Shown here: in pieces, positions 1-64,000 of the stretch
How the letters are laid out: each line of letters opens with the position of its first letter
How positions within the stretch are numbered: position 1 is the first letter of the stretch
NCBI RefSeq assembly: GCF_000703085.1
Contig: NZ_JNLL01000001.1
Location: 806,001 to 870,000 of the forward strand
DNA: 64,000 nt
Direction of reading: 5' to 3'
Source of the DNA: Persephonella sp. KM09-Lau-8
GTDB lineage: Bacteria; Aquificota; Aquificia; Aquificales; Hydrogenothermaceae
The notes under the pieces: model-generated
The model's input: only the letters and a program-made list of their open reading frames with translations
Databases searched by the model: none
Told to the model about the DNA's origin: nothing
Program-made: the position numbers and the translations under genes

Positions 1-1515
1 GAAAGATATCTAAGAGAAGAAATAGTTCCTCGAATTCAGGAAGAGCTTGAGAAACATGGGATAAAAGCTGAAATCCAGTATAGAACAAAGCATATATACA
101 GCATTTACGAAAAAACCATAAGAAAAGGAGTTACTCTCAGTGATATATACGATATATACGGGATAAGGATAATAGTAGATTCTGTGAAAGAGTGTTATCT
201 AACACTGGGCTTAATCCATTCTATATGGTCGCCAGTTCCAGGAAGATTTAAGGATTATATATCCTTGCCAAAGTCAAATATGTATCAGGCATTACATACA
301 ACAGTAATTGGTCCCGGTGGTAAATTTGTTGAGATACAAATCAAAACAAAGCAGATGCATAAAATAGCAGAAGAAGGTATTGCAGCCCACTGGAGATACA
401 AAGGTGGAAAACATATATCAGAAAAAGACCTCCAATCATTTACCTGGCTAAGAAATATACTTGAATCAATAAAAGAAAATAGAAACTCCACGGAGATTAT
501 CTCTTCCGTAAAAGAAGACCTTTCAAATGAAGAAATTTTCGTATTTACTCCAAAAGGAGACCTGATTAAGCTACCTGCAGGGGCAACCCCTGTTGATTTT
601 GCTTATGCTATTCATACACAGGTTGGACATAAAACTGCCGGCGCCAAAGTAAACGGCCGAATGGTGCCATTAGACACAAAACTAAAAAGTGGTGATGTAG
701 TTGAAATAATAACAGCAAAATATCATAAACCAAGTAGAGACTGGCTGGATTTTGTTGTTACATCAAAAGCAAAAACCAATATAAAACAATATCTTTCAAA
801 GCTTGAAAGAAACAGATTAAGAAAGTTTGGGGAAAAACTTTTAGATAAATTTTTGAAAAAGTTAGGTAAGAAAACCTCTGAACTGACAGAAGAAGAAAAA
901 AACAAACTGCTTCAGAGGTTCAATTTCAAATCTTTTGATGATTTTATAATTGCTGTTGGTGAGGGCAAAATTTCTCCTAACAAAATTGTAAGAATTCTTA
1001 GAGGAGACAAAGAAAAAACAAAATCAGGTCAGCAACAAAAAACAAAAGTTGACAGGGATGTAACCATTGAGGTTGATGGAATATCAAATATTCTTTCTTC
1101 TATAGCAAAATGCTGCTGTCCAATTCCAGGTGATGATATAATCGGGGTAATAGTTAAAGGTAAAGGTATTTCCATACATCAGAGAAACTGCCCTAATGTT
1201 CAAAATATTTTAAAAGAAGAACCTGAAAGAACCATAAATGCCATCTGGGATGTAGAAAAAAGTAATCATCTATTCCCTGCATATCTGAGAATTATAACTG
1301 AAGACAAACCAGGAATACTTGCTGATGTTTCAAGCGCAATAGCATCAACAAAAACAAACATATCTGGTGCAAATATAAGGACACGTAGAGATGGAAAAGC
1401 TATTATTGATATGAAAGTTTCTGTTAAAAATTTAGATCATCTAAATAAGGTTTTAAAATCCGTCTCTTCAGTAAAAGGAGTAGATACTGTATCAAGAATA
1501 TGCAAAAAAAGATAA
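1..1515 (+). CDS. RelA/SpoT (p)ppGpp synthetase/hydrolase, 3' part
   Basis: This is a bifunctional stringent-response enzyme that makes and/or degrades (p)ppGpp. The frame is open from base 1, so the gene starts upstream and the N-terminal HD hydrolase domain is outside the window. Visible in order: the synthetase core (YDIYGIRIIV, then FKDYISLPK and YQALHTTV), a TGS domain (about bases 532-720, IFVFTPKGDLI), a Cys-rich stretch (CCCPIPGD, from about 1111) and a C-terminal ACT domain (about 1280-1510, EDKPGILADVSSAIA). This order is that of long RSH proteins. The GTG at 184 is internal and not the start. The stop abuts the stop of convergent plsY with no spacer. Confidence 0.95.
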   Translation, partial: ERYLREEIVPRIQEELEKHGIKAEIQYRTKHIYSIYEKTIRKGVTLSDIYDIYGIRIIVDSVKECYLTLGLIHSIWSPVPGRFKDYISLPKSNMYQALHTTVIGPGGKFVEIQIKTKQMHKIAEEGIAAHWRYKGGKHISEKDLQSFTWLRNILESIKENRNSTEIISSVKEDLSNEEIFVFTPKGDLIKLPAGATPVDFAYAIHTQVGHKTAGAKVNGRMVPLDTKLKSGDVVEIITAKYHKPSRDWLDFVVTSKAKTNIKQYLSKLERNRLRKFGEKLLDKFLKKLGKKTSELTEEEKNKLLQRFNFKSFDDFIIAVGEGKISPNKIVRILRGDKEKTKSGQQQKTKVDRDVTIEVDGISNILSSIAKCCCPIPGDDIIGVIVKGKGISIHQRNCPNVQNILKEEPERTINAIWDVEKSNHLFPAYLRIITEDKPGILADVSSAIASTKTNISGANIRTRRDGKAIIDMKVSVKNLDHLNKVLKSVSSVKGVDTVSRICKKR

Positions 1516-2112
1516 TTATTTATAAATAAATCTGTTTTCTGTTCCTTTCATTAATCTTTCTATATTTGAGGAATGTTTCATCACAATAATTAAAGATATA
1601 ATAAGGGCTGCCCATGTATAGTATAGATTTTGTTCAATAATTCCAAGCATTACCCATGAGAAAGAGGTTGCTATTATAGATGCCAGTGATACATAACCTG
1701 TAGCCAAAAATACACCCAGCCATAAAATAAAAGTTATTAAAGCAACTTTGACAGATAGGGCAATCAAAACTCCAAAACCGGTTGCGACACCTTTTCCACC
1801 TTTAAATTTCATAAAAACAGAAAAACAATGACCCACAACTGCCATAACAGCAACAAGGCCTATAAATTTAGGCTCAAAATGGAAGTAATCTTTAGCAAAA
1901 AATACAGGAATAAATCCTTTTAACAGGTCAAGAATAAGGACAAGAATTCCTGCCTTTTTACCTATAGTTCTTGTAACATTGGTGGCTCCAATATTTCCAC
2001 TACCTTCTTTAGTTATATCTTTACCAAAAAGTTTTCCTACAACATAACCAAAAGGTATTGAGCCAATAAGATATGTAAAAATCAGATATGCTATTTTCAT
2101 GCTTACTGCCAT
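1516..2112 (-). CDS. plsY: Glycerol-3-phosphate acyltransferase PlsY
   Basis: PlsY transfers acyl from acyl-phosphate to glycerol-3-phosphate, the first step of phospholipid synthesis, in the inner membrane. It is about 195 aa with several hydrophobic segments and the family signatures GSIPFGYVVGKLFG, EGSGNIGATN and FKGGKGVATG. The ATG at 2112 and the one four codons later (2100, MKIAYLIF) are both possible; the second gives the usual family N-terminus. The start overlaps the end of pgsA, so translation is probably coupled. It is the last gene of the minus-strand division/cell-wall operon. Confidence 0.95.
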   Translation of the reverse strand: MAVSMKIAYLIFTYLIGSIPFGYVVGKLFGKDITKEGSGNIGATNVTRTIGKKAGILVLILDLLKGFIPVFFAKDYFHFEPKFIGLVAVMAVVGHCFSVFMKFKGGKGVATGFGVLIALSVKVALITFILWLGVFLATGYVSLASIIATSFSWVMLGIIEQNLYYTWAALIISLIIVMKHSSNIERLMKGTENRFIYK

Positions 2113-2669
2113 GCTTTTTCTTTAATGAACATTTTAAGATAATCAAATCCTGAGTAGTAAGCAAGGATTATGGAAATCCATAAAATTATTATTCCTAACT
2201 GTTGCAGGTTTATACTAAGGAAAAATATTGCTAAAAGCTGGAAAGTTGTTTTAAGTTTTCCATAGTATGAGGCAGGCACCACTATTCCTTTATTTACCAT
2301 CACACTTCTAAACCATGTAACCATCATCTCCCTGAGAACAATCAGGAAAACTATATAAGTTGAGATTATTTGTTTTTCTACAAAAGCAACAAGGACAGAT
2401 AGGGTAAATATTTTATCAACTGCAGGGTCAAGGAGTTCCCCATGTTTTGTTACGTCCTGGGTCTTTCTTGCAATGATTCCATCAAGCCAGTCTGATAAAA
2501 CCGCTGCAATAACAAGAATTCCAGAGAGAAGATACATATCTTTAAGAATTGTATAAATCAAGACTGGCGTAATAGCCAGCCTTGAGATTGTTAAAAGATT
2601 GGCAATACTTATAGGTCTTATGTTCTTTATTATACTTGATGACTTACCTCTGTGGGCATCAACACTCAA
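2103..2669 (-). CDS. pgsA: CDP-diacylglycerol-glycerol-3-phosphate 3-phosphatidyltransferase
   Basis: PgsA makes phosphatidylglycerol phosphate from CDP-diacylglycerol and glycerol-3-phosphate in the membrane. It is 188 aa, with the CDP-alcohol phosphatidyltransferase signature D-x2-DG-x2-AR-x8-G-x3-D-x3-D visible as SDWLDGIIAR followed by GELLDPAVDK. Several hydrophobic segments are present. The annotated start is a TTG whose last bases overlap the TGA of ftsZ (TTGA), suggesting coupling. No nearby ATG in frame gives a complete protein. It is paired with plsY downstream. Confidence 0.93.
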   Translation of the reverse strand: MSVDAHRGKSSSIIKNIRPISIANLLTISRLAITPVLIYTILKDMYLLSGILVIAAVLSDWLDGIIARKTQDVTKHGELLDPAVDKIFTLSVLVAFVEKQIISTYIVFLIVLREMMVTWFRSVMVNKGIVVPASYYGKLKTTFQLLAIFFLSINLQQLGIIILWISIILAYYSGFDYLKMFIKEKAWQ

Positions 2670-3817
2670 TTAATACCACCACCTTTCCTTTTCCTGATGT
2701 AAGCAGGAATATCTAAGTCTTCATATTCTACCTCATTTATTATGTTTCCTGGAAGTGGTTCTTCTATTATTTCTTCCCTTTCTGCCTGAGGTGGTTGGGG
2801 TTTCCTAAGCTTTCTTTCTATTATTCTTTTTGTTTTTGGTTTTGATACTTCAGAAGGTCTTTCACTTTCGAAATCTGTTGCAACTACGGTTATTCTCATC
2901 TCATCCTCAAGGTTCTGATTAAGGGATGCTCCAAAGATAATATGTGCACTATCATGAGCCTGCTCTTTAATCTGTGCTATTGCATCCTCAACATCTGCAT
3001 AAGAGATGTCCATGCTTACCTCAACATTAACAAGCAATCTTCTTGCTCCATCAATAGAGACACCTTCAAGAAGTGGTGATGTGGTTGCGGACATAACAGC
3101 TTCTTCTATCTTGTTTTCTCCTCTTCCGGAGCCTACACCAATTAAAGCTTTTCCACCATTTTCCATAATTGTCTGGACATCAGCAAAGTCAACATTAATA
3201 AGCCCAGGAACAAGGATAAGGTCTGTAATCCCTCTAACTGCTTTATATAAGATACTATCAACCAGTTTAAAAGCTTCCTGGAATGTAAATCTTTTTCCTG
3301 CTATTGTTGTCAGCTTTTGGTTGTGGATAACAATATAGGTATCAACCACATCCTTTAGTTTTTGGAGGCCTTCCTCTGCAATCTGGGCTCTTCTGGGACC
3401 TTCAAAGTCGAATGGTTTTGTTACCACAGCCACAGTTAGAATGCCCATTTCTTTTGCAGCCTGAGCAATAACTGGTGAAGCTCCTGTTCCTGTTCCACCT
3501 CCAAGACCAGCTGCAATAAAAATCATATCAGCACCGTCTATGGCTTCCTTTATCTTATCCAGATTTTCTTTGGCAGCCTCTTCTCCTCTTTCAGGTTTTG
3601 AGCCTGCACCAAGACCTTTTGTGATATTTTCACCTATATGAATCTTATTAGGAACATCAAGGGAATCAAGATGCTGTTTATCAGTATTTACTATATATAA
3701 CTCAACATCCTGCAAACCTTCCTGATACATTCTGGCAACAGCATTACTGCCACCACCACCTACACCAAATACCTTAATTTTTGATGGGTTTTTTGAGTCA
3801 TAATTAAAATTTTCCAT
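2666..3817 (-). CDS. ftsZ: Cell division GTPase FtsZ
   Basis: FtsZ is the tubulin-like GTPase that forms the division ring. It is 383 aa. The N-terminal nucleotide fold is visible ([13 protein letters not shown] near residue 15), as is the GTP tunnel motif [10 protein letters not shown] (about 105-114). The C-terminal variable linker ends in a basic and aromatic tail ([11 protein letters not shown]), the usual FtsA-binding peptide. A clear AGGAGG precedes the ATG. It lies 18 bases downstream of ftsA. Confidence 0.98.
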
Positions 3818-3835
3818 AACTAAAACCTCCTGTGG

Positions 3836-5083
3836 CTAAAAAATGCTTTTTATTTTTTCTATAAATGACCTTCCAAGGGCAAAAATATCAAATCCTGAGT
3901 TGTTAGAAACCACCGGAGCTTGCATAGAGGATAACGCCTTATTTTTTACAAACTGGAGCATACCAATGGAAGTTGAGTATTCTGGATAGGCAACTTTATC
4001 ACTGAAACCTGTATAATCCTTAGGTTTACCAATTCTAACATCTGTATTGAAGATACTTTCTGCCAGTTCTTTTATATAGAGTGTGTTTGCTACTCCTCCT
4101 GTTAAAACTATCCCTCCATTTAGTCTGTTTTCAAATCCCTGTTCTTCAAGGTGTGTTTTTACAAGGTCAAATATCTCAGAAAGTCTGGCTTCTATAGTAT
4201 CAATAAGCTCATAATGGTCAACATGAACAGGCTCTTCGCTACCTCTTGGATAAACTTCTATCATTTCTTCCTGTGCAACATCTGTTATTGCAGCTCCATA
4301 CTCTATTTTAAGAGATTCTGCTTCTTCTTTTGAGACTTTGAATCTGTGGGCGATATCCATTGTGATTTGATTTCCACCTACAGGAAGGGATTTTATATAT
4401 TCTATGCTTCCTTCTTTGTAAACAGCCATATCTGTGGTTCCGGCTCCTATATCCAGCACTACAATTCCCATCTCTTTCTCTTCAGGGTAAAGAACTGCCG
4501 TTGAAGATGCTATTGGATTGGCAACGAAATCTATAACTCTAAGGCCTGCGGCTTCTATAACTTTCTTCAGGTTAGTAAATGCATTAATCTTGTCAAGAAC
4601 TATATGGAATTTTGCCTCTATTCTGGATGCAACCAGTCCAACAGGGTCTATGACTTCATCTTCATCATCAAGTATATATTTTTGAGGTATTATATGGATT
4701 ACTTCTAAATTTTCCTTTTGTGGCTGGAGCTTGGAAGAAACCTTTTCTATTAACTGACTAATATCCATCTGGGTTATCATCTTTTGAGGAGTATTAAACT
4801 CTACCTTTTCACTGTCATTTCTACATTCAAGATGATATCCACTTACATTTGCAACCACACCACTGATTTTAATTCCTGAAATACTTTCAGCCATATCTAT
4901 TGCTTTTCTTATTGAGTTAATAACATCATTGGGTTTTGTAATAACTCCCTTTTCAATACCTTTTGATGGAACCTCCCCATGACCTACAATGTGCAAATCC
5001 CCTGATTCGTCTATATCCCCTACAAGGGCTGTTATTTTTGATGTTCCGATATCAAGGGCTACCACAATGTTTTGCTTCCCCAT
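3836..5083 (-). CDS. ftsA: Cell division protein FtsA
   Basis: FtsA is an actin-like ATPase that tethers FtsZ to the membrane. It is 415 aa and begins VVALDIGTSKITALVG (phosphate-1 motif). A second nucleotide motif VVLDIGAGTTDMAVY is near residue 210 and an adenosine motif GGIVLTGG near 325. The C-terminus ends in an amphipathic stretch (FIEKIKSIF) suited to membrane binding. A GAGGAG ribosome site precedes the ATG. It sits between ftsQ and ftsZ in the usual order. Confidence 0.97.
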   Translation of the reverse strand: MGKQNIVVALDIGTSKITALVGDIDESGDLHIVGHGEVPSKGIEKGVITKPNDVINSIRKAIDMAESISGIKISGVVANVSGYHLECRNDSEKVEFNTPQKMITQMDISQLIEKVSSKLQPQKENLEVIHIIPQKYILDDEDEVIDPVGLVASRIEAKFHIVLDKINAFTNLKKVIEAAGLRVIDFVANPIASSTAVLYPEEKEMGIVVLDIGAGTTDMAVYKEGSIEYIKSLPVGGNQITMDIAHRFKVSKEEAESLKIEYGAAITDVAQEEMIEVYPRGSEEPVHVDHYELIDTIEARLSEIFDLVKTHLEEQGFENRLNGGIVLTGGVANTLYIKELAESIFNTDVRIGKPKDYTGFSDKVAYPEYSTSIGMLQFVKNKALSSMQAPVVSNNSGFDIFALGRSFIEKIKSIF

Positions 5084-5084
5084 T

Positions 5085-5765
5085 TTATCTCCTCACTACT
5101 ACCATTGATTCAAAACTAAAATTAAGGTAAGAAAATTCAGAAATTCCTACCTTTTTAATAAATGTTTTGGCTCTTTCTATACTTTTTTCAAGATCTTTTG
5201 TGCTGAAAACCACAATTTTATTATCTGAGGTTTTGCAGGCTATCTGGCTTTTATACACATAAAATCTTTTTATATTAAGCAAATCCTGAAATTCTTCTTT
5301 TATCAAATCCACTTTTTGCAGTTTTTCTTTTTTTATAGTTTTATCATTATATACTATGATAGGAAGATTTTTTGTATATTTTTTACCATAATATTTTGGG
5401 TCTAATCTGACACCATCCTCATCAATTAGATACTGCTTTTTCTTGTAAGAGATAATTGCAAAAGGTTTTCTTTCAAGGACTATAAGGTCTATATTACCGA
5501 CAAATAATCTATTAATAGCTACTTCCTTTACAAAATTATATTTTTTAAGTTCTTTTTTTATTTTTTCTTTGTCTATAAAAAACCAGTTTTCTTTCTCAAA
5601 TATTTTTTTAATATCTTCTTTTGTGAATTTGTCTGTTCCTTTTACGTTTACCTGTTTTATCTCAAAAAATTCTTTTACATAAGGCAGTGTAGGAGAAAAT
5701 ACACCAAATGCCGCACACAAAATTATCCAGAATACTGCAAGTGTTATCTTTGCTTTCTTACTCAT
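5085..5765 (-). CDS. ftsQ: Cell division protein FtsQ/DivIB
   Basis: This is a bitopic division protein of the FtsQ-FtsB-FtsL complex. It is 226 aa with a short cytoplasmic N-terminus (MSKKAKIT), one transmembrane helix (about residues 7-25) and a POTRA-type domain right after it (FEIKQVNVKGTDKFTKEDIKKIF). Sequence conservation in this family is low, so position between ddl and ftsA, together with topology and the POTRA motif, supports the call. The start overlaps the end of ddl by 8 bases. Confidence 0.88.
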   Translation of the reverse strand: MSKKAKITLAVFWIILCAAFGVFSPTLPYVKEFFEIKQVNVKGTDKFTKEDIKKIFEKENWFFIDKEKIKKELKKYNFVKEVAINRLFVGNIDLIVLERKPFAIISYKKKQYLIDEDGVRLDPKYYGKKYTKNLPIIVYNDKTIKKEKLQKVDLIKEEFQDLLNIKRFYVYKSQIACKTSDNKIVVFSTKDLEKSIERAKTFIKKVGISEFSYLNFSFESMVVVRR

Positions 5766-6669
5766 CTAAAGCTCCTTTTATTATTTCCAGAACAAGCCTG
5801 TCAAAATCTATTCCTTTTGCAGCTGCTGCTTTTGGAACAAGGCTATGGTCTGTCATACCTGGAATTGTGTTTATTTCCAGTAAATAAGGGATTTCTTTTT
5901 CATCAAGCATATAGTCTATTCTTACGACTCCTCTGCATTCAAGCAGTTTATAAAGTTTTAGAGAATCTTCTTCCAGTCTTTTCCGTGTTTCCTCTTTCAT
6001 ATAAGGTGAGATTATATACTGGGTTTTTTCTGATAAATATTTGTTTTCAAAATCATAAAATCCTTCTTCAACTTTGATTTCGATAGGCTCTAAAACCTGT
6101 CCATTAAGAATTCCAACAGTGATTTCTCTGCCTTTTATATATTGTTCAATCAATACCTTTGGATCCAGTTCCAATGCTTTTTTAACTGCTTCTTTCAATT
6201 CTTCGTTATTATTAACTATAAAAACTCCTATTGATGAGCCTTCTGTGTCTGGTTTTACCACAACTGGAAACTGAAGATTAATCTGTTTTAGCTGGGAATT
6301 ATCCTCTATTAAAACCCAGTCTGGTGTATTTATTCCGTTAGCTCGGGCAATTTCTTTGGTCAGGTTTTTGTCAATGGCTATAGCACTGGCTTTAATAGGT
6401 GAGCCTGTGTATCTAAAACCAAGGGTTTCCAGGAAACCCTGTATTGCTCCATCTTCTCCACCTTTACCGTGAAGCATATTAAAAACAAGGTCTGGATTGT
6501 ATTCAAGCAAAGACTTTGTAAATTCTGGTGGATTGACAGGGTCAAAAACTTTGTAATTTAGAGATAATCTTTTCAGTGCTTCTTCAACTGCCTGCCCACT
6601 TTTTATTGATATTTCTCTTTCTGATGAAGACCCTCCGTATAATAGTGCTATTTTCAGCTTATTCAACAA
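5758..6669 (-). CDS. ddl: D-alanine--D-alanine ligase
   Basis: Ddl is an ATP-grasp ligase that makes D-Ala-D-Ala for peptidoglycan precursors. It is 303 aa. Seen: LYGGSSSEREISIKSG at the N-terminus, the H-G-K-GGEDG motif (NMLHGKGGEDGAIQG), the ATP-grasp PVVVKPDTEGSSIGV, the metal-binding YLLEINTIPGMT, and a final HSLVPKAA. These match the short DdlB form. It overlaps murB upstream by 11 bases and ftsQ downstream, in dcw order. Confidence 0.97.
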   Translation of the reverse strand: MLNKLKIALLYGGSSSEREISIKSGQAVEEALKRLSLNYKVFDPVNPPEFTKSLLEYNPDLVFNMLHGKGGEDGAIQGFLETLGFRYTGSPIKASAIAIDKNLTKEIARANGINTPDWVLIEDNSQLKQINLQFPVVVKPDTEGSSIGVFIVNNNEELKEAVKKALELDPKVLIEQYIKGREITVGILNGQVLEPIEIKVEEGFYDFENKYLSEKTQYIISPYMKEETRKRLEEDSLKLYKLLECRGVVRIDYMLDEKEIPYLLEINTIPGMTDHSLVPKAAAAKGIDFDRLVLEIIKGALDE

Positions 6670-7531
6670 TTTCTATTTCCCTTTCAAGTTTAATTTTGTA
6701 TAATTCCCCAATTCTTCTTTCGGCAGTCTGTATTAATTCCTTTAATTCTTTGAACTTTCCTCCACCGAAATTAACCAGAAAGTTGGCATGCTTGTCTGAG
6801 AAAGCAACATTTCCTATTCTGTATCCTTTTAGACCTGCCTTTTCAAGTAGATAACCTGCTGCATAGTTTGGTGGATTTTTGAAGGTTGAGCCAGATGTTG
6901 GTAGATTAAGTGGCTGTTTTTTGTTTCTTTCTTCAAGATGTTTTTTAATTATTTGGGTTATATTTCTGTCTGAAAGTTTTAGTTTTATTGTAGCTTCAAA
7001 AACAAAACCATTTTTCTGGAATGGAGAATGTCTGTATTTAAAGTCTATTTCCTCTCTTTTTAGTCTGTGGATATTCCCCTCTTTATCTATCCAGATTACC
7101 TCATGGATTATGTCTGCAATCTCGCTGCCGAAAGCTCCTGCATTCATAACAACTGCACCGCCAATTGTTGCAGGAATACCTGAAAGGTTCTCAAAGCCCT
7201 CAAGATTATATTTTTTGATTATTGAGTTTATTGTTTTAAAACTAACCCCTGCCTGTGCTTTGATATAAAAAAAGCCTTCTTTTTCTATGATTTCATATTT
7301 TTTTAAGTTTTTTGTTGAAACAAATATATGCTCTAAAATCCCATCGGAAAAAACGGTATTACTGCCAATACCTATTGGGAAAAAGGATTTGCCTGTATCT
7401 GTAGATAGTTTAATAAGGTCTATGATTTCCTGTTGGTTTTTAGGGAAATAAATTTTTCTGGCAGTACCACCTATTTTTATGGTGCAAAATTTTGATAAAT
7501 CGACATTTTCTTCAAACTCTATCCAGTTCAT
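6659..7531 (-). CDS. murB: UDP-N-acetylenolpyruvoylglucosamine reductase MurB
   Basis: MurB is an FAD enzyme that reduces UDP-GlcNAc-enolpyruvate to UDP-MurNAc. It is 290 aa, the short type II form. FAD-binding motifs are GIGSNTVFSDG and GIPATIGGAVVMNAGAFG; the catalytic-region sequence SGSTFKNP and the C-terminal FSDKHANFLVNFGG are present. The start overlaps the end of murG by 20 bases. murC, often found next to murB, is not between murG and murB here. Confidence 0.96.
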   Translation of the reverse strand: MNWIEFEENVDLSKFCTIKIGGTARKIYFPKNQQEIIDLIKLSTDTGKSFFPIGIGSNTVFSDGILEHIFVSTKNLKKYEIIEKEGFFYIKAQAGVSFKTINSIIKKYNLEGFENLSGIPATIGGAVVMNAGAFGSEIADIIHEVIWIDKEGNIHRLKREEIDFKYRHSPFQKNGFVFEATIKLKLSDRNITQIIKKHLEERNKKQPLNLPTSGSTFKNPPNYAAGYLLEKAGLKGYRIGNVAFSDKHANFLVNFGGGKFKELKELIQTAERRIGELYKIKLEREIEIVE

Positions 7532-8564
7532 AAAATATCTCTTTCAGTATTTTTTTTGCTGAATCAGGTATATATAAAGATTTTATCTCTTTTTGTATAT
7601 TTTTTGATAGTAAATCATTTATTTTCTCCTGCAGAGTTTCTATTGTTAACTGGTTTTCTCTTATTATATGGCACAGTCCTTTTTCTTCAATCCATTTTAC
7701 ATTGTAATACTGATGGTCTGAGGCGGCATAAGGATAAGGTATAAAAACTGCAGGTTTCCCAGCTGCAAGGATTTCATAAGTAGAGGCGGCACCTGAACGG
7801 GCAATAATAATATCTGATGCAGAATATAAAACCCCCATTCTGTCATAAAAATCAAAATATTTTATGTTGTCAGGAAGATTTTCAGGTTTTTTGAAATTTT
7901 TACCTCCTATCAGAATAAATTGCAGGTCTTTTCTGTCTTGTGCCAGCTTTATGGCATTTTCAGAAATCACTCTGGAACCCTGACTTCCACCAAAAACAAG
8001 AACGGTTTTTTTGTCAGGGATACTGATAATTTCTCGGGCTTTTTCTTGGGGAATTTTTAAATCCTCTAAAAGCTCCTGTCTCAGCGGCAAACCTGTTAAG
8101 ACTGTTTTCTTCTCTGGGAAATATTTTTTTGATACTTCAAATGTTATAAAGATTTTTTCCGCAAATAAGGACAGCAATTTGTTTGTATAAGATGGAATTG
8201 AGTTTTGTTCGTGTAAAAATAAAGGAACCTTACCTGCTGCAGCAAGTCCAAGGGGTAAAGAGGAATATCCACCAAAGCACAAAACAAAATCAGGTTTTTC
8301 CTTTTTGATTAATGACCTGATAAAAAGGGATGTTTTTAGCAGTTTTAGTGCTGATTTAACTGCATTTCTGGGATTTCTTCCTCTGACACCTTCTATATCA
8401 AAGAGATGTTTCTGTGAGGCTGGAAAATCTTTTTTGCTTTCTATGCCTTTTTTAGTGCCAAAATAAATCACCTGATAGCCATTATTTATAAGCTCTGTGG
8501 CTACTGAAACAGTAGGATAAAAATGTCCTCCTGTTCCGCCACCTGCTATAAAAACCTTTTTCAA
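7512..8564 (-). CDS. murG: UDP-GlcNAc:lipid I N-acetylglucosaminyltransferase MurG
   Basis: MurG converts lipid I to lipid II at the inner face of the membrane. It is a 350 aa GT-B glycosyltransferase. It begins with the glycine loop KKVFIAGGGTGGHFYP. Also present: LCFGGYSSLPLGLAA, the second glycine-rich loop VFGGSQGSRVISE, and the donor-binding ARSGAASTYEILAAGKPAVFIPYP. It overlaps ftsW by 4 bases. Confidence 0.97.
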   Translation of the reverse strand: MKKVFIAGGGTGGHFYPTVSVATELINNGYQVIYFGTKKGIESKKDFPASQKHLFDIEGVRGRNPRNAVKSALKLLKTSLFIRSLIKKEKPDFVLCFGGYSSLPLGLAAAGKVPLFLHEQNSIPSYTNKLLSLFAEKIFITFEVSKKYFPEKKTVLTGLPLRQELLEDLKIPQEKAREIISIPDKKTVLVFGGSQGSRVISENAIKLAQDRKDLQFILIGGKNFKKPENLPDNIKYFDFYDRMGVLYSASDIIIARSGAASTYEILAAGKPAVFIPYPYAASDHQYYNVKWIEEKGLCHIIRENQLTIETLQEKINDLLSKNIQKEIKSLYIPDSAKKILKEIFYELDRV

Positions 8565-9691
8565 CTGATTACTGACCTCTTGTATATACTTTTTTTAGGC
8601 TCTTTTGAAAGTCTCAGGAGTATTCCAGCAGATATTGCCATTATAAGCAAAGATGAACCTCCATAGCTAATAAACGGAAGTGTAAAACCTGTAGGTGGGA
8701 ATATGCTGGAATTTACTGCCATATGCATAAGTGCCTGCAGGACTATCAGATATGTTAATCCTACCCCTAAAATCTGGGAAAAAGTATCATCAAGGTCAAG
8801 GCTAATTTTGATTCCCCTGTATAAAATCACAAGGAATATTCCAATGATTAAAACAGCCCCGATAAAACCTGCCTCCTCTCCTATAAGGGCAAAAATGTAG
8901 TCTGTATGTATCTCAGGTAGATATTTTAGTTTCTGTGTTCCGCCACCTATTCCTTCACCTGTAAGCCCACCTTTTACGAAGGCAAGGATTGATTGAAACA
9001 CCTGATAACTTACACCTGAACGATTTGCTATAGGGTCAAGCATTGCCTCTATTCTTTTGTGGGCATAATGGGAAAACATTATCACATAAATAAAAATAGG
9101 AGTAGCTAAAACAGGGAAAACCATAACTTTTAAAGTTGATAATCTTGAACTGAACATAACAAGAAAGGTTAATACTGCTATAAATATGGCCGCACCTTTG
9201 TGTGGCTCAATCAGAATAAGAGCTATTACAACTGTCGGGAAAGATAATGCAACAAAGATAGCAGTCCAACTTTTCAAAAACTTCTCATCATTTTCCTTTC
9301 GGGAAATAAAATATGCTAAAAACAGGATTACGGATAACTTTGCAAGCTCAGAAGGTTGAAATCTGGCAAAACCAAGGTCAATCCATCTTTTGACTGATAA
9401 TCCATTTATACTGGCTGGCATTATAAGAACAATTACAAGTAATGCTATTGTAAGTAAGGCCAGAGGATAAGCAATCTTTTTCAGGGTTTCCACAGGGGTA
9501 AGGTATGCTCCTATCATTGCCACAAAACCAATAAACAGCCATATAACTTCCCGTTTCAGATATAGAAATGGGTCTTTATGGTTTATAAGAGAAGGTATTG
9601 ATGTGGCACTATAGACAAAGATAAGCCCTAAAATCATCAAAACAAAAAAGGCTATAAATAAAACTCTATCAAAATAAAAGTTTCTTATCAT
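8561..9691 (-). CDS. ftsW: SEDS glycosyltransferase FtsW
   Basis: FtsW is the septal SEDS peptidoglycan polymerase, a polytopic inner-membrane protein. It is 376 aa with about ten hydrophobic segments. SEDS motifs: KRWIDLGFARFQPSELAKL, the GEGIGGG region, LPEIHTDYIFALIGEEAGF and the C-terminal PPTGFTLPFISYGGSS. RodA is the alternative, but position between murD and murG favours FtsW. It ends exactly where the murG start overlaps. Confidence 0.93.
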   Translation of the reverse strand: MIRNFYFDRVLFIAFFVLMILGLIFVYSATSIPSLINHKDPFLYLKREVIWLFIGFVAMIGAYLTPVETLKKIAYPLALLTIALLVIVLIMPASINGLSVKRWIDLGFARFQPSELAKLSVILFLAYFISRKENDEKFLKSWTAIFVALSFPTVVIALILIEPHKGAAIFIAVLTFLVMFSSRLSTLKVMVFPVLATPIFIYVIMFSHYAHKRIEAMLDPIANRSGVSYQVFQSILAFVKGGLTGEGIGGGTQKLKYLPEIHTDYIFALIGEEAGFIGAVLIIGIFLVILYRGIKISLDLDDTFSQILGVGLTYLIVLQALMHMAVNSSIFPPTGFTLPFISYGGSSLLIMAISAGILLRLSKEPKKSIYKRSVIS

Positions 9692-10936
9692 CTATTCCAG
9701 TTCTTCTACTATTTTATTGAATTGTTCTCCCCTATCTATGTAATTTTTGAACATATCAAAGCTGGCACATCCAGGGGAAAATAAAACTATATCTCCTTTT
9801 TCGGCCAGAGAATAAGCAGTCTTTACAGCTTCTTTTAGTGTATCAATCAGATATGTTTTTTCAGGTCTGTTTATCATCCTTTGCAAACTTTCTTTATCCT
9901 GTCCGATGATTACAAATTTTGATATATTTGGAATATCCCTTAAAACAGAAAAATCCCCGCCTTTGTAAATTCCTCCTAAGATAAGAATTATATCCTTATC
10001 AAAACTTTCAACTGCCTTTACTACAGATTGGACAGTGGTTGATTTCGCATCGTTGTAAAATTTAATCCCGTTAATCTCTTTTTTAAACTCAATTCTGTAA
10101 GGAAGGGATTTTAACTCAGGAATTTTCTGGCTTATTGTATCAACCGAAACTCCCTGCAGATATGCTGCAAGGACAGCTGCCATTAAATTTTGGAGATTAT
10201 GTTTCCCTATTAGTTTGAAATCTGAGATATCTATTTTTTCTTGTTTGCCGTTAATTTTCAGGTATAGACTACTTCCTTCAGGATAAATACCCTCCACATT
10301 ATCAGGTAGTTTTTCCAGGGAAAAATAGTATCTTTTTGCTCTGGTAGGGCTGTTTTTTACTTTTTCGTCGTCAAAGTTCAGTATGGCTATATCTTTTTCG
10401 GTTTGATTTTTAAATAGTTTGTATTTAGACAGTAAATAATGTTTTTCCGTTTTATGCCAGTTTAGATGGTCTGTGGAGAAGTTAAGAAATAGGGCTATAT
10501 CAGGCTTAAAACTTTTTGTGGAGTATATCTGAAAAGAAGAAAGTTCCAAAACAGCATTTTTTTTGTTTTCCTTCATAGCATTTACAAAGGGCTCCCCATA
10601 ATTTCCACCTATGAATGGTTCTTTTTCTTCAAGAAGTTGTCCCAGAAGATAGGTCGTAGTTGATTTACCATCTGTCCCTGTTATTGCTGTAATAAAACCA
10701 TTAAAAAATCTGTATGCAAATTCTATATCCCCGATTATTTCTATATTATTTTTTCTGGCAAGTTTGTATATCTTATGAAAAAAAGGAACTCCCGGGGAGA
10801 CAATTACCTGATTTATACCTTTTAAATCTTCTTCTGAGAAATCAGAATCATCCCTTATTAATACTTTTTCTCCTTTTTCCTTTAAAAAATCAAAAACAGC
10901 CTGTCCTGTCTTACCTTTACCGTAAATTAGTACCAC
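9692..10936 (-). CDS. murD: UDP-N-acetylmuramoylalanine--D-glutamate ligase MurD
   Basis: MurD adds D-glutamate to UDP-MurNAc-L-Ala in the cytoplasm. It is 414 aa, slightly shorter than typical. Seen: an N-terminal Rossmann segment (LIYGKGKTGQAVFDFL), the Mur ligase P-loop ITGTDGKSTT, the FLNFSTDHLNWH motif, NDAKSTTVQSV, and the C-terminal LFSPGCASFDMFKNYIDRG. It is the first gene of the operon running to plsY; the promoter should lie in the 85-base gap shared with the divergent carboxylase gene. Confidence 0.96.
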   Translation of the reverse strand: MVLIYGKGKTGQAVFDFLKEKGEKVLIRDDSDFSEEDLKGINQVIVSPGVPFFHKIYKLARKNNIEIIGDIEFAYRFFNGFITAITGTDGKSTTTYLLGQLLEEKEPFIGGNYGEPFVNAMKENKKNAVLELSSFQIYSTKSFKPDIALFLNFSTDHLNWHKTEKHYLLSKYKLFKNQTEKDIAILNFDDEKVKNSPTRAKRYYFSLEKLPDNVEGIYPEGSSLYLKINGKQEKIDISDFKLIGKHNLQNLMAAVLAAYLQGVSVDTISQKIPELKSLPYRIEFKKEINGIKFYNDAKSTTVQSVVKAVESFDKDIILILGGIYKGGDFSVLRDIPNISKFVIIGQDKESLQRMINRPEKTYLIDTLKEAVKTAYSLAEKGDIVLFSPGCASFDMFKNYIDRGEQFNKIVEELE

Positions 10937-10971
10937 CTGATACCTCTGAATATGATTAATACAATTTATTG

Positions 10972-10977
10972 TATAAT
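10972..10977 (+). promoter_or_regulatory. -10 element of the carboxylase gene
   Basis: A consensus TATAAT lies in the 85-base divergent region between murD and the carboxyltransferase gene, about 45 bases before its ATG. No good -35 is visible at 16-18 bases upstream; the preceding bases read TTG directly before the box. The arrangement suggests either a weak -35 or activator help. Confidence 0.5.
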
Positions 10978-11021
10978 ATATGAGATTTTAATCAGGATAC
11001 TAATTAATACGGGAGTTAGAG

Positions 11022-12860
11022 ATGGGAAGAACCATTGAGTTTACAGATGTAACCTTAAGAGATGGGCAACAAAGTTTATTAGCAACAAGAGTAAGAACAG
11101 AAGATTTACTCCCTGCAGCAGAAAAATTAGACAAAGCAGGTTTCTGGTCTCTTGAAGTATGGGGCGGTGCCACATTTGATGTATGTCTTAGATATCTGAA
11201 GGAAGACCCATGGGAAAGATTAAGAAAGTTTAAAGAAGTGGCCCCAAATACAAAACTTGAGATGCTTTTAAGGGGTCAAAATATTGTTGGATATAGACAT
11301 TATCCTGACGATGTTGTTGAAGCCTTCGTTAGAAAAGCTGCTGAGAATGGTATTGATGTTTTCAGGATATTTGATGCCCTCAATGATGTAAGAAACATGG
11401 AAGTTGCCATTTCAGTGGCAAAGGAAGAAGGTAAGATTGTAAAAGGAGTTCTCTCTTATACTATAAGCCCTGTTCATACCGTTGATTACTACGTTGGAAT
11501 AGCAAAGCAGCTTAGAGACCTTGGAGTTGATATTATCTCCATAAAAGACCAGGCTGGAATACTATCTCCTAAGGTTGCCTATGAACTGGTAGGAAGACTA
11601 AAGGAAGAAATAAAACTCCCCGTTCATGTTCATGCCCAATCAACAGCTGCAATGGCAGAAATGACATTACTAAAATCTGTTGAAGCAGGGGCAGACATAA
11701 TAGACACAGATGTATCAACATGGTCATGGCTGACAGCCCATCCTCCAAATGAAACAATGGTTTATGTTCTTAAAGAGTTTGGCTATGAAACAAAAATAAA
11801 TCTTGATATTATTGAAGAAGTTGCTGAGTATCTAAAAGAGGTAAGAAAAAAATACAAAAAATACGACACAGCAGAAAAATGGCCTGATTCTCAGGTTCTC
11901 ATTCACCAAATACCAGGTGGTATGATGTCTAACTTTATTGCCCAGCTTAAAGAAAATGATGCCCTTGATAAACTTGATGAAGTTAAAAAAGAGGTGGCAA
12001 GGGTTAGAGAAGACCTTGGGTATCCTCCACTTGTTACTCCTACATCACAGATTGTTGGAACACAGGCTTTACTGAATGTTCTCCAGGGTGAAAGATACAA
12101 AGTTGTCACAAAAGAAACAAAGGATTATGTAAAAGGACTTTATGGAAGACCTCCTGCACCAATTAAACCGGAAATAATTGAAAAAATTATAGGAGATGAA
12201 AAACCAATAGAAGTTAGACCTGCGGACCTTCTGGAGCCAGAACTGGATAAATGTACAGAAGAGGCTCAAAAAGTCGGTGCGAGAAGCGAGGAAGATATAC
12301 TTTCTTACTGCCTATTTCCACAGGTTGCAAAAGAGTTCTTTGAATGGAGAGAAAAATTTGAGAAAGGAGAAGCCTTACCTCCTGAGATTGAAGAGATTAC
12401 TGAAGAGGAAGAAGCTTGCACAACAAAAGCTCCAATTGAGTTTAATATAACCCTCCATGGTGAAACATACCATATCCAGATTGCAGGTGTAGGAAGCCCA
12501 GTCGAAGGTGGAACACCTTATTTTGTTCGTGTTGATGGAAGACTTGAGGAAACAATAGTCCAGCCTATCAGAGAGATTGAAGTAGGCGAAAGGATGGAAA
12601 CTCTTCCTGAAGGTGTTCCGGCTAAAAGACCAAAAGCTGTTGATGTTGGAGATATAAGCTCTCCAATGCCTGGAAAAGTAGTTTCTGTAAAAGTTTCTCC
12701 GGGAGATAAAGTCAAAAAAGGCGATGTCCTTCTGATTGTTGAAGCTATGAAGATGGAAAATGAGATACATTCTCCGATAGATGGAACAGTTGAAGAGGTT
12801 TATGTCAGGGAAGGTGACCAGGTTAATCCAGATGAATGTCTGATGAGAATAATTCCTTAA
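11022..12860 (+). CDS. pycB: Biotin-dependent carboxyltransferase/BCCP subunit (pyruvate or 2-oxoglutarate carboxylase)
   Basis: A 612 aa subunit that moves CO2 from carboxybiotin to a 2-oxo acid. The N-terminal half is an HMGL-like carboxyltransferase TIM barrel (FTDVTLRDGQQSLLATR, IKDQAGIL, then HVHAQSTAAMAEM with metal-binding histidines). A PYC-OADA domain follows, and a C-terminal biotinyl domain with the biotin lysine in EAMKMEN. Related proteins are pyruvate carboxylase subunit B, oxaloacetate decarboxylase alpha and the large subunit of 2-oxoglutarate carboxylase used in the reductive TCA cycle of Aquificota; I cannot separate these by eye. The biotin carboxylase partner is not adjacent. 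No Na+ pump subunits are nearby, which argues against the decarboxylase. Confidence 0.85.
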   Translation: MGRTIEFTDVTLRDGQQSLLATRVRTEDLLPAAEKLDKAGFWSLEVWGGATFDVCLRYLKEDPWERLRKFKEVAPNTKLEMLLRGQNIVGYRHYPDDVVEAFVRKAAENGIDVFRIFDALNDVRNMEVAISVAKEEGKIVKGVLSYTISPVHTVDYYVGIAKQLRDLGVDIISIKDQAGILSPKVAYELVGRLKEEIKLPVHVHAQSTAAMAEMTLLKSVEAGADIIDTDVSTWSWLTAHPPNETMVYVLKEFGYETKINLDIIEEVAEYLKEVRKKYKKYDTAEKWPDSQVLIHQIPGGMMSNFIAQLKENDALDKLDEVKKEVARVREDLGYPPLVTPTSQIVGTQALLNVLQGERYKVVTKETKDYVKGLYGRPPAPIKPEIIEKIIGDEKPIEVRPADLLEPELDKCTEEAQKVGARSEEDILSYCLFPQVAKEFFEWREKFEKGEALPPEIEEITEEEEACTTKAPIEFNITLHGETYHIQIAGVGSPVEGGTPYFVRVDGRLEETIVQPIREIEVGERMETLPEGVPAKRPKAVDVGDISSPMPGKVVSVKVSPGDKVKKGDVLLIVEAMKMENEIHSPIDGTVEEVYVREGDQVNPDECLMRIIP

Positions 12861-12870
12861 AATAAAAAAA

Positions 12871-12888
12871 GGGGGCTTTAAAGCCCCC
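12871..12888. terminator. Bidirectional intrinsic terminator
   Basis: A perfect 18-base palindrome (GGGGGCTTT and its complement), flanked by an A-run on the left and T-rich bases on the right, sits between the convergent carboxylase and GltD-like genes. It can stop transcription from both sides. Confidence 0.9.
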
Positions 12889-12898
12889 TTAAAAATTT

Positions 12899-14353
12899 TT
12901 ATTCTTCTCCTTCATACTCCCATTTTCCAGTCATAAGATATTCATGAATAGATTCTGCAGCGTCTCTACCATGTCTTACGGCAACAACAACAGTATCTCC
13001 ACCATTTACAACATCCCCACCTGCAAACACACCTTCAACATTTGTTCTAAATTTGCTATCAACTGTGGACAGGTTGTTCCATTTATCTATTTTTAACCCT
13101 GGAACATCTTTGTAAGCAAGAGGATTATCTCCCTGACCAACAGCCATTATAACTGCATCACATTCTATAATATGCTCTGAACCTTCTATTGGTTTAGGTC
13201 TTGGTCTTCCTCCTTTTTCATCTGGAACAAGCTCCATTTTAATACACTTAAGACCTACAACTTCCCCTTTATCATTTCCGATAACCTCAATTGGTTGTGT
13301 AAGCCAGTGTAGAATTGCTCCTTCATCAGCCAGATGATCCCATTCTTCCTGTCTTGCAGAAGAAGTTTCTCTGGTTCTTCTATAAACAAGGTGTGTCTCA
13401 TTTCCAAGTCTTATGGATGTGTATACACAGTCAGCTGCTGTAAATCCACCACCTATTACTGCAACCTTTTTATTTCTTGGTAATTCTACATCAGTTTCAG
13501 GTGCAAGCATTTCATCAACATAATCAACATTTACTTTCATAAGGAATGATATAGCTGTATAAACACCTTTTAAATCCTCTCCAGGAATTCCCATTTTCTT
13601 TCCTCTACCTGAACCAACACCAATAAACACAGCATCAAACTGTTTTCGTAGCTCTTCCAAGGAAATATCTTTTCCTACTTTTACACCTGTCTTAATCTCA
13701 ACTCCAAGTTTTTCTATAAGTGAGATTTCCCAGTCAAGAACTTCTCTATCAAGTCTTGGGGATGGAATTCCATATCTCATAACTCCACCTGTAAATGGTA
13801 GAGCCTCAAAAACTGTTACTGAATGTCCCTTTCTGGCAAGGAAGTAAGCTGCAGATAATCCTGCAGGTCCTGCTCCAATTACAGCAACCTTTTTTCCTGT
13901 TGGTGGGTCTTGAGGATCTTTCCAATCTACACCGCTCATTCTTACTGAATCGCCTACAAATCTTTCTAGACCCCCAATATTAACAGGCTGTCCGTTATCT
14001 TTAAAAGTTAAAACACAGGTACTTTCACATAATCTATCCTGTGGACATACTCTTCCACATATTGAAGGGAATGGGTTTTTCTCTCTAAGTATTCTTAAAG
14101 CTTCAAAAACATTATTATTCTGAATTTGCTCAATCCATAAATTAATATCTCCTAAAACAGGACAACCATATCCTCCTTTGTATTCCTGACATGGAGGCTT
14201 TTTACATAAAATACATCTAAATGATTCATCCTTAGCTGCAGTATGTCCGAGACCTAAAGAATACTCTTTGAAAGTGTTTTTTCTTACTTCTGGTGGAAGT
14301 AAAGGTATGTCATTCCTGTCGTGCCTTCTGTAAACTACCTTCTTTTTTTCCAT
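12899..14353 (-). CDS. gltD: GltD-like NADPH-dependent glutamate synthase small subunit / FAD oxidoreductase
   Basis: This is a flavoprotein that passes electrons from NAD(P)H through Fe-S centres. It is 484 aa. The N-terminal cysteine clusters (CILCKKPPC and CGRVCPQDRLCESTC) fit the two [4Fe-4S] sites of GltD. An FAD dinucleotide motif follows (VAVIGAGPAGLSAAYFLARKG), an NADPH motif (VAVIGGGFTAADC) and a C-terminal FAGGDVVNGG. No large GltB subunit is adjacent, so it could act with a distant GltB or, like NfnB-type homologues, with another partner. It lies 14 bases upstream of argF in the same direction of reading, with its stop facing the carboxylase. Confidence 0.85.
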   Translation of the reverse strand: MEKKKVVYRRHDRNDIPLLPPEVRKNTFKEYSLGLGHTAAKDESFRCILCKKPPCQEYKGGYGCPVLGDINLWIEQIQNNNVFEALRILREKNPFPSICGRVCPQDRLCESTCVLTFKDNGQPVNIGGLERFVGDSVRMSGVDWKDPQDPPTGKKVAVIGAGPAGLSAAYFLARKGHSVTVFEALPFTGGVMRYGIPSPRLDREVLDWEISLIEKLGVEIKTGVKVGKDISLEELRKQFDAVFIGVGSGRGKKMGIPGEDLKGVYTAISFLMKVNVDYVDEMLAPETDVELPRNKKVAVIGGGFTAADCVYTSIRLGNETHLVYRRTRETSSARQEEWDHLADEGAILHWLTQPIEVIGNDKGEVVGLKCIKMELVPDEKGGRPRPKPIEGSEHIIECDAVIMAVGQGDNPLAYKDVPGLKIDKWNNLSTVDSKFRTNVEGVFAGGDVVNGGDTVVVAVRHGRDAAESIHEYLMTGKWEYEGEE

Positions 14354-14367
14354 GTTATACCTCCTGT

Positions 14368-15276
14368 TTATTTGAATAATAAACTCATCAATGCTTTTTG
14401 AGCGTGAAGTCTGTTTTCTGCTTCATCAAAAATAACATCTGCAAACTGCTCAAAAACTTCTTCTGATATTTCCTCTCCTTTATGTGCAGGAAGACAATGC
14501 ATAACAATCGCATTTTTTGAGGCATGCTTAAGGAGTTGTTTATCTATGGTAAATCCTTTGAAAGCCTCTTTTTTCTCTTTTTCCTCTTCCTGACCCATGC
14601 TTACCCATACATCTGTATATATAACATCTGCATCCTTAACTGCTTCTACAGGGTCGTGGGTTAGCTGTATCTCTGCTCCTGTTTCTTTTGCAAGATTTAA
14701 TGCCTCATAAACGGCTTTTCCCGATGGCTCATATCCTTCCGGAGTGGCAACAGATACATTAAAGCCAATTAGACCTCCTGCTATAAGCCATGTATTTGCA
14801 AGATTATTACCATCTCCTACAAATGCCACTTTTATATCTTCTACTTTTCCAAATCTTTCATAGATAGTCTGGAGGTCAGCAAGTATCTGACAAGGATGCA
14901 GATAATCTGTAAGTGCATTTATAACAGGTTTATCAAAATACTGGGCAAGATCTTCCACCTCTTTATGTGAATAAGTCCTGATTACTATTCCATCTAAATA
15001 TCTGGCCATAACCCTGCCTGTATCTTTTATATCCTCTCCTCTGCTCATCTGTGTTGATGAGCCTGTTATATAGATAGGCTGACCTCCCATCTGGTAAACG
15101 CCCACTTCAAAGGACAGTCTTGTCCTTGTAGAAGGTTTCATAAAAATCAGACCTATAGATTTATTTTTCAACGTCTGGTCAGAAAAAGGCTCTTTTTTAA
15201 GCTTTATTGCATACTCAATAATCTCTAAAATTTCATCTTTTGTAAGGTCTGAAACATTCAAAAAATCCCTTTTCAA
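14368..15276 (-). CDS. argF: Ornithine carbamoyltransferase
   Basis: ArgF makes citrulline from ornithine and carbamoyl phosphate in arginine synthesis. It is 302 aa from the start chosen here. Seen: the carbamoyl phosphate motif KPSTRTRLSFE, HPCQILADLQT, and the ornithine motif HCLPAHKGEE. An in-frame ATG at 15315 would add 13 residues of unlikely sequence and lies inside the promoter. A TTG at 15276, nine bases after a strong AAGGAGGG, gives the expected N-terminus (LKRDFLNVSDLT), so I choose it. The gene has its own promoter with a palindromic operator over it. Confidence 0.95.
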   Translation of the reverse strand: MKRDFLNVSDLTKDEILEIIEYAIKLKKEPFSDQTLKNKSIGLIFMKPSTRTRLSFEVGVYQMGGQPIYITGSSTQMSRGEDIKDTGRVMARYLDGIVIRTYSHKEVEDLAQYFDKPVINALTDYLHPCQILADLQTIYERFGKVEDIKVAFVGDGNNLANTWLIAGGLIGFNVSVATPEGYEPSGKAVYEALNLAKETGAEIQLTHDPVEAVKDADVIYTDVWVSMGQEEEKEKKEAFKGFTIDKQLLKHASKNAIVMHCLPAHKGEEISEEVFEQFADVIFDEAENRLHAQKALMSLLFK

Positions 15277-15284
15277 TTTATATT

Positions 15285-15292
15285 CCCTCCTT
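15285..15292 (-). promoter_or_regulatory. Ribosome binding site deciding the argF start
   Basis: AAGGAGGG on the minus strand, 8 bases upstream of TTG 15276. It fixes the argF start at a TTG rather than at the upstream ATG 15315. Confidence 0.85.
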
Positions 15293-15303
15293 ATTTGAAA
15301 GTA

Positions 15304-15326
15304 AAAATATAACACTGTTTGATTTT
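15304..15326. promoter_or_regulatory. Palindromic operator over the argF promoter
   Basis: A 23-base imperfect palindrome centred at 15315. The right arm is TGTTTGATTTT and the left arm AAAATATAACA matches the perfect arm AAAATCAAACA at 9 of 11 positions. It covers the argF -10 and most of the spacer, a repressor position. The same motif occurs as a perfect palindrome at 29634-29656. The binding protein is unknown; the sequence does not resemble an ArgR box. Confidence 0.55.
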
Positions 15327-15334
15327 ATCTTCAA
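15306..15334 (-). promoter_or_regulatory. argF promoter
   Basis: On the minus strand, TTGAAG (15334-15329), a 17-base spacer and TATATT (15311-15306) form a good sigma-70-type promoter. The expected start of transcription near 15299 leaves a short leader before the ribosome site. Confidence 0.7.
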
Positions 15335-15434
15335 GCAAGAGATTTTAATATTAATCAGTCACTTTGATAAATTGTTGAATAACATCCATTTATTTAAGAC
15401 TTGTCAACTTGAATAAGTCATATTTAAAGAAAAA

Positions 15435-16343
15435 TTATTGATTTAACAGGAATTTATATATGGCCATACGGGTGAAAAGCCCACTTTCCACCTGATCAAG
15501 AATTACGCTCCTATCCCCGTAAACAAGTTCACTCTGAATTTCCACTCCACGATTAACAGGTCCCGGATGCATGATTAAAGCATCTTCTTTAAGGAGATTG
15601 ACCCTTACCTGATTAAGTCCGTATTTTATAGAATACTCATTAAGAGTGGAGAAAAATACCTTCTTCTGTCTTTCAAGCTGAATTCTCAGGAAAATTGCAA
15701 CATCCTTGTCTTTTAGAGCATCCTCAACATCTGTTGTTATATAATCAACCTCAAACTGTTCAAGATGTCTTGGCAGCATTGTTTGAGGTCCACAGAGGGT
15801 AATCTCCGCTCCAAGCATATGAAGCAGTTTAATATCTGAACGGGCAACTCTGCTGTGGAGAATATCTCCGATAATGGCTATTTTAAGGCCTTCTATTTTG
15901 CCTTTATGCTCTAAAATTGTGATTGCATCTAAAAGTGCCTGAGAAGGATGTTCATGGGTTCCGTCCCCTGCATTAATAACCCGTGATTTTACCTTGTTAG
16001 CTACTATATGGGCTGCACCGGACATATAATGCCTGATAACAATAAAATCAGCCTGCATTGCTTCAAGGGTTTTGATTGTATCGTAAAGGGTTTCTCCCTT
16101 TTTTACTGAGCTGGAAGAACCGGAGATATTAATGGTATCTGCACCTAAGATTTTTCCTGCAAGTTCAAAGGATGTTCTTGTTCTTGTAGAATTTTCAAAA
16201 AATGGAAGGAGGATTGAATATCCCCTTAAATCTGTGAATTTTGTTTCTCCGTTTTTATATCTGTCTCTGTAGTCTTTATAAAGCTCATATATCTGATAAA
16301 ATTTTTGTTCATCAATCTGGTTTACAGAGATTAAATCCTTCAA
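15435..16343 (-). CDS. pyrB: Aspartate carbamoyltransferase catalytic subunit
   Basis: PyrB makes carbamoyl-aspartate, the committed step of pyrimidine synthesis. It is 302 aa. Seen: FFENSTRTRTSFELAGK (carbamoyl phosphate site), GDGTHEHPSQALLDA, and IMHPGPVNRGVEI (aspartate site). The start is a TTG preceded by AAGGGG; a TATAAT-like -10 lies about 35 bases upstream on the minus strand. No regulatory subunit PyrI or pseudo-dihydroorotase is adjacent. Confidence 0.96.
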   Translation of the reverse strand: MKDLISVNQIDEQKFYQIYELYKDYRDRYKNGETKFTDLRGYSILLPFFENSTRTRTSFELAGKILGADTINISGSSSSVKKGETLYDTIKTLEAMQADFIVIRHYMSGAAHIVANKVKSRVINAGDGTHEHPSQALLDAITILEHKGKIEGLKIAIIGDILHSRVARSDIKLLHMLGAEITLCGPQTMLPRHLEQFEVDYITTDVEDALKDKDVAIFLRIQLERQKKVFFSTLNEYSIKYGLNQVRVNLLKEDALIMHPGPVNRGVEIQSELVYGDRSVILDQVESGLFTRMAIYKFLLNQ

Positions 16344-16387
16344 AACAGCACCCCTTGTTATGTTGTTTCATTTTTATTATATAGTTT

Positions 16388-17266
16388 TTATTCTGGTGGA
16401 AAAACCTTTTGTGGATGTAAAATACGATTTTCATCAACTTTTCCGATGCCTATAAATTTGCCTGTGTGGTCATAAACTCTGTAAATTCCCTTTTGTGCAG
16501 GTACTCTAAATCTTTGACCGTGGAGAAACCTTTTATCAAATCCTTCATCCAGCTGGATTTTTTCCATAAATGGTAAAGCATTTTCAAGGGGAATAAGAAC
16601 ATCCTGAATATCTGTTTTTTGTAAGAATTCATTTAGAGGTAGTGCATTTTCTACTGAAAAGCTATCAACTTTTGTCCTTCTTAACTCCTTTGTATATGCA
16701 CCACAGCCTGTCAAGTCGCCGATTTCTTTTATTATGCTTCTGATATATGTTCCTGATGAACAGTAAACTTTGATTGTAAAAAATGGCAGAGAGATATCTA
16801 AAATTTCCATTGAATAGATTTTCACCTTTTTAGGTTTTAGCTCAGGCTGAATACCTTTTTTGGCAAGTTGATAGGCTCTTTTACCTTTTATTCTTTTTGC
16901 TGAGTATGGAGGTGGATATTGGAGATATTCTTTTGGAAAAGAAAGTATTATTTCTTTAAGCTTTTCTTCTGATATATCACATTCTTTTTCTTCAATAATT
17001 TTTCCGTTTATATCATAAGTATCTGTGATTTTTCCCAGTTCACCTGTGGCAATGTATTCCTTATCTAAACCCTGATAATATTCTGTTAGACGGGTAGCTT
17101 TCCCAAGGGTTATTATCATTAATCCTGTGGCAAAAAAGTCTAATGTTCCTGTATGACCAATTTTTATATCTGTGTTGTAAATATTTTTTAGATGTTTTCT
17201 GATTTTTTGAACAAGGCTGTTTGATGTGATACCTGCAGGTTTATCAATAAGAAGTATTCCGTCCAT
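16388..17266 (-). CDS. truB: tRNA pseudouridine(55) synthase TruB
   Basis: TruB makes pseudouridine 55 in the T-loop of tRNAs. It is 292 aa. The N-terminal DGILLIDKPAGITSN and the catalytic motif GHTGTLDFFATGLM (Asp in TLD) are clear. YPPPYSAKRIKGKRAY and CSSGTYIRSIIKEIG are further family motifs, and a C-terminal PUA-like segment follows. It is transcribed on the minus strand after the helicase terminator, probably from its own promoter (TATAAT near 17296). Confidence 0.96.
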   Translation of the reverse strand: MDGILLIDKPAGITSNSLVQKIRKHLKNIYNTDIKIGHTGTLDFFATGLMIITLGKATRLTEYYQGLDKEYIATGELGKITDTYDINGKIIEEKECDISEEKLKEIILSFPKEYLQYPPPYSAKRIKGKRAYQLAKKGIQPELKPKKVKIYSMEILDISLPFFTIKVYCSSGTYIRSIIKEIGDLTGCGAYTKELRRTKVDSFSVENALPLNEFLQKTDIQDVLIPLENALPFMEKIQLDEGFDKRFLHGQRFRVPAQKGIYRVYDHTGKFIGIGKVDENRILHPQKVFPPE

Positions 17267-17308
17267 TCCTTTATATTTTCCTGTTTTTAAAGAAAATTAT
17301 AATAGAAA

Positions 17309-17328
17309 AAGGGGAACAACGTCCCCTT
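17309..17328 (-). terminator. Intrinsic terminator of the DEAD-box helicase gene
   Basis: Stem AAGGGGA / TCCCCTT with a 6-base loop, followed on the minus strand by five T residues, just after the helicase stop. Confidence 0.8.
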
Positions 17329-17332
17329 GTAA

Positions 17333-18523
17333 TTACCTGCGGGTATATCTTCTTCTACCGGTGAATCTTCTATTTTTTGACTGTGGTTTTGTGAACTCTT
17401 TATCTGAAAGATTTTCAAACTGGATATCAGCTTTAGTTATTTTTTTAATAAGTCTAAACAAGTTATCTTCCTGAGTATTCATTATTGATATTGCTGTTCC
17501 TTCTTTACCTGCCCTTCCAGTTCTTCCTATTCTGTGAACATAGCTTTCAACATTCCTTGGAAGAGAATAATTCATAACAAGGTCAACACCTTTTATATCC
17601 AGTCCTCTTGCAGCAACATCTGTTGCAACAAGTATCTGAAGCTGATTTCTTCTGAAATCTCTGAGAACTTTTTCCCTTTTTGCCTGTGAGTAATCTCCAT
17701 GAATAGCACTGGCATTGAAACCCTCTTTCCTGAGTTTATCTGCTATCTGGTCAGCCTCTTTTTTGGTTTCTGTAAAAATTATTGTTTTGGTTTCTGGATG
17801 CTCTTTGAGGCTTTCTGTTAGTTTCTCAAACTGTTTATTTTCATCAACTCTATAAACAATCTGTTTAATTCTGTCTACAGTAACCTCTTCAGGTTTAACT
17901 CTGACCATTTCATAATCAGGTCTAAGGAATTTTTCTGCAAGTCTTTTTATTGAAGGTGGCATTGTTGCAGAGAACATAAGAGTTTGTTTGTCTTTTGGTG
18001 TTTGTTCAAAGATAAACTCAATATCCTCAATAAATCCCATATCCAGCATTCTGTCTGCTTCATCAAGGACAAAAATTTCAACATTAGAAAGGTCTAAAAC
18101 TCCTCTTTCTATAAGGTCTCTAATTCTTCCTGGTGTTCCTACAATAACAACATCCTTTCCTTTTTCAAGGAAATCTATCTGATGTTTTATTGATTTTCCA
18201 CCGTAAACGGCAAGTGCAAACAGTTTTCTGTTTCTTCCGATATCTTTAATCTCCTTGACAACCTGAATTGCCAGTTCCCTTGTTGGAACCAGAACAAGTG
18301 CCTGAATTTTTCTTGCTTTTGGGTCGACCTTTTCAACAATTGGAATGCCAAAAGCTGCTGTTTTTCCTGTTCCTGTCTGCGCCTGCGCAATAAGATCTTT
18401 GCCTTCCATTACAACTGGAATGGCTTTCTCCTGAATTTCTGTAGGCTTTTTGTAGCCCATTTTCTCAATTGATTTGAGTGTTGTCTGGGATATTGGTAAT
18501 TCCCTAAAAGTTGTGTCTGACAT
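17333..18523 (-). CDS. DEAD-box ATP-dependent RNA helicase
   Basis: An RNA unwinding enzyme of the DeaD/RhlE/CshA group, probably acting in ribosome assembly or mRNA turnover. It is 396 aa. Motifs in order: Q motif (MGYKKPTEIQEKAIP), motif I AQTGTGKT, Ia PTRELAIQ, GTPGR, motif II VLDEADRM, motif III SATMP, and the C-terminal ARGLDIKGVD and HRIGRTGRAG. It ends in a short basic tail (KNRRFTGRRRYTRR) suited to RNA binding. An AGGAGG precedes the ATG. The leader contains a small hairpin. Confidence 0.95.
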   Translation of the reverse strand: MSDTTFRELPISQTTLKSIEKMGYKKPTEIQEKAIPVVMEGKDLIAQAQTGTGKTAAFGIPIVEKVDPKARKIQALVLVPTRELAIQVVKEIKDIGRNRKLFALAVYGGKSIKHQIDFLEKGKDVVIVGTPGRIRDLIERGVLDLSNVEIFVLDEADRMLDMGFIEDIEFIFEQTPKDKQTLMFSATMPPSIKRLAEKFLRPDYEMVRVKPEEVTVDRIKQIVYRVDENKQFEKLTESLKEHPETKTIIFTETKKEADQIADKLRKEGFNASAIHGDYSQAKREKVLRDFRRNQLQILVATDVAARGLDIKGVDLVMNYSLPRNVESYVHRIGRTGRAGKEGTAISIMNTQEDNLFRLIKKITKADIQFENLSDKEFTKPQSKNRRFTGRRRYTRR

Positions 18524-18581
18524 GTTTCCTCCTGAAATTTGAAAAGAAAGAAAGATTTACCTTTTGACCCTTTGATTTTAA

Positions 18582-18600
18582 GAGATTTTCCTGAAATCTC
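18582..18600 (-). promoter_or_regulatory. Hairpin in the helicase leader
   Basis: GAGATTT and AAATCTC, 5 bases apart, form a 7-bp hairpin about 60-77 bases upstream of the helicase ATG. It may be a leader structure; cold-regulated helicase genes often have such leaders. No function can be read from sequence. Confidence 0.35.
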
Positions 18601-18698
18601 CCTTTCTTTTATTTTTATTTGTGCCTATTAGTATATACCAATTATTCATAAAAACAAGTAGAATTATTCTTAAGGGAAAAATATGGAGGTCAGTTAAA

Positions 18699-19586
18699 CT
18701 GAAGGTAAATATTGGTCTTATCCAGATGAGCTGCACAGATGATATTAATGAAAATTTTGAAAAAGCTATCTGCTATATAAAGGAAGCTGCAAAAAGTGGT
18801 GCAAATCTGGTGGTTACACAGGAGTTGTTTAAATCAAAATATTTCTGTCAGGTTGAGGACTGGGATTTTTTTAAACTTGCTGAGGAAATCAATTCCCAAT
18901 CAGACACTATAAAAAGGCTTTCTCAGGTTGCTAAGGATAATGATATTGTTATTGTTGCAAGTCTGTTTGAAAAAAGAGATAAAGGCCTTTATCACAATAC
19001 AGCTGTTGTTATAGATGCAGATGGAAGTTTTCTTGGAAAATACAGAAAAATGCATATTCCGGATGACCCTCATTTTTATGAAAAGTTTTATTTCACTCCC
19101 GGGGATTTGGGATACAAGGTTTTCCAGACAAAATACTGTAATGTAGGAACCCTTATTTGCTGGGATCAGTGGTTTCCTGAGGCTGCAAGGCTGACAGCAA
19201 TGCAAGGGGCAGATATTATTGTCTATCCAACTGCTATAGGCTGGCTTCCTGAGGAAAAAGAGGAATACGGAGAAAGCCAGTATAATGCATGGGAGACTGT
19301 TCAGAAAGGTCATGCAGTTGCAAACGGCTGCTATGTAGCAGCTGTAAACAGAGTTGGGTTTGAACAATCCCCAGACGGAAATAGTGGAATAGAATTCTGG
19401 GGACAAAGTTTTATTGCTAACCCTTACGGTCAGATAATCAAAAAGGCTTCAACTGATAAGGAAGAGATACTAATCTGTGAAATTGATACAGATATTCTTG
19501 ATGAGCATAGAACTGTATGGCCATTTTTCAGAGATAGGAGAATAGACAGCTATCAGGATATTACAAAAAGATGGCTTAGGGATTAA
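18699..19586 (+). CDS. aguB: N-carbamoylputrescine amidase
   Basis: AguB hydrolyses N-carbamoylputrescine to putrescine, CO2 and ammonia. It is a nitrilase-superfamily protein of about 295 aa. The Glu-Lys-Cys triad regions are visible (VTQELFKSKYF, YRKMHIPDDPHFYEKFYF, GTLICWDQWFPEAA), and the DDPHFYEKFYFTPGD stretch is typical of AguB. The first open-frame start (GTG 18621) has no ribosome site. GGAGGT at 18685-18690 stands 8 bases before an in-frame CTG at 18699 that gives the expected N-terminus KVNIGLIQMSC; I choose this rare start with moderate certainty. Its partner aguA is 1.7 kb away. Confidence 0.9.
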   Translation: MKVNIGLIQMSCTDDINENFEKAICYIKEAAKSGANLVVTQELFKSKYFCQVEDWDFFKLAEEINSQSDTIKRLSQVAKDNDIVIVASLFEKRDKGLYHNTAVVIDADGSFLGKYRKMHIPDDPHFYEKFYFTPGDLGYKVFQTKYCNVGTLICWDQWFPEAARLTAMQGADIIVYPTAIGWLPEEKEEYGESQYNAWETVQKGHAVANGCYVAAVNRVGFEQSPDGNSGIEFWGQSFIANPYGQIIKKASTDKEEILICEIDTDILDEHRTVWPFFRDRRIDSYQDITKRWLRD

Positions 19587-20485
19587 AACTTAATTTCCAT
19601 AAAGTCTTTGCCTATCAGAATATTTTGGTAGCCTTTTTCCTGTATTTTTTTGATGTAAGGTTTCATATCCTTGTATCTTCTGCTGAAATGGGTAAGAATA
19701 ATCTGCTTACATTCAAGTTGCGGATATATTTCCAAAATATACTCAAGGGTCAGATGTCCATACTCCCTTGCTTTATCTTCCTCATCAATATAAGTCGCCT
19801 CAATAACTAAAATATCGCTGCCTTTTGCCAGCTTTATAATATTGTCTGTTTTATATGTATCAGGGATATATGTAAATTTGAATCCTTTTTCTTCATAAGT
19901 TATTTCTTCTTTTGTGATAACCTGTCCATCCCTGATTATTTTTCCTTCATTTTTAAGCTGGATAAAATCTCTATCTGTTAAGTTAAGTTCTTCAATTTTT
20001 TCTTTTATGAATTTTCTTTTTGGTTTTTCCTCAAAGGAAAACCCTATACAATCAACAACATGATTAAGTCCTATTGATTTGACAGTATATTCTTTATTTT
20101 CAAATATTGTGAAAATCTCATCCTGAGGCTCAAACTCATGGATATTAATATCTATATCAGGTGCATATATAACACCATTTAACACGCAACCCAGAACCTT
20201 CTGAAGTCCATGTATAGAATAAATATCCACTCTTGGTTTATCATGCATATCCAGTGTTTCCAATAAACCGGGAAGACCAAGGGTATGGTCGGTATGCAGA
20301 TGGGAAATAAAAATTTTATCCACCTGGTAGATACTCAGACCAGCCTTCATTATTTGACGCTGGGTTCCCTCTCCACAATCGAACAAAAAGCCTTCCCCTT
20401 TATATTTCATATAAATACCACTGTTATTTCTATCCACCGTTGGCATCGCAGAGGAAGTTCCAAGTAAGACAATCTTACCTTTCAT
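19583..20485 (-). CDS. rnz: Ribonuclease Z
   Basis: RNase Z is a metallo-beta-lactamase-fold endonuclease that trims tRNA 3' ends. It is 300 aa, the short form. It begins IVLLGTSSAMPTVDRNNSG; the zinc motif HLHTDH is at residues 62-67, followed by TLGLPGLLETL. Further His/Asp ligands are in GLNHVVDCIGF, EATYIDEE and LTHFSRRY. The stop overlaps the aguB stop region (convergent) and the start overlaps the THEP1 gene by 11 bases. Confidence 0.95.
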   Translation of the reverse strand: MKGKIVLLGTSSAMPTVDRNNSGIYMKYKGEGFLFDCGEGTQRQIMKAGLSIYQVDKIFISHLHTDHTLGLPGLLETLDMHDKPRVDIYSIHGLQKVLGCVLNGVIYAPDIDINIHEFEPQDEIFTIFENKEYTVKSIGLNHVVDCIGFSFEEKPKRKFIKEKIEELNLTDRDFIQLKNEGKIIRDGQVITKEEITYEEKGFKFTYIPDTYKTDNIIKLAKGSDILVIEATYIDEEDKAREYGHLTLEYILEIYPQLECKQIILTHFSRRYKDMKPYIKKIQEKGYQNILIGKDFMEIKF

Positions 20486-20996
20486 TTATACTCTCCAGAA
20501 TTTTTTCAGGTATGTAATTTCTGTTTGTGTAATCAATTTCTATTATCTGGGCATCCGGCAGGGATTTAATCCATCTAATAACAGGATGAACATTTTTTAT
20601 GGGAATTGTGGCTATTATGGTTTTATTCTTATCCTCAAAAAGTTGTTTTATTAGCTGGGCAAATTTTGGAGAAAATAGCTCCATTTTTCCAATCTCATCA
20701 ATAAGTATAATTTTGTTTTCTTTAAGGGCTTTTTCTAAGACCGGTATGGCAATACTTTCAAATTCTTTTATATTGACCCCGTATTTGCCAACTTTGTATC
20801 TGGAAGCTAAGCCTTTTAGTGCAAGAATACCTTCTTTCCCATCCAGAGTTTTAATAACAAAACCTTTTCTATGGCCGGTTTTATCTCTTATTTCCTCTGT
20901 ATAAAATCCAACAGCTTTATCCTTTAAATAACTTGTTAGTTTTTTTATAACTGTTGTTTTTCCTATTCCCGGTTTTCCTGTAATTAATATTTTCAT
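20475..20996 (-). CDS. THEP1-type nucleoside-triphosphatase
   Basis: A 173 aa P-loop NTPase of the THEP1 family, first studied in Aquifex aeolicus and archaea; it hydrolyses NTPs slowly and its cellular role is unknown. Walker A is ITGKPGIGKTT at the N-terminus, Walker B is IILIDEIGKMEL. The family motifs GFYTEEIRD and GKYGVN are present. It overlaps rnz downstream and the small membrane protein gene upstream (ATGA-like 4-base overlap). Confidence 0.92.
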   Translation of the reverse strand: MKILITGKPGIGKTTVIKKLTSYLKDKAVGFYTEEIRDKTGHRKGFVIKTLDGKEGILALKGLASRYKVGKYGVNIKEFESIAIPVLEKALKENKIILIDEIGKMELFSPKFAQLIKQLFEDKNKTIIATIPIKNVHPVIRWIKSLPDAQIIEIDYTNRNYIPEKILESINER

Positions 20997-21319
20997 ACCC
21001 CCTGTACCCTGTAAACCATTAAGAAATAAACAAAGTATATCAAAGCATTAAACACAAAAGCCCTTAAAAATGCATCTTTGAATTTTTCCTTCTGGAAAGA
21101 AACAAAATAAACGGTTATAGCAATAAGCTGGAGTATAAAAGAAAACAACACTTTCAAGTCAATTATTATTCCGTTTGAAGAGAAAAATACTGGATTTTCA
21201 ATTGGGAAATACTTAAAAACATAAAATCCTATTAGATAGCCAGCAATCCATATTGCAAAGACCGTAAAGGAAATCCTTTTCATCAGGTTATTGTAAAATA
21301 TATCCTCTAACAATTTCAA
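20993..21319 (-). CDS. Small membrane protein of unknown function
   Basis: I do not recognise this family. It has up to 108 aa with three clear hydrophobic segments (around residues 16-35, 52-72 and 85-103) and few charged residues between them. The open frame begins at TTG 21319; ATG 21283 (MKRISFTVF) is an equally good start and would leave more room for the promoter of divergent aguA. It is the first gene of a minus-strand unit with THEP1 and rnz. Confidence 0.65.
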   Translation of the reverse strand: MKLLEDIFYNNLMKRISFTVFAIWIAGYLIGFYVFKYFPIENPVFFSSNGIIIDLKVLFSFILQLIAITVYFVSFQKEKFKDAFLRAFVFNALIYFVYFLMVYRVQGV

Positions 21320-21329
21320 AGGGGGTTTT

Positions 21330-22355
21330 ATGGAAAAATACAGAGTTCCTGCAGAATGGGAAAGACACTATGGAACAATTACCACATACCCGCAGGCTTA
21401 TGAAACATTTTTTGATAGACTGGAAAATGCAAAAAATACCTTTGTTCAGATGATTAAGCTAATAGCAGAAGGAGAAAAAGTTTTTATAAATGTTAATGAC
21501 GAAAATACCAGAGAAGAACTTGAAAATAAACTAAAAAAGGCAGATGCAAACCAGAAAAATATCCAGATATTTATAAATCCCACTAACGATGCATGGTGCA
21601 GAGATTACTGTCCTATTTTTGTTAAAAACAGTCAGATAAAGGCTCTAAAATTCAGATTTAATGCATGGGGGAATAAGTATCCATACCAGCTTGATGATAA
21701 AGCAGGCAGAAAAATAACAGAGTTCCTAAGAATAGATAGAATAGATATTGATATGGTTCTGGAAGGCGGCTCAATCGATATAAACGGTAAAGGTTGCTTA
21801 ATAACTACAGAAAGTTGTCTGCTAAATCCAAACAGAAATCCTGATATGAGTAAAGAAGAGATAGAAAAAGCGCTAAAAAAATATCTTGGTGTTGAAAAAA
21901 TACTGTGGCTTGGTGAAGGAATTGTTGGAGATGATACAGATGGCCATGTGGATGATATAACCAGATTTGTAAAGGAAGATACAATCTTGACAGCAATAGA
22001 AAGGGATAAATCTGACCCAAATTATGAACCTCTGATGGAAAATTTCAACCGTCTAAAAAGTTTTACAGATACCTCAGGAAAACCGTTCAGGATAATTACT
22101 CTTCCTATGCCTGACCCTGTCTATTACAGATATCCACACAAAGATGAGGAGGAAAGACTTCCAGCTTCTTACGCAAATTTCTATATAACAAATAAATATG
22201 TGATTGTGCCAGTGTATAACTGTAAACAGGATGAGGTTGCTCTTGATATTATTCAAAAGATTTTTCCTGATAGAAAGGTTGTTGGACTTTATGCCTATGA
22301 TATAGTGGTTGGACTTGGAGCATTCCATTGTTTAACAATGCAGGTGCCGGCATGA
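21330..22355 (+). CDS. aguA: Agmatine deiminase
   Basis: AguA converts agmatine to N-carbamoylputrescine plus ammonia, the step before AguB. It is 341 aa, in the peptidyl-arginine-deiminase-like family. Seen: the N-terminal MPxEWE-like RVPAEWERHYG, DAWCRDYCPIFV, the active-site LEGGSIDINGKG, GDDTDGHVDDITRFV with the catalytic His, and the C-terminal GAFHCLTMQVPA with nucleophile Cys334. The ribosome site is AAAGGGGG before the ATG. The next gene starts inside its stop (ATGA). Confidence 0.96.
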   Translation: MEKYRVPAEWERHYGTITTYPQAYETFFDRLENAKNTFVQMIKLIAEGEKVFINVNDENTREELENKLKKADANQKNIQIFINPTNDAWCRDYCPIFVKNSQIKALKFRFNAWGNKYPYQLDDKAGRKITEFLRIDRIDIDMVLEGGSIDINGKGCLITTESCLLNPNRNPDMSKEEIEKALKKYLGVEKILWLGEGIVGDDTDGHVDDITRFVKEDTILTAIERDKSDPNYEPLMENFNRLKSFTDTSGKPFRIITLPMPDPVYYRYPHKDEEERLPASYANFYITNKYVIVPVYNCKQDEVALDIIQKIFPDRKVVGLYAYDIVVGLGAFHCLTMQVPA

Positions 22356-22630
22356 TTAACAAAAATTTTAAAACTTATGACCTTGAGGAATTTTTACAGA
22401 AGTTAAAAGGCTCTCTTGAGGAAAATGGCTTTAGTGTTATAAAAATCATAGATATGATGGAGAAGAAAGGTAGTTTTCCAAAGGTTTTAGCAATGGAAGT
22501 AATAAAAGGAGAGCAGTATTTCAGAATAGGTATTGTGATGGACAAAAATGGGATAACAATAACAATTCCCATCAAAGATAAAAAACTAAAACAGGCATTA
22601 AAAGATATTATTGAGACTCTTTTGGTTTAA
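22352..22630 (+). CDS. Hypothetical protein coupled to aguA
   Basis: A 92 aa soluble protein from the ATG at 22352, which overlaps the aguA stop as ATGA. A longer frame from 22328 exists but lies inside aguA. No family recognised. It has an alpha-beta pattern with a hydrophobic core strand (YFRIGIVMDKNGITITIPI). Coupling suggests co-expression with agmatine deiminase, no more. The last 23 bases overlap the convergent SH3 protein gene. Confidence 0.65.
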   Translation: MINKNFKTYDLEEFLQKLKGSLEENGFSVIKIIDMMEKKGSFPKVLAMEVIKGEQYFRIGIVMDKNGITITIPIKDKKLKQALKDIIETLLV

Positions 22631-23090
22631 AAAATCTACCATCCACCCATCCTTCGTAAATATCACCACCAGATTTATAAATAATTTTTTTCCAGTATCT
22701 ACCTTTCTGGTCTATAACCCTCACAATAGCACCTTTTCTAACAATAGCTATAACTTTGGACTTGATATCTGGTTTTTCTCTCATTCTGGTAAATTCCTGT
22801 GCTATAAGTAAAAGATCAGAGGAATTTTTTGTGGAAACTGTTGTTTTTTTTGCAGATTTTGGTGTGTTTTCAGAAGTTTTTTTAGTAAGGGTGTTTTCTT
22901 TTTCTGCTTTTTTTATAATCTCTTTTATGATGTCCTGTTGAGGTTGAATCTTTTTTTCTGGGACTATTTTGGGTTGATTTTTATAATGAGCAAACTGTCT
23001 GGAAATAGGATCAAGCAGAAGTTCCTTTGCAAGATATGCATCAATCAAGGCTACAGTGATTATAAATAGTATAAGAAGTATCTTTTTCAA
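22608..23090 (-). CDS. Membrane-anchored bacterial SH3-domain protein
   Basis: A 160 aa protein with an N-terminal membrane anchor (about residues 3-20), a Lys/Thr/Ser-rich linker (about 40-92) and a C-terminal SH3b domain (EFTRMREKPDIKSKVIAIVRKGAIVRVIDQ, then WVDGRFFKP). SH3b domains often bind peptidoglycan or proteins in the envelope. The start is a TTG with GGGGGGAG five bases before it, so the unusual 50-base overlap with the end of tadA looks real. Confidence 0.8.
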   Translation of the reverse strand: MKKILLILFIITVALIDAYLAKELLLDPISRQFAHYKNQPKIVPEKKIQPQQDIIKEIIKKAEKENTLTKKTSENTPKSAKKTTVSTKNSSDLLLIAQEFTRMREKPDIKSKVIAIVRKGAIVRVIDQKGRYWKKIIYKSGGDIYEGWVDGRFFKPKESQ

Positions 23091-23550
23091 CTTTCTCCCC
23101 CCGTTTATGTTTAAAGTAATCGGTTAGTATTTTTGAACATCTTTCGTCAAATATATACTTATACTCAACCTTAAATGTTATATTATTATAATCTAAAATT
23201 CTAAAGTTGCTTAAAATAGCCCCCATTTTTTGATTAAGGGAGCAAAAAATAACTTCACTGATACGTGCCTGCATTATTGCCCCTGTGCACATAACACAGG
23301 GTTCGTTGGTTACAATCAAGGTTGCACCATCTAAACGCCAGTTATTTATATTTTTACAGGCATCCTGAATGGCAACTATTTCTGCATGTAGCAAAGCATT
23401 GTTCTCCGAAACCCTGAGATTATGTCCTCTGCCTATGATTTTTCCATCTTTAACAATTACTGCACCAACAGGGACTTCGTCTTTAGAGTATGCTTTGAGA
23501 GCCTCTTTGTAAGCCTCATCAATGAATTTTTTTATTTCTTGTTCTGACAT
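23041..23550 (-). CDS. tadA: tRNA-specific adenosine deaminase TadA
   Basis: TadA makes inosine at the wobble position of tRNA-Arg(ACG). It is 169 aa. The zinc site HAE (55-57, catalytic Glu) and PCVMC (84-88) are clear, with VPVGAVIVKDGKIIGRGHN upstream. The last 20 residues or so go beyond the usual length and overlap the next gene. The start overlaps the end of the Fur-family gene by 19 bases. Confidence 0.95.
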   Translation of the reverse strand: MSEQEIKKFIDEAYKEALKAYSKDEVPVGAVIVKDGKIIGRGHNLRVSENNALLHAEIVAIQDACKNINNWRLDGATLIVTNEPCVMCTGAIMQARISEVIFCSLNQKMGAILSNFRILDYNNITFKVEYKYIFDERCSKILTDYFKHKRGEKVEKDTSYTIYNHCSLD

Positions 23551-23939
23551 TCTGGACAGATACCATAAACTTCAATGGAGTGTCCTGTAATATCAAATCC
23601 ATGGACTTCTATAAGTTCTTCTTTGAACTTGTCAAAGGGGCAGTTATCAATAATTACGATTTTTCCACATTTTTCACAGACAAGATAATTCTTTTTATCT
23701 GGGAGTGCAAAACGGGCTTTATCCTCATTCATCATATAGGATTTAACAACAAGGCCTTCTTTGGTTAACATTTCCAGATTTCTGTATACAGTGGAAAGGC
23801 TTACATCTATTCCCTGATTTTTCAATTCCATGAATATATGCTCAGCTGTGATAGGATACTCAGCCTTTTCTAAAACATTAAGTATTGCTTCCCTTTGTTT
23901 CGTCTTTCTGTAGCCCTTGGGAATATTTAATTTAGCCAT
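23532..23939 (-). CDS. Fur-family metal-responsive repressor
   Basis: A 135 aa Fur/Zur/PerR-type regulator. The winged helix spans about residues 10-80 (YRKTKQREAILNVL, SLSTVYRNLEML), and the C-terminal dimer domain has two CxxC structural zinc motifs (CEKC and CPEC). The start is taken as ATG 23939 (MAKLNIPKG), preceded by GAGGG; the TTG at 23951 would place that ribosome site inside the gene. The metal type cannot be read by eye. The divergent gene is metE, with two Fur-type boxes in between. Confidence 0.92.
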   Translation of the reverse strand: MAKLNIPKGYRKTKQREAILNVLEKAEYPITAEHIFMELKNQGIDVSLSTVYRNLEMLTKEGLVVKSYMMNEDKARFALPDKKNYLVCEKCGKIVIIDNCPFDKFKEELIEVHGFDITGHSIEVYGICPECQNKK

Positions 23940-24009
23940 ACATACCCTCAAAATTTAATTTAAATATTTTACCATCACCAATTATAAAAATATAATCACT
24001 ACAGATTTT

Positions 24010-24024
24010 TGCAAATGATTTGCA
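24010..24024. promoter_or_regulatory. Fur-type 7-1-7 box 1
   Basis: TGCAAAT-G-ATTTGCA is a perfect 7-1-7 inverted repeat, the architecture of Fur/Zur/PerR boxes. It overlaps the proposed metE -35 (24020-24025) and, on the other strand, a possible -35 of the Fur-family gene, so it could control both. Confidence 0.7.
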
Positions 24025-24048
24025 TTTGAAATTTTATTATGTTTTAAT
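24020..24048 (+). promoter_or_regulatory. metE promoter
   Basis: TTGCAT, 17 bases, TTTAAT. Both Fur-type boxes overlap this region. The leader is too short for a SAM or cobalamin riboswitch, so control is likely by the repressor. Confidence 0.5.
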
Positions 24049-24051
24049 AAA

Positions 24052-24066
24052 TGCAAATTATTCGCA
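24052..24066. promoter_or_regulatory. Fur-type 7-1-7 box 2
   Basis: TGCAAAT-T-ATTCGCA has the same 7-1-7 pattern with one mismatch. It lies at the expected transcription start of metE, a repressing position, and is immediately followed by a further GCATTTGCA half-site. Confidence 0.65.
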
Positions 24067-24087
24067 TTTGCATAAGGAGGTAAAAAA

Positions 24088-26397
24088 ATGGCAGTAAAAA
24101 CCACTATCTTTGGTTATCCAAAAATTGGGGCTAACAGAGAATTAAAAAAGGCAGTTGAAAGCTACTGGAAAGGTGAAATCTCAAAGGAAGAAATGCTTAA
24201 AAGGGCAGAAGAAGTCGATATTGAAAGAATGAAAAAAGTAATAGATGCAAATTTGGATTACATTCCATCTAACGATTTTTCTCTTTATGATTTTGTATTA
24301 GATATCTCAACAATGATTAATGCAATTCCACAAAGATTTCAAAATATTGAAGATAGCCTTGATAGATACTTTGCAATGGCAAGGGGAACAAAAGATGCTA
24401 TTGCCTGTGAAATGACCAAATGGTTTGACACAAACTACCACTACATTGTTCCAGAATTAACTGGTGGATTTAAATTAGTAAAAAATAGACCTTTAACTTC
24501 TTACAAATGGGCAAAAGAAAAATTTGGAGTAGAAACAAAACCTGTTTTAGTTGGAGCATTTACATACCTAATGCTTTCTAAAGTTTATGAAAGACAGGAA
24601 GGCTCTCTTTTAATGAAAATGGTAAAAGCAGATGAAAGTGAAAAGTTCAAACCACTACTACTTGAAATTGCATCTGTTTACAACCAGATGTTAAAAGAAT
24701 TACAACAGGAAGGCGTAAAAGCAGTTCAGTTTGACGAACCAGCACTTGTTTTAGATTTAGATGATGAAAAAATAGATGCATTAATTGAGGCTTACAAAGT
24801 AATTACCGATGGAATAAATAATATTGAAATCTTTGTTCATACATACTACGAAAGCTTAGACCACTTTGAAAGAATTACAAATGAGCTTCCTGTTGCAGGA
24901 ATAGGACTTGATTTTGTTGTAAATAATGAGAATCTTGAAAACCTCAAAAAGTATGGATTTCCAAAAGATAAAAAACTACAGGCTGGAATAATCTCAGGTA
25001 GAGACCCCTGGAAAACGGATTATAAAGAAGTTTTATCTTTAATAGACGAAATTAAAAATTATGTAGATGAAGATAGAATTGTTTTATCAAATGCAGCACC
25101 ACTTTTCCATCTTCCAGTATCTTTAGAGCCAGAAAAGGGACATTTAGATGATAGATTAGTTGGTCTTTTATCTTTCGCAAATGAAAGATTAGATGAGATC
25201 AAAACATTAAAAGAAATAATCAATGAAGGGAAAGAAGTTCCTTCTCAGTCCTTACAGGCTCTTAGAGATGAGTTTAAAAACGAAGAAGTTAGAAAAGCTA
25301 TAGAAGGAATTGACCAGCAAGAAATAAAAAGACCTCACGACTTTAAAGAAAGATACAAAAAACAGATTGAAATGCTTGGTCTTCCAAGATTTCCAACAAC
25401 CACAATAGGAAGTTTCCCCCAAACAAAAGAAGTTCGTCAGATGAGAGCTAAATTCAGAAGGGGAGAAATTTCAGTTGAAGAATATGAGAACTTTATAAAA
25501 GAGCAAATCAAAAAGGCCGTAGAAATTCAGGAAGAGCTTGGTCTTGATGTATTCGTTCACGGTGAGTTTGAAAGAACAGATATGGTTGAGTTCTTCGGTG
25601 AAAAAATGGACGGTTTTGCATTTACAAAAAACGGCTGGGTTCAGTCTTACGGTTCAAGATGTGTTAGACCACCAATTATTTATGGAGATGTTTCAAGACC
25701 TTCACCTATGACTGTCAAAGAAATAATTTACGCACAAAGTCTTACTGACAAGCCTGTTAAAGGAATGCTTACAGGAGCTGTAACTATTTTAAACTGGTCT
25801 TTCTACAGAAAAGACATACCTAAAAAAGAGATTGCTTATCAGATAGCACTTGCACTTAGAGATGAGGTTTTAGACCTTGAAAAAGCAGGAATAAAAGTAA
25901 TCCAGATAGACGAACCTGCATTTAGAGAGGGATTACCTTTAAAGAAAAGAAAACAGGAAGAATATTTAAAATGGGCTGTTAAGGCATTTAGACTAACAAA
26001 CAACACAGTTCAGGAAACAACTCAAATACACACTCATATGTGTTATTCAGAGTTTAACGAGATTATTGAATGGATTTATGCAATGGATGCAGATGTTATC
26101 TCAATTGAAGCATCAAGGTCTAAAGGGGAAATAATAGAAGCCTTTGAAAGATTTAATTATGACCACGGTATTGGAGTTGGAGTTTACGATATTCACTCAC
26201 CAAGAATTCCACCTATTGAAGAAATGCTGGAAATTGCAGAAAGAACTGTTCAGGTTATAGACAAAAACCTAATCTGGATTAACCCTGACTGTGGACTTAA
26301 AACAAGGCAGTGGGAAGAAGTTATCCCAGCATTGAAAAATATGGTTGAAACTGCGAAAATATTAAGAGCAAAATATGGGGATAAATACGAATGGTAA
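24088..26397 (+). CDS. metE: Cobalamin-independent methionine synthase
   Basis: MetE moves a methyl group from methyltetrahydropteroyl-triglutamate to homocysteine. It is 769 aa, full length. The N-terminal half starts TTIFGYPKIGANRELKKA; the C-terminal catalytic barrel begins at PTTTIGSFPQTKEVR. Zinc ligands are visible: HTHMCYSEF (His and Cys), and the later NPDCGLKTRQW (Cys). VIQIDEPAFREGLPL is a further signature. AAGGAGG precedes the ATG. It is divergent from a Fur-family gene with boxes over its promoter. Confidence 0.97.
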   Translation: MAVKTTIFGYPKIGANRELKKAVESYWKGEISKEEMLKRAEEVDIERMKKVIDANLDYIPSNDFSLYDFVLDISTMINAIPQRFQNIEDSLDRYFAMARGTKDAIACEMTKWFDTNYHYIVPELTGGFKLVKNRPLTSYKWAKEKFGVETKPVLVGAFTYLMLSKVYERQEGSLLMKMVKADESEKFKPLLLEIASVYNQMLKELQQEGVKAVQFDEPALVLDLDDEKIDALIEAYKVITDGINNIEIFVHTYYESLDHFERITNELPVAGIGLDFVVNNENLENLKKYGFPKDKKLQAGIISGRDPWKTDYKEVLSLIDEIKNYVDEDRIVLSNAAPLFHLPVSLEPEKGHLDDRLVGLLSFANERLDEIKTLKEIINEGKEVPSQSLQALRDEFKNEEVRKAIEGIDQQEIKRPHDFKERYKKQIEMLGLPRFPTTTIGSFPQTKEVRQMRAKFRRGEISVEEYENFIKEQIKKAVEIQEELGLDVFVHGEFERTDMVEFFGEKMDGFAFTKNGWVQSYGSRCVRPPIIYGDVSRPSPMTVKEIIYAQSLTDKPVKGMLTGAVTILNWSFYRKDIPKKEIAYQIALALRDEVLDLEKAGIKVIQIDEPAFREGLPLKKRKQEEYLKWAVKAFRLTNNTVQETTQIHTHMCYSEFNEIIEWIYAMDADVISIEASRSKGEIIEAFERFNYDHGIGVGVYDIHSPRIPPIEEMLEIAERTVQVIDKNLIWINPDCGLKTRQWEEVIPALKNMVETAKILRAKYGDKYEW

Positions 26398-26402
26398 AAA
26401 GA

Positions 26403-26429
26403 GGGGGCTTTTTAGCCCCCTTTTTTTTT
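26403..26429 (+). terminator. Intrinsic terminator of metE
   Basis: GGGGGCT, TTTT loop, AGCCCCC, then nine T residues. A textbook terminator directly after the metE stop. Confidence 0.95.
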
Positions 26430-26443
26430 ATTGAGGTATAAGC

Positions 26444-27253
26444 ATGAAAAAGAAATTGCTGCTAACTGTGTTAACTTTTAATATGGCTTTTGCATCTGAA
26501 GACAGGTTAACCATTGGATTTGGTTATCTGGATTTTGAAAAGTCTGCAGTTAAAAGATTTGGATATATAACCCAGATTGGTTATAGCGGATTTATAGATA
26601 AAAAACATATAGTAACCCTTAATTATCACCAAACAGATATTAAAACTGCAAGTAGAGTAAAAGAGAATTTGCATGTTAAAAAATATTTCGCAGGATATGG
26701 ATACATTCATAATCAAAAGAAATTACTTTTAAACTTCCTGTATGTAAAAGATTCTCTATTAAAAGATGCCAGTGATATCAAAGTTTTTGGGGTAGGCTTA
26801 GGTTATAAAAACCTAACTGCAAAACAATACTTAGAAAAGTTCAAAAAAATTAATGTATACCAGACAGACCTAAAATATACTTTTTCCCTGCTTAATTTCA
26901 AAACCCAGATAATAGGCAAATATATTCATATTCTAGAAAAAAAGAGTATTGCCCAAAAAGCAAAAAGTAATTATCTGACATTGGGATTAATGGTTAACAA
27001 AAGTCATAAAAACATGTATGGAATGATCGGAGCTTTCACAGGAAAAAGAATTTTTGCCATTATGAAAGATGGGAAAATTCTTCAACATCATCCTATGGAG
27101 TTTTCTTATTCCTTATCCATAAAAGCAGGAAAGAAAATAAAGCATGGAAACATATTTGTATCTTTTATGTATTCAAAAGCAAAAGAACTACCCTTTAATA
27201 ATCCCGATGTCAAAATAAAAAGCATATTCACAGGCTGTAATCTGAATTTTTAA
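26444..27253 (+). CDS. Probable outer-membrane beta-barrel protein
   Basis: 269 aa, family not recognised. A signal peptide ends near FAS-ED (residues 1-18). The rest shows alternating polar/hydrophobic short strands rich in Tyr, Phe and Gly, and the protein ends in Phe (CNLNF), as outer-membrane barrels often do. This supports an envelope barrel but not a substrate. It follows the metE terminator after 14 bases, with a weak GAGG ribosome site. Confidence 0.6.
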   Translation: MKKKLLLTVLTFNMAFASEDRLTIGFGYLDFEKSAVKRFGYITQIGYSGFIDKKHIVTLNYHQTDIKTASRVKENLHVKKYFAGYGYIHNQKKLLLNFLYVKDSLLKDASDIKVFGVGLGYKNLTAKQYLEKFKKINVYQTDLKYTFSLLNFKTQIIGKYIHILEKKSIAQKAKSNYLTLGLMVNKSHKNMYGMIGAFTGKRIFAIMKDGKILQHHPMEFSYSLSIKAGKKIKHGNIFVSFMYSKAKELPFNNPDVKIKSIFTGCNLNF

Positions 27254-27279
27254 ACCTTTCACAAAAAACCTGACTTCCT

Positions 27280-27311
27280 GTAACTCTAAAGTAACTCTGT
27301 GAACCTATAAT
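27280..27311 (+). promoter_or_regulatory. Promoter with 11-bp spaced direct repeats
   Basis: GTAACTCT occurs at 27280-27287 and again at 27291-27298, exactly 11 bases apart. A TATAAT -10 follows at 27306-27311, and no -35 is seen. Direct repeats at 11-bp spacing just before a -10 are typical of OmpR/PhoB-type activators. It drives the lipoprotein gene. Confidence 0.45.
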
Positions 27312-27337
27312 ACTAAAAAAACAGGAGGTCAGGACTA

Positions 27338-28405
27338 ATGAAAAGAATAATATCTTTAGCTGCAATAATATCAGGTGGTATATTCCTATTTTCCTGTGGA
27401 GGCGGTGGTGGTTCGGATTCTTCAACCCAATCAGTTCAAGCATCTCTGGTATTAACAGATAGTCCTGCAGATACTATGAGTTCAATTTTTGTTGATATTA
27501 CATCGGTATCCTTAAAGCATACTGGAAGGAATACAGAATGTAATCTATTTACCGCCGATCCCCAGAATAATCCTCTAAAAAATATTAATCTGCTTGAGCT
27601 TAAAGATATTCTGTATGTCATAAATACAACCAGTTGTCCTGAAGGCAATTACAATAGATTAAGAATTGAGTTCAAGAATAATATTGAAGTTATTGATTCC
27701 GATGGAAACAGTTATACCTGCAAAGTCAAAGAATTCAACTTAGGAAGTAATAAACAACCAAACAAACCCCACTGTGACAATAACGGCAACTGCTTTGTTG
27801 AAATAAATGGAGCAATTAACCTTTTATCTAAACAATCAGATGTTATTGTTGATTTTGATCTTGCTAACTCCATCATAGACATTGACACTCAAACTGGAGA
27901 TTGTGAGATAACTTTCAAAATGTCTCCACTGGTTCTGGAACACCATAAGTTCAAAGAATTAGAAAGTCATAAGAAAATCATGTTTGAAGGGAAAATTACT
28001 GATCTGAACACATCTTCAAAAACATTTATTTTACATAACGATGATAAAGATATTACTGTTGATTACTCTGCTGCTCTAAATTCCCAAAATGGATTAGAAA
28101 ATTTACTTACCCTTGCAAGTGATATGAACTCTAAATATGAGTTAAAAGTAATTTGCAATAGTTTAGACTCAAATACATGTTTGGCAGGAAAAGTAATTCT
28201 CGAAATAAAAAATGTAATAGTATCCAATCTGGATACAACAAGTAAAACATTTCAGATATCTATAAATGGTTCCCAGACAATTACAGTTAACTACTCAAAT
28301 GCAAAAATCAAAGGGGAATTATCAGAGGGAGTAAATGTAGAAATAGAACTCATTGGTTATAGCGATGATAACTATATTGCAAAAGTGATAAAAGTTGAAG
28401 ATTGA
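27338..28405 (+). CDS. Lipoprotein with DUF4382-like domain
   Basis: 355 aa. A lipoprotein signal ends at LFSC with Cys near residue 20, followed by a Gly/Ser-rich spacer. Residues about 33-205 begin ASLVLTDSPADTMSSIFVDI and resemble DUF4382 domains, whose role is unknown. The C-terminal half holds two related segments that share the TxSKTF motif (LNTSSKTFILHNDDKDITVDYS and LDTTSKTFQISINGSQTI each start one), suggesting a repeated OB-like or DUF5666-like fold. Ribosome site AGGAGG. Confidence 0.75.
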   Translation: MKRIISLAAIISGGIFLFSCGGGGGSDSSTQSVQASLVLTDSPADTMSSIFVDITSVSLKHTGRNTECNLFTADPQNNPLKNINLLELKDILYVINTTSCPEGNYNRLRIEFKNNIEVIDSDGNSYTCKVKEFNLGSNKQPNKPHCDNNGNCFVEINGAINLLSKQSDVIVDFDLANSIIDIDTQTGDCEITFKMSPLVLEHHKFKELESHKKIMFEGKITDLNTSSKTFILHNDDKDITVDYSAALNSQNGLENLLTLASDMNSKYELKVICNSLDSNTCLAGKVILEIKNVIVSNLDTTSKTFQISINGSQTITVNYSNAKIKGELSEGVNVEIELIGYSDDNYIAKVIKVED

Positions 28406-28410
28406 AAAAA

Positions 28411-28436
28411 GGGGGTATCCCCCTCCCTCCTTTTTT
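28411..28436. terminator. Intrinsic terminator between convergent genes
   Basis: GGGGG-TAT-CCCCC preceded by an A6 run and followed, after a C/T-rich stretch, by T6. It serves the lipoprotein gene and possibly the convergent small gene. Confidence 0.65.
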
Positions 28437-28722
28437 ATTCAAAATACAAAATAACACCATCTAAGTCCCGAATAATTCTTCCCTTTAACTCTCTATTTTT
28501 TTCTAAAGATAAAATTCCCGCTATCTTATCAACGAATCTTCCATCGTCTATAGCATAGATAATATTTTCCTTCAAAACTTTTATCATACTATCCATAAAA
28601 TCTTCATCAGATAAAGAGATAACAATAGAATCTCCATTTTCTCTAACACATCTTTCTTTACATTGGAGAAATGTTTTAACAATCAAATCCTCCAGACACA
28701 CTTTAAGAGCCTGATTTTCCAT
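28435..28722 (-). CDS. Hypothetical protein
   Basis: 95 aa, acidic, helical pattern, family not recognised. It has an AGAGG-like ribosome site before ATG 28722. Two cysteines lie close together (QCKERC), which could be a metal or redox site but is too little to name one. It stands alone on the minus strand. Confidence 0.6.
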   Translation of the reverse strand: MENQALKVCLEDLIVKTFLQCKERCVRENGDSIVISLSDEDFMDSMIKVLKENIIYAIDDGRFVDKIAGILSLEKNRELKGRIIRDLDGVILYFE

Positions 28723-28896
28723 CTTCTAATACCTCTAAATTATTGACTTTCCTTACTACTTTAACCCATCTTTATAATTAAAGACAAATTAGTATGAATT
28801 TAATTATTATGATAAAGCTTATTTTTTAAGAGGCAATATAACAAATTCCTAAACATAAGAAATATGATATGATTTGAAATTAATAAATTAAAATTT

Positions 28897-28911
28897 GATG
28901 CAATAAGCATC
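28897..28911 (+). promoter_or_regulatory. Hairpin or operator before the iclR start
   Basis: GATGC-AATAA-GCATC is a perfect 5-bp inverted repeat ending 11 bases before the IclR ATG, where the ribosome site should be. It could be an autoregulatory operator or an RNA hairpin that limits translation. Confidence 0.35.
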
Positions 28912-28921
28912 GGGAAAAACT

Positions 28922-29581
28922 ATGGCGACACGAACTTTGGAAGATGCCCTAAATATTATTGAACTACTTAGAAAAAAATATTCTCTGGGTGTATCAGAAC
29001 TAAGTAAAGAATTAAAACTCAACAAAAACAAAGTTTTTAGAATTATCACAACTCTTGAACTCAAAGGCATAGTTGAACTTAATCCAGAAACAGGTAAATA
29101 TAAACTTGGAATGAACCTGATTAAACTAGAAGATGCTTATATAAAAAATCAAGATTTCATAAAAGTAGCAAGACCTGTAATAAGAAGTCTTAGAAAAGAA
29201 ATAAATGAAACCATATATATGGCAATCCAGCATAAAAAAGATGTTATTTATATTTATGAAGAACCAGCAAGGAAAGGTGTGGTTGTAAATTCACGACTTG
29301 CTCAAAGATTTAAAGCCCATAAAACTGCAGCAGGAAAGGTTCTAAGAAAGGCCAAAAAAGAAATAGGATTCCCAATGGAAAAAATAATACTTCCTGAAGA
29401 AGAAATAATAGAGATAGCAAGTATAGTAAGAGATGAATTTTATAATCCAATTGCAGCTATCTCCGTAATAGCACCAATACACCGAGTAAATAATGAGAAA
29501 GAAAAAATAATAGAGGAAAAACTTATATCATCTGCTGAAGAAATTACTGAACTCTTAGCTCCTGCATTCTCTTTAGACTGA
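28922..29581 (+). CDS. IclR-family transcriptional regulator
   Basis: 219 aa. The N-terminal winged helix (about residues 5-60: LGVSELSKELKLNKNKVFRIITTLELKGIVE) and a C-terminal effector domain (FKAHKTAAGKVLRKAKK, FYNPIAAISVIAP) fit IclR regulators, which often sense small carboxylates. It sits directly upstream of the porin-acetate cluster, so acetate or a related acid is a reasonable guess for the effector. Somewhat shorter than usual (about 250 aa). Weak ribosome site. Confidence 0.88.
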   Translation: MATRTLEDALNIIELLRKKYSLGVSELSKELKLNKNKVFRIITTLELKGIVELNPETGKYKLGMNLIKLEDAYIKNQDFIKVARPVIRSLRKEINETIYMAIQHKKDVIYIYEEPARKGVVVNSRLAQRFKAHKTAAGKVLRKAKKEIGFPMEKIILPEEEIIEIASIVRDEFYNPIAAISVIAPIHRVNNEKEKIIEEKLISSAEEITELLAPAFSLD

Positions 29582-29633
29582 TAAGCTCAGTTTTCTCAAA
29601 CTCATATATAGTCCATTTTTTAACTTTTTCCCT

Positions 29634-29656
29634 AAAATCAAACACTGTTTGATTTT
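29634..29656. promoter_or_regulatory. Perfect 23-bp palindrome, probable operator
   Basis: Arms AAAATCAAACA and TGTTTGATTTT around a single central C. It lies 53 bases after the IclR gene stop and about 123 bases before the porin -35. The stem is A+T-rich, so it is a poor terminator. A near copy covers the argF promoter (15304-15326) and a half-degenerate copy lies at 29704-29726, which favours a protein binding site. Confidence 0.6.
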
Positions 29657-29703
29657 AATAAAAATGTAAAAATTTATTCTTTTGAAAATCTGCTCTCCAA
29701 GAC

Positions 29704-29726
29704 AAAATCAAACGGTGTTATACACA
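29704..29726. promoter_or_regulatory. Second, degenerate copy of the operator
   Basis: The left arm AAAATCAAACG matches 10 of 11 and the right arm begins TGTT, then diverges (TGTTATACACA). It is centred 70 bases from the first site and about 53 bases before the porin -35, an upstream-activator position. Confidence 0.45.
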
Positions 29727-29778
29727 TAAGTATTTGAAAAATATTAATATTTCATAAGAGTGATTTATTAAAAATTTT

Positions 29779-29807
29779 TTGACAAGGTATCTCTAAATTT
29801 GTATGTT
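29779..29807 (+). promoter_or_regulatory. Porin/acetate cluster promoter
   Basis: Consensus TTGACA (29779-29784), 17-base spacer, TATGTT (29802-29807). Transcription should begin near 29814, leaving a leader of about 35 bases before the porin ATG. Confidence 0.7.
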
Positions 29808-29849
29808 TTTTTTCAAACAATGTTTTATAACAACCAAAGGAGGGTCGCC

Positions 29850-31034
29850 ATGAAAAAACTATCACTAAAAGCTTTAGTCCCAGCAGTTCTTCTTGCTTCA
29901 ACTATTACAACTGCACCAGCAAATGCTATTGCAAAGTTTAAAATCAATGATGAAAGCAACGTGTGGATCAGTCTGCTGCTTCAACTGAGGGGGGAATGGA
30001 TAGAAGATGGGCAGGTTGATAACTCAGGATGGAGAAGTGATTTTTACATTAGAAGAGCCAGAATTTTATTTGGTGGAACAATAAACAGATATGTTGATTT
30101 CTTTGTTGAAACAGATAATCCAAATATGGGAAAGGACAAACCTATAAAAGATGATGATGGGAATATAATTGGTTATAAATCAAACAATGACACAAAAACT
30201 TTTATACAGGATGCATGGATAAGACTTAAATTAGCAAAAGAATTTAATATCGTTATGGGTCAGATTTTACTTCCTTTTTCCCATAACAATGCAACAGGTG
30301 CTATAGCTCTTTTAGGCGTAGATTACAATCTTACAGTTGTAAAATTCCCATCTACAAGTCATTTTGTATGGAGAGATTACGGTGTTGAGGTCATGGGACT
30401 CGTTTCCTTACCTAAAGGAAGCTTAGATTACAGAGTTGGTCTATTTGATGGAGTTGAAACACTAAAAGGAGATAATGTGACTATAAATAAAGATGATAAC
30501 TACAGAATAACAGGAAGATTGCAATATAACCTGTTTGATGCTGAGGGTTTTTATTATAGGGGAACCTATTTAGGTAAGAAAAAAATCGTTTCTTTTGGTG
30601 CGGGATTCGATTATCAGAAAGATGCAGCAGCTGATGATTATGATGCACCTACAAAAGTAGATGATTATAAAGCATGGACTGTTGATATGTTCGTTGATTA
30701 TCCTTTAACAGGTGGAGATGTTGCCACATTCCAGATAGGCTATATTAATTATGATTATGGTAATACAGGAAATCCAAATGACGGAACCGCTGTATATGCA
30801 GAAGCAGGTTATTTGTTTAATAAACAGATCGGTTTTGGAAAAGTTGAACCGATAATCAGATATCAATCCTTTGATTCAGATTCTCCATCTGGTAAAGATG
30901 ATACAGGGCTTTATGTAGGACTTGCTTACTGGATAGATGGAATTAGGGCAAATATAAAAGCTGAATATGAGTTTGATGGAGGAGATGGGAAAGATCAGGA
31001 TATATTCACATTACAGGCACAAATACTATTTTAA
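29850..31034 (+). CDS. Outer-membrane porin (OprO/OprP-like)
   Basis: 394 aa from ATG 29850, which follows AGGAGGG; an upstream in-frame ATG at 29799 lies at the promoter and is rejected. The signal peptide ends at APANA (about residue 27). The mature part has the pattern of phosphate-selective porin O/P family barrels (SDFYIRRARILFGGTINRYVDFFVETD) and ends in Phe. It is the first gene before acs and the acetate permease, so it probably admits acetate or other small anions across the outer membrane. Confidence 0.85.
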   Translation: MKKLSLKALVPAVLLASTITTAPANAIAKFKINDESNVWISLLLQLRGEWIEDGQVDNSGWRSDFYIRRARILFGGTINRYVDFFVETDNPNMGKDKPIKDDDGNIIGYKSNNDTKTFIQDAWIRLKLAKEFNIVMGQILLPFSHNNATGAIALLGVDYNLTVVKFPSTSHFVWRDYGVEVMGLVSLPKGSLDYRVGLFDGVETLKGDNVTINKDDNYRITGRLQYNLFDAEGFYYRGTYLGKKKIVSFGAGFDYQKDAAADDYDAPTKVDDYKAWTVDMFVDYPLTGGDVATFQIGYINYDYGNTGNPNDGTAVYAEAGYLFNKQIGFGKVEPIIRYQSFDSDSPSGKDDTGLYVGLAYWIDGIRANIKAEYEFDGGDGKDQDIFTLQAQILF

Positions 31035-31048
31035 AGGAGGTGTAAATC

Positions 31049-32950
31049 ATGGGAGAACATAAAGATGAAGTTCTTCTAAAAATTAATAAGACATACCAGC
31101 CCCCACAAAGGGTTCTTGAAAAAGCTTACATAAGCAGAGAGCAGTTTGATGAAATGTACAAACGCTCTATTGAAGACCCTGAAGGTTTTTGGGCTGAACT
31201 GGCGGAGAAAGAGCTCCACTGGTTCAAAAAATGGGACAAGGTTTTTGAATGGAATTTCCCTGAATACAAATGGTTTATTGGTGGAAAGCTCAACATTACC
31301 TATAACTGTTTGGACAGACACGTAATAAATGGCAGAAGGAATAAACTTGCTTATATCTGGGTTGATGAAGATGGAAATGAGAAAAAAGTTACCTATGGAG
31401 AACTTCTTGAACTGGTTAACAAAATAGCAAACGGGCTTAAATCTCTCGGAGTTAAAAAAGGTGATAGGGTTGTTATTTATATGCCCCTTGTTATTGAACA
31501 GCTTGCAGCTATGCTTGCCTGTGCCAGAATAGGAGCTATACATTCTGTTGTTTATGCAGGTTTCAGTGCAAATGCCTTGAAAATGAGAATTGAAGATGCA
31601 CAGGCAAAAGTTGTTATCACTTCAACATGGACAAAAAGAAGAGGCAAAAAAATAGACCTCAAATCTGTAGTTGATGAAGCTGTAGATGGACTGGAATTTG
31701 TTGAAAATATAATCGTTCTACAGAGGGAAGGAGACCAGTTTGAGTTAGAAGAAAAAGAGATTGATTTTTACGAACTTATAAAAGACAAATCTGCAGAATG
31801 CGAGCCTGAAATAATGGATGCAGAAGATCCTCTATTTATTCTTTATACATCAGGTTCCACCGGAAAACCAAAGGGAGTTTTACACACAACGGGAGGATAC
31901 AACCTGTATACCCATGTAACAACAAAATATGTTTTTGATATACATGAAGACGATATTTTCTGGTGTACAGCTGACCCGGGCTGGATTACAGGGCACAGCT
32001 ATATGGTCTACGGTCCTCTTTCTGTAGGAGCAACATCAGTTATAGCAGAAGGAGCTCCAGACTATCCAGACCCAGGAAGATGGTGGTCTATAGTTGAAAA
32101 ATACAGAGTAAATATCTTCTATACTGCTCCAACAGCAGTAAGACTGTTTATGAAATACGGAGAAGAATGGCCTGCAAAATACGACCTGTCTTCTTTAAGA
32201 ATTCTTGGCTCTGTTGGAGAACCTATAAACCCTGAGGCATGGATATGGTATTACGAGAATATTGGAAGAGGCCAATGCTCTATTGTTGATACATGGTGGC
32301 AGACAGAAACAGGAGGTCACATGATTACAACAGTTCCAGCATACCCCCAAAAACCAGGAAAAGCAGGAAAGCCTTTCTGGGGTGTTGATGCAGATGTTGT
32401 TGATAGAGAGGGTTATCCAGAAGAACCAAACAAGGTTGGATATCTGATAATCAAACAGCCATGGCCATCTGCATTAAGAACATGCTGGGGTGAGCCTGAA
32501 AGATTTGAAAAATACTGGACAGAAATTGATCATTATTACTTTTCAGGAGATACAGCCACCAAAGATGAAGATGGATACATAATGATTCTTGGAAGAGCTG
32601 ATGATGTTATAAATGTTTCCGGACATAGAATAGGAACAGCAGAAGTGGAAAGTGCCCTTGTTTCTCACCCAGCGGTAGCAGAGGCAGCAGTAATAGGAAA
32701 ACCCCATGAAGTTAAAGGAGAAAGCATAAAAGCATTTGTTATCCTAAAACAAGGAGAACAGCCTTCAGAAAATCTACTAAAAGATTTAAAAATGCATGTT
32801 AGACACGAACTTGGAGCTCTTGCTGTTCCTGATGAAATAGAGTTTGTTGAAAAACTTCCAAAAACAAGGTCTGGAAAGATAATGAGAAGAGTTCTTAAAG
32901 CAAGAGAACTTGGAATGCCTTTAGGAGATATATCAACATTAGAAGACTAA
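31049..32950 (+). CDS. acs: Acetyl-CoA synthetase
   Basis: Acs activates acetate to acetyl-CoA through acetyl-AMP. It is 633 aa, full length. Seen: the P-loop-like YTSGSTGKPKGVLHT (about 267-281), the TWWQTETGGHM substrate-pocket motif, YFSGDTATKDEDGY, GRADDVINVSGHRIGTAEVE hinge, and the C-terminal catalytic lysine in KTRSGKIMRR (K610), the usual site of regulatory acetylation. AAGGAGGTG ribosome site. It is 14 bases after the porin gene, so both are likely in one transcript. Confidence 0.97.
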   Translation: MGEHKDEVLLKINKTYQPPQRVLEKAYISREQFDEMYKRSIEDPEGFWAELAEKELHWFKKWDKVFEWNFPEYKWFIGGKLNITYNCLDRHVINGRRNKLAYIWVDEDGNEKKVTYGELLELVNKIANGLKSLGVKKGDRVVIYMPLVIEQLAAMLACARIGAIHSVVYAGFSANALKMRIEDAQAKVVITSTWTKRRGKKIDLKSVVDEAVDGLEFVENIIVLQREGDQFELEEKEIDFYELIKDKSAECEPEIMDAEDPLFILYTSGSTGKPKGVLHTTGGYNLYTHVTTKYVFDIHEDDIFWCTADPGWITGHSYMVYGPLSVGATSVIAEGAPDYPDPGRWWSIVEKYRVNIFYTAPTAVRLFMKYGEEWPAKYDLSSLRILGSVGEPINPEAWIWYYENIGRGQCSIVDTWWQTETGGHMITTVPAYPQKPGKAGKPFWGVDADVVDREGYPEEPNKVGYLIIKQPWPSALRTCWGEPERFEKYWTEIDHYYFSGDTATKDEDGYIMILGRADDVINVSGHRIGTAEVESALVSHPAVAEAAVIGKPHEVKGESIKAFVILKQGEQPSENLLKDLKMHVRHELGALAVPDEIEFVEKLPKTRSGKIMRRVLKARELGMPLGDISTLED

Positions 32951-32962
32951 AGATATAAAAAA

Positions 32963-32976
32963 GGGGGCTTTCCCCC
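32963..32976 (+). terminator. Hairpin between acs and the DUF485 gene
   Basis: GGGGG-CTTT-CCCCC without a T-run after it. It is more likely an mRNA-stabilising or attenuating hairpin than a full stop, as the next genes belong to the same function. Confidence 0.5.
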
Positions 32977-33014
32977 CATAAACATACCAACTAAGCCAAC
33001 CAAGGAGGCTGACT

Positions 33015-33326
33015 ATGAAGAAGGAAGATCTAAAGAAAATTTTACACGATCCTGAATTTCAAAATCTGGTCAAAAAAGTCACAACAGTGTCCCTTTTATT
33101 CACAGCTGCGATAATGTTCGTTTATTACACATTTATCTTGCTACTTGCTTATGGAAAAGATCTGTTATCAAAACCCCTATCTGCAGGAAGTGCCACAACG
33201 CTCGGGATTCCAGTAGGTATTGGAGTGATAATTGCTGCATGGATACTTACAGGTCTTTATGTATACTGGGCGAACAAAAATTACGACCCAATGGTTAAAA
33301 AACTGAGAGAAAAGTATAGGGGGTAA
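33015..33326 (+). CDS. yjcH: DUF485 membrane protein (YjcH-like)
   Basis: 103 aa with two transmembrane helices (about residues 26-50 and 65-88). The N-terminal DPEFQNLVKKVTTVSLLFTAAIMFVYY and the LSAGSATTLGIPVGIGVIIAAWILTGLY region fit DUF485. This family nearly always sits before an ActP-type acetate symporter and is thought to assist it. GGAGG ribosome site. The stop is 3 bases from actP. Confidence 0.93.
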   Translation: MKKEDLKKILHDPEFQNLVKKVTTVSLLFTAAIMFVYYTFILLLAYGKDLLSKPLSAGSATTLGIPVGIGVIIAAWILTGLYVYWANKNYDPMVKKLREKYRG

Positions 33327-33329
33327 AAA

Positions 33330-34928
33330 ATGAAGAAATTAAAATATACTCTGGCAGGCCTACTGATATCTTATATTCCTTCATTTGCAGGCAATGAAGC
33401 AATTGTAGGTATGAACCCTGTTGCTATAGCATTTTTCTTATTCTTTATTGCTGCAACATTAGGAATAACTTACTGGGCTGCAAAAAAATCCAGAACAGCC
33501 ACAGAATTCTATGCTGCAGGCAGAAGTATATCTGGATTTCAGAATGGTCTTGCTCTTGCTGGAGACTATATGAGTGCTGCTTCATTCCTTGGTATAGCAG
33601 GTATGGTTGCCACAAAAGGATATGATGGTTTGATCTACTCTATAGGTTTCCTGGTTGGCTGGCCTGTTATTATGTTTTTAATAGCAGAACCTTTAAGAAA
33701 CTTAGGTAAATATACATTTGCTGATGTTGTTGCCTATAGGCTCAAACTCAGACCTATAAAAATACTGGCCGCTTTAGGCTCTATTGCCGTAGTTATACTG
33801 TATCTTATTGCACAGATGGTTGGTTCTGGAAAACTAATTCAGCTTGTTTTCGGTATTCCATACGAAGTAGCCGTATTCATAATAGGTGGTCTGATGATTA
33901 CCTATGTTTTATTTGGTGGTATGCTGGCAACCACGTGGGTTCAGATTATAAAAGCTGTTCTCCTGTTAGGTGGTGCAACAATCATGACTGTGTGGACTCT
34001 TGCTAAATTTGGATTTTCTCCTGAAAATCTTTTCCAAAGTGTTAAAGATTCAGTTGGAGAAAAATGGCTTCAGCCTGGAGGACTTGTATCGGATCCCATT
34101 GATGCGATATCTCTGGGTCTTGCATTAATGTTTGGAACAGCAGGTCTTCCCCACATTCTTATGAGATTTTATACAGTTCCAGATGCTAAAGAAGCGAGGA
34201 AATCAGTATTCTTTGCAACAGGATTTATAGGTTATTTCTATATACTCACTTTTGTAATTGGTTTTGGTGCGGTTGTTTTAGTAGGTCTGGATAAAATTCT
34301 TGCAATCGGAAAAGGTGGTAATATGGCTGCTCCCCTGCTTGCCCAGGCTTTAGGTGGGGATGCCTTTTTAGGATTTATAGCAGCAGTGGCATTTGCAACA
34401 ATTCTTGCCGTTGTTGCAGGATTAACACTGGCAGGAGCAAGTGCATTATCCCATGACTTATATGTTGGGGTTTTCAGAAAAGGAGAATCATCTGAAGAAC
34501 AGGAAGTTAAAATAACAAGAATTGCTGTTCTGGTTCTTGGAATTATTGCTATTGTTCTGGGAATTGCTTTCAAAGACCAAAATATTGCATTTATGGTTGG
34601 TCTGGCATTCGCTATAGCTGCATCAACAAACTTCCCGGCATTACTGATGTCAATTGTATGGAAAAAATTCACAACAGCAGGTGCTGTAGCAAGTATGGCA
34701 ACAGGACTTGTACTATCTGTTATCCTTATCATACTAAGTAAAACAGTGTGGGTAGCTATTCTGGGTAATCCGGAACCTATATTCCCATATAAAAACCCTG
34801 CTATTATTTCTATGACAGCTGCATTTATAGTAGGAATTATAGTTTCTCTAATAACCGCTGAACCTGAAGCTGAAGAAAAATTTGAAGAAATGAAGGTCAG
34901 AAAATATCTTGGCATAGGAGCAGAATAA
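33330..34928 (+). CDS. actP: Cation/acetate symporter ActP
   Basis: A sodium:solute symporter-family transporter for acetate, in the inner membrane. It is 532 aa with a possible cleavable signal (about residues 1-20) and about 13 transmembrane segments. The SSS signature region [31 protein letters not shown] and [25 protein letters not shown] match ActP. It completes the set acs-yjcH-actP. Confidence 0.95.
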
Positions 34929-34934
34929 CAAAAA

Positions 34935-34951
34935 GGGGGCTCTCAGCCCCC
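34935..34951 (+). terminator. Hairpin after actP
   Basis: GGGGGCT-CTC-AGCCCCC, with no T-run; the ribosome site of the next gene follows at once. Probably partial termination or 3' protection, lowering expression of the sensor gene relative to actP. Confidence 0.5.
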
Positions 34952-34966
34952 TGAAGGATTAAAAAA

Positions 34967-36790
34967 ATGAGTCTGGATATCAAAGAATTTCTAAAAAATC
35001 ATGAACCATTTTCATTACTGCCAGAATCCCAGATTGAATATATAGTTCAGAATTCATCCCTGGATTATATACCAAAAGATGAAATCCTGATAAAATCAGG
35101 ACAATTTCCTTCCTATCTTTACATGATATTAAAAGGGGGTTTTGCTTTAAAAAAAGATGGAAATATAGTTGAGTTTTTAGAAAAAGGAGACTTTATAGGA
35201 GATACATCCTTAATATTTAATCAGGAAAATCAGTTTACTGTTCAGGCTGTTGAGGACAGTATTCTATTATTGATACCTGCTGATATATTTAAAGATATTA
35301 TTAATAAACATCCAGAATTTAAGGAATTTTTTACTAAAACTACCATTAACAAACTGGCAGAAGGCTATAAAAAGATACAGGGTTCTATTGATGATTCATC
35401 CTTGCTTCCGATAAAAGATTTTCCTTTAAAAGAAGCTTTTTTCTGTAAAAAGGATGAAGATATTGTTGAAGTTGCAAGAAAAATGAGCAACAAAAATTTA
35501 TCTTTCTGTCTTGTTGGAAATCCAGCCGATCTTCAGGGAATAATAACAGATAAAGATCTAAAAGACAGGGTTATTGCAAAAGGAAAAGATCCTAAAACCA
35601 TTACTGCAGAAGATATAAAAACCTTTCCTGTTGAAACAATAGAAAGTGATAAATTTCTATTTGAAGCAATTTTAAAAATGATCAACAAAAATATAAAAAG
35701 GCTGCCTGTTGTAGAAGATGGTAAGGTAATTGGAGTTATCCAGGACAGGGATATTTTTATATTTCAATCCAAAAATATACTCTATTTTATAAAACAGATA
35801 CAGGTTGAAAAAGATATTAAAGTTTTACGGGAAATTTATATAAATGTTCAGGAATCAATAAAAAATCTCTTTAAAACAGGAAAAGATATAGAAATACTCC
35901 AGAAATATACTGCAGAATTAAATGACAGATTTATGCAAAAAGCCATACAACTTACTCTGGAAGAATTCCAAACAGAAACAGAATTTTCATTTATTGTTTT
36001 AGGAAGCGAGGGAAGAAAAGAACAGACATTAAACACAGATATTGATAATGGAATTATTTATACAGATGAGTCCAAACAGGAAATCATATTAAAAATAGGA
36101 AAATCTATTATTGATAAACTACTCAAAATAGGATTTCCTGAATGTCCAGGAAAAGTAATGGCTTCAAATCCTATGTGGGTAAAATCAGTAAATAACTGGA
36201 AAACCACCATAGATAACTGGATTCTCAGACCTGATTCCTCCAGTATTATGTATCTAAGTATCTTCATGGATTTAAGAACAATATACGGCAAAGAAGACTT
36301 TTCAGAAATACTGAAAAAACATATATTTGACATGGTAGAAAATAATAAAAACTTTCTTGTTGTAATGGCATTAAAGACACTTGAATTTGAGCCACCTATA
36401 GGATTTTTCAGGAATTTTATTGTAGAAAAAACCGGCGAACATAAAAATGAGTTAGATATAAAGAAAGGGGGCATATTCCCAATTGTTCAGGGAATAAGGG
36501 TTCTCGCTTTAGAAAATAAAGTTGAAGAAACAGGAACAATTGATAGAATAAGGCAGTTACGAAACAAAATAGGTGTTAATCTTGCTGATGAACTTATTGA
36601 AAGTTTTAAATTCTTACAAACTTTAAGATTAAAATTCCAGCTTGAAAAGCTCTCAGAAGGAAAAAAACCGGATAACTATATAAACCCTGAAAAACTTTCA
36701 AAATTTGAAAAAGATCTATTAAAAGATGCTTTTAAAGTGGTAAAAAAATTTCAGGAAATAATAGGAGTTCACTACAGGATAAGAGTATGA
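34967..36790 (+). CDS. cNMP-binding / CBS / DUF294 nucleotidyltransferase-like protein
   Basis: 607 aa signalling protein. Domains in order: cyclic nucleotide-binding-like (about 1-135, GGFALKKDGNIVEFLEKGDFIGDTSL), two CBS domains (about 150-270, DLQGIITDKDLKDR and KVIGVIQDRDIF), a DUF294 nucleotidyltransferase fold (about 335-480, LGSEGRKEQTLNTDIDNG, with GS and D-x-D) and a DUF294 C-terminal domain. Such proteins often accompany ActP and a DnaQ-like exonuclease; the function is not settled, perhaps adjusting uptake to adenylate state or modifying a partner. GS and DxD are intact, so activity is possible. Confidence 0.88.
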   Translation: MSLDIKEFLKNHEPFSLLPESQIEYIVQNSSLDYIPKDEILIKSGQFPSYLYMILKGGFALKKDGNIVEFLEKGDFIGDTSLIFNQENQFTVQAVEDSILLLIPADIFKDIINKHPEFKEFFTKTTINKLAEGYKKIQGSIDDSSLLPIKDFPLKEAFFCKKDEDIVEVARKMSNKNLSFCLVGNPADLQGIITDKDLKDRVIAKGKDPKTITAEDIKTFPVETIESDKFLFEAILKMINKNIKRLPVVEDGKVIGVIQDRDIFIFQSKNILYFIKQIQVEKDIKVLREIYINVQESIKNLFKTGKDIEILQKYTAELNDRFMQKAIQLTLEEFQTETEFSFIVLGSEGRKEQTLNTDIDNGIIYTDESKQEIILKIGKSIIDKLLKIGFPECPGKVMASNPMWVKSVNNWKTTIDNWILRPDSSSIMYLSIFMDLRTIYGKEDFSEILKKHIFDMVENNKNFLVVMALKTLEFEPPIGFFRNFIVEKTGEHKNELDIKKGGIFPIVQGIRVLALENKVEETGTIDRIRQLRNKIGVNLADELIESFKFLQTLRLKFQLEKLSEGKKPDNYINPEKLSKFEKDLLKDAFKVVKKFQEIIGVHYRIRV

Positions 36791-37445
36791 ATTTTTTAAA
36801 AAAATTCTTTTCCTTAAATATAAAAGCAACCCTTATTTCCACAGATTTTATACTCCCATACAGAGCAAACCGTTAGAAGAATTGACTTTTTGTTCTTTTG
36901 ATTTAGAAACAACCGGTCTGGACATAAAAAAAGACGAAATTATATCAATTGGTGCAATTAAAATAAAAAATCTAAAAGTAGATATAGGTTCAAAATTTTA
37001 CAAGGTGGTAAAACCTTCTGAAACTATAAAAAAAGAAAGTATTCTTATTCATGGAATAACCATGTCTGATATTGAAAATGCTCCTCCTCCAGAAAAAGTT
37101 ATCCCCTCATTTCTGGAATATATAAAAGGTAGTATTCTCATAGGATATTTTATAAACTTTGATATATCAATTCTTTCCAGATACTCTCAACAACTATTTG
37201 GCCTTCCTGTTTTAAATCCATACATTGATATCAGAGATATTTATCTTTCCAAACTGCAAAAAGAATATATCCCTGTAGAAAAAAGAAGAGAAAAAACGTT
37301 AGAAGAACTGGCTCAGGAATACAAAATTCCTGTTGAAAAAAGACATGATGCCTTTTATGACAGCCTTATCACAGCACTTATATTTATAGCTATGGTAAAA
37401 AAAGACAGATCAACGGTGGAAAAGTTAGTCAAAAAAGTGATTTGA
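36787..37445 (+). CDS. DnaQ-like 3'-5' exonuclease, start needs a -1 shift or extra A
   Basis: An exonuclease of the DnaQ/PolC-epsilon fold. ExoI is CSFDLETTGLD (DxE), ExoII contains GYFINFDISIL (Asp), ExoIII HDAFYDSLIT (H-x4-D). The first in-frame common start is TTG 36882, which has no ribosome site and would begin right at the catalytic strand. The same frame is open upstream from 36783 and reads sensible sequence (YFHRFYTPIQSKPLEEL) but has no start codon. An ATG at 36787 that overlaps the previous stop (ATGA) is one frame off; a -1 shift at the seven A residues (36798-36804) joins them. The 3' end overlaps the convergent permease gene by 21 bases. Confidence 0.8.
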
Positions 37446-38756
37446 AGTAATCACTTTAAATCCTGTTCTTTTTATAAATTTTCTTCTTGTTATCTGTCTA
37501 TAGAAATACTCAAATAAGAAAGAAAAAATCAGAATACCAAAACTGGTATAAAAACTGTCTTTCTGGGTTTTCCATTGATAAATAATAAGAATAACAAAAA
37601 CAGTAAATATCACAATAAAATTCAGTATAACCCAACCTTTCTTCCCTTCAACTTCCCCTAAAAGTCTATAATGGGAAAATATTACAAACAGATATATAAT
37701 CAAGAAAACAAAGCTGATTAATGAGGAAATTCCATTAAGGTCAAAAAATAGAGCAAATAAAACACTCAAAACCGCAGTTATATATAATCCTTCTGGTTCT
37801 TGAAACCAGACTTTTCTTTCAAATATCTCAGGAAGATGTCCTTTTTTGGCGAGAACATAGGCAACATTTGCTCCACCATACAAAGTGGCATTAATTGCAG
37901 AAGAAGTTGAGAAAAGAGCACCTATTGCCACAAGTGTAAATCCTATCTCCCCTAAAAATGGTTTTGCAGCTTCTGCAAGTGCATACTCTTTAGCCTTTAT
38001 TAATCCTTCTACTCCCAAATTCCCCAGAGCAGTAATAGCAACAGATATATAAACAAAAGCCACAATTAGTATACTTAAATAAATTGCCTTTGGAACAGTC
38101 TCTTTAGGGTTTTCTATATTTTCAGATGCATTTGTTATAAGTCCAAATCCCATATATGTCAGGAACAAAACAGCAGCGGCAGAAAAAGTATTTATCATTT
38201 CTTTAGGTGTAAATATAGGTTTCAAAAATTCTGGTTTTATGCTCCATATTCCAAGAACAACAAATGAAAGCAGAATTGAAAGTTTTATTAAAACAATCCA
38301 GAATTCAGCTTTTCCTACAGCTTTTGAACCAAAAAAGTTTAAAGCTGTAAAAAATGCAACAATCAGAACCTCAACAATACTAATCAGCAAAGGTGTCAAT
38401 GGGAGATGAAACAAAGCAAGAAAATATCCTGCAAAGGCCTTAGCAAACAGGGATATAGAAACAACATAACTAAACCACATAAGGATGCTTAAAGTTCCGG
38501 TAATAGCATTATCTCCAATGCCACGGAGAATAAATTCAATTGGGCCTGCATTTGATATATAAACAGAGCCTAATTTCGTATAAGAATAAGCAACCGAAAA
38601 GGACACAGCAGCTGCAATAGCAAAAGCGATATAAAGATTACTATGACATATCTGGGCACCTACCCCTAAAATAGAAAATATACCAGCACCTATCATGGTG
38701 CCTACTGCCATAGAAACAGCTTCCCATAGACCAAGTTTCTGACTGCCTTTATTCAT
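37425..38756 (-). CDS. APC-family amino acid permease
   Basis: 443 aa integral membrane protein with about 12 hydrophobic segments. The N-terminal LGLWEAVSMAVGTMIGAGIFSILG is the substrate-binding unwound helix of APC transporters, and FLTYMGFGLITNASENIENPKETVPKAI is the second signature. The substrate cannot be read from sequence. It stands alone on the minus strand, converging on the exonuclease gene. Confidence 0.9.
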   Translation of the reverse strand: MNKGSQKLGLWEAVSMAVGTMIGAGIFSILGVGAQICHSNLYIAFAIAAAVSFSVAYSYTKLGSVYISNAGPIEFILRGIGDNAITGTLSILMWFSYVVSISLFAKAFAGYFLALFHLPLTPLLISIVEVLIVAFFTALNFFGSKAVGKAEFWIVLIKLSILLSFVVLGIWSIKPEFLKPIFTPKEMINTFSAAAVLFLTYMGFGLITNASENIENPKETVPKAIYLSILIVAFVYISVAITALGNLGVEGLIKAKEYALAEAAKPFLGEIGFTLVAIGALFSTSSAINATLYGGANVAYVLAKKGHLPEIFERKVWFQEPEGLYITAVLSVLFALFFDLNGISSLISFVFLIIYLFVIFSHYRLLGEVEGKKGWVILNFIVIFTVFVILIIYQWKTQKDSFYTSFGILIFSFLFEYFYRQITRRKFIKRTGFKVITSNHFFD

Positions 38757-38806
38757 AGTTCACCTTAAGGGGATTTATGAATTATTATAGGGAAAATTAA
38801 TGAAGA

Positions 38807-38830
38807 TAAGAAGAGGGAGAACTCTTCTTA
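38807..38830 (-). terminator. Hairpin after the zinc-ribbon gene
   Basis: TAAGAAGAG and CTCTTCTTA separated by a 6-base loop, a 9-bp stem just after the stop of the small gene on the minus strand, with a short T-rich tail. Confidence 0.55.
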
Positions 38831-38836
38831 GAGGGA

Positions 38837-39034
38837 TTAGCTATGAACTTCTTCGGTATCAATAATTCTTGCTTCTACAATTCTTCTGTTACATTTTTCG
38901 CATCTGGTATCCAGAATACCAACATTGTTAGAAACCAGAATGGTCTCTTTTCCCTCATGACCACATTTACACTTGAATGGGACTTCTACAAATCTAATAT
39001 CAATATCCCTTTCTGTTTTGGCTACTGTCATCAA
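38837..39034 (-). CDS. Small zinc-ribbon protein
   Basis: 65 aa (or 64 from the second start). Two cysteine pairs, CKC and CEKC (with CGH between), form a likely zinc ribbon; the family is not recognised. A near-perfect anti-16S sequence (AAAGGAGGTGAT) precedes TTG 39034 / ATG 39031, implying high expression. It is divergent from speD. Confidence 0.7.
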   Translation of the reverse strand: MMTVAKTERDIDIRFVEVPFKCKCGHEGKETILVSNNVGILDTRCEKCNRRIVEARIIDTEEVHS

Positions 39035-39151
39035 TTATCACCTCCTTTAGTTAGTTTTTATTAACCGACAAAAAAGATATGCAGATATTCTAATTTGTTG
39101 ATGATTTTTGTCATAAAGAAAAACTTTTTCAGGTGTTAAAAATCTATTTAC

Positions 39152-39175
39152 AAAATATACAATTTGGTATATTTT
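39152..39175. promoter_or_regulatory. Inverted repeat in the speD promoter region
   Basis: AAAATATAC and GTATATTTT, 6 bases apart, form a 9-bp dyad 40-65 bases before the speD start. It overlaps possible -10 boxes (TATATT 39168-39173; TATACT 39177-39182), so it may be an operator. Confidence 0.4.
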
Positions 39176-39216
39176 TTATACTTTGGTAAGAAAAATTTTT
39201 TAGGAGGATTGATGGA

Positions 39217-39642
39217 TTGATAGGATTCGGACCTCATTTAATGGTTGATGGCTACGAGGCCAACTATGAAACACTTGCAAGTGTAGAAGCAATTACAGAG
39301 TTTCTGGATAATCTTCCTAAAGAGATAGGAATGACAAAGATAATGCCTCCTTACGTATTCAAATATGACGGTGGAGATAAACCTGAGGATTGGGGTGTTT
39401 CTGGTTTTGTAATCATTGCAGAAAGTCATATCAGTATCCATACATTCCCTGAAAAACAATACTTTTCTATTGATATTTTCTCCTGCAAAGAATTTGATAT
39501 GGATAAAGCTGTTGAAATAATAAAAGAATACTTTGGAACAGACAAACTGGAAATCAGAACAACCAATAGAGGAACAGAGTTTCCAAGGGATATTGGAATT
39601 GCTGCTTCAATAACAGGAGCACAAAGAAACAGACTTATATAA
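39217..39642 (+). CDS. speD: S-adenosylmethionine decarboxylase proenzyme
   Basis: SpeD provides decarboxylated SAM for spermidine synthesis. It is 141 aa, the short prokaryotic type. The self-cleavage site is AESHISIHTFPE, with Ser70 giving the pyruvoyl group. The start is TTG 39217, nine bases after AGGAGG; the nearby ATG 39212 runs into TGA at once. Archaeal relatives can act on arginine, so arginine decarboxylation is a minor alternative; it would fill the missing step before AguA. Confidence 0.92.
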   Translation: MIGFGPHLMVDGYEANYETLASVEAITEFLDNLPKEIGMTKIMPPYVFKYDGGDKPEDWGVSGFVIIAESHISIHTFPEKQYFSIDIFSCKEFDMDKAVEIIKEYFGTDKLEIRTTNRGTEFPRDIGIAASITGAQRNRLI

Positions 39643-39647
39643 AAAAT

Positions 39648-39665
39648 AGGGGCTTTAATGCCCCT
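39648..39665. terminator. Terminator between speD and tsaC
   Basis: AGGGGC-TTTAAT-GCCCCT with A-run before and TTT after, between convergent genes; it overlaps the last codons of tsaC. Confidence 0.75.
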
Positions 39666-40260
39666 TTAAAATCTCTTTTATTTCTTCAATATTTTTTGAG
39701 CCCTCCCTTAATATCTCTAATTCATTTTTCACTTTTACAATTGTTGAAGGTTTACCTTCCTGTTTGCCTTTATCAATATATATATCAACTTTATTCCCAA
39801 AATATCTGATAGCTTCCTGAATGTCTGACGCAGGTTTTCCCCCTTCTGGATTTGCACTTGGGGCTATAACAGGTAATTTTAATTCTTTAAGGAAGTTAAG
39901 CAGTTCTTCATTATCAGGAATTCTGAAGGCCAGACTTTTTTGTCCCCTGTGAAGATACTCAAGTTTATCTAAAGCCTCTTCAGGTAAATCTATAACTACT
40001 GTTATCCCTTTACTCTCCAGTAATTTTTTTTCTTCAAGGGAAGGTTTTATTCCAAATAGACTAAGATACTCAACTGAGGGTATCAGGATAATGAATGGTT
40101 TTTTTAGGTTTCTACCCTTAATCTCGTATACTTTTTTAACAGCTTCTTTGTCCAGTGCATTTGCCAAGATACCATAAAGGGTGTCAGTGGGAGCAACAAT
40201 AACTCCCCCTGATTTGATTATTTTTACAGCTTCAGAGAAGTTTTTTGATATTTTACTCAT
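39655..40260 (-). CDS. tsaC: L-threonylcarbamoyladenylate synthase (Sua5/YrdC/TsaC)
   Basis: TsaC makes threonylcarbamoyl-AMP for the t6A37 modification of tRNAs. It is 201 aa, the short YrdC form without a Sua5 extension. Seen: GGVIVAPTDTLYGILANALD, VYEIKGRNLKKPFIILI, and PVIAPSANPEGGKPA, with PSTIVKV near the C-terminus. It overlaps panB by 8 bases. Confidence 0.93.
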   Translation of the reverse strand: MSKISKNFSEAVKIIKSGGVIVAPTDTLYGILANALDKEAVKKVYEIKGRNLKKPFIILIPSVEYLSLFGIKPSLEEKKLLESKGITVVIDLPEEALDKLEYLHRGQKSLAFRIPDNEELLNFLKELKLPVIAPSANPEGGKPASDIQEAIRYFGNKVDIYIDKGKQEGKPSTIVKVKNELEILREGSKNIEEIKEILKGH

Positions 40261-41044
40261 ATGTATGTTCTTTTGATGGGAACTGCTGATTTTCTACTTC
40301 TGAAATAAATTGCTTAAGACCATTTATAAACAGCTCTTTTCCATTTAGATATTTTTTAACAAATTTGGGTGTTCTATCAAAAAATCCCATCATGTCGTGG
40401 AAAACAAGAACCTGTCCGTCTGTATATTTTCCTGCTCCTATTCCAATTGTTGGAACTTCTACAAATTCTGTGATTTCCTTTGCAAGCTTTTCAGGAACCG
40501 CCTCAAGAACTATAGAAAACACTCCAGCCTGTTCTAAAACCTTGGCATCTGCAATTATTTTTTTCGCCTGTTCTTCTGTCCTTCCCTGAACTTTATAACC
40601 CCCAAGGGCATGAACAGATTGAGGTGTAAGCCCAAGATGTCCCATAACAGGAATACCGATTGAAACCAGTTTTTCCACCAGAGGTGCTATTTCTTCTCCA
40701 CCTTCAACCTTAACTGCATTTGCCCCTGTTTCTTTCATTATTCTACCTGCATTTTTTACAGCTTCCTCTTCACTGACCTGATATGTTAAAAATGGCATAT
40801 CAACCACAATAAAAGTGTCAGGTGCTCCTCTTCTCACTGCTTTTGCATGGTATATCATATCTTCAAGGGTTACAGGTAATGTGGTGTCAAGCCCCTGAAT
40901 GACCATGCCAAGAGAGTCCCCAACAAGAATACAGTCTACGCCTGCTTCTTCACATATTTTTGCAGACCAGTATTCATAGGTTGAAATCATTGTAATTTTT
41001 CTGCCGTTTTTCTTTGCCTCTATAAACTCATTTATGCTTTTCAT
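40253..41044 (-). CDS. panB: 3-methyl-2-oxobutanoate hydroxymethyltransferase
   Basis: PanB makes ketopantoate, the first step of pantothenate synthesis. It is 263 aa. Seen: ISTYEYWSAKICEEAGVDCILVGDSLGMV, VKVEGGEE, MGHLGLTPQSVHALGGYKVQG, EAVPEKLAKEIT, and PTIGIGAGKYTDGQVLVFHDMMG. It is 4 bases after proA. Confidence 0.97.
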   Translation of the reverse strand: MKSINEFIEAKKNGRKITMISTYEYWSAKICEEAGVDCILVGDSLGMVIQGLDTTLPVTLEDMIYHAKAVRRGAPDTFIVVDMPFLTYQVSEEEAVKNAGRIMKETGANAVKVEGGEEIAPLVEKLVSIGIPVMGHLGLTPQSVHALGGYKVQGRTEEQAKKIIADAKVLEQAGVFSIVLEAVPEKLAKEITEFVEVPTIGIGAGKYTDGQVLVFHDMMGFFDRTPKFVKKYLNGKELFINGLKQFISEVENQQFPSKEHTYE

Positions 41045-41048
41045 TTTT

Positions 41049-42392
41049 TCACCTTAAATCACAGGCTTCCCTGTTTATTTCTATTTCTTCCTCTTCTTTT
41101 GGAATACCAAAATTATCCCTTATCTGCCCATTTCCAAATATTACAAATTTAGGAATAGTAAGCTCTTCAAGACCCATTGGACCCCTTGCATGAATTTTGT
41201 CTGTGGAAATTCCCATTTCTGCTCCCAGACCAAACTCATAGCCGTCTGTAAATCGGGTTGAGGCATTTATATAAACTGCCGAGCTATCTACTTCGTTTAT
41301 AAATCTCATGCCTTTTGTGTAGTTTTCTGTGACTATGGATTCTGAATGATTTGAACCGTATTTGTGTATAAAATCAATAGCTTCATCAAGGCTATCAACA
41401 ACTTTTACAGCAATTATAAGGTCTAAAAATTCCTCATAGTAATCCTCTTCTGTGACTGGCACTATTTCTGTATCTTTTGCTTTTGGATGGTCTTTTAAGA
41501 TAGATAGAGAAACTTCATCACATCTCATTTCAACACCGGCTTTTCCGTAGTAGTAAGCTATTTCCGGAAGGAATTTTTCTGCTATCTCCCTGTGAACTAT
41601 TAAATTTTCTATTGCATTACATACCGATGGTCTTTGAACCTTTGCATTATAGGCTATATTAAGAGCTTTATCCATATCCGCTTCATTATCTATATACAGA
41701 TTACATACACCTTTGTAATGTTTTATAACAGGCATTTTTGCTTTTTCTGCAACGGCTCTTATAAGACCTTCTCCACCCCTTGGAATAACAACGTCTATAT
41801 ACTGGTCAAGTTCAAGAAGATGATTTACAACCTCCCTGTCTGTTGTATCAACGAACTGGATAGCTTCTTCTGGAAAGCCTGTTTCTCTGGCTGCCTGTTT
41901 CAGAATATCAACCAGAATTCTGTTGGAATTTATTGTTTCGCTTCCACCTTTAAGGATAACTGCATTGGAAGATTTCATACATAGTGCTGCTGCTTCAATA
42001 GTAACGTTTGGCCTTGCTTCATATATTATCATTATTGTTCCAAGGGGAACCCTCATTCTACCTACTTTAAGGCCATTAGGCCTTGTCCACATTGATATAA
42101 TTTGACCTACAGGATCAGGTAAGGAAGCAACTTCTTTTAAAACATCTATCATTCCATTAATTCTTTTTTCATTGAGGGCCAGCCTATCAAGTAGTGCTTT
42201 GGAATAACCTTTCTTTTCAGCTTTTTCAAGGTCTTTCTGGTTTTCTTTTTGCAGTATATCCTTTTTCTCAAGAAGTAATTCGGCTGCTCTGAGAAGAGCT
42301 TTATTTTTTATATCTGTATTTATCTGCCTCAAAAATTTCTGGGACTCTTTTGCCTTCTGGGCAATATTTTCCGCATATATTTTAAGATCCAT
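41049..42392 (-). CDS. proA: Gamma-glutamyl phosphate reductase
   Basis: ProA reduces glutamyl-5-phosphate to the semialdehyde in proline synthesis. It is 447 aa from ATG 42392, chosen because GGAGG stands just before it; a TTG 12 bases upstream overlaps that site. Motifs: VPLGTIMIIYEARPNVT, the catalytic Cys region QRPSVCNAIENL, and GSNHSESIVTEN. ProB is not in the window. Confidence 0.96.
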   Translation of the reverse strand: MDLKIYAENIAQKAKESQKFLRQINTDIKNKALLRAAELLLEKKDILQKENQKDLEKAEKKGYSKALLDRLALNEKRINGMIDVLKEVASLPDPVGQIISMWTRPNGLKVGRMRVPLGTIMIIYEARPNVTIEAAALCMKSSNAVILKGGSETINSNRILVDILKQAARETGFPEEAIQFVDTTDREVVNHLLELDQYIDVVIPRGGEGLIRAVAEKAKMPVIKHYKGVCNLYIDNEADMDKALNIAYNAKVQRPSVCNAIENLIVHREIAEKFLPEIAYYYGKAGVEMRCDEVSLSILKDHPKAKDTEIVPVTEEDYYEEFLDLIIAVKVVDSLDEAIDFIHKYGSNHSESIVTENYTKGMRFINEVDSSAVYINASTRFTDGYEFGLGAEMGISTDKIHARGPMGLEELTIPKFVIFGNGQIRDNFGIPKEEEEIEINREACDLR

Positions 42393-42435
42393 TGGTTCCT
42401 CCAAGGATAAATTTTGATATTTAAATTATAAGAAA

Positions 42436-43656
42436 TTATTGATTTTCCATAAAGTTTTCGTAATAGGTTATAGCTTCAAGCTCTGCGGAAAGGAGGTCTT
42501 CAATAGCAAGGCCTGTTTTATTCAGATGCTCAACTGCTTCATTCAAGTTATCTTTTTCAATAGACTCAATTGCTTTTAGCAGATGTCCAAGGGTTCCTTC
42601 ATATTTCGTTAAAGCAAGCTTTATATCATCCTCTATATAAAGCTCTTCCACTATCTCTTCCATTGGTTTATTCAGAATCACATCAATAAGGGACAACATT
42701 CCAGTTATATAAGCTTTATCCATAAATGTAATATCTGAACTAATTTTAGAAACAAGGATTTCCATCATTTTGCCACGGATTACAGCCCTTTCCAGTAATG
42801 GATTAAGTTTTACATCTCCACCTTCAGAAGCAAAAAGCTGTAATATAACCCATTTCTGAATATTTGAATATCCAAGAATAGATAAAGCCTGTCTTATGGA
42901 ATGTATTTTGTGCCTTAAATAAAAGAAAGGCGAGTTGATAAATTTTAGTAGCTTATATGCAAGGTCTGGATATCCTTTAATAAATCTTTCTATTTCAGAT
43001 ATATCCTGTTCTAAAATAGCCATTTTAAGAAGTTTCATCAAAGCCATTTTATAGGATGATACCTGTTTATTCTTAAAAACAGATGGCTTTTCAAAGAAAA
43101 ATCCCTGAAAATAATCAAATCCCAGTTCTTTTGCAAGTATAAAATCCTTTTCAGTTTCAACTTTTACAGCTATTAGTTTTAGAGGATATTTTTTTAAAAA
43201 TTCTACAGCCTCTTTAAGTTCTATATCTGAATACTCTTTGATATTTAGCTTTACATAATCAACTATCTCAAAAAGAGGTGTCAGGAAGTCTGACATTTTT
43301 ACATCATCAAGAGCTACTTCAAAACCCTTTTTCTTTACCATATGTATACTATCTATAATGAATTTGTTCACTTTATCTATTTTTCCTATTTCAAGAACAA
43401 TTTTGTTCTCAGGTAAAAGCTCTATTAACTCGCCCTCTATGAATTCTGGGGTTACATTGATAAATCCCCTTTTATTACTAATAATATCCTTGAAATCCAT
43501 ATAAGACATTATGTTCATAATCACACGGGCAGTGGCTTCAATACTGTCCTTTATAACTGCGTAATTATCCTCTTTATCTCTAAAAAGCAGTTCATATCCG
43601 AAAATATTTATATTCTTATCTAATATGGGTTGCCTTCCTAAATATATCTCTTTCAT
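42436..43656 (-). CDS. EAL-like/HDOD signalling protein
   Basis: 406 aa, YuxH-type. The N-terminal half is EAL-like (GRQPILDKNINIFGYELLFRD) but the EAL triplet reads ELL and the later AEGVET motif reads AVKVETEKDF, so catalysis of c-di-GMP is doubtful; ALDDVK is kept. The C-terminal half (about 195-400) is HDOD (MALMKLLKMAILEQD, FINSPFFYLRHKIHSIRQALSILGY). Likely a signalling adaptor. Divergent from nadE. Confidence 0.88.
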   Translation of the reverse strand: MKEIYLGRQPILDKNINIFGYELLFRDKEDNYAVIKDSIEATARVIMNIMSYMDFKDIISNKRGFINVTPEFIEGELIELLPENKIVLEIGKIDKVNKFIIDSIHMVKKKGFEVALDDVKMSDFLTPLFEIVDYVKLNIKEYSDIELKEAVEFLKKYPLKLIAVKVETEKDFILAKELGFDYFQGFFFEKPSVFKNKQVSSYKMALMKLLKMAILEQDISEIERFIKGYPDLAYKLLKFINSPFFYLRHKIHSIRQALSILGYSNIQKWVILQLFASEGGDVKLNPLLERAVIRGKMMEILVSKISSDITFMDKAYITGMLSLIDVILNKPMEEIVEELYIEDDIKLALTKYEGTLGHLLKAIESIEKDNLNEAVEHLNKTGLAIEDLLSAELEAITYYENFMENQ

Positions 43657-43758
43657 CGAAAACCCTTATATGGTCTTATATTAAATTATCGTAAATTTTA
43701 ATAGTTATCGTTAATTCAATTATAGTATATAATTTGAAAAAAAAGATGGGGTTTTCCA

Positions 43759-45483
43759 ATGAAAAAGCTGAGACTATGCCTTGCCCAGATAAATTCCACT
43801 GTTGGAGACCTTGAAGGAAATACCCAGAAAATAATAGATGCAATCCATGAAGCACAAAAACATGAAGTAGATATAATAGCTTTTCCAGAGCTGGCTATAA
43901 CAGGATATCCACCTGAAGATCTATTACTAAAACCTGCTTTTATAAACAAAAATCTTGAACAGCTGGAAAAAATAGCAAAAGAAAGCAAAGACATAATCTC
44001 AATTGTTGGTTTTGTTGATAAACAAGAGGATATTTTTAATGCTGCAGCTGTGTTACTAAATGGCCAGATTCTCACAAAATATCACAAAAACTTTTTACCA
44101 AACTATGGAGTTTTTGATGAGGTCAGATATTTTCAGAGAGGAAATGAGATAACTCTGTTAAATATTGAAGGCTATAAGATTGGTCTTTCTATTTGTGAGG
44201 ATATCTGGTATCCGGAAAATCCGATTAATATTCAGGCTATAGAAGGTGCAGAGCTTATTATCAATATAAATGCTTCTCCATATCATATCGGAAAAGTCAA
44301 AGAAAGAGAAGATATGCTCAAAGTTAGAGCACGGGATAATCTAATATCCATTGCTTATGTAAATCTTGTAGGTGGTCAGGATGAACTGGTCTTTGATGGA
44401 AATAGCTTTGTAGTCGGTGCAGGAGGAGAAATTCTGGCAAAAGGTCTTGCTTTCCAGGAAGATATGGTCTATTGCGATATTGATCTTGATTCAATTTTCA
44501 GAAAACAGCTCAAAGATAACAGACTAAGAAATCTAAGAGCACAATACAAAAGGGAAGAGAGAGTAATAGAAGTCTTTACGGACTATAAAATTAAGGATAA
44601 GTTTGAGGTTATCCCCCAGAGAATAGAGATGGATCAGACAGAGGCAGAGGAAATCTACTCTGCTCTGGTTACAGGATTAAGGGATTATATAAAGAAAAAT
44701 AATTTTGAAAAAGTAGTTATAGGACTCAGTGGAGGAATAGATAGCTCCTTAACTGCAACTATTGCCGTTGATGCCCTTGGAAAAGAAAATGTAAAAGGTG
44801 TGCTGATGCCTTCCCAGTATACATCAAAAGAGAGTATTGAGGATGCAGAGCAACTGGCTAAAAATCTTGGTATAGAAATTTTCACATTACCAATAACAGA
44901 GATATTCCAGAAATATCTGGAAGAATTATCCCCTGTATTTGAGGGAAAAAAACCAGATACTACAGAAGAAAATCTTCAGGCAAGGATAAGAGGAAACTTA
45001 CTTATGGCTTTATCCAACAAATTTGGCTGGATTGTTATTGCAACAGGAAACAAATCAGAGATGAGCGTAGGATATGCAACTCTTTACGGAGATATGGTTG
45101 GTGGCTTTGCTGTCCTGAAAGATGTTTACAAAACAAAGGTATATGAACTTGCTCAATACAGAAACTCAATATCTCCTGTTATCCCAGAAAGAGTGCTGGA
45201 AAAACCACCTTCAGCAGAACTTAGACCAGACCAGAAGGATGAAGATGAGCTGCTACCTTATGTAATCTTAGACCAGATAATCTACTACTATGTAGAAGAG
45301 GATTTACCTGCCGAAGACATAATAAAACTTGGATTTGATAAAGAAAGTGTGGAAAAAGTCATAAAAATGATAGACAGAAATGAGTATAAAAGAAGACAGG
45401 CACCAATAGGAATAAGAATAACAAAAAGGGGCTTTGGTAAAGACAGAAGAATGCCAATAACAAATAAATACAGGGAGATATAA
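43759..45483 (+). CDS. nadE: Glutamine-dependent NAD+ synthetase
   Basis: NadE makes NAD from deamido-NAD, ATP and glutamine. It is 574 aa. An N-terminal nitrilase-type glutaminase domain (catalytic Cys146 in LSICEDIW; Glu in FPELAITGYPPEDLL) is followed by the synthetase domain with the P-loop IGLSGGIDSSL near residue 322, then ATGNKSEMSVGYATLYGD. A -10-like TATAAT is about 30 bases before the start. Confidence 0.97.
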   Translation: MKKLRLCLAQINSTVGDLEGNTQKIIDAIHEAQKHEVDIIAFPELAITGYPPEDLLLKPAFINKNLEQLEKIAKESKDIISIVGFVDKQEDIFNAAAVLLNGQILTKYHKNFLPNYGVFDEVRYFQRGNEITLLNIEGYKIGLSICEDIWYPENPINIQAIEGAELIININASPYHIGKVKEREDMLKVRARDNLISIAYVNLVGGQDELVFDGNSFVVGAGGEILAKGLAFQEDMVYCDIDLDSIFRKQLKDNRLRNLRAQYKREERVIEVFTDYKIKDKFEVIPQRIEMDQTEAEEIYSALVTGLRDYIKKNNFEKVVIGLSGGIDSSLTATIAVDALGKENVKGVLMPSQYTSKESIEDAEQLAKNLGIEIFTLPITEIFQKYLEELSPVFEGKKPDTTEENLQARIRGNLLMALSNKFGWIVIATGNKSEMSVGYATLYGDMVGGFAVLKDVYKTKVYELAQYRNSISPVIPERVLEKPPSAELRPDQKDEDELLPYVILDQIIYYYVEEDLPAEDIIKLGFDKESVEKVIKMIDRNEYKRRQAPIGIRITKRGFGKDRRMPITNKYREI

Positions 45484-45484
45484 A

Positions 45485-45676
45485 ATGAGGGATTTGGCAG
45501 CATTTATTTTGGCGGCAGCGGCATCATTTGCGTTTTTTTACAGACTTTTTAGCAAGAAAAAACAGGAAACAAAGCAGATTGATATTGAACAACCAGAAGA
45601 ACTGAAACCCTTTGCACCTTCTGGAAAAATGGTAGAAGTGCTTAAAAGATTTAATGAGATGAAGCAAAAAATATAA
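45485..45676 (+). CDS. Small membrane protein
   Basis: 63 aa with one N-terminal transmembrane helix (about residues 4-20) and a charged cytoplasmic tail. Family not recognised. It starts one base after the nadE stop (TAAAATG) and its stop abuts the stop of convergent nth. Translational coupling suggests a real gene. Confidence 0.6.
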   Translation: MRDLAAFILAAAASFAFFYRLFSKKKQETKQIDIEQPEELKPFAPSGKMVEVLKRFNEMKQKI

Positions 45677-46336
45677 TTATCTATGTCTATCTACTCCTAC
45701 TTTTTCGCAATACTGGGAGACAGGGCATTTAGAGCAAAAAGGGGATACCGGTTTACATATAGTCTGACCAAAGGCAACAAGCAGGTCATTTATTTTGTTC
45801 CAGTATTCTCTGGGAACCTTTTTCATTAACTCCTGCTCTGTTTCCTCAGGGGTCTTTGTTTTTACAAAGCCCAGTCTGTTTGTAATCCGGTGAACGTGGA
45901 CATCAACACATATTGCAGGTTTATTAAATGACAAAGCAAGCACCAGATTTGCCGTTTTTCTACCAACCCCGGGAAGTTTAAGGAGCTCTTCAAGGCTGTT
46001 AGGCACATGACCGTTATATTTTTCAACAAGAATTCGGGATATTTCTTTTATTGTTTTTGCTTTATTTCTATAAAATCCTGCCGGATATATAGCTTTGGCA
46101 ATTTCTTCTTCTGAAAGCTTAAGCATATCATAAGGATTGTCTGCCAGTTTAAATAATCTTTCTGAAGCTTCAGCTGTTACTTCATCTTTTGTCCTGAGAC
46201 TGATTATTGTTGAGATTAAAATCTGAAAGGGTGTTCTGTGTTCTCTTTTAGCCATTAGAGATACGACAGGAGCATTCCATTTTGGGAATTCCTTTTCCAG
46301 TATATCAAGCACTTTTATAAAGGTTTTGCTGTCCAT
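45677..46336 (-). CDS. nth: Endonuclease III
   Basis: Nth is a DNA glycosylase/AP lyase for oxidised pyrimidines. It is 219 aa. The helix-hairpin-helix [13 protein letters not shown], catalytic Lys in that loop and Asp in [13 protein letters not shown] are seen, and the [4Fe-4S] loop C-x6-C-x2-C-x5-C ([17 protein letters not shown]) is intact. Confidence 0.96.
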
Positions 46337-46358
46337 AAAAAAAGATTATACTAAATGT

Positions 46359-47174
46359 ATGGGTGTGCTTGTTACTATTTTAGTTATTTTTATAAGTTTA
46401 GGTTTTTTCTTAAAACCAAAGGCAGAGGATATATATCCCAATACATTTTATCCGGGAAGTATCCATATTTTAAAAAATACAACAGGTTCATATATAGAAC
46501 TAAAAACAAACTATGGAACATTTAGATTTCCTATAAAAGATAAGAATGCATTTTTTGCAATTTCTTATAAAGCAAAGGGAGTAGCTATTTTAGATGTTAT
46601 AAAAGATGGTCAGGTGGTTTATCGGCGGTATTTAGTGATAAAAGATAAATATTTTAGAGTTTCAAGAATATATGTTAAAAAAAGAAAACTGACAAAAAAA
46701 GTTTTGGAAAGAATACGTAAAGAATACAAACTTTTAAGAAAAATATTTAAGACCTATACTCCTAAAAAATTTACAGAGAATCACTTTATAAAACCCCTTA
46801 AATACTTGAAAATATCTACACCATTTGGAGCAAAAAGGATAATCAACGATACAAAAAAATCTATCCACTGGGGCACTGACTTTAAAGCCCCCAGAGGTGA
46901 ACCAGTTTTTGCATCTCTTACAGGAAAAGTAGCATTGGCAAGGGAGCTTTACTATACAGGAAATACGGTAATTATTGACCATGGTCTTGGCCTTTTTACC
47001 CTTTATGCCCATTTATCAAAAATTTCAGTCAAAGAAGGACAGATTGTAAAAGGTGGACAGATTATTGGAAAAGTAGGTTCAACAGGGAGGTCAACAGGAC
47101 CTCATCTGCACTTTGGTGTTTATATAAATGATATAAAAGTTGACCCAATGTTAGCCTTAAAGCTGAAACTGTAA
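46359..47174 (+). CDS. M23-family (LytM) metallopeptidase
   Basis: A peptidoglycan endopeptidase or its activator, exported. About 271 aa from ATG 46359 (MGVLVTILVIFISLGFF, signal or anchor); the longer frame from TTG 46326 overlaps nth. The C-terminal M23 domain has HWGTDFKAPRGEPVFA (zinc His and Asp), VIIDHGLGLFTLYAHL and the STGPHLHFGVY HxH motif, so it should be active. A TATACT box ends 6 bases before the ATG, so the mRNA may be leaderless. Confidence 0.92.
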   Translation: MGVLVTILVIFISLGFFLKPKAEDIYPNTFYPGSIHILKNTTGSYIELKTNYGTFRFPIKDKNAFFAISYKAKGVAILDVIKDGQVVYRRYLVIKDKYFRVSRIYVKKRKLTKKVLERIRKEYKLLRKIFKTYTPKKFTENHFIKPLKYLKISTPFGAKRIINDTKKSIHWGTDFKAPRGEPVFASLTGKVALARELYYTGNTVIIDHGLGLFTLYAHLSKISVKEGQIVKGGQIIGKVGSTGRSTGPHLHFGVYINDIKVDPMLALKLKL

Positions 47175-47207
47175 TATATTGTTAAAAAACTTTTTCAGGG
47201 GAAAGGA

Positions 47208-49808
47208 ATGTCAGAAAAGAAAGAAAACATCACCCCTATGCTTGCCCAGTATCACAGAATTAAAAATGAGTATCCTGATGCCCTTGTTTTATATAGATTA
47301 GGCGATTTTTATGAGATGTTCTATGAAGATGCATATATCGGAGCCAGAGATTTAAATATAGCTCTTACCAGAAAGAAGGTTGGAAAATCTGCAGATATTC
47401 CAATGTGTGGAATTCCCTATCATGCTGCAGACAGTTATATTAGTCGACTTGTTGCGAAGGGTCATAAAGTCGCAATATGTGAACAGCTTGAGGATGCTTC
47501 AAAAGCCAAAGGAATAGTCAAAAGGGATGTAATTAGAGTAATAACCCCAGGGACATACTTTGAAAACGAAAAGCTGAAATCCGCTCTTGTTTCAATACTC
47601 CCAGAAGGAAATAAATACGGAGTTTCATACATAAACCTTTCTACAGGTGAGTTTTTTGCAACAACAACAGACCTTGATGGCTTAATAGCATTTTTGGGAA
47701 AATTCCAGCCAAAAGAGATACTACTTCCTGAAAACACTGAAATACCGGAGATAAAGGAAAATTTCAGAAATATATTTGTATCCCATGTTCCCCAAGACTT
47801 TTTCTCTCAAGAAAAGCTAAAAAACCTTTTAGACTTTTTTAAAACAAGCCATTACTCATCATTTGGATTTTCAGACAAGGATATAACTGCCCTTTTATCA
47901 GCTGCCGCAGTTCTTGAGTATGTCAAAATTACCCAGAAGCAATTCTTACCTTTTATAAATCCTTTAAAGCAGTATCAGGGAGATATTTACATAAGACTTG
48001 ATTACTCAGCCCAGAAACATCTTGAACTTACAACAGCAAATGAAGGGAATGTCCCTCTCTTCAGGGTTATAGATAGAACCCTTACAGGAATGGGAAAAAG
48101 AAAATTAAAGTTTTTCCTGTTACATCCATTAAAAAACAAAAATCTGATACAACAAAGACTGGAATTTGTCTCTGAACTCTTTGAAAATTCGAATCTCAGG
48201 GAAAAAATAAGAGAAATACTTAATGAAATTTTTGATGTGGAAAGGCTTATCTCAAAAATATCCTCAAATACAATGACCCCTCGGGATATGGTTGCCCTCA
48301 GAACATCTTTAAAGCATATAAGGGAGCTTAAATCTCTACAAAATCAAATAAAGTCTGAATATGGAAAACAGCTATTTGAAAATATACAGGATTTCTCTTA
48401 TTTAATAGGTAAGCTGGAAAAATATCTTGAGGATAATCCACCAATACATCTGAAAGAAGGAGGATTAATCAAAAAGGGAGTTCATCCAGACCTTGACGAG
48501 CTTAAGGAAATCAAAGAAAAAGGAAATCAATGGGTAAAAGAGTATCAGGAAGAGCTTAGAGAAGAAACAGGTATCCAGAGTCTTAAAATAGGCTACAACA
48601 AGGTAATGGGCTATTATATAGAAGTAACAAAGCCTAACCTGAAATTCGTCCCCTCATACTTCAGAAGAAGACAGACCCTTTCAAATGCAGAAAGATTCAC
48701 AACAGAAAAACTCCAGAGATTTGAGGAAAAAATCCTGTCTGCAGATGAAAAGATAAAAGCCCTTGAGTATGAAATATTTATGCAAATCAGGGAAGAGGTT
48801 TCCCAAAACGCAGAAAAGATTGCAAAAACAGCCCAGAATGTTGGTTTTATAGATGCCATTCAATCCCTTGCCACAATATCTGTGGAAAAAGGCTGGACAA
48901 AGCCAGAAATAACAGAAGATTATGGGATATTTATTCAGGAGGGATATCATCCTGTAATAAAAGAGTTTGTGAATGATTTTGTTCCAAATGATTTAAAGAT
49001 GGATAAAAATTCCTTCTTCCATATAATCACAGGTCCCAATATGGCCGGTAAAAGCACATTTATAAGACAATCAGCAATAATACTAATTCTGGCACAGGCA
49101 GGCTCATTTGTCCCTGCCAAAAAGGCAAAAATCTCTATTGTTGATGGAATATTCACCAGAATAGGCTCCGGAGATGTGCTGTCAAAAGGACTTTCAACAT
49201 TTATGGTTGAGATGCTTGAGATGGCAAATATCCTGAATAATATAACCTCAAAAAGCTTTGTTGTTCTTGATGAGGTTGGAAGAGGAACCAGCACCTACGA
49301 TGGTCTTTCAATTGCATGGGCTATCTCAGAATATATAAGCCAGAAAATAAAGGCAAAAACATTATTTGCCACCCATTACCATGAACTAACCAAATTAGAA
49401 GAGGAGATAAAAGGGGTCAAAAACTACCACATGGAAATCTTAGAGCAAAAAGGGGATATAAAGTTTCTATTCAAAGTAAAAGAAGGCTTCACAAACAAAA
49501 GTTATGGTGTCCATGTGGCAAAACTTGCAGGAATAAAGGAAGAAATAATTAAAAGGGCTTATGAAATTCTGTATCATCTTGAGGAAGAGCAGGAGAAAAA
49601 AATAGATGAGACTATAATAAATCTATCCCAGAAAAAAGAGGAATATCTGCCGTTATTCAGGGAGTTGGAAGAAAAGGAACAAACTCCAGACCACATCCAG
49701 CAACTAATAAAAGAGATTGAAAGTATTGATATAGCCACAATGACACCTATAGATGCAATAGTCTTCCTAAATCAGCTAAAAACAAAGATAAAACAGTTTA
49801 AAAATTAA
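47208..49808 (+). CDS. mutS: DNA mismatch repair protein MutS
   Basis: MutS recognises mismatches. It is 866 aa, full MutS1 form. The N-terminal mismatch reader has YRLGDFYEMFYEDA (the F-x-E motif), core and clamp domains follow, and the ATPase has Walker A TGPNMAGKST (near residue 608), VDGIFTRIGSGD, LDEVGRGTSTYDG and FATHYHEL. A -GGGGAAAGGAATG- type ribosome site precedes it. The small RNA terminator lies just downstream on the other strand. Confidence 0.97.
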   Translation: MSEKKENITPMLAQYHRIKNEYPDALVLYRLGDFYEMFYEDAYIGARDLNIALTRKKVGKSADIPMCGIPYHAADSYISRLVAKGHKVAICEQLEDASKAKGIVKRDVIRVITPGTYFENEKLKSALVSILPEGNKYGVSYINLSTGEFFATTTDLDGLIAFLGKFQPKEILLPENTEIPEIKENFRNIFVSHVPQDFFSQEKLKNLLDFFKTSHYSSFGFSDKDITALLSAAAVLEYVKITQKQFLPFINPLKQYQGDIYIRLDYSAQKHLELTTANEGNVPLFRVIDRTLTGMGKRKLKFFLLHPLKNKNLIQQRLEFVSELFENSNLREKIREILNEIFDVERLISKISSNTMTPRDMVALRTSLKHIRELKSLQNQIKSEYGKQLFENIQDFSYLIGKLEKYLEDNPPIHLKEGGLIKKGVHPDLDELKEIKEKGNQWVKEYQEELREETGIQSLKIGYNKVMGYYIEVTKPNLKFVPSYFRRRQTLSNAERFTTEKLQRFEEKILSADEKIKALEYEIFMQIREEVSQNAEKIAKTAQNVGFIDAIQSLATISVEKGWTKPEITEDYGIFIQEGYHPVIKEFVNDFVPNDLKMDKNSFFHIITGPNMAGKSTFIRQSAIILILAQAGSFVPAKKAKISIVDGIFTRIGSGDVLSKGLSTFMVEMLEMANILNNITSKSFVVLDEVGRGTSTYDGLSIAWAISEYISQKIKAKTLFATHYHELTKLEEEIKGVKNYHMEILEQKGDIKFLFKVKEGFTNKSYGVHVAKLAGIKEEIIKRAYEILYHLEEEQEKKIDETIINLSQKKEEYLPLFRELEEKEQTPDHIQQLIKEIESIDIATMTPIDAIVFLNQLKTKIKQFKN

Positions 49809-49907
49809 AAAGGGCGGTATCTTTTGATACCGCCAGAAATAGGAGGTTAGGAGGGCCATGAGAGGAAACACAGCTTCAGGTGCTGCGTGTCCCACTAACC
49901 TGAGGGG
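49806..49907 (-). ncRNA. Candidate small RNA with CCUCC motifs
   Basis: About 100 nt, with its own promoter (-35 TTGATT at 49941-49936, 16-base spacer, -10 TATAAT at 49919-49914) and its own terminator (GGCGGTATC, AAAA loop, GATACCGCC, then CTTTTT; stem 49834-49813). Between them the RNA can close a 7-bp stem (AGGUUAG with CUAACCU) around an inner hairpin (CAC-AGC arms, loop ACCUGAA). The single-stranded part is C/U-rich and contains CCUCC twice, complementary to Shine-Dalgarno sequences. It matches no class I recognise; SRP RNA, 6S and tmRNA features are missing. Confidence 0.65.
49813..49834 (-). terminator. Terminator of the small RNA (may also end mutS mRNA)
   Basis: Perfect 9-bp stem with a 4-base loop. 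The T-run follows only on the minus strand, so it is oriented for the small RNA; in the mutS direction there is no T-run. Confidence 0.85.
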
Positions 49908-49913
49908 ATTTGT

Positions 49914-49941
49914 ATTATATGCAAAAAATGAAAAAAATCAA
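49914..49941 (-). promoter_or_regulatory. Promoter of the candidate small RNA
   Basis: TTGATT (49941-49936), 16 bases, perfect TATAAT (49919-49914) on the minus strand, starting 15 bases after the stop of the upstream hypothetical gene. Confidence 0.65.
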
Positions 49942-49955
49942 TACCTTATATCAGA

Positions 49956-50261
49956 TTAAAGGATATGTTTTGCCATTGTGTTAAAAACTATTTCTACAGC
50001 CTGATCAGGATGTTCAAGTGTAAAATCTGCCTCAATTCCAACATCACCAAAGGTTTTAAAATACCTTATAATACGGTAGTGTTTTTTACCATCTTCTTCT
50101 TTCCTTGCAAGAAAAAAAACCACATTTCCAACCTTTCCCGGCTGAACAGCAGATAAAACTGTATACCCTTTCAATGCTTTATAAAGTGGTTCTCCGTCGG
50201 GAAGTTCAAACTCCTTCATAAGTGGAAGAACATCCTGAGGTTCTTCTATTTTCATCTCCAT
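49956..50261 (-). CDS. Hypothetical protein
   Basis: 101 aa soluble acidic protein with a likely alpha-beta fold (GYTVLSAVQPGKVGNVVFFLARKEE). Family not recognised. AGGAG precedes ATG 50261. It lies between rluB and the small RNA and is in the same direction as both. Confidence 0.7.
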   Translation of the reverse strand: MEMKIEEPQDVLPLMKEFELPDGEPLYKALKGYTVLSAVQPGKVGNVVFFLARKEEDGKKHYRIIRYFKTFGDVGIEADFTLEHPDQAVEIVFNTMAKHIL

Positions 50262-50298
50262 GATAAATTCTCCTGACTTTTTCTTTAAATATAACTCT

Positions 50299-51036
50299 CT
50301 AACTTTTTTCTGTCATTCTTACGGTTCTCTGGAGTTCTTTCTCAGAAATATGCTCCCACTCTTTAGGTTTCAGATTGTTCAACTTAACTCTGCCAACAGA
50401 TGTTCTTATCAGCCTTATAACAGGATGACCAAAAGCGGCCATAAATCTCCTTACTACCCTTTTCTGTCCTGAATGAATTGTAATTTCCAGAATTGTAGAA
50501 TTTCTTTTTTTCTTAATGATCTTTATATCATCAGGTTTAAGGAAGGTATCTTCAAGCTGTTTTCCTTTTCTCATGCTATTAAAGGTATCCAGATTAACTC
50601 TTCTTTTAACTTCTACTATATAAGTCTTAGGAATTTTATTTTTAGGGTGCATAAGTTTATTTGCAAACTCTCCATCATTTGTAAGTATCAGAAGACCTTC
50701 ACTGTCATAATCCAGTCTACCTGCCGGAAATACCTTTTCCTTTAGCCCAATCTCCTCAAATAAATCTGAAAGTGTTTTTCTGCCAAATTTGTCCTTACCC
50801 AGTTGGGTTAAGTATCCACGGGGTTTATATAGTTTTATATATACTTTCTTCCGAACTGGCTTTAATACTTTTCCCTCAACTTCGACCTTATCTTTTTCTG
50901 GATTTATCTTTAACCCCAGTTCTCTTACTACTTTACCATTTACTTTGACCTTTCCCTCCTGTATAAGCTGATCTGCTTTCCTTCTGGAACAGTATCCAGT
51001 TGATGCAATAAATTTGTTAAGTCTTACCTCCATCAT
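50299..51036 (-). CDS. rluB: RsuA/RluB-family rRNA pseudouridine synthase
   Basis: An rRNA modification enzyme, 245 aa. An N-terminal S4 RNA-binding domain (RLNKFIASTGYCSRRKADQLI) precedes the catalytic GRLDYDSEGLLILTNDG with the active Asp. KTYIVEV and HSGQKRVVRRFMAAFGHPVIRLIR complete the family pattern. RluB (23S U2605) is the best fit; RsuA (16S U516) or RluE cannot be fully excluded. Confidence 0.9.
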   Translation of the reverse strand: MMEVRLNKFIASTGYCSRRKADQLIQEGKVKVNGKVVRELGLKINPEKDKVEVEGKVLKPVRKKVYIKLYKPRGYLTQLGKDKFGRKTLSDLFEEIGLKEKVFPAGRLDYDSEGLLILTNDGEFANKLMHPKNKIPKTYIVEVKRRVNLDTFNSMRKGKQLEDTFLKPDDIKIIKKKRNSTILEITIHSGQKRVVRRFMAAFGHPVIRLIRTSVGRVKLNNLKPKEWEHISEKELQRTVRMTEKS

Positions 51037-51110
51037 AAATCCTTCTAAAAATTTTTAGGAAATTTAGTATATAACAACATAAATCTGACCAAAGTTTGTG
51101 CAAATTAGTA

Positions 51111-51139
51111 TTGACAATATACCAAAAAAGGCACATACT
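51111..51139 (+). promoter_or_regulatory. Cold-shock gene promoter
   Basis: Consensus TTGACA (51111-51116), 17-base spacer, CATACT (51134-51139). It predicts a leader of about 105 nt. Confidence 0.7.
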
Positions 51140-51152
51140 TATTGCAGAAGAT

Positions 51153-51209
51153 GTTTAAAGTCTCTCAGGGGAATTCCCCTATCAGAGCGCGCTCCCAGAG
51201 CCTTTAAAC
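51153..51209 (+). promoter_or_regulatory. Branched 5' leader structure of the cold-shock gene
   Basis: An outer 8-bp stem (GTTTAAAG 51153-51160 with CTTTAAAC 51202-51209) encloses two perfect palindromes, AGGGGAATTCCCCT (51167-51180) and GAGCGCGCTC (51185-51194). Nearby CTCT and AGAG segments allow other pairings, so the leader could switch shape with temperature. It ends 41 bases before the ATG. Confidence 0.65.
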
Positions 51210-51250
51210 TCTTCAAAAAAGTTAAATTTTATTTTGGAGGATTTTTAGTA

Positions 51251-51460
51251 ATGCGTCACACAGGTACAGTTAAATGGTTCAACTCAAAGAAAGGGTACGG
51301 CTTCATCACAAGAGATGACGGCCAGGGAGATGTTTTCGTTCACTTCTCAGCTATTCAGGGCGAAGGATTCAAAACTCTGGAAGAAGGCCAGAAAGTAGAG
51401 TTTGACATTGTTCAGGAAGAAAAAGGCGAAAAAGCACAAAACGTTGTAGTCAGCGAATAA
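51251..51460 (+). CDS. csp: Cold-shock domain protein
   Basis: 69 aa nucleic-acid chaperone. The CSD has RNP1-like [12 protein letters not shown] and RNP2-like DVFVHFSAI. The ATG at 51251 follows GGAGG by 10 bases; the frame stays open upstream, but that part is the structured leader and is not coding. Monocistronic, with its own promoter, leader and terminator. Confidence 0.97.
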
Positions 51461-51476
51461 TCAATCTCTTCTCATA

Positions 51477-51502
51477 AAGGGGTGGAATTCCACCCCTTTT
51501 TT
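51477..51502 (+). terminator. Intrinsic terminator of the cold-shock gene
   Basis: AAGGGGTGG-AATT-CCACCCCTT followed by a T-run. Confidence 0.95.
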
Positions 51503-51539
51503 ATATTATCCTTAAAATCAAAAAATCTCAGGAAATCAG

Positions 51540-52055
51540 ATGAAAAAATTTTTTATAATTCTTTTTAGTTCCTTACTGCTTTATTTATTTGCATTTGCAG
51601 AAAAAGGGGTATATAAGGCTTATGTTTATTTTCTACCTGTTGGTGAGATAACATTTGATATCCAGGATAAAAAAGCTTTTGTCAAAGGTGAGACTTACTC
51701 AAGCTTCAGATGGATTTATAACTACACATTTAGATTTGAAGCCTCAGAAAAAGGTTATTTTCTCTATGAAAAGGAAAACAAAAAAGAAAAAGTATACAAA
51801 AATGAGCAAATTCTTAAGAAAAAACCATGGCTTCCACTAATTGTGAAATATATTCTTGAAGGCCAAAAGCCTGACCCTGAAAAAGACAAAAACTTCCCAT
51901 ACAAAATAATAGAAAAAGGGGACAGGGTAATTATCTATCCATTAAAAAGTAAAAAGGTCAAAAAAATCATCCTCAAGCTATCAAAAAACAGCAGACTACC
52001 TGAAAAAATAGAAATAGAAGGAAAAATAGATATAACATTGGAAAGAATTAAATAA
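51540..52055 (+). CDS. Exported DUF3108-like protein
   Basis: 171 aa. A signal peptide (about residues 1-20, ending FAFA-EK) is followed by a beta-rich domain (GVYKAYVYFLPVGEITFDIQ, then SSFRWIYNYTFRFEA) similar to DUF3108 proteins of unknown periplasmic role. Short for that family. Its 3' end overlaps the convergent JAMM gene by 8 bases. Confidence 0.65.
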   Translation: MKKFFIILFSSLLLYLFAFAEKGVYKAYVYFLPVGEITFDIQDKKAFVKGETYSSFRWIYNYTFRFEASEKGYFLYEKENKKEKVYKNEQILKKKPWLPLIVKYILEGQKPDPEKDKNFPYKIIEKGDRVIIYPLKSKKVKKIILKLSKNSRLPEKIEIEGKIDITLERIK

Positions 52056-52467
52056 TTTCCACTTGCTCTTCCTGAAATTTACCGTTAATCAGTTCCCAGC
52101 TTCTCCAGTTTTCAGCCTTACCATTCTTCACAGATAGAATTATATAAGACATATCAGGTTGGGCAAATCTAAGGTCTGTTTCTGAAGGTCTATCAGGATG
52201 GTCAGGGTGGGTATGATATATTCCAACAATCATAAGCCCCTTCTGGTCTGCATAATTTTCAACCTTTAGATAATCCTGAGGTGCTATCTCAAATCTATCG
52301 TTAGCCCTTTCTTTATTCTGATTTTCAACCTGAAAGGCCTCAACAGCCGTTCTTATATTGTTTTCAAAATCTATCTCACCGATTAAAAATCCGCATATCT
52401 CATAAGGATATCCTTCTTCGCCCTGCCTTTTGATTTCCTCTATCACTTCTTTTTTTATTTTAAGCAT
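52048..52467 (-). CDS. JAMM/MPN-family metallopeptidase
   Basis: 139 aa. The JAMM zinc site is complete: Glu23 (YEICGFLIG), His85-x-His87 and Asp98 in YHTHP...RPSETD. Small bacterial JAMM proteins often process ThiS/MoaD/CysO-type sulfur carriers; no such carrier is adjacent, so the substrate is unknown. Divergent from lipB. Confidence 0.9.
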   Translation of the reverse strand: MLKIKKEVIEEIKRQGEEGYPYEICGFLIGEIDFENNIRTAVEAFQVENQNKERANDRFEIAPQDYLKVENYADQKGLMIVGIYHTHPDHPDRPSETDLRFAQPDMSYIILSVKNGKAENWRSWELINGKFQEEQVEII

Positions 52468-52484
52468 TATCAGACCCCTTTTTG

Positions 52485-52490
52485 TATAAT
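52485..52490 (+). promoter_or_regulatory. lipB -10, probable leaderless start
   Basis: A perfect TATAAT ends 6 bases before the ATG at 52497, so transcription should begin at or next to the start codon. No ribosome site exists before the ATG. Confidence 0.5.
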
Positions 52491-52496
52491 TTTATC

Positions 52497-53111
52497 ATGG
52501 AGATTATTGATTTAGGCAAAACAGAGTATAATCAGGCTTTAAAACTACAGAAGGAATTTTTTGAAAAAAAATTAAAAAATCCCCAGCAGGAAGACATTGT
52601 CCTTATCACAGAACACTATCCGGTATACACCCTTGGAAAAACCACAAAAAAAGAGCATCTGATAAATATCCCTTCAGAAATTCCTGTGGTTGAGATTGAA
52701 CGGGGAGGAAGTGTTACATTCCACGGAGAAGGTCAGATAGTTGTTTATCCAATAATAAGCCTTACTGGGGAAAGACTATCTGTAAAAAATTTTGTATGGT
52801 CTCTGGAAGAGGTAATGATACAGACCTTAAAAGAGTTTGATATAGAGGCTTATAGACAGGAAAAGCTGCGTGGAGTATTCACGCCAAAAGGTAAAATAGG
52901 CTTTATTGGAGTAAAAATATCCCGCTTCATCTCCTATCATGGATTTTCATTAAATATAAATGTTGATAAAACTTTTTTTGATAAAATAATCCCCTGTGGA
53001 ATAACCGATATTCCTGTTTGCAACATGGCAGACTTTATACCTGAGATTGATATTGAACAGGTAAAGCCTGTTCTTAAAGAAAAAATAAAAATGATTTTAG
53101 GGGAAAAATGA
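52497..53111 (+). CDS. lipB: Octanoyltransferase LipB
   Basis: LipB moves octanoyl from acyl carrier protein to lipoyl domains. It is 204 aa from ATG 52497 (MEIIDLGKTEY); the ATG at 52482 lies at the -10 box and is rejected. Seen: ITEHYPVYTLGKTTKKEHL, ERGGSVTFHGEGQIVVYPI, and the catalytic-Cys region PCGITDIPVCNMADF with the Lys of GFIGVKISRFISYHGFSLNI. Its stop overlaps the dapF start (ATGA). Confidence 0.94.
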   Translation: MEIIDLGKTEYNQALKLQKEFFEKKLKNPQQEDIVLITEHYPVYTLGKTTKKEHLINIPSEIPVVEIERGGSVTFHGEGQIVVYPIISLTGERLSVKNFVWSLEEVMIQTLKEFDIEAYRQEKLRGVFTPKGKIGFIGVKISRFISYHGFSLNINVDKTFFDKIIPCGITDIPVCNMADFIPEIDIEQVKPVLKEKIKMILGEK

Positions 53112-53974
53112 TGGAAAGAAACTTTTTTGTAAAATCCCATGGACTTGGAAATGATTATATATGTTTAGATGAAGAAAATATTGATTTTCCTTTATCTACA
53201 CAGGCTATAAAAACTATTTGTGATATACATTACGGAATAGGTTCAGATGGGATACTCCTGAAAACAGCTTCAGAAAAGGCTGATTTTGGTCTGAGAATTT
53301 TTAATCCTGATGGTTCAGAAGCAGAAAAAAGCGGAAACGGTTTAAGAATTTTCATAAAGTTCCTGTATGACTACGGATATACAAATAAAAGAGAGTTTAC
53401 CATTGAAACAAAAGGTGGCATTGTAAAAGCAACTATTGATGAGCTTGAAAACGGTAGAGCCCGTATAATCACAGTAGATATGGGAAGGGCTATTTTCAAG
53501 TCAGACCAGATACCAGTTATCTGTGGGACAGAAGAATGCATCGGTAAAAAAATCAAAATAAAGGACAAAGAATTTGAGATTAACTGTGTATCTGTAGGAA
53601 ATCCCCATTGTGTAATCATCACAGATGAACTTGATGAAAAAATAGTCAAAGAATACGGAAAATTAATTGAAAATTATGAAATATTCCCAAACAGAACTAA
53701 TGTCCAGTTTGCAAAAGTAATATCTCCTGACCTTGTTGAGATAAGGATATGGGAAAGGGGAGCAGGATACACCCTTGCTTCAGGCAGTTCTTCCTGTGCT
53801 GTTGCATCTGTTATGGTAAAAAGAGGGCTAACAGATAGAAATCTCACAATAAAAATGCCTGGTGGAAAACTGAAAATATCTATAGATGAAAACTGGAATA
53901 TAAGAATGACAGGGGAAGTTCAGGAAATATGCTCAGGGGTCTTAAGCCCTGAACTGATTTCCCAGTTTATTTAG
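53108..53974 (+). CDS. dapF: Diaminopimelate epimerase
   Basis: DapF converts LL- to meso-diaminopimelate for lysine and peptidoglycan. It is 288 aa. One catalytic cysteine is expected in the N-terminal half; at the NPDGSEAEKSGNGLR motif the usual MCGNG is here KSGNG, while the other Cys is kept in LASGSSSCAVASV. Serine at the first position is unusual and may reduce racemisation. Other motifs (KSHGLGNDYICLD, VSVGNPHCVI, WERGAGYTLASGSS) are normal. Confidence 0.92.
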   Translation: MMERNFFVKSHGLGNDYICLDEENIDFPLSTQAIKTICDIHYGIGSDGILLKTASEKADFGLRIFNPDGSEAEKSGNGLRIFIKFLYDYGYTNKREFTIETKGGIVKATIDELENGRARIITVDMGRAIFKSDQIPVICGTEECIGKKIKIKDKEFEINCVSVGNPHCVIITDELDEKIVKEYGKLIENYEIFPNRTNVQFAKVISPDLVEIRIWERGAGYTLASGSSSCAVASVMVKRGLTDRNLTIKMPGGKLKISIDENWNIRMTGEVQEICSGVLSPELISQFI

Positions 53975-54671
53975 GCTGGTAATAGAGAAATCTTCCACAG
54001 TGGGGACATGTCAATAGACCTTCCCCTTTAACAACACTGCTGTATATCTTAGGTGGTATTATCAGAAAACAACCTGTGCAGGTATCACTGTCTATAATAG
54101 CAATTGCTGTTCCTCTTTTATTTTTTACCAGCTCATATCTTGACAAAAGCTGTGGTTTTATACGGGATGCCACGTCTTTTCTTTTTTCTTCTAATTCTTT
54201 TAGTTGCTGCTCAACCTCTTCAAGCTCTTTTTCTTTTTCTGCTATTTTTTTATCAATCTCTTCTTTTTCTTTATCTATAACCTGTTGCAGTTTTTGTTCT
54301 TCTTCTTTGAGTTTCTCAATCTCTTCCATTATGGATAAGATTTCATCCTCAACTTCCATTATCATCTCTTCTATCTGGGCTTTTTCTCTGAGAAGGGCTT
54401 TGTATTCTTCGTTGGTTCTAACTCTTTCCAGTGCTTCCTGTATTTTTTGAATTCTGTCTTCATAACTCTGGATGTCCAGCTCTTTTTCTCTTTTCAGGGC
54501 TTCGGCTTTTTTCAGGTCTGTGTGGATTTTTTCAAATCTGAAAATTAGTTCTTCCTTTTGTTTTTTTAAGGCTTCTATTTCCTGTGGTATCTGCTCTTTG
54601 AGTTTTTTTAGTTTTGAGATTTGCTGGTCTATCTCTTGAAGTTCAAGTAAAAGTTGTATATCAGTATCCAT
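53967..54671 (-). CDS. Coiled-coil protein with C-terminal zinc ribbon
   Basis: 234 aa. Residues about 5-175 form a long Glu/Lys-rich coiled coil; the C-terminus has C-x2-C (TGCF region, CTGC) and CPHC, a C4 zinc ribbon (DUF164/zf-RING_7 type). Such proteins are widespread, possibly linked to nucleic acids or ribosomes, but the function is not established. The stop overlaps dapF by 8 bases. Confidence 0.88.
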   Translation of the reverse strand: MDTDIQLLLELQEIDQQISKLKKLKEQIPQEIEALKKQKEELIFRFEKIHTDLKKAEALKREKELDIQSYEDRIQKIQEALERVRTNEEYKALLREKAQIEEMIMEVEDEILSIMEEIEKLKEEEQKLQQVIDKEKEEIDKKIAEKEKELEEVEQQLKELEEKRKDVASRIKPQLLSRYELVKNKRGTAIAIIDSDTCTGCFLIIPPKIYSSVVKGEGLLTCPHCGRFLYYQPK

Positions 54672-54833
54672 TTTTTCTCCAATTTAATTTTTAACTATAT
54701 CTATAATATACTTTTATAAGAAGGTTAATCAATAGTAGTATGCTCAGAAACAGTTATCTAAATTCTTGTTTTCAATTAGTATTCACAAAGATGGCTTTGA
54801 AAATAAAAATTTTGAAGTAACTACGACATAAAT

Positions 54834-55289
54834 TCAAAGTATTTTCTTATTTTTTAAGTAGTCTTCTATATTTTGTAGAGCTTTTTCCAAAAGAGAAATT
54901 TTATTCATGGCCACATTAATCTCTTCTTTTATAGCTTCAAGCTCGTCAGGATATTCATGTGTAAGTTTATTTCTTAATTTTCTTATTTCTATCCATTCCA
55001 CAGAAGAGTTAATTATTCCCAATTTTTCTAATTTATCCAGTATATCTATAAAACTCATATTTTCATAGAGTTCCCCTATTTCTTCTAAAAAACGCCTAAA
55101 AAGCTTTTGCCCTAAATAATCCTGAAGTTTTATGAATCTAAAAACAAATGTATCTATTACTTTCACAACTTCAAAATCATCTATATCAAAATCTTTTAGT
55201 ATATTTTTACTTTCTATTTCCTTAGAGGCTTGTTTAAGTCTATTCAGGTGAATGTTGGCTATTTGAAGATTTTCCTTAATTATGCTCAA
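54834..55289 (-). CDS. hepT: HepT-like HEPN toxin
   Basis: 151 aa helical HEPN-domain protein. The RNase motif R-x4-H-x-Y is intact (R106, H111, Y113 in RNKLTHEY). In studied systems HepT is an RNase silenced when MntA adenylylates this Tyr. The start is a TTG overlapping the mntA stop (TTGA), so the pair is co-translated. Confidence 0.85.
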   Translation of the reverse strand: MSIIKENLQIANIHLNRLKQASKEIESKNILKDFDIDDFEVVKVIDTFVFRFIKLQDYLGQKLFRRFLEEIGELYENMSFIDILDKLEKLGIINSSVEWIEIRKLRNKLTHEYPDELEAIKEEINVAMNKISLLEKALQNIEDYLKNKKIL

Positions 55290-55591
55290 ATTAATACTCC
55301 CTTTTCTTTTGCCTCTTTAAAGATGCTCTTCTCTTTTTTATATGGATTTTTAACTATTAAATCCACTTTTCTCTCTATACCTTTTATTTCTATCTGTGCT
55401 AAAAATTTAAGTTCTTCCTGTAAAGAAGTTTTTTTATCTGTTTCTATAAGTATATCAATATCTCCACCTTTCTTGCTTAAGTCTGCCCTTGAACCAAAAA
55501 TATAGACCTTGGAATTTTCTCCAAATATTTCCTTTGCCAAATTCTTAATTATTTTGATTTCATTTTGAGATAATCTAACTCTTTTTTCCAT
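55286..55591 (-). CDS. mntA: MntA-like nucleotidyltransferase antitoxin
   Basis: 101 aa minimal nucleotidyltransferase. The GS and DxD catalytic residues are present (FGSRADLSKKGGDIDI; G33-S34 and D44, D46), with a later Asp in KVDLIVK. The GS-to-DxD spacing is nine residues, one fewer than the common ten. No ribosome site precedes ATG 55591, and a 12-bp tandem repeat stands just upstream. Confidence 0.88.
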   Translation of the reverse strand: MEKRVRLSQNEIKIIKNLAKEIFGENSKVYIFGSRADLSKKGGDIDILIETDKKTSLQEELKFLAQIEIKGIERKVDLIVKNPYKKEKSIFKEAKEKGVLI

Positions 55592-55611
55592 TTTAAAATT
55601 AATAAAATGAT

Positions 55612-55635
55612 TTTGTAAATAAATTTGTAAATAAA
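55612..55635. repeat. 12-bp tandem repeat upstream of mntA
   Basis: TTTGTAAATAAA occurs twice in tandem without a break, 21-44 bases upstream of mntA. Two iterons at a toxin-antitoxin promoter could be an autoregulatory binding site. Confidence 0.5.
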
Positions 55636-55683
55636 ACTACTACTGTGGGAAGTGTATGGCAAGGAGAAAGCCAAAGGACAGGC

Positions 55684-56550
55684 TCACACCTGCCCCATTT
55701 CTCTGGCCATTTGGTAAAGTCTTCTAATTCTTTCTTCTGTTGGTGGGTGTGTTGAAAACAAAGATGCTATTGCTGAACCTCTAAGAGGATTCACTATCAT
55801 CATATGTGCCGTTCCAGGATTAACCTCTCTTTCTGCAACAGGTGCAAGTTTTTGTGCTGCCATTTCAAGTTTTTCCAGTGCTTTTGCAAGAGATAATGGG
55901 CAACCGCATATTTTGGCACCTGTGGCATCAGCTGCATATTCTCTGGAACGGGATATAGCCATCTGTATAATCATTGCTGCAATAGGAGCTAATATAAGCA
56001 TTAAAACAGAACCTATAAGATTTCCTATTCCATCTTCTTCATCTCTACCACCAAAGAGATTACCCCAAAATGCCATTTCTGCAAGCATTGAAATAGCACC
56101 ACCAATTGTTGCAGCAATAGAGGAAATAAGAATATCTCTATTTTTAATATGGGCTATTTCGTGGGCAAGCACTCCCCTAAGCTCTTCAGGGGAAAGTATA
56201 TTCAGAATTCCAGAAGTAACAGCAACAACAGCATGTTCAGGGTCTCTTCCTGTAGCAAAAGCATTTGGTATATCTATAGGAGCAAGATACACCTTAGGCT
56301 TTGGAATTCCAGCATTTCTTGCCAGTTCCTCAACCATATCGTGTAACCAAGGAGCTTCTTCATAAGGAATTTCTCTTGCGCCATACATAGCCAGAGCCAT
56401 TTTATCTGAGAACCAGTAGGCCATAAAGTTCATAATCATTGCAAAGAAAAAGGCAATAATCATCCCTGCCTGGCCACCCAATATCTTACCTACTACAAGG
56501 AACAGTCCTGTTAATACACCAAGCAACAGAACTGTTTTTATTGTTTGCAT
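55684..56550 (-). CDS. htpX: HtpX-family zinc metalloprotease
   Basis: HtpX is an inner-membrane protease for damaged membrane proteins. It is 288 aa. Two N-terminal helices are followed by the [10 protein letters not shown] zinc site (HExxH), two more hydrophobic segments and the third ligand in [24 protein letters not shown] is near the C-terminus. AGGAGG precedes ATG. Confidence 0.96.
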
Positions 56551-56628
56551 GATGCCGCCAACCTCCTGATTTTTGATTAAGACATATTATTGATAGGTTG
56601 TGAAAATTTTGTGAATAAAATAATAAAA

Positions 56629-56649
56629 AAGCCCCCTTGATGGGGGCTT
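56629..56649 (-). terminator. Intrinsic terminator of dnaK
   Basis: AAGCCCCC and GGGGGCTT around a 5-base loop, with a T-run on the minus strand just after the dnaK stop. Confidence 0.92.
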
Positions 56650-56653
56650 GAGA

Positions 56654-58534
56654 TTAGTTAACCTCTGGCTCTATCACATCATCATCAGAGCCTTTCTTTT
56701 CTCCACCACCCTGTTGTGATCCTCCACCTGACTGATATAGTTTTTGTGCTATTTTGTTAGCTACTGTTGTTACCTTGTCTATAGCAGCCTGTATTTTGTC
56801 TTTTTCATTTGAGGCAAGGGCGTCTTTTGCTTCTTTTAGAACTTCTTCAGCCTCTTTTTTGTCCTCATCTGAAAGTTTGGCTTCATTTTCTTTAAGTGTC
56901 TTTTCTAAGCTGTATACGAGAGCATCCAGCTGGTTTCTAAGTTCCACTGTTTCCTGGAATTTCCTGTCTTCTTCTTCATGTTTTTTAGCTTCTTCAATAA
57001 TCTTGTTAATTTCTTCCTCTGTAAGTCCTGAGGATTGTTGAACTGTTATTGATTGTGATTTTCCTGTTGCTTTGTCTGTGGCTGTTACGTGAAGTATTCC
57101 GTCTGCATCTATATCAAAGCATACCTCAATTTGTGGAACTCCCCTTGGTGCAGGTGGTATATCTGTAAGGAAGAATCTACCAAGGGATTTATTCTCCTTA
57201 GCCATTTTTCTTTCACCTTGAAGGACATGTATCTCAACCTGTGTCTGATTATCAGCTGCAGTTGTAAAGATTTCACATTTTTTAGTTGGTATAGGTGTAT
57301 TTCTTGGTATAAGAACTGTCATTACTCCACCAAGGGTTTCTATACCCAGTGAAAGTGGTGTAACATCTATCAGAAGAACATCTTTTACTTCTCCTGCAAG
57401 AACACCACCCTGAATTGCTGCACCAACAGCAACAACTTCGTCTGGGTTTACGCCTTTATGTGGTTCTTTACCGAAGAACTCTTTAATTCTTTGTTGAACC
57501 AGTGGAATTCTTGTTGAACCACCAACCAGAACAACATCATCAATATCCTGAGGTGTGAGTTTAGCTTCTTCAAGGGCTCTTTTAACTATATCCATAGTTC
57601 TGTCAATAAGATCTTTAATCATTTCTTCAAGTCTTGCCCTTGTCAGCTTTTTCTCAAGGTGCAGTGGTTGGTTTGTATTAGGATCTATTGTGATAAATGG
57701 CAGATTAATCTCTGTTTCCATTTTAAATGAGAGTTCTTTTTTAGCCTGTTCAGCAGCCTCTTTTAATCTCTGGAATGCTGTTTTGTCCTGTCTTAAATCT
57801 ATACCATGTTCTTTTTTGAACTCATTTACAAGCCAGTCTATAATTCTGGCATCTATATCAGCACCACCAAGGTGTGTATCACCATCAGAAACTTTAACCT
57901 CAATAACACCATCTCCACCTTCAAGTATAGATACATCAAATGTTCCACCACCAAAGTCATAAACAAGGATTTTCACATCAGATTTTTTATCAAGTCCGTA
58001 AGCCAGAGCAGCTGCTGTAGGTTCATTGATTATTCTTTTTACCTCAAGTCCAGCAATTTTACCTGCATCTTTTGTAGCCTGTCTTTGTCTTTCATTAAAG
58101 TATGCTGGAACTGTAATTACTGCTTCTGTAACTTTTTCACCAAGATAGCTTTCTGCAGCTTCTTTCAGCTTTTTGAGTATCTGAGCTCCTACCTCTTCTG
58201 GTCTTACCAGTTTTCCAGCATTTGGAACATCAAATACAGCATCCCCTTTGTCATCGGCAACAACCTTGTAAGGAACATGTTTTATCTCTTCCTGAACTTC
58301 CTCAAACTTTCTTCCTATAAATCTTTTGGACTCGTATATTGTATTTTCTGGGTCTAATACAGCTCTTCTTTTTGCTGGGTCTCCAACAAGTATTTCACCT
58401 TCTTTTGTCCAGGAAACTACAGAAGGTGTTGTTCTAAATCCTTCCTGATTTGCAATAACAATTGGCTCACCACCTGACATTACTGATACAACAGAGTTTG
58501 TAGTTCCAAGGTCTATTCCAATAACTTTGCCCAT
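56654..58534 (-). CDS. dnaK: Chaperone DnaK (Hsp70)
   Basis: DnaK is the ATP-driven Hsp70. It is 626 aa. Seen: [42 protein letters not shown], the linker [15 protein letters not shown], the peptide-binding domain, an alpha-helical lid and a Gly-rich C-terminus ending in EPEVN. GrpE and DnaJ are not adjacent. The promoter is sigma-70-like and no CIRCE element is seen. Confidence 0.98.
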
Positions 58535-58573
58535 GGATTTTCCCTCCAGTATTTAGTATTTTTCACATTTTAT

Positions 58574-58602
58574 AATTTACAACTTTAGTCTACTATTGTC
58601 AA
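58574..58602 (-). promoter_or_regulatory. dnaK promoter
   Basis: TTGACA (58602-58597), 17 bases, TAAATT (58579-58574) on the minus strand. No CIRCE or sigma-32-like box nearby. Confidence 0.6.
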
Positions 58603-58696
58603 GTCTTTTTATATCAGCAATTATAAATTTCAGCTGGGTTAAATAAAATCAAACTTGAGACGATAAATATCTAAAACTCTAATTGAGGTATCTGTT

Positions 58697-59236
58697 ATGA
58701 GAATTGCATATATAAACTTTTATTCAGTTGAAAATCTTTTCAGAGCTGGGGTTCTTATCACAGACGAAAGCACTAAACCTGTTGAGTTCAGAATAACCTC
58801 AGACCTGAATATAGATAAGCTCCAAGAAATTCTATACGGAGATACACTCCATGATATTTTATTCAGAGAAAAATTTTCCATTCAGCTGCTTCTCTCCATG
58901 CAGGAAGATTATGATTTTGTTCTTACAAAGGAAAAATCCCTTTTAAACATCAGAAAAGATATAGGAAAACCAATCGTTCATATTCAGAAATATGACCATT
59001 TTATGCCTAACAACCGCAGAAGTCACAAGGTTATAAACATAACAGAAAGATATGAACCTCTTTATATAACCATATCAAAAGAAGATGAAAATAAACTGAT
59101 AGGAATAGCCCATAAACTTCAGGAGATATATAGAAATTTCAACATTATGGAACCGTTTAAAAGAATAGAAAACGCAATAAAATACATAATGGAGAATCAG
59201 GTTGAGACTGAAAGAGCAGGAGTTTATATCAGATAA
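58697..59236 (+). CDS. Hypothetical protein upstream of a SNF2 helicase
   Basis: 179 aa soluble protein, family not recognised. The N-terminal half has beta strands (MRIAYINFYSVENLFRAGVLITD) and a conserved-looking YDHFMPNNRRSHK segment; the C-terminus is helical. It overlaps the helicase gene by 35 bases, so the two are probably co-translated and may work together. Confidence 0.7.
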   Translation: MRIAYINFYSVENLFRAGVLITDESTKPVEFRITSDLNIDKLQEILYGDTLHDILFREKFSIQLLLSMQEDYDFVLTKEKSLLNIRKDIGKPIVHIQKYDHFMPNNRRSHKVINITERYEPLYITISKEDENKLIGIAHKLQEIYRNFNIMEPFKRIENAIKYIMENQVETERAGVYIR

Positions 59237-60887
59237 TTTAGTTCAGGAAATAAATGTAAAAACACAGCTTTTGTTTTCAGGGGAAGCATCCTGTTTTATT
59301 TCAGGAAATCTGGTAAAAAAACTGCCAGAGATATCTAATTATGGGGAAAACTTTACCAAAAAAGTGGATATAAATCAGGTTTTAAATAAGAAGAAACAAA
59401 CTAAGAAGGCCAATAATTACAGCCTCTTTGACCTACTTAAGCCTCTACTAATGCCATCAATAGATTTTGAACTGCCGAAAGATATATACTTTCCTGCAAA
59501 ACTGTTTAATTATCAGATAGAAGGAATAAAATTTCTAATCTCAAAAGAGTTTGCTCTCCTTGCAGACCAGATGGGGACAGGAAAAACTGTAATGTCAACC
59601 ACGGCAATGAGAATACTCTTCCTACAGGGAAAAATTAAAAAAGCCCTTGTTGTTGTTCCTTCTAACCTAATATCTGTATGGGAAGAACATCTAACAAAAT
59701 GGGCACCAGAATTGCTGTTTATAACTTTAAACGAGAATAGAAAAAGCAGAGAAATTATGTGGCAGCAAAAAAGCCATATTTATTTAATAAGCTATGATAC
59801 CCTCAAAAATGATTACAAAAAATCAAGAAATCTTCTTGAAAAGTTTGCAAAGAAGATAGACCTTATTCTACTTGATGAGGCACATAATATAAAAAATCCA
59901 GACACTTTAAAATCAAAAGCCGTAAAATTTGTAGCCAGAAAAGCCAAAATCAGATGGGCATTAAGCGGAACTCCTCTACAGAATAATCTCAAAGAATTAC
60001 TATCCCTGTATGAGTTTCTTAATCCTCAATTTGTAAAAAAGAAAAATATCACAGAAGAAGAAGCCAGAGAGCTGATAAAACCTGTTATGCTGAGGAGACT
60101 TAAAAAGGATGTTCTGAAAGATCTACCTGAGAAACTACCACCTGAAATAGAAAAATTTGAGCTATCTCAATTACAAAAGGCAGAATACGAATATATACTT
60201 GGTAAAGAACAGGAAAGACTTGAAAACATATATAACAAATTTAAAGGAGAAAAGAATTTCAAATTTGTTATGAGACAAAATCTTATCCAGTCAATCCAGA
60301 AACTTCGTCAGGTGTGTAATTTCCCAACAAAAGCCATAGAAAGTCCAAAAATGGAAAGGCTCAGAGAGATAATCCTTGAGCTTATAGAAGAAAAAGAAAA
60401 AATTATCGTATTCACAAACTTTGTTCAGGCAGGAATAGAAAAAATAAAGGAAAATTTATCATTTTATATAAACCCTGATTATATAGTTGTTTATCACGGA
60501 GGATTATCTCCTCAGGAAAAGAAAGAGGCTGTTGAAAAATTCAGAAAAGACCCCCACAAATATGTTTTTATTGGAACAATTGGAGCAGCAGGAGAAGGTC
60601 TGACTCTTGTAGAAGCAAGCTACGCTGTATTTTTTGACCTCCACTGGAACCCTGCAAAAATCTGGCAAGCTGAAGACAGGATTCACAGAATAGGACAGAA
60701 GAATAAAGTTAATATATATAATTTTGTAATGAAAAACACCATAGAAGAAAAAATTCTCCACAAATTAGAAGAGAAAAAAAGAATGATAGAAAACGTTATA
60801 GATGGTATAGAAAAGAAAGATGAGGATATAATAACAATAGATGATCTATTAGACATAGTAGGTCTTAAAGCCGTTAAGGAGGGCTAA
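59202..60887 (+). CDS. SNF2-family ATP-dependent helicase/translocase
   Basis: 561 aa SF2 translocase. Motifs: FNYQIEGIKFL (Q-like), ADQMGTGKT (I), VVPSNLISVWEEH (Ia), LLDEAHNIKN (II, DEAH), WALSGTPLQNN (III), GAAGEGLTLVEASYAVFFD (V), and DRIHRIGQKNKVNIY (VI). No SWIM zinc finger or nuclease domain is fused. The N-terminal 90 residues are unrecognised. Start TTG 59202 with GGAG before it. RapA-like or DNA-repair roles are possible; the operon does not decide. Confidence 0.92.
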   Translation: MRLKEQEFISDNLVQEINVKTQLLFSGEASCFISGNLVKKLPEISNYGENFTKKVDINQVLNKKKQTKKANNYSLFDLLKPLLMPSIDFELPKDIYFPAKLFNYQIEGIKFLISKEFALLADQMGTGKTVMSTTAMRILFLQGKIKKALVVVPSNLISVWEEHLTKWAPELLFITLNENRKSREIMWQQKSHIYLISYDTLKNDYKKSRNLLEKFAKKIDLILLDEAHNIKNPDTLKSKAVKFVARKAKIRWALSGTPLQNNLKELLSLYEFLNPQFVKKKNITEEEARELIKPVMLRRLKKDVLKDLPEKLPPEIEKFELSQLQKAEYEYILGKEQERLENIYNKFKGEKNFKFVMRQNLIQSIQKLRQVCNFPTKAIESPKMERLREIILELIEEKEKIIVFTNFVQAGIEKIKENLSFYINPDYIVVYHGGLSPQEKKEAVEKFRKDPHKYVFIGTIGAAGEGLTLVEASYAVFFDLHWNPAKIWQAEDRIHRIGQKNKVNIYNFVMKNTIEEKILHKLEEKKRMIENVIDGIEKKDEDIITIDDLLDIVGLKAVKEG

Positions 60888-60888
60888 A

Positions 60889-62286
60889 ATGCACTACCGC
60901 ACAAAGATACATCCAAAGAATATAGAATCACCTTTTAAACCTGATGAAATGTTTTTCTCTGTTACGGACCTGAAAGGTATTATCCTTACTGGAAATGATG
61001 TTTTTTATAGAACCAGTAAATATTCTAAAGATGAACTTACTGGAGCACCCCATAACATAATCAGACATCCAGATATGCCCAGAATTATTTTCAAACTTCT
61101 ATGGGATTACATACAATCTGGTAAACCAATTGTAGCTTACGTAAAAAACATGGCGAAAGATGGCAGTTATTACTGGGTTTTGGCCACAGTAATGCCTCTG
61201 AAAGATGAAAGAGGAAAACCAAAAAAGTATGTATCCATAAGAATTAAACCTACTACAGAGTATTTAGATCTTATAAATAGAGTATATAAGGAACTTTTAG
61301 AGGAAGAAAAAAAAGGAGGTATGGAAGCCTCTTATAAAAAGTTAATGGAAATACTAAACAGCTACGGATTTTCTTCCTACGACCAGTTTATGAAGGTTAT
61401 ACTTGCAAAAGAGCTGGAATCCAAAAAAGATATACTAAAAGTTGAAGAATTTAAAGATTTAAGCTTGGATACCCATTTTTCTAAAGTTGTTCACAGTGTT
61501 TTTGAAGCGGCAAGAAAACTTAACAAAATCTATGACAGTATCTACGACAAAATAAACATATTTGAAAACTTTACAAAGGTTCTACAAGAAAAATCAGACA
61601 GGATATTCAGCCTGACAGATTACATAAGACTTATCTCTCTAAACTCATCTGTTGAATCCTTTAAACTTGGTAGTAAAGGGGCTTCTTTCTCTGTTTTATC
61701 TGCAGAAATGCGTAAAAACTCAGAAATGGGAAATAAAATAATTGATGATATGAAAAAGCAAACTATTAAAATAATGGACGATATGGATCATATAGTTATT
61801 TTGATCAATATATCTAAACTACAGGTAATAATGATAACTAAGTTTCTTAGGGAAGTTCTGGAAAAACTTCAAGGAGGAGAACTGACAGAAGAAGAAAATA
61901 AGGAAATAGAACAAAATATCAGAGATTTGCTCCAGATTTTAATTACAGATGCCAAAGAAATAATGAATTACTCAATTGATATGCAAGAACTATTAAATAT
62001 GATAGATGAAGATATGAAAAAATTAAAAATACTTGTTAAAAGACTGGAATTCCTGTATCTAAATGGAATGGTAGAGTCAGCCCATCACACAGAAACAAGC
62101 TTCTCGATAATATTCACAGAGGTAAATAAACTGGTTGAATCAACAAGAGAAGTTCTTGGGACACTACACACGCCACTATTTGAAGTTATAGACAAAAATA
62201 AAGAAATGGGTAGAGAGTTTAAGGAAGTTGACCGTATAATTGAAAAGATGTATAGAGAGCTTGACTTGTTAACAGAAACCGTATAG
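60889..62286 (+). CDS. PAS-domain protein with degenerate chemoreceptor-like helix bundle
   Basis: 465 aa cytoplasmic protein without membrane helices. Residues about 20-125 are an Aer-type PAS domain (SVTDLKGIILTGNDVF, APHNIIRHPDMPR, KDGSYYWVLATVMP). The rest is long helices; residues about 248-278 (LNSSVESFKLGSKGASFSV, then MRKNSE) resemble the hairpin tip of methyl-accepting chemotaxis proteins but with key residues changed. It starts one base after the helicase stop. A soluble redox or ligand sensor is likely; coupling to CheA is doubtful. Confidence 0.82.
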   Translation: MHYRTKIHPKNIESPFKPDEMFFSVTDLKGIILTGNDVFYRTSKYSKDELTGAPHNIIRHPDMPRIIFKLLWDYIQSGKPIVAYVKNMAKDGSYYWVLATVMPLKDERGKPKKYVSIRIKPTTEYLDLINRVYKELLEEEKKGGMEASYKKLMEILNSYGFSSYDQFMKVILAKELESKKDILKVEEFKDLSLDTHFSKVVHSVFEAARKLNKIYDSIYDKINIFENFTKVLQEKSDRIFSLTDYIRLISLNSSVESFKLGSKGASFSVLSAEMRKNSEMGNKIIDDMKKQTIKIMDDMDHIVILINISKLQVIMITKFLREVLEKLQGGELTEEENKEIEQNIRDLLQILITDAKEIMNYSIDMQELLNMIDEDMKKLKILVKRLEFLYLNGMVESAHHTETSFSIIFTEVNKLVESTREVLGTLHTPLFEVIDKNKEMGREFKEVDRIIEKMYRELDLLTETV

Positions 62287-62296
62287 GAGAAAAAAA

Positions 62297-62614
62297 ATGG
62301 GATATATAGTTGTTTTTATAACAACACCTGATAAAGAGGTAAGCTCAAAGTTAGCCAGAGGGCTTGTGGAAAACAAATTAGCTGCATGTGTAAATATAGT
62401 TGATGGTCTAAACTCAATTTATTTTTGGCAGGGGAACATAGAGAATGACTCGGAACAACTGCTCATCGTAAAAACTACAGATGACCTATTTGAAAAATTA
62501 GAAAAATTTGTAAAGGAAAATCATCCCTATACTGTTCCTGAAATCATAGCAATGCCTATTGTTAAAGGTTCATCTGATTATCTAAACTGGATTACAGAAA
62601 CGGTAAATAGATAA
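62297..62614 (+). CDS. cutA: CutA1 divalent-cation tolerance protein
   Basis: 105 aa trimeric ferredoxin-like protein. [41 protein letters not shown], and [13 protein letters not shown] are classical CutA motifs. The cellular role is unsettled. AGGAG ribosome site. It lies between the PAS protein and the SPFH protein. Confidence 0.96.
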
Positions 62615-62616
62615 TT

Positions 62617-63477
62617 ATGAAAAGAATAATAGACATTGTATTCTTCCTTATTTTTGGCTTTATTCTCCTGAACATACTGGGAGGGGAAAATATTATTGCC
62701 TTTTTTGGAGGATTTGATATGGCACCTATTATTATTTTTGCAATATTGGTAATAATTTTTCTGGCATCTGCCATCAAGATTTTACCTGAATATGAAAGAG
62801 CTGTTATTTTCCGTCTTGGTAGAGTTATAGGGGCTAAAGGACCTGGACTTATAATTCTTATTCCATTTATAGATAAAATGGTAAGGGTTTCCCTCAGAGT
62901 AATAACAATGGATGTTCCAACTCAGGATGTTATCACAAGGGATAACGTTTCTGTAAAAGTTGATGCAGTAGTTTACTTTAGAGTTGTTGACCCTGTAAAA
63001 GCTATAGTAAATGTTGAAGATTTTGTTTATGCAACTTCCCAGATATCCCAGACAACCCTTAGAAGTATATGTGGACAGGCTGAATTGGATGAACTACTTT
63101 CCCAGAGGGAAAAAATAAATATGAAACTTCAGGAAATCATTGACAAAGAAACAGACGCCTGGGGGGTTAAAGTTGTTGCTGTAGAACTTAAAAGGATAGA
63201 CCTTCCTGAAGAGCTTGTAAAAGCAATGGCAAGACAGGCTGAAGCAGAAAGAGAAAGAAGAGCAAAAATCATCGCAGCAGAAGCAGAATATCAGGCGGCT
63301 CAAAAACTTGTAGAAGCAGCTCAGCTTCTATCCCAACAACCTATCGCAATGCAGCTTAGATACCTTGAAACACTCAACACAATCGGTCAGAAAAATGCAA
63401 AAACAATCGTATTCCCCTTCCCAATAGAAATAACAGATTTCTTAGGAAGTATTAAAAACCAAAATAGCAACGGATAA
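62617..63477 (+). CDS. SPFH/stomatin-like (slipin) protein
   Basis: 286 aa. Two N-terminal hydrophobic segments (about residues 5-25 and 35-52) are followed by a band-7 domain ([58 protein letters not shown]) and an Ala/Glu-rich helix ([15 protein letters not shown]). Slipins scaffold membrane microdomains and often pair with NfeD; no nfeD is seen here. Confidence 0.93.
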
Positions 63478-63594
63478 ACAGACTTTACAAAGTAAGGCTT
63501 TTAACCAAGGTTCTCTCTTTATCTTCAACCAGTATCTTCATTCGTCAAAAAAGTCTTCCTTTCAAAGAAAAACAACCCCAAATTTAAAAAAGGG

Positions 63595-63623
63595 TTGCAT
63601 CTTTCCTCAACAGGTTTTATATT
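63595..63623 (+). promoter_or_regulatory. Promoter of the Clp ATPase gene
   Basis: TTGCAT (63595-63600), 17 bases, TATATT (63618-63623). The rest of the 205-base gap from 63478 holds a 6-bp dyad (CAACCC / GGGTTG, about 63573-63598) overlapping the -35 and nothing else recognised. Confidence 0.55.
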
Positions 63624-63682
63624 TATATACACATACTAAAAAAATTTTATAACAAATCACTAAGATTTAAATGGAGGGTAAG

Positions 63683-64000
63683 ATGTTTAGCGAAAATCTA
63701 CTTGATAAACGGTCTAAAGAATATTTAGAAACAGCAAAATCTATTGCTAATAGAAGGGGCGATAGATTAACAGATACAGACCATTTACTAATGGCCTTAA
63801 TTTCAAAGGAAGATTCCCCACTTAGAAAAGTTCTGGAAAAAAGGGGAATTGATGTAAAAGATTTAAGGCAAAAGATAGAGGAATACCTCAACGACCTATA
63901 CTCCCAGATTGATAAATCAACAAGGGAGTATATTAACTACATAAAAGACCTTCAAGGCCAGCTTACCAGAATTAGAAATGATGTTCTAAAAATTTTAGAT
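63683..64000 (+). CDS. ClpB/ClpA-like AAA+ ATPase, N-terminal part
   Basis: The gene runs off the window. The first 106 codons are seen: a Clp N-terminal domain (LDKRSKEYLETAKSIANRRG, TDTDHLLMALISKEDSPLRKVLEKRGID). ATG 63683 follows GGAGGG. ClpB is most likely given dnaK nearby, but ClpA or ClpC cannot be excluded without the ATPase domains. Confidence 0.8.
   Translation, partial: MFSENLLDKRSKEYLETAKSIANRRGDRLTDTDHLLMALISKEDSPLRKVLEKRGIDVKDLRQKIEEYLNDLYSQIDKSTREYINYIKDLQGQLTRIRNDVLKILD

Follow-up and report, generated by a model that had tools for sequence, protein, structure and literature searches.

A conserved small RNA gene of Persephonella and two related genera with a region complementary to translation starts

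Results

Comparison with related genomes makes it near-certain that the minus strand at positions 49806-49941 of the window (the whole stretch of 64,000 nucleotides analysed here) holds a real gene. Judged from sequence, its product is probably an Hfq-type trans-acting small RNA that blocks translation initiation on mRNAs encoding envelope proteins.

Promoter, terminator and fold of the locus

A promoter, TTGATT-16-TATAAT, lies at 49914-49941 (minus strand), and the predicted small RNA, of approximately 100-104 nt with its 5' end estimated from that promoter, spans 49806-49909 (minus strand) in a unit of promoter and terminator conserved in 16 genomes. The RNA ends in an intrinsic terminator at 49834-49806 (minus strand), GGCGGTATC-AAAA-GATACCGCC-CTTTTT, consisting of a perfect 9-bp stem (49834-49813), a 4-nt loop and a CUUUUU tail. 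The first-pass annotation had reported this promoter, the terminator with its T-run, the lack of a convincing open reading frame and a repeated CCUCC motif, and all four are borne out: the first two are present as described, no ORF of at least 40 aa occurs on either strand of 49806-49941, and CCUCC is found twice in the small RNA. The 7-bp closing stem and inner hairpin that it had also proposed both fold in this genome, AGGUUAG at 49901-49895 pairing with CUAACCU at 49850-49844 and 49888-49882 pairing with 49874-49868; the 5' arms of both lie in a variable 5' part (49882-49909, minus strand) whose sequence and structure differ between genera. The fold energy of the small RNA is -37.7 kcal/mol versus -22.0 kcal/mol for shuffled sequences (z = -5.3), part of which is contributed by the terminator. 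The promoter match by itself was not above chance (15 found against 11.3 expected in a 4-kb scan) and is placed above chance by the conservation of promoter and 3' half across three genera despite changing neighbours. The promoter string TTTTTGCATATA[AT]T had no second occurrence in the 464 kb sampled of its own genome.

Conservation and distribution

BLAST searches of relatives gave 75-100% identity to the locus region in congeners and, for the 3' half only, 90-93% identity in two other genera. Of the 41 family genomes, 16, from three genera including Persephonella, carry promoter and 3' half (49874-49806) together in a single copy, and public records carrying the small RNA are from Persephonella sp. 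and Aquificota MAGs. In the alignment the promoter core and T-rich spacer are retained (TTGAwwTTTTT..TTTTTGCATATAAT), as is a block running from GCTGTG to GGCGGT (GCUGUGUUUCCUCUCAUGGCCCUCCUAACCUCCUAUUUCUGGCGGU) that is nearly invariant among carriers, with the variable 5' part between them. The putative pairing region GCUGUGUUUCCUCUCAUGGCCCUCCUAACCUCCUAUUU (49837-49874, minus strand), the complement of a Shine-Dalgarno sequence, AUG and first codons, is near-invariant: of the 16 loci, L017 and L023 each differ by one change. A 25-nt core, CCTCTCATGGCCCTCCTAACCTCCT, has a single occurrence in each of the 16 genomes and is absent from the remaining family genomes of the 41 at up to 3 mismatches; the reversed core pattern, used as control, gave zero matches. 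The covariance search against related genomes that had been suggested at the outset separated carriers cleanly: across 136 phylum genomes intact copies scored 93-102 bits, one copy cut off by a contig end scored 53 bits, and everything else scored 30 bits or less. Distant covariance-model matches were rejected as homologues, being mostly strong terminators or antisense gene starts. No paralogues were found in the own genome, where short matches were rejected as T-rich promoter-like sequence. In a distant family (f5; L088/L089) a conserved stretch after smpB, TCTGTGTTCATCGCACTCATACTTC, is accompanied by a strong terminator, GAGCGGTTC-TTCG-GAACCGCTC; it carries no CCUCC and is probably unrelated.

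Conservation in relatives had been expected for the promoter, the stem and the CCUCC motifs, and this holds for the promoter and for the CCUCC-bearing 3' half; the closing stem is not conserved. AGGUUAG can pair with CUAACCU in most members of the genus, but L020 and L021 lack this stem, and L022 and L023 fold their 5' part in another way, with the closing stem rebuilt in a different form. What is conserved is thus the 3' half as a sequence rather than the closing stem, which by this comparison is lineage-specific, the C/U-rich unpaired stretch being the conserved part. Accessibility of the pairing region is partial in some members.

The terminator alignment has 98.9% of cells paired, with compensatory and G-U changes such as CCGCC to CCGUCC in the two other genera. 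On the plus strand these G-U pairs would turn into A-C mismatches, so that the changes make sense only on the minus strand, which fixes the strand. The plus strand does read AGGAGG...AGGAGGGCCATGAGAGGA, a Shine-Dalgarno sequence then ATG, and could be imagined to yield a GGA-rich functional transcript, such as a sponge of the CsrA type or one with a small ORF (AUG AGA GGA...). However, promoter and U-run sit on the minus strand, the terminator changes are G-U only on that strand and the frame of the plus-strand ORF is broken by indels in relatives, so that we regard this reading as extremely improbable.

Neighbouring genes

Upstream of the small RNA, the neighbour differs between carriers: it is a 101-aa gene, rluB, a gene of 107 or 134 aa, or a NUDIX gene in divergent orientation. 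The downstream gene, where readable, is convergent and encodes MutS, an epimerase or a Phenol_MetA_deg protein. Because the neighbours vary, the small RNA is neither a feature of mutS nor a simple 3' UTR. Its description as lying behind mutS is true of this genome, but the adjacency is incidental, since other genera have other neighbours. In most members of the genus the 101-aa gene lies on the same strand approximately 90 nt upstream, an arrangement expected if the RNA were the 3' UTR or terminator of that gene, or an mRNA leader, rather than a gene of its own. Against this, small RNA and promoter persist where rluB, the 107-aa or 134-aa gene or the divergent NUDIX gene is the upstream neighbour, two genomes (G017 and G024) have the 101-aa gene but not the small RNA, and the genes downstream are convergent; we consider such an origin very unlikely. 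The retention of promoter and terminator across three genera with changing neighbours instead upholds the earlier view of a free-standing gene, and a promoter and Rho-independent terminator of its own, independent of neighbours, are as expected of a base-pairing sRNA.

Predicted pairing with translation starts

The conserved block is more than an anti-Shine-Dalgarno sequence, being complementary to an entire translation start (AGGAGGUUAGGAGGGCCAUGAGAGGAAACACAGC): the reverse complement of the conserved half, AAAUAGGAGGUUAGGAGGGCCAUGAGAGGAAACACAGC, reads as Shine-Dalgarno, AUG and first codons. The conserved part includes CUCAUGG, the start-codon complement, which was missed in the first-pass annotation; its proposal of anti-Shine-Dalgarno motifs able to pair with ribosome sites gains support from the comparison, with the stretch now seen to span Shine-Dalgarno, start codon and first codons. 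In G012, a weak homology match proved to lie antisense to a genuine gene start, AAAAGGAGGAAGGAGGGCUAACAUGAGAGGAAAAACAGCC, that of a TonB-dependent receptor (Plug domain). No other non-self match of the conserved half is stronger in that genome, the predicted pairing being -53.8 kcal/mol over approximately 30 base pairs. The orthologue in the carrier G007 (92% identical) gave a predicted pairing of about -40 kcal/mol, versus -11 kcal/mol for the orthologues, 63% identical, of two non-carriers. No other evidence speaks as strongly for the conserved block reading translation starts as this receptor pairing in carriers.

As the conserved middle is complementary to a ribosome-binding site and start codon, the small RNA probably shuts off protein production, and a translation-blocking mechanism is probable. 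A trans-acting RNA of approximately 100 nt, made from a stand-alone gene (49941-49806, minus strand), would pair through the stretch GUUUCCUCUCAUGGCCCUCCUAACCUCC with mRNAs over Shine-Dalgarno, AUG and first codons, probably assisted by Hfq, and the paired mRNA start would be blocked for 30S binding. Its role would be to reduce the synthesis of envelope proteins in response to a stress or nutrient signal acting on the conserved promoter. Hfq assistance is made possible by the presence of two hfq genes above the Pfam cut-off in the genome, at G000:C1:62601-62789(+) (L168) and 1901517-1901696(-) (L169).

The near-invariant block exceeds 45 nt across genera, longer than most seeds. Since pairing alone does not usually keep so long a stretch unchanged, the RNA may have a protein-binding role. 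The small RNA might then act mainly as a sponge or scaffold, its complementarity to translation starts being incidental; that no copies were found in distant families also fits such a role. However, the block is without strong conserved structure, its invariant core is the complement of Shine-Dalgarno and AUG, and its best non-self match in one genome is a translation start. We judge a mainly protein-binding function distinctly unlikely and favour pairing with mRNAs: the region is conserved, in part unpaired and complementary to several mRNAs, as is characteristic of base-pairing sRNAs.

Candidate targets

Translation starts were scored as z values against 200 seeds in which all but two CCUCC motifs were shuffled (100 for the background set, 150 for the first ranking), and targets in the own genome were ranked from a 464-kb sample together with genome-wide pattern searches. 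The background of 38 orthologue families had a mean z of -0.30 (sd 0.75), with none at or below -2.18. The starts of yfdX (Pfam YfdX) had a mean z of -2.3 in 11 carriers versus -0.3 in 8 non-carriers; G003 and G023, incomplete genomes of carrier genera with yfdX starts at z +1.0 and -4.4, were excluded from this comparison. A TonB-dependent siderophore-type receptor (TIGR01783, above cut-off) averaged about -2.2 in carriers. In the window, a Porin_O_P gene (29850-31034) has the predicted target site GGAGGGTCGCCATGAA (29839-29854, plus strand) at its start, and its family was the best of the 38 background families, with a mean z of -2.04 in four genomes. At the start of a FadL-like outer-membrane protein the predicted pairing was -34.4 kcal/mol.

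A genome-wide search for GGAGG-N0-5-GCCATGAR found eight sites in the own genome besides the antisense of the small RNA, at the starts of the receptor, YfdX, the porin, the FadL-like protein, a small signal-peptide protein, a DUF2267 protein, FliA and ribonucleotide reductase, the last two being named from sequence and general sigma-70 domains rather than a specific family model. Such sites number on average 3.7 per carrier genome, excluding the RNA's own antisense site, versus 0.7 per non-carrier. The best conserved candidates in the own genome are thus the siderophore-type receptor, YfdX, the FadL-like protein and Porin_O_P. Immediately upstream of yfdX, a small gene that is possibly prefoldin-like has at its 3' end a conserved stretch complementary to the small RNA, GGCCUGAGAGGAAACAC (G000:C1:754837-754858, L099; orthologous places L111-L113), followed by a terminator-like hairpin; the yfdX locus may thus hold a second pairing site.

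An envelope regulon is suggestive only, owing to several features of these tests. A shuffled-seed test on orthologue-averaged energies did not separate proposed targets from control genes, and in it control-type starts, those of a prepilin gene and the neighbouring 101-aa gene, also reached about z -3 in carriers. Enrichment of signal peptides among the pattern sites was not significant against the AUGAR-start baseline (5/8 versus 36%, p = 0.12). The prepilin start, which had the top single-genome target score, was rejected as a target, its pairing being weak or variable in other carriers and non-carriers scoring alike. Carriers are related genomes with a G+C content unlike that of non-carriers, the ranking was sampled, and G003 and G023 were left out. 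Any start bearing a Shine-Dalgarno sequence pairs somewhat with CCUCC, and with most SD-AUG starts the pairing is stronger than that of shuffled seeds; these facts, and the presence of fliA, ribonucleotide reductase and DUF2267 among the pattern sites, would suit a general antagonist of translation starts, a global anti-SD decoy with no envelope preference. Against such a decoy, the very strong predicted pairing with one receptor is confined to carriers, and yfdX and the receptors surpass all 38 background families. We therefore consider a global decoy unlikely and retain envelope-protein mRNAs as the candidate targets.

Discussion

The first-pass annotation had recognised no known RNA class at this locus, and the Rfam scan gave nothing credible to alter that: no Rfam 15 family (FsrA, RsaE, LhrC, 6S, SRP and others) was found there at gathering threshold, and the best permissive matches, of 21.4 and 15.8 bits, are far under their cut-offs. 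On these comparisons the small RNA is a new family within a known kind, the trans-acting base-pairing sRNAs. Elsewhere in the window, 51083-51503 (plus strand) matched the Rfam cspA thermoregulator with 79 bits, against a cut-off of 78. The match overlies a gene for a cold-shock protein and may reflect coding similarity alone.

To our knowledge regulatory RNAs of Aquificota are almost unstudied. A 2014 survey of Aquificales ncRNAs, with experiments on Aquifex aeolicus, mentions Persephonella only once in its main text and, in those parts of the text that were searched, gives no description of the RNA reported here (PMC4227106). A conserved sRNA with outer-membrane candidate targets, in a genome with two hfq genes, offers an entry to post-transcriptional control in an early-branching thermophile and raises the question of whether control of envelope proteins by sRNAs has arisen more than once.

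In two further genera of the same family, g7 and g8 (L086, L087, L301-L306), eight genomes contain a conserved C/U-rich element, CCTCATGGCTTAACCTCCTCCCC (CCUCCUCAUGGCUUAACCUCCUCCCC; CCTCCTCATGGCTTAACCTCCTCCCC), with a terminator. On one side it directly follows the stop codon of an LTXXQ (Spy/CpxP-type) gene, and on the other it precedes a response-regulator gene, both flanks being Pfam-checked in one genome each. The element has CUCAUGGC and CCUCC in common with the window RNA, and no promoter of its own is visible. By its position after a Spy/CpxP-type gene the element recalls CpxQ of E. coli, which derives from the cpxP 3' UTR (PMC4817254), and it is possibly a CpxQ-like 3' UTR sRNA. We put forward tentatively, as a rather doubtful proposal, that the two RNAs are forms of one Aquificota envelope-control sRNA system, masking Shine-Dalgarno and start codon of outer-membrane mRNAs outside Proteobacteria. 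The window RNA itself resembles CpxQ in its envelope-related target set, and sRNAs controlling outer-membrane proteins generally in its candidate targets, but differs from CpxQ in having its own promoter rather than arising from an mRNA 3' UTR, its upstream genes changing or diverging.

Among other sRNAs, NfeR1 and CcsR carry CCUCCUCCC anti-SD motifs. The window RNA is like them in its repeated CCUCC anti-SD motifs and unlike them in being restricted to Aquificota, containing CUCAUGGCC and matching no Rfam family. NfeR1 (alpha-r14 family) and CcsR are sRNAs of Alphaproteobacteria (PMC10746234). In Firmicutes, C-rich stretches of FsrA and RsaE/RoxS target Shine-Dalgarno sequences (PMC4132741). 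The likeness to FsrA- and RsaE-type RNAs noted at the outset stands as regards motifs able to pair with Shine-Dalgarno sequences, but they are analogues and not relatives, belonging to another phylum and acting on iron and redox metabolism, whereas the window RNA has predicted envelope targets and no Rfam match. The LhrC sRNAs of Listeria monocytogenes have their own promoters and terminators, are multicopy and LisRK-controlled, bind Hfq and are linked to envelope stress, and their UCCC motifs pair with the Shine-Dalgarno region and block translation (PMC4132741). The window RNA is likewise C/U-rich, with its own promoter and terminator, predicted Shine-Dalgarno pairing and envelope candidates; it is unrelated to LhrC in sequence, is single copy and has a seed that includes the start-codon complement. 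By analogy, it would work most like LhrC, FsrA and RsaE, in which C/U-rich motifs mask the Shine-Dalgarno sequence.
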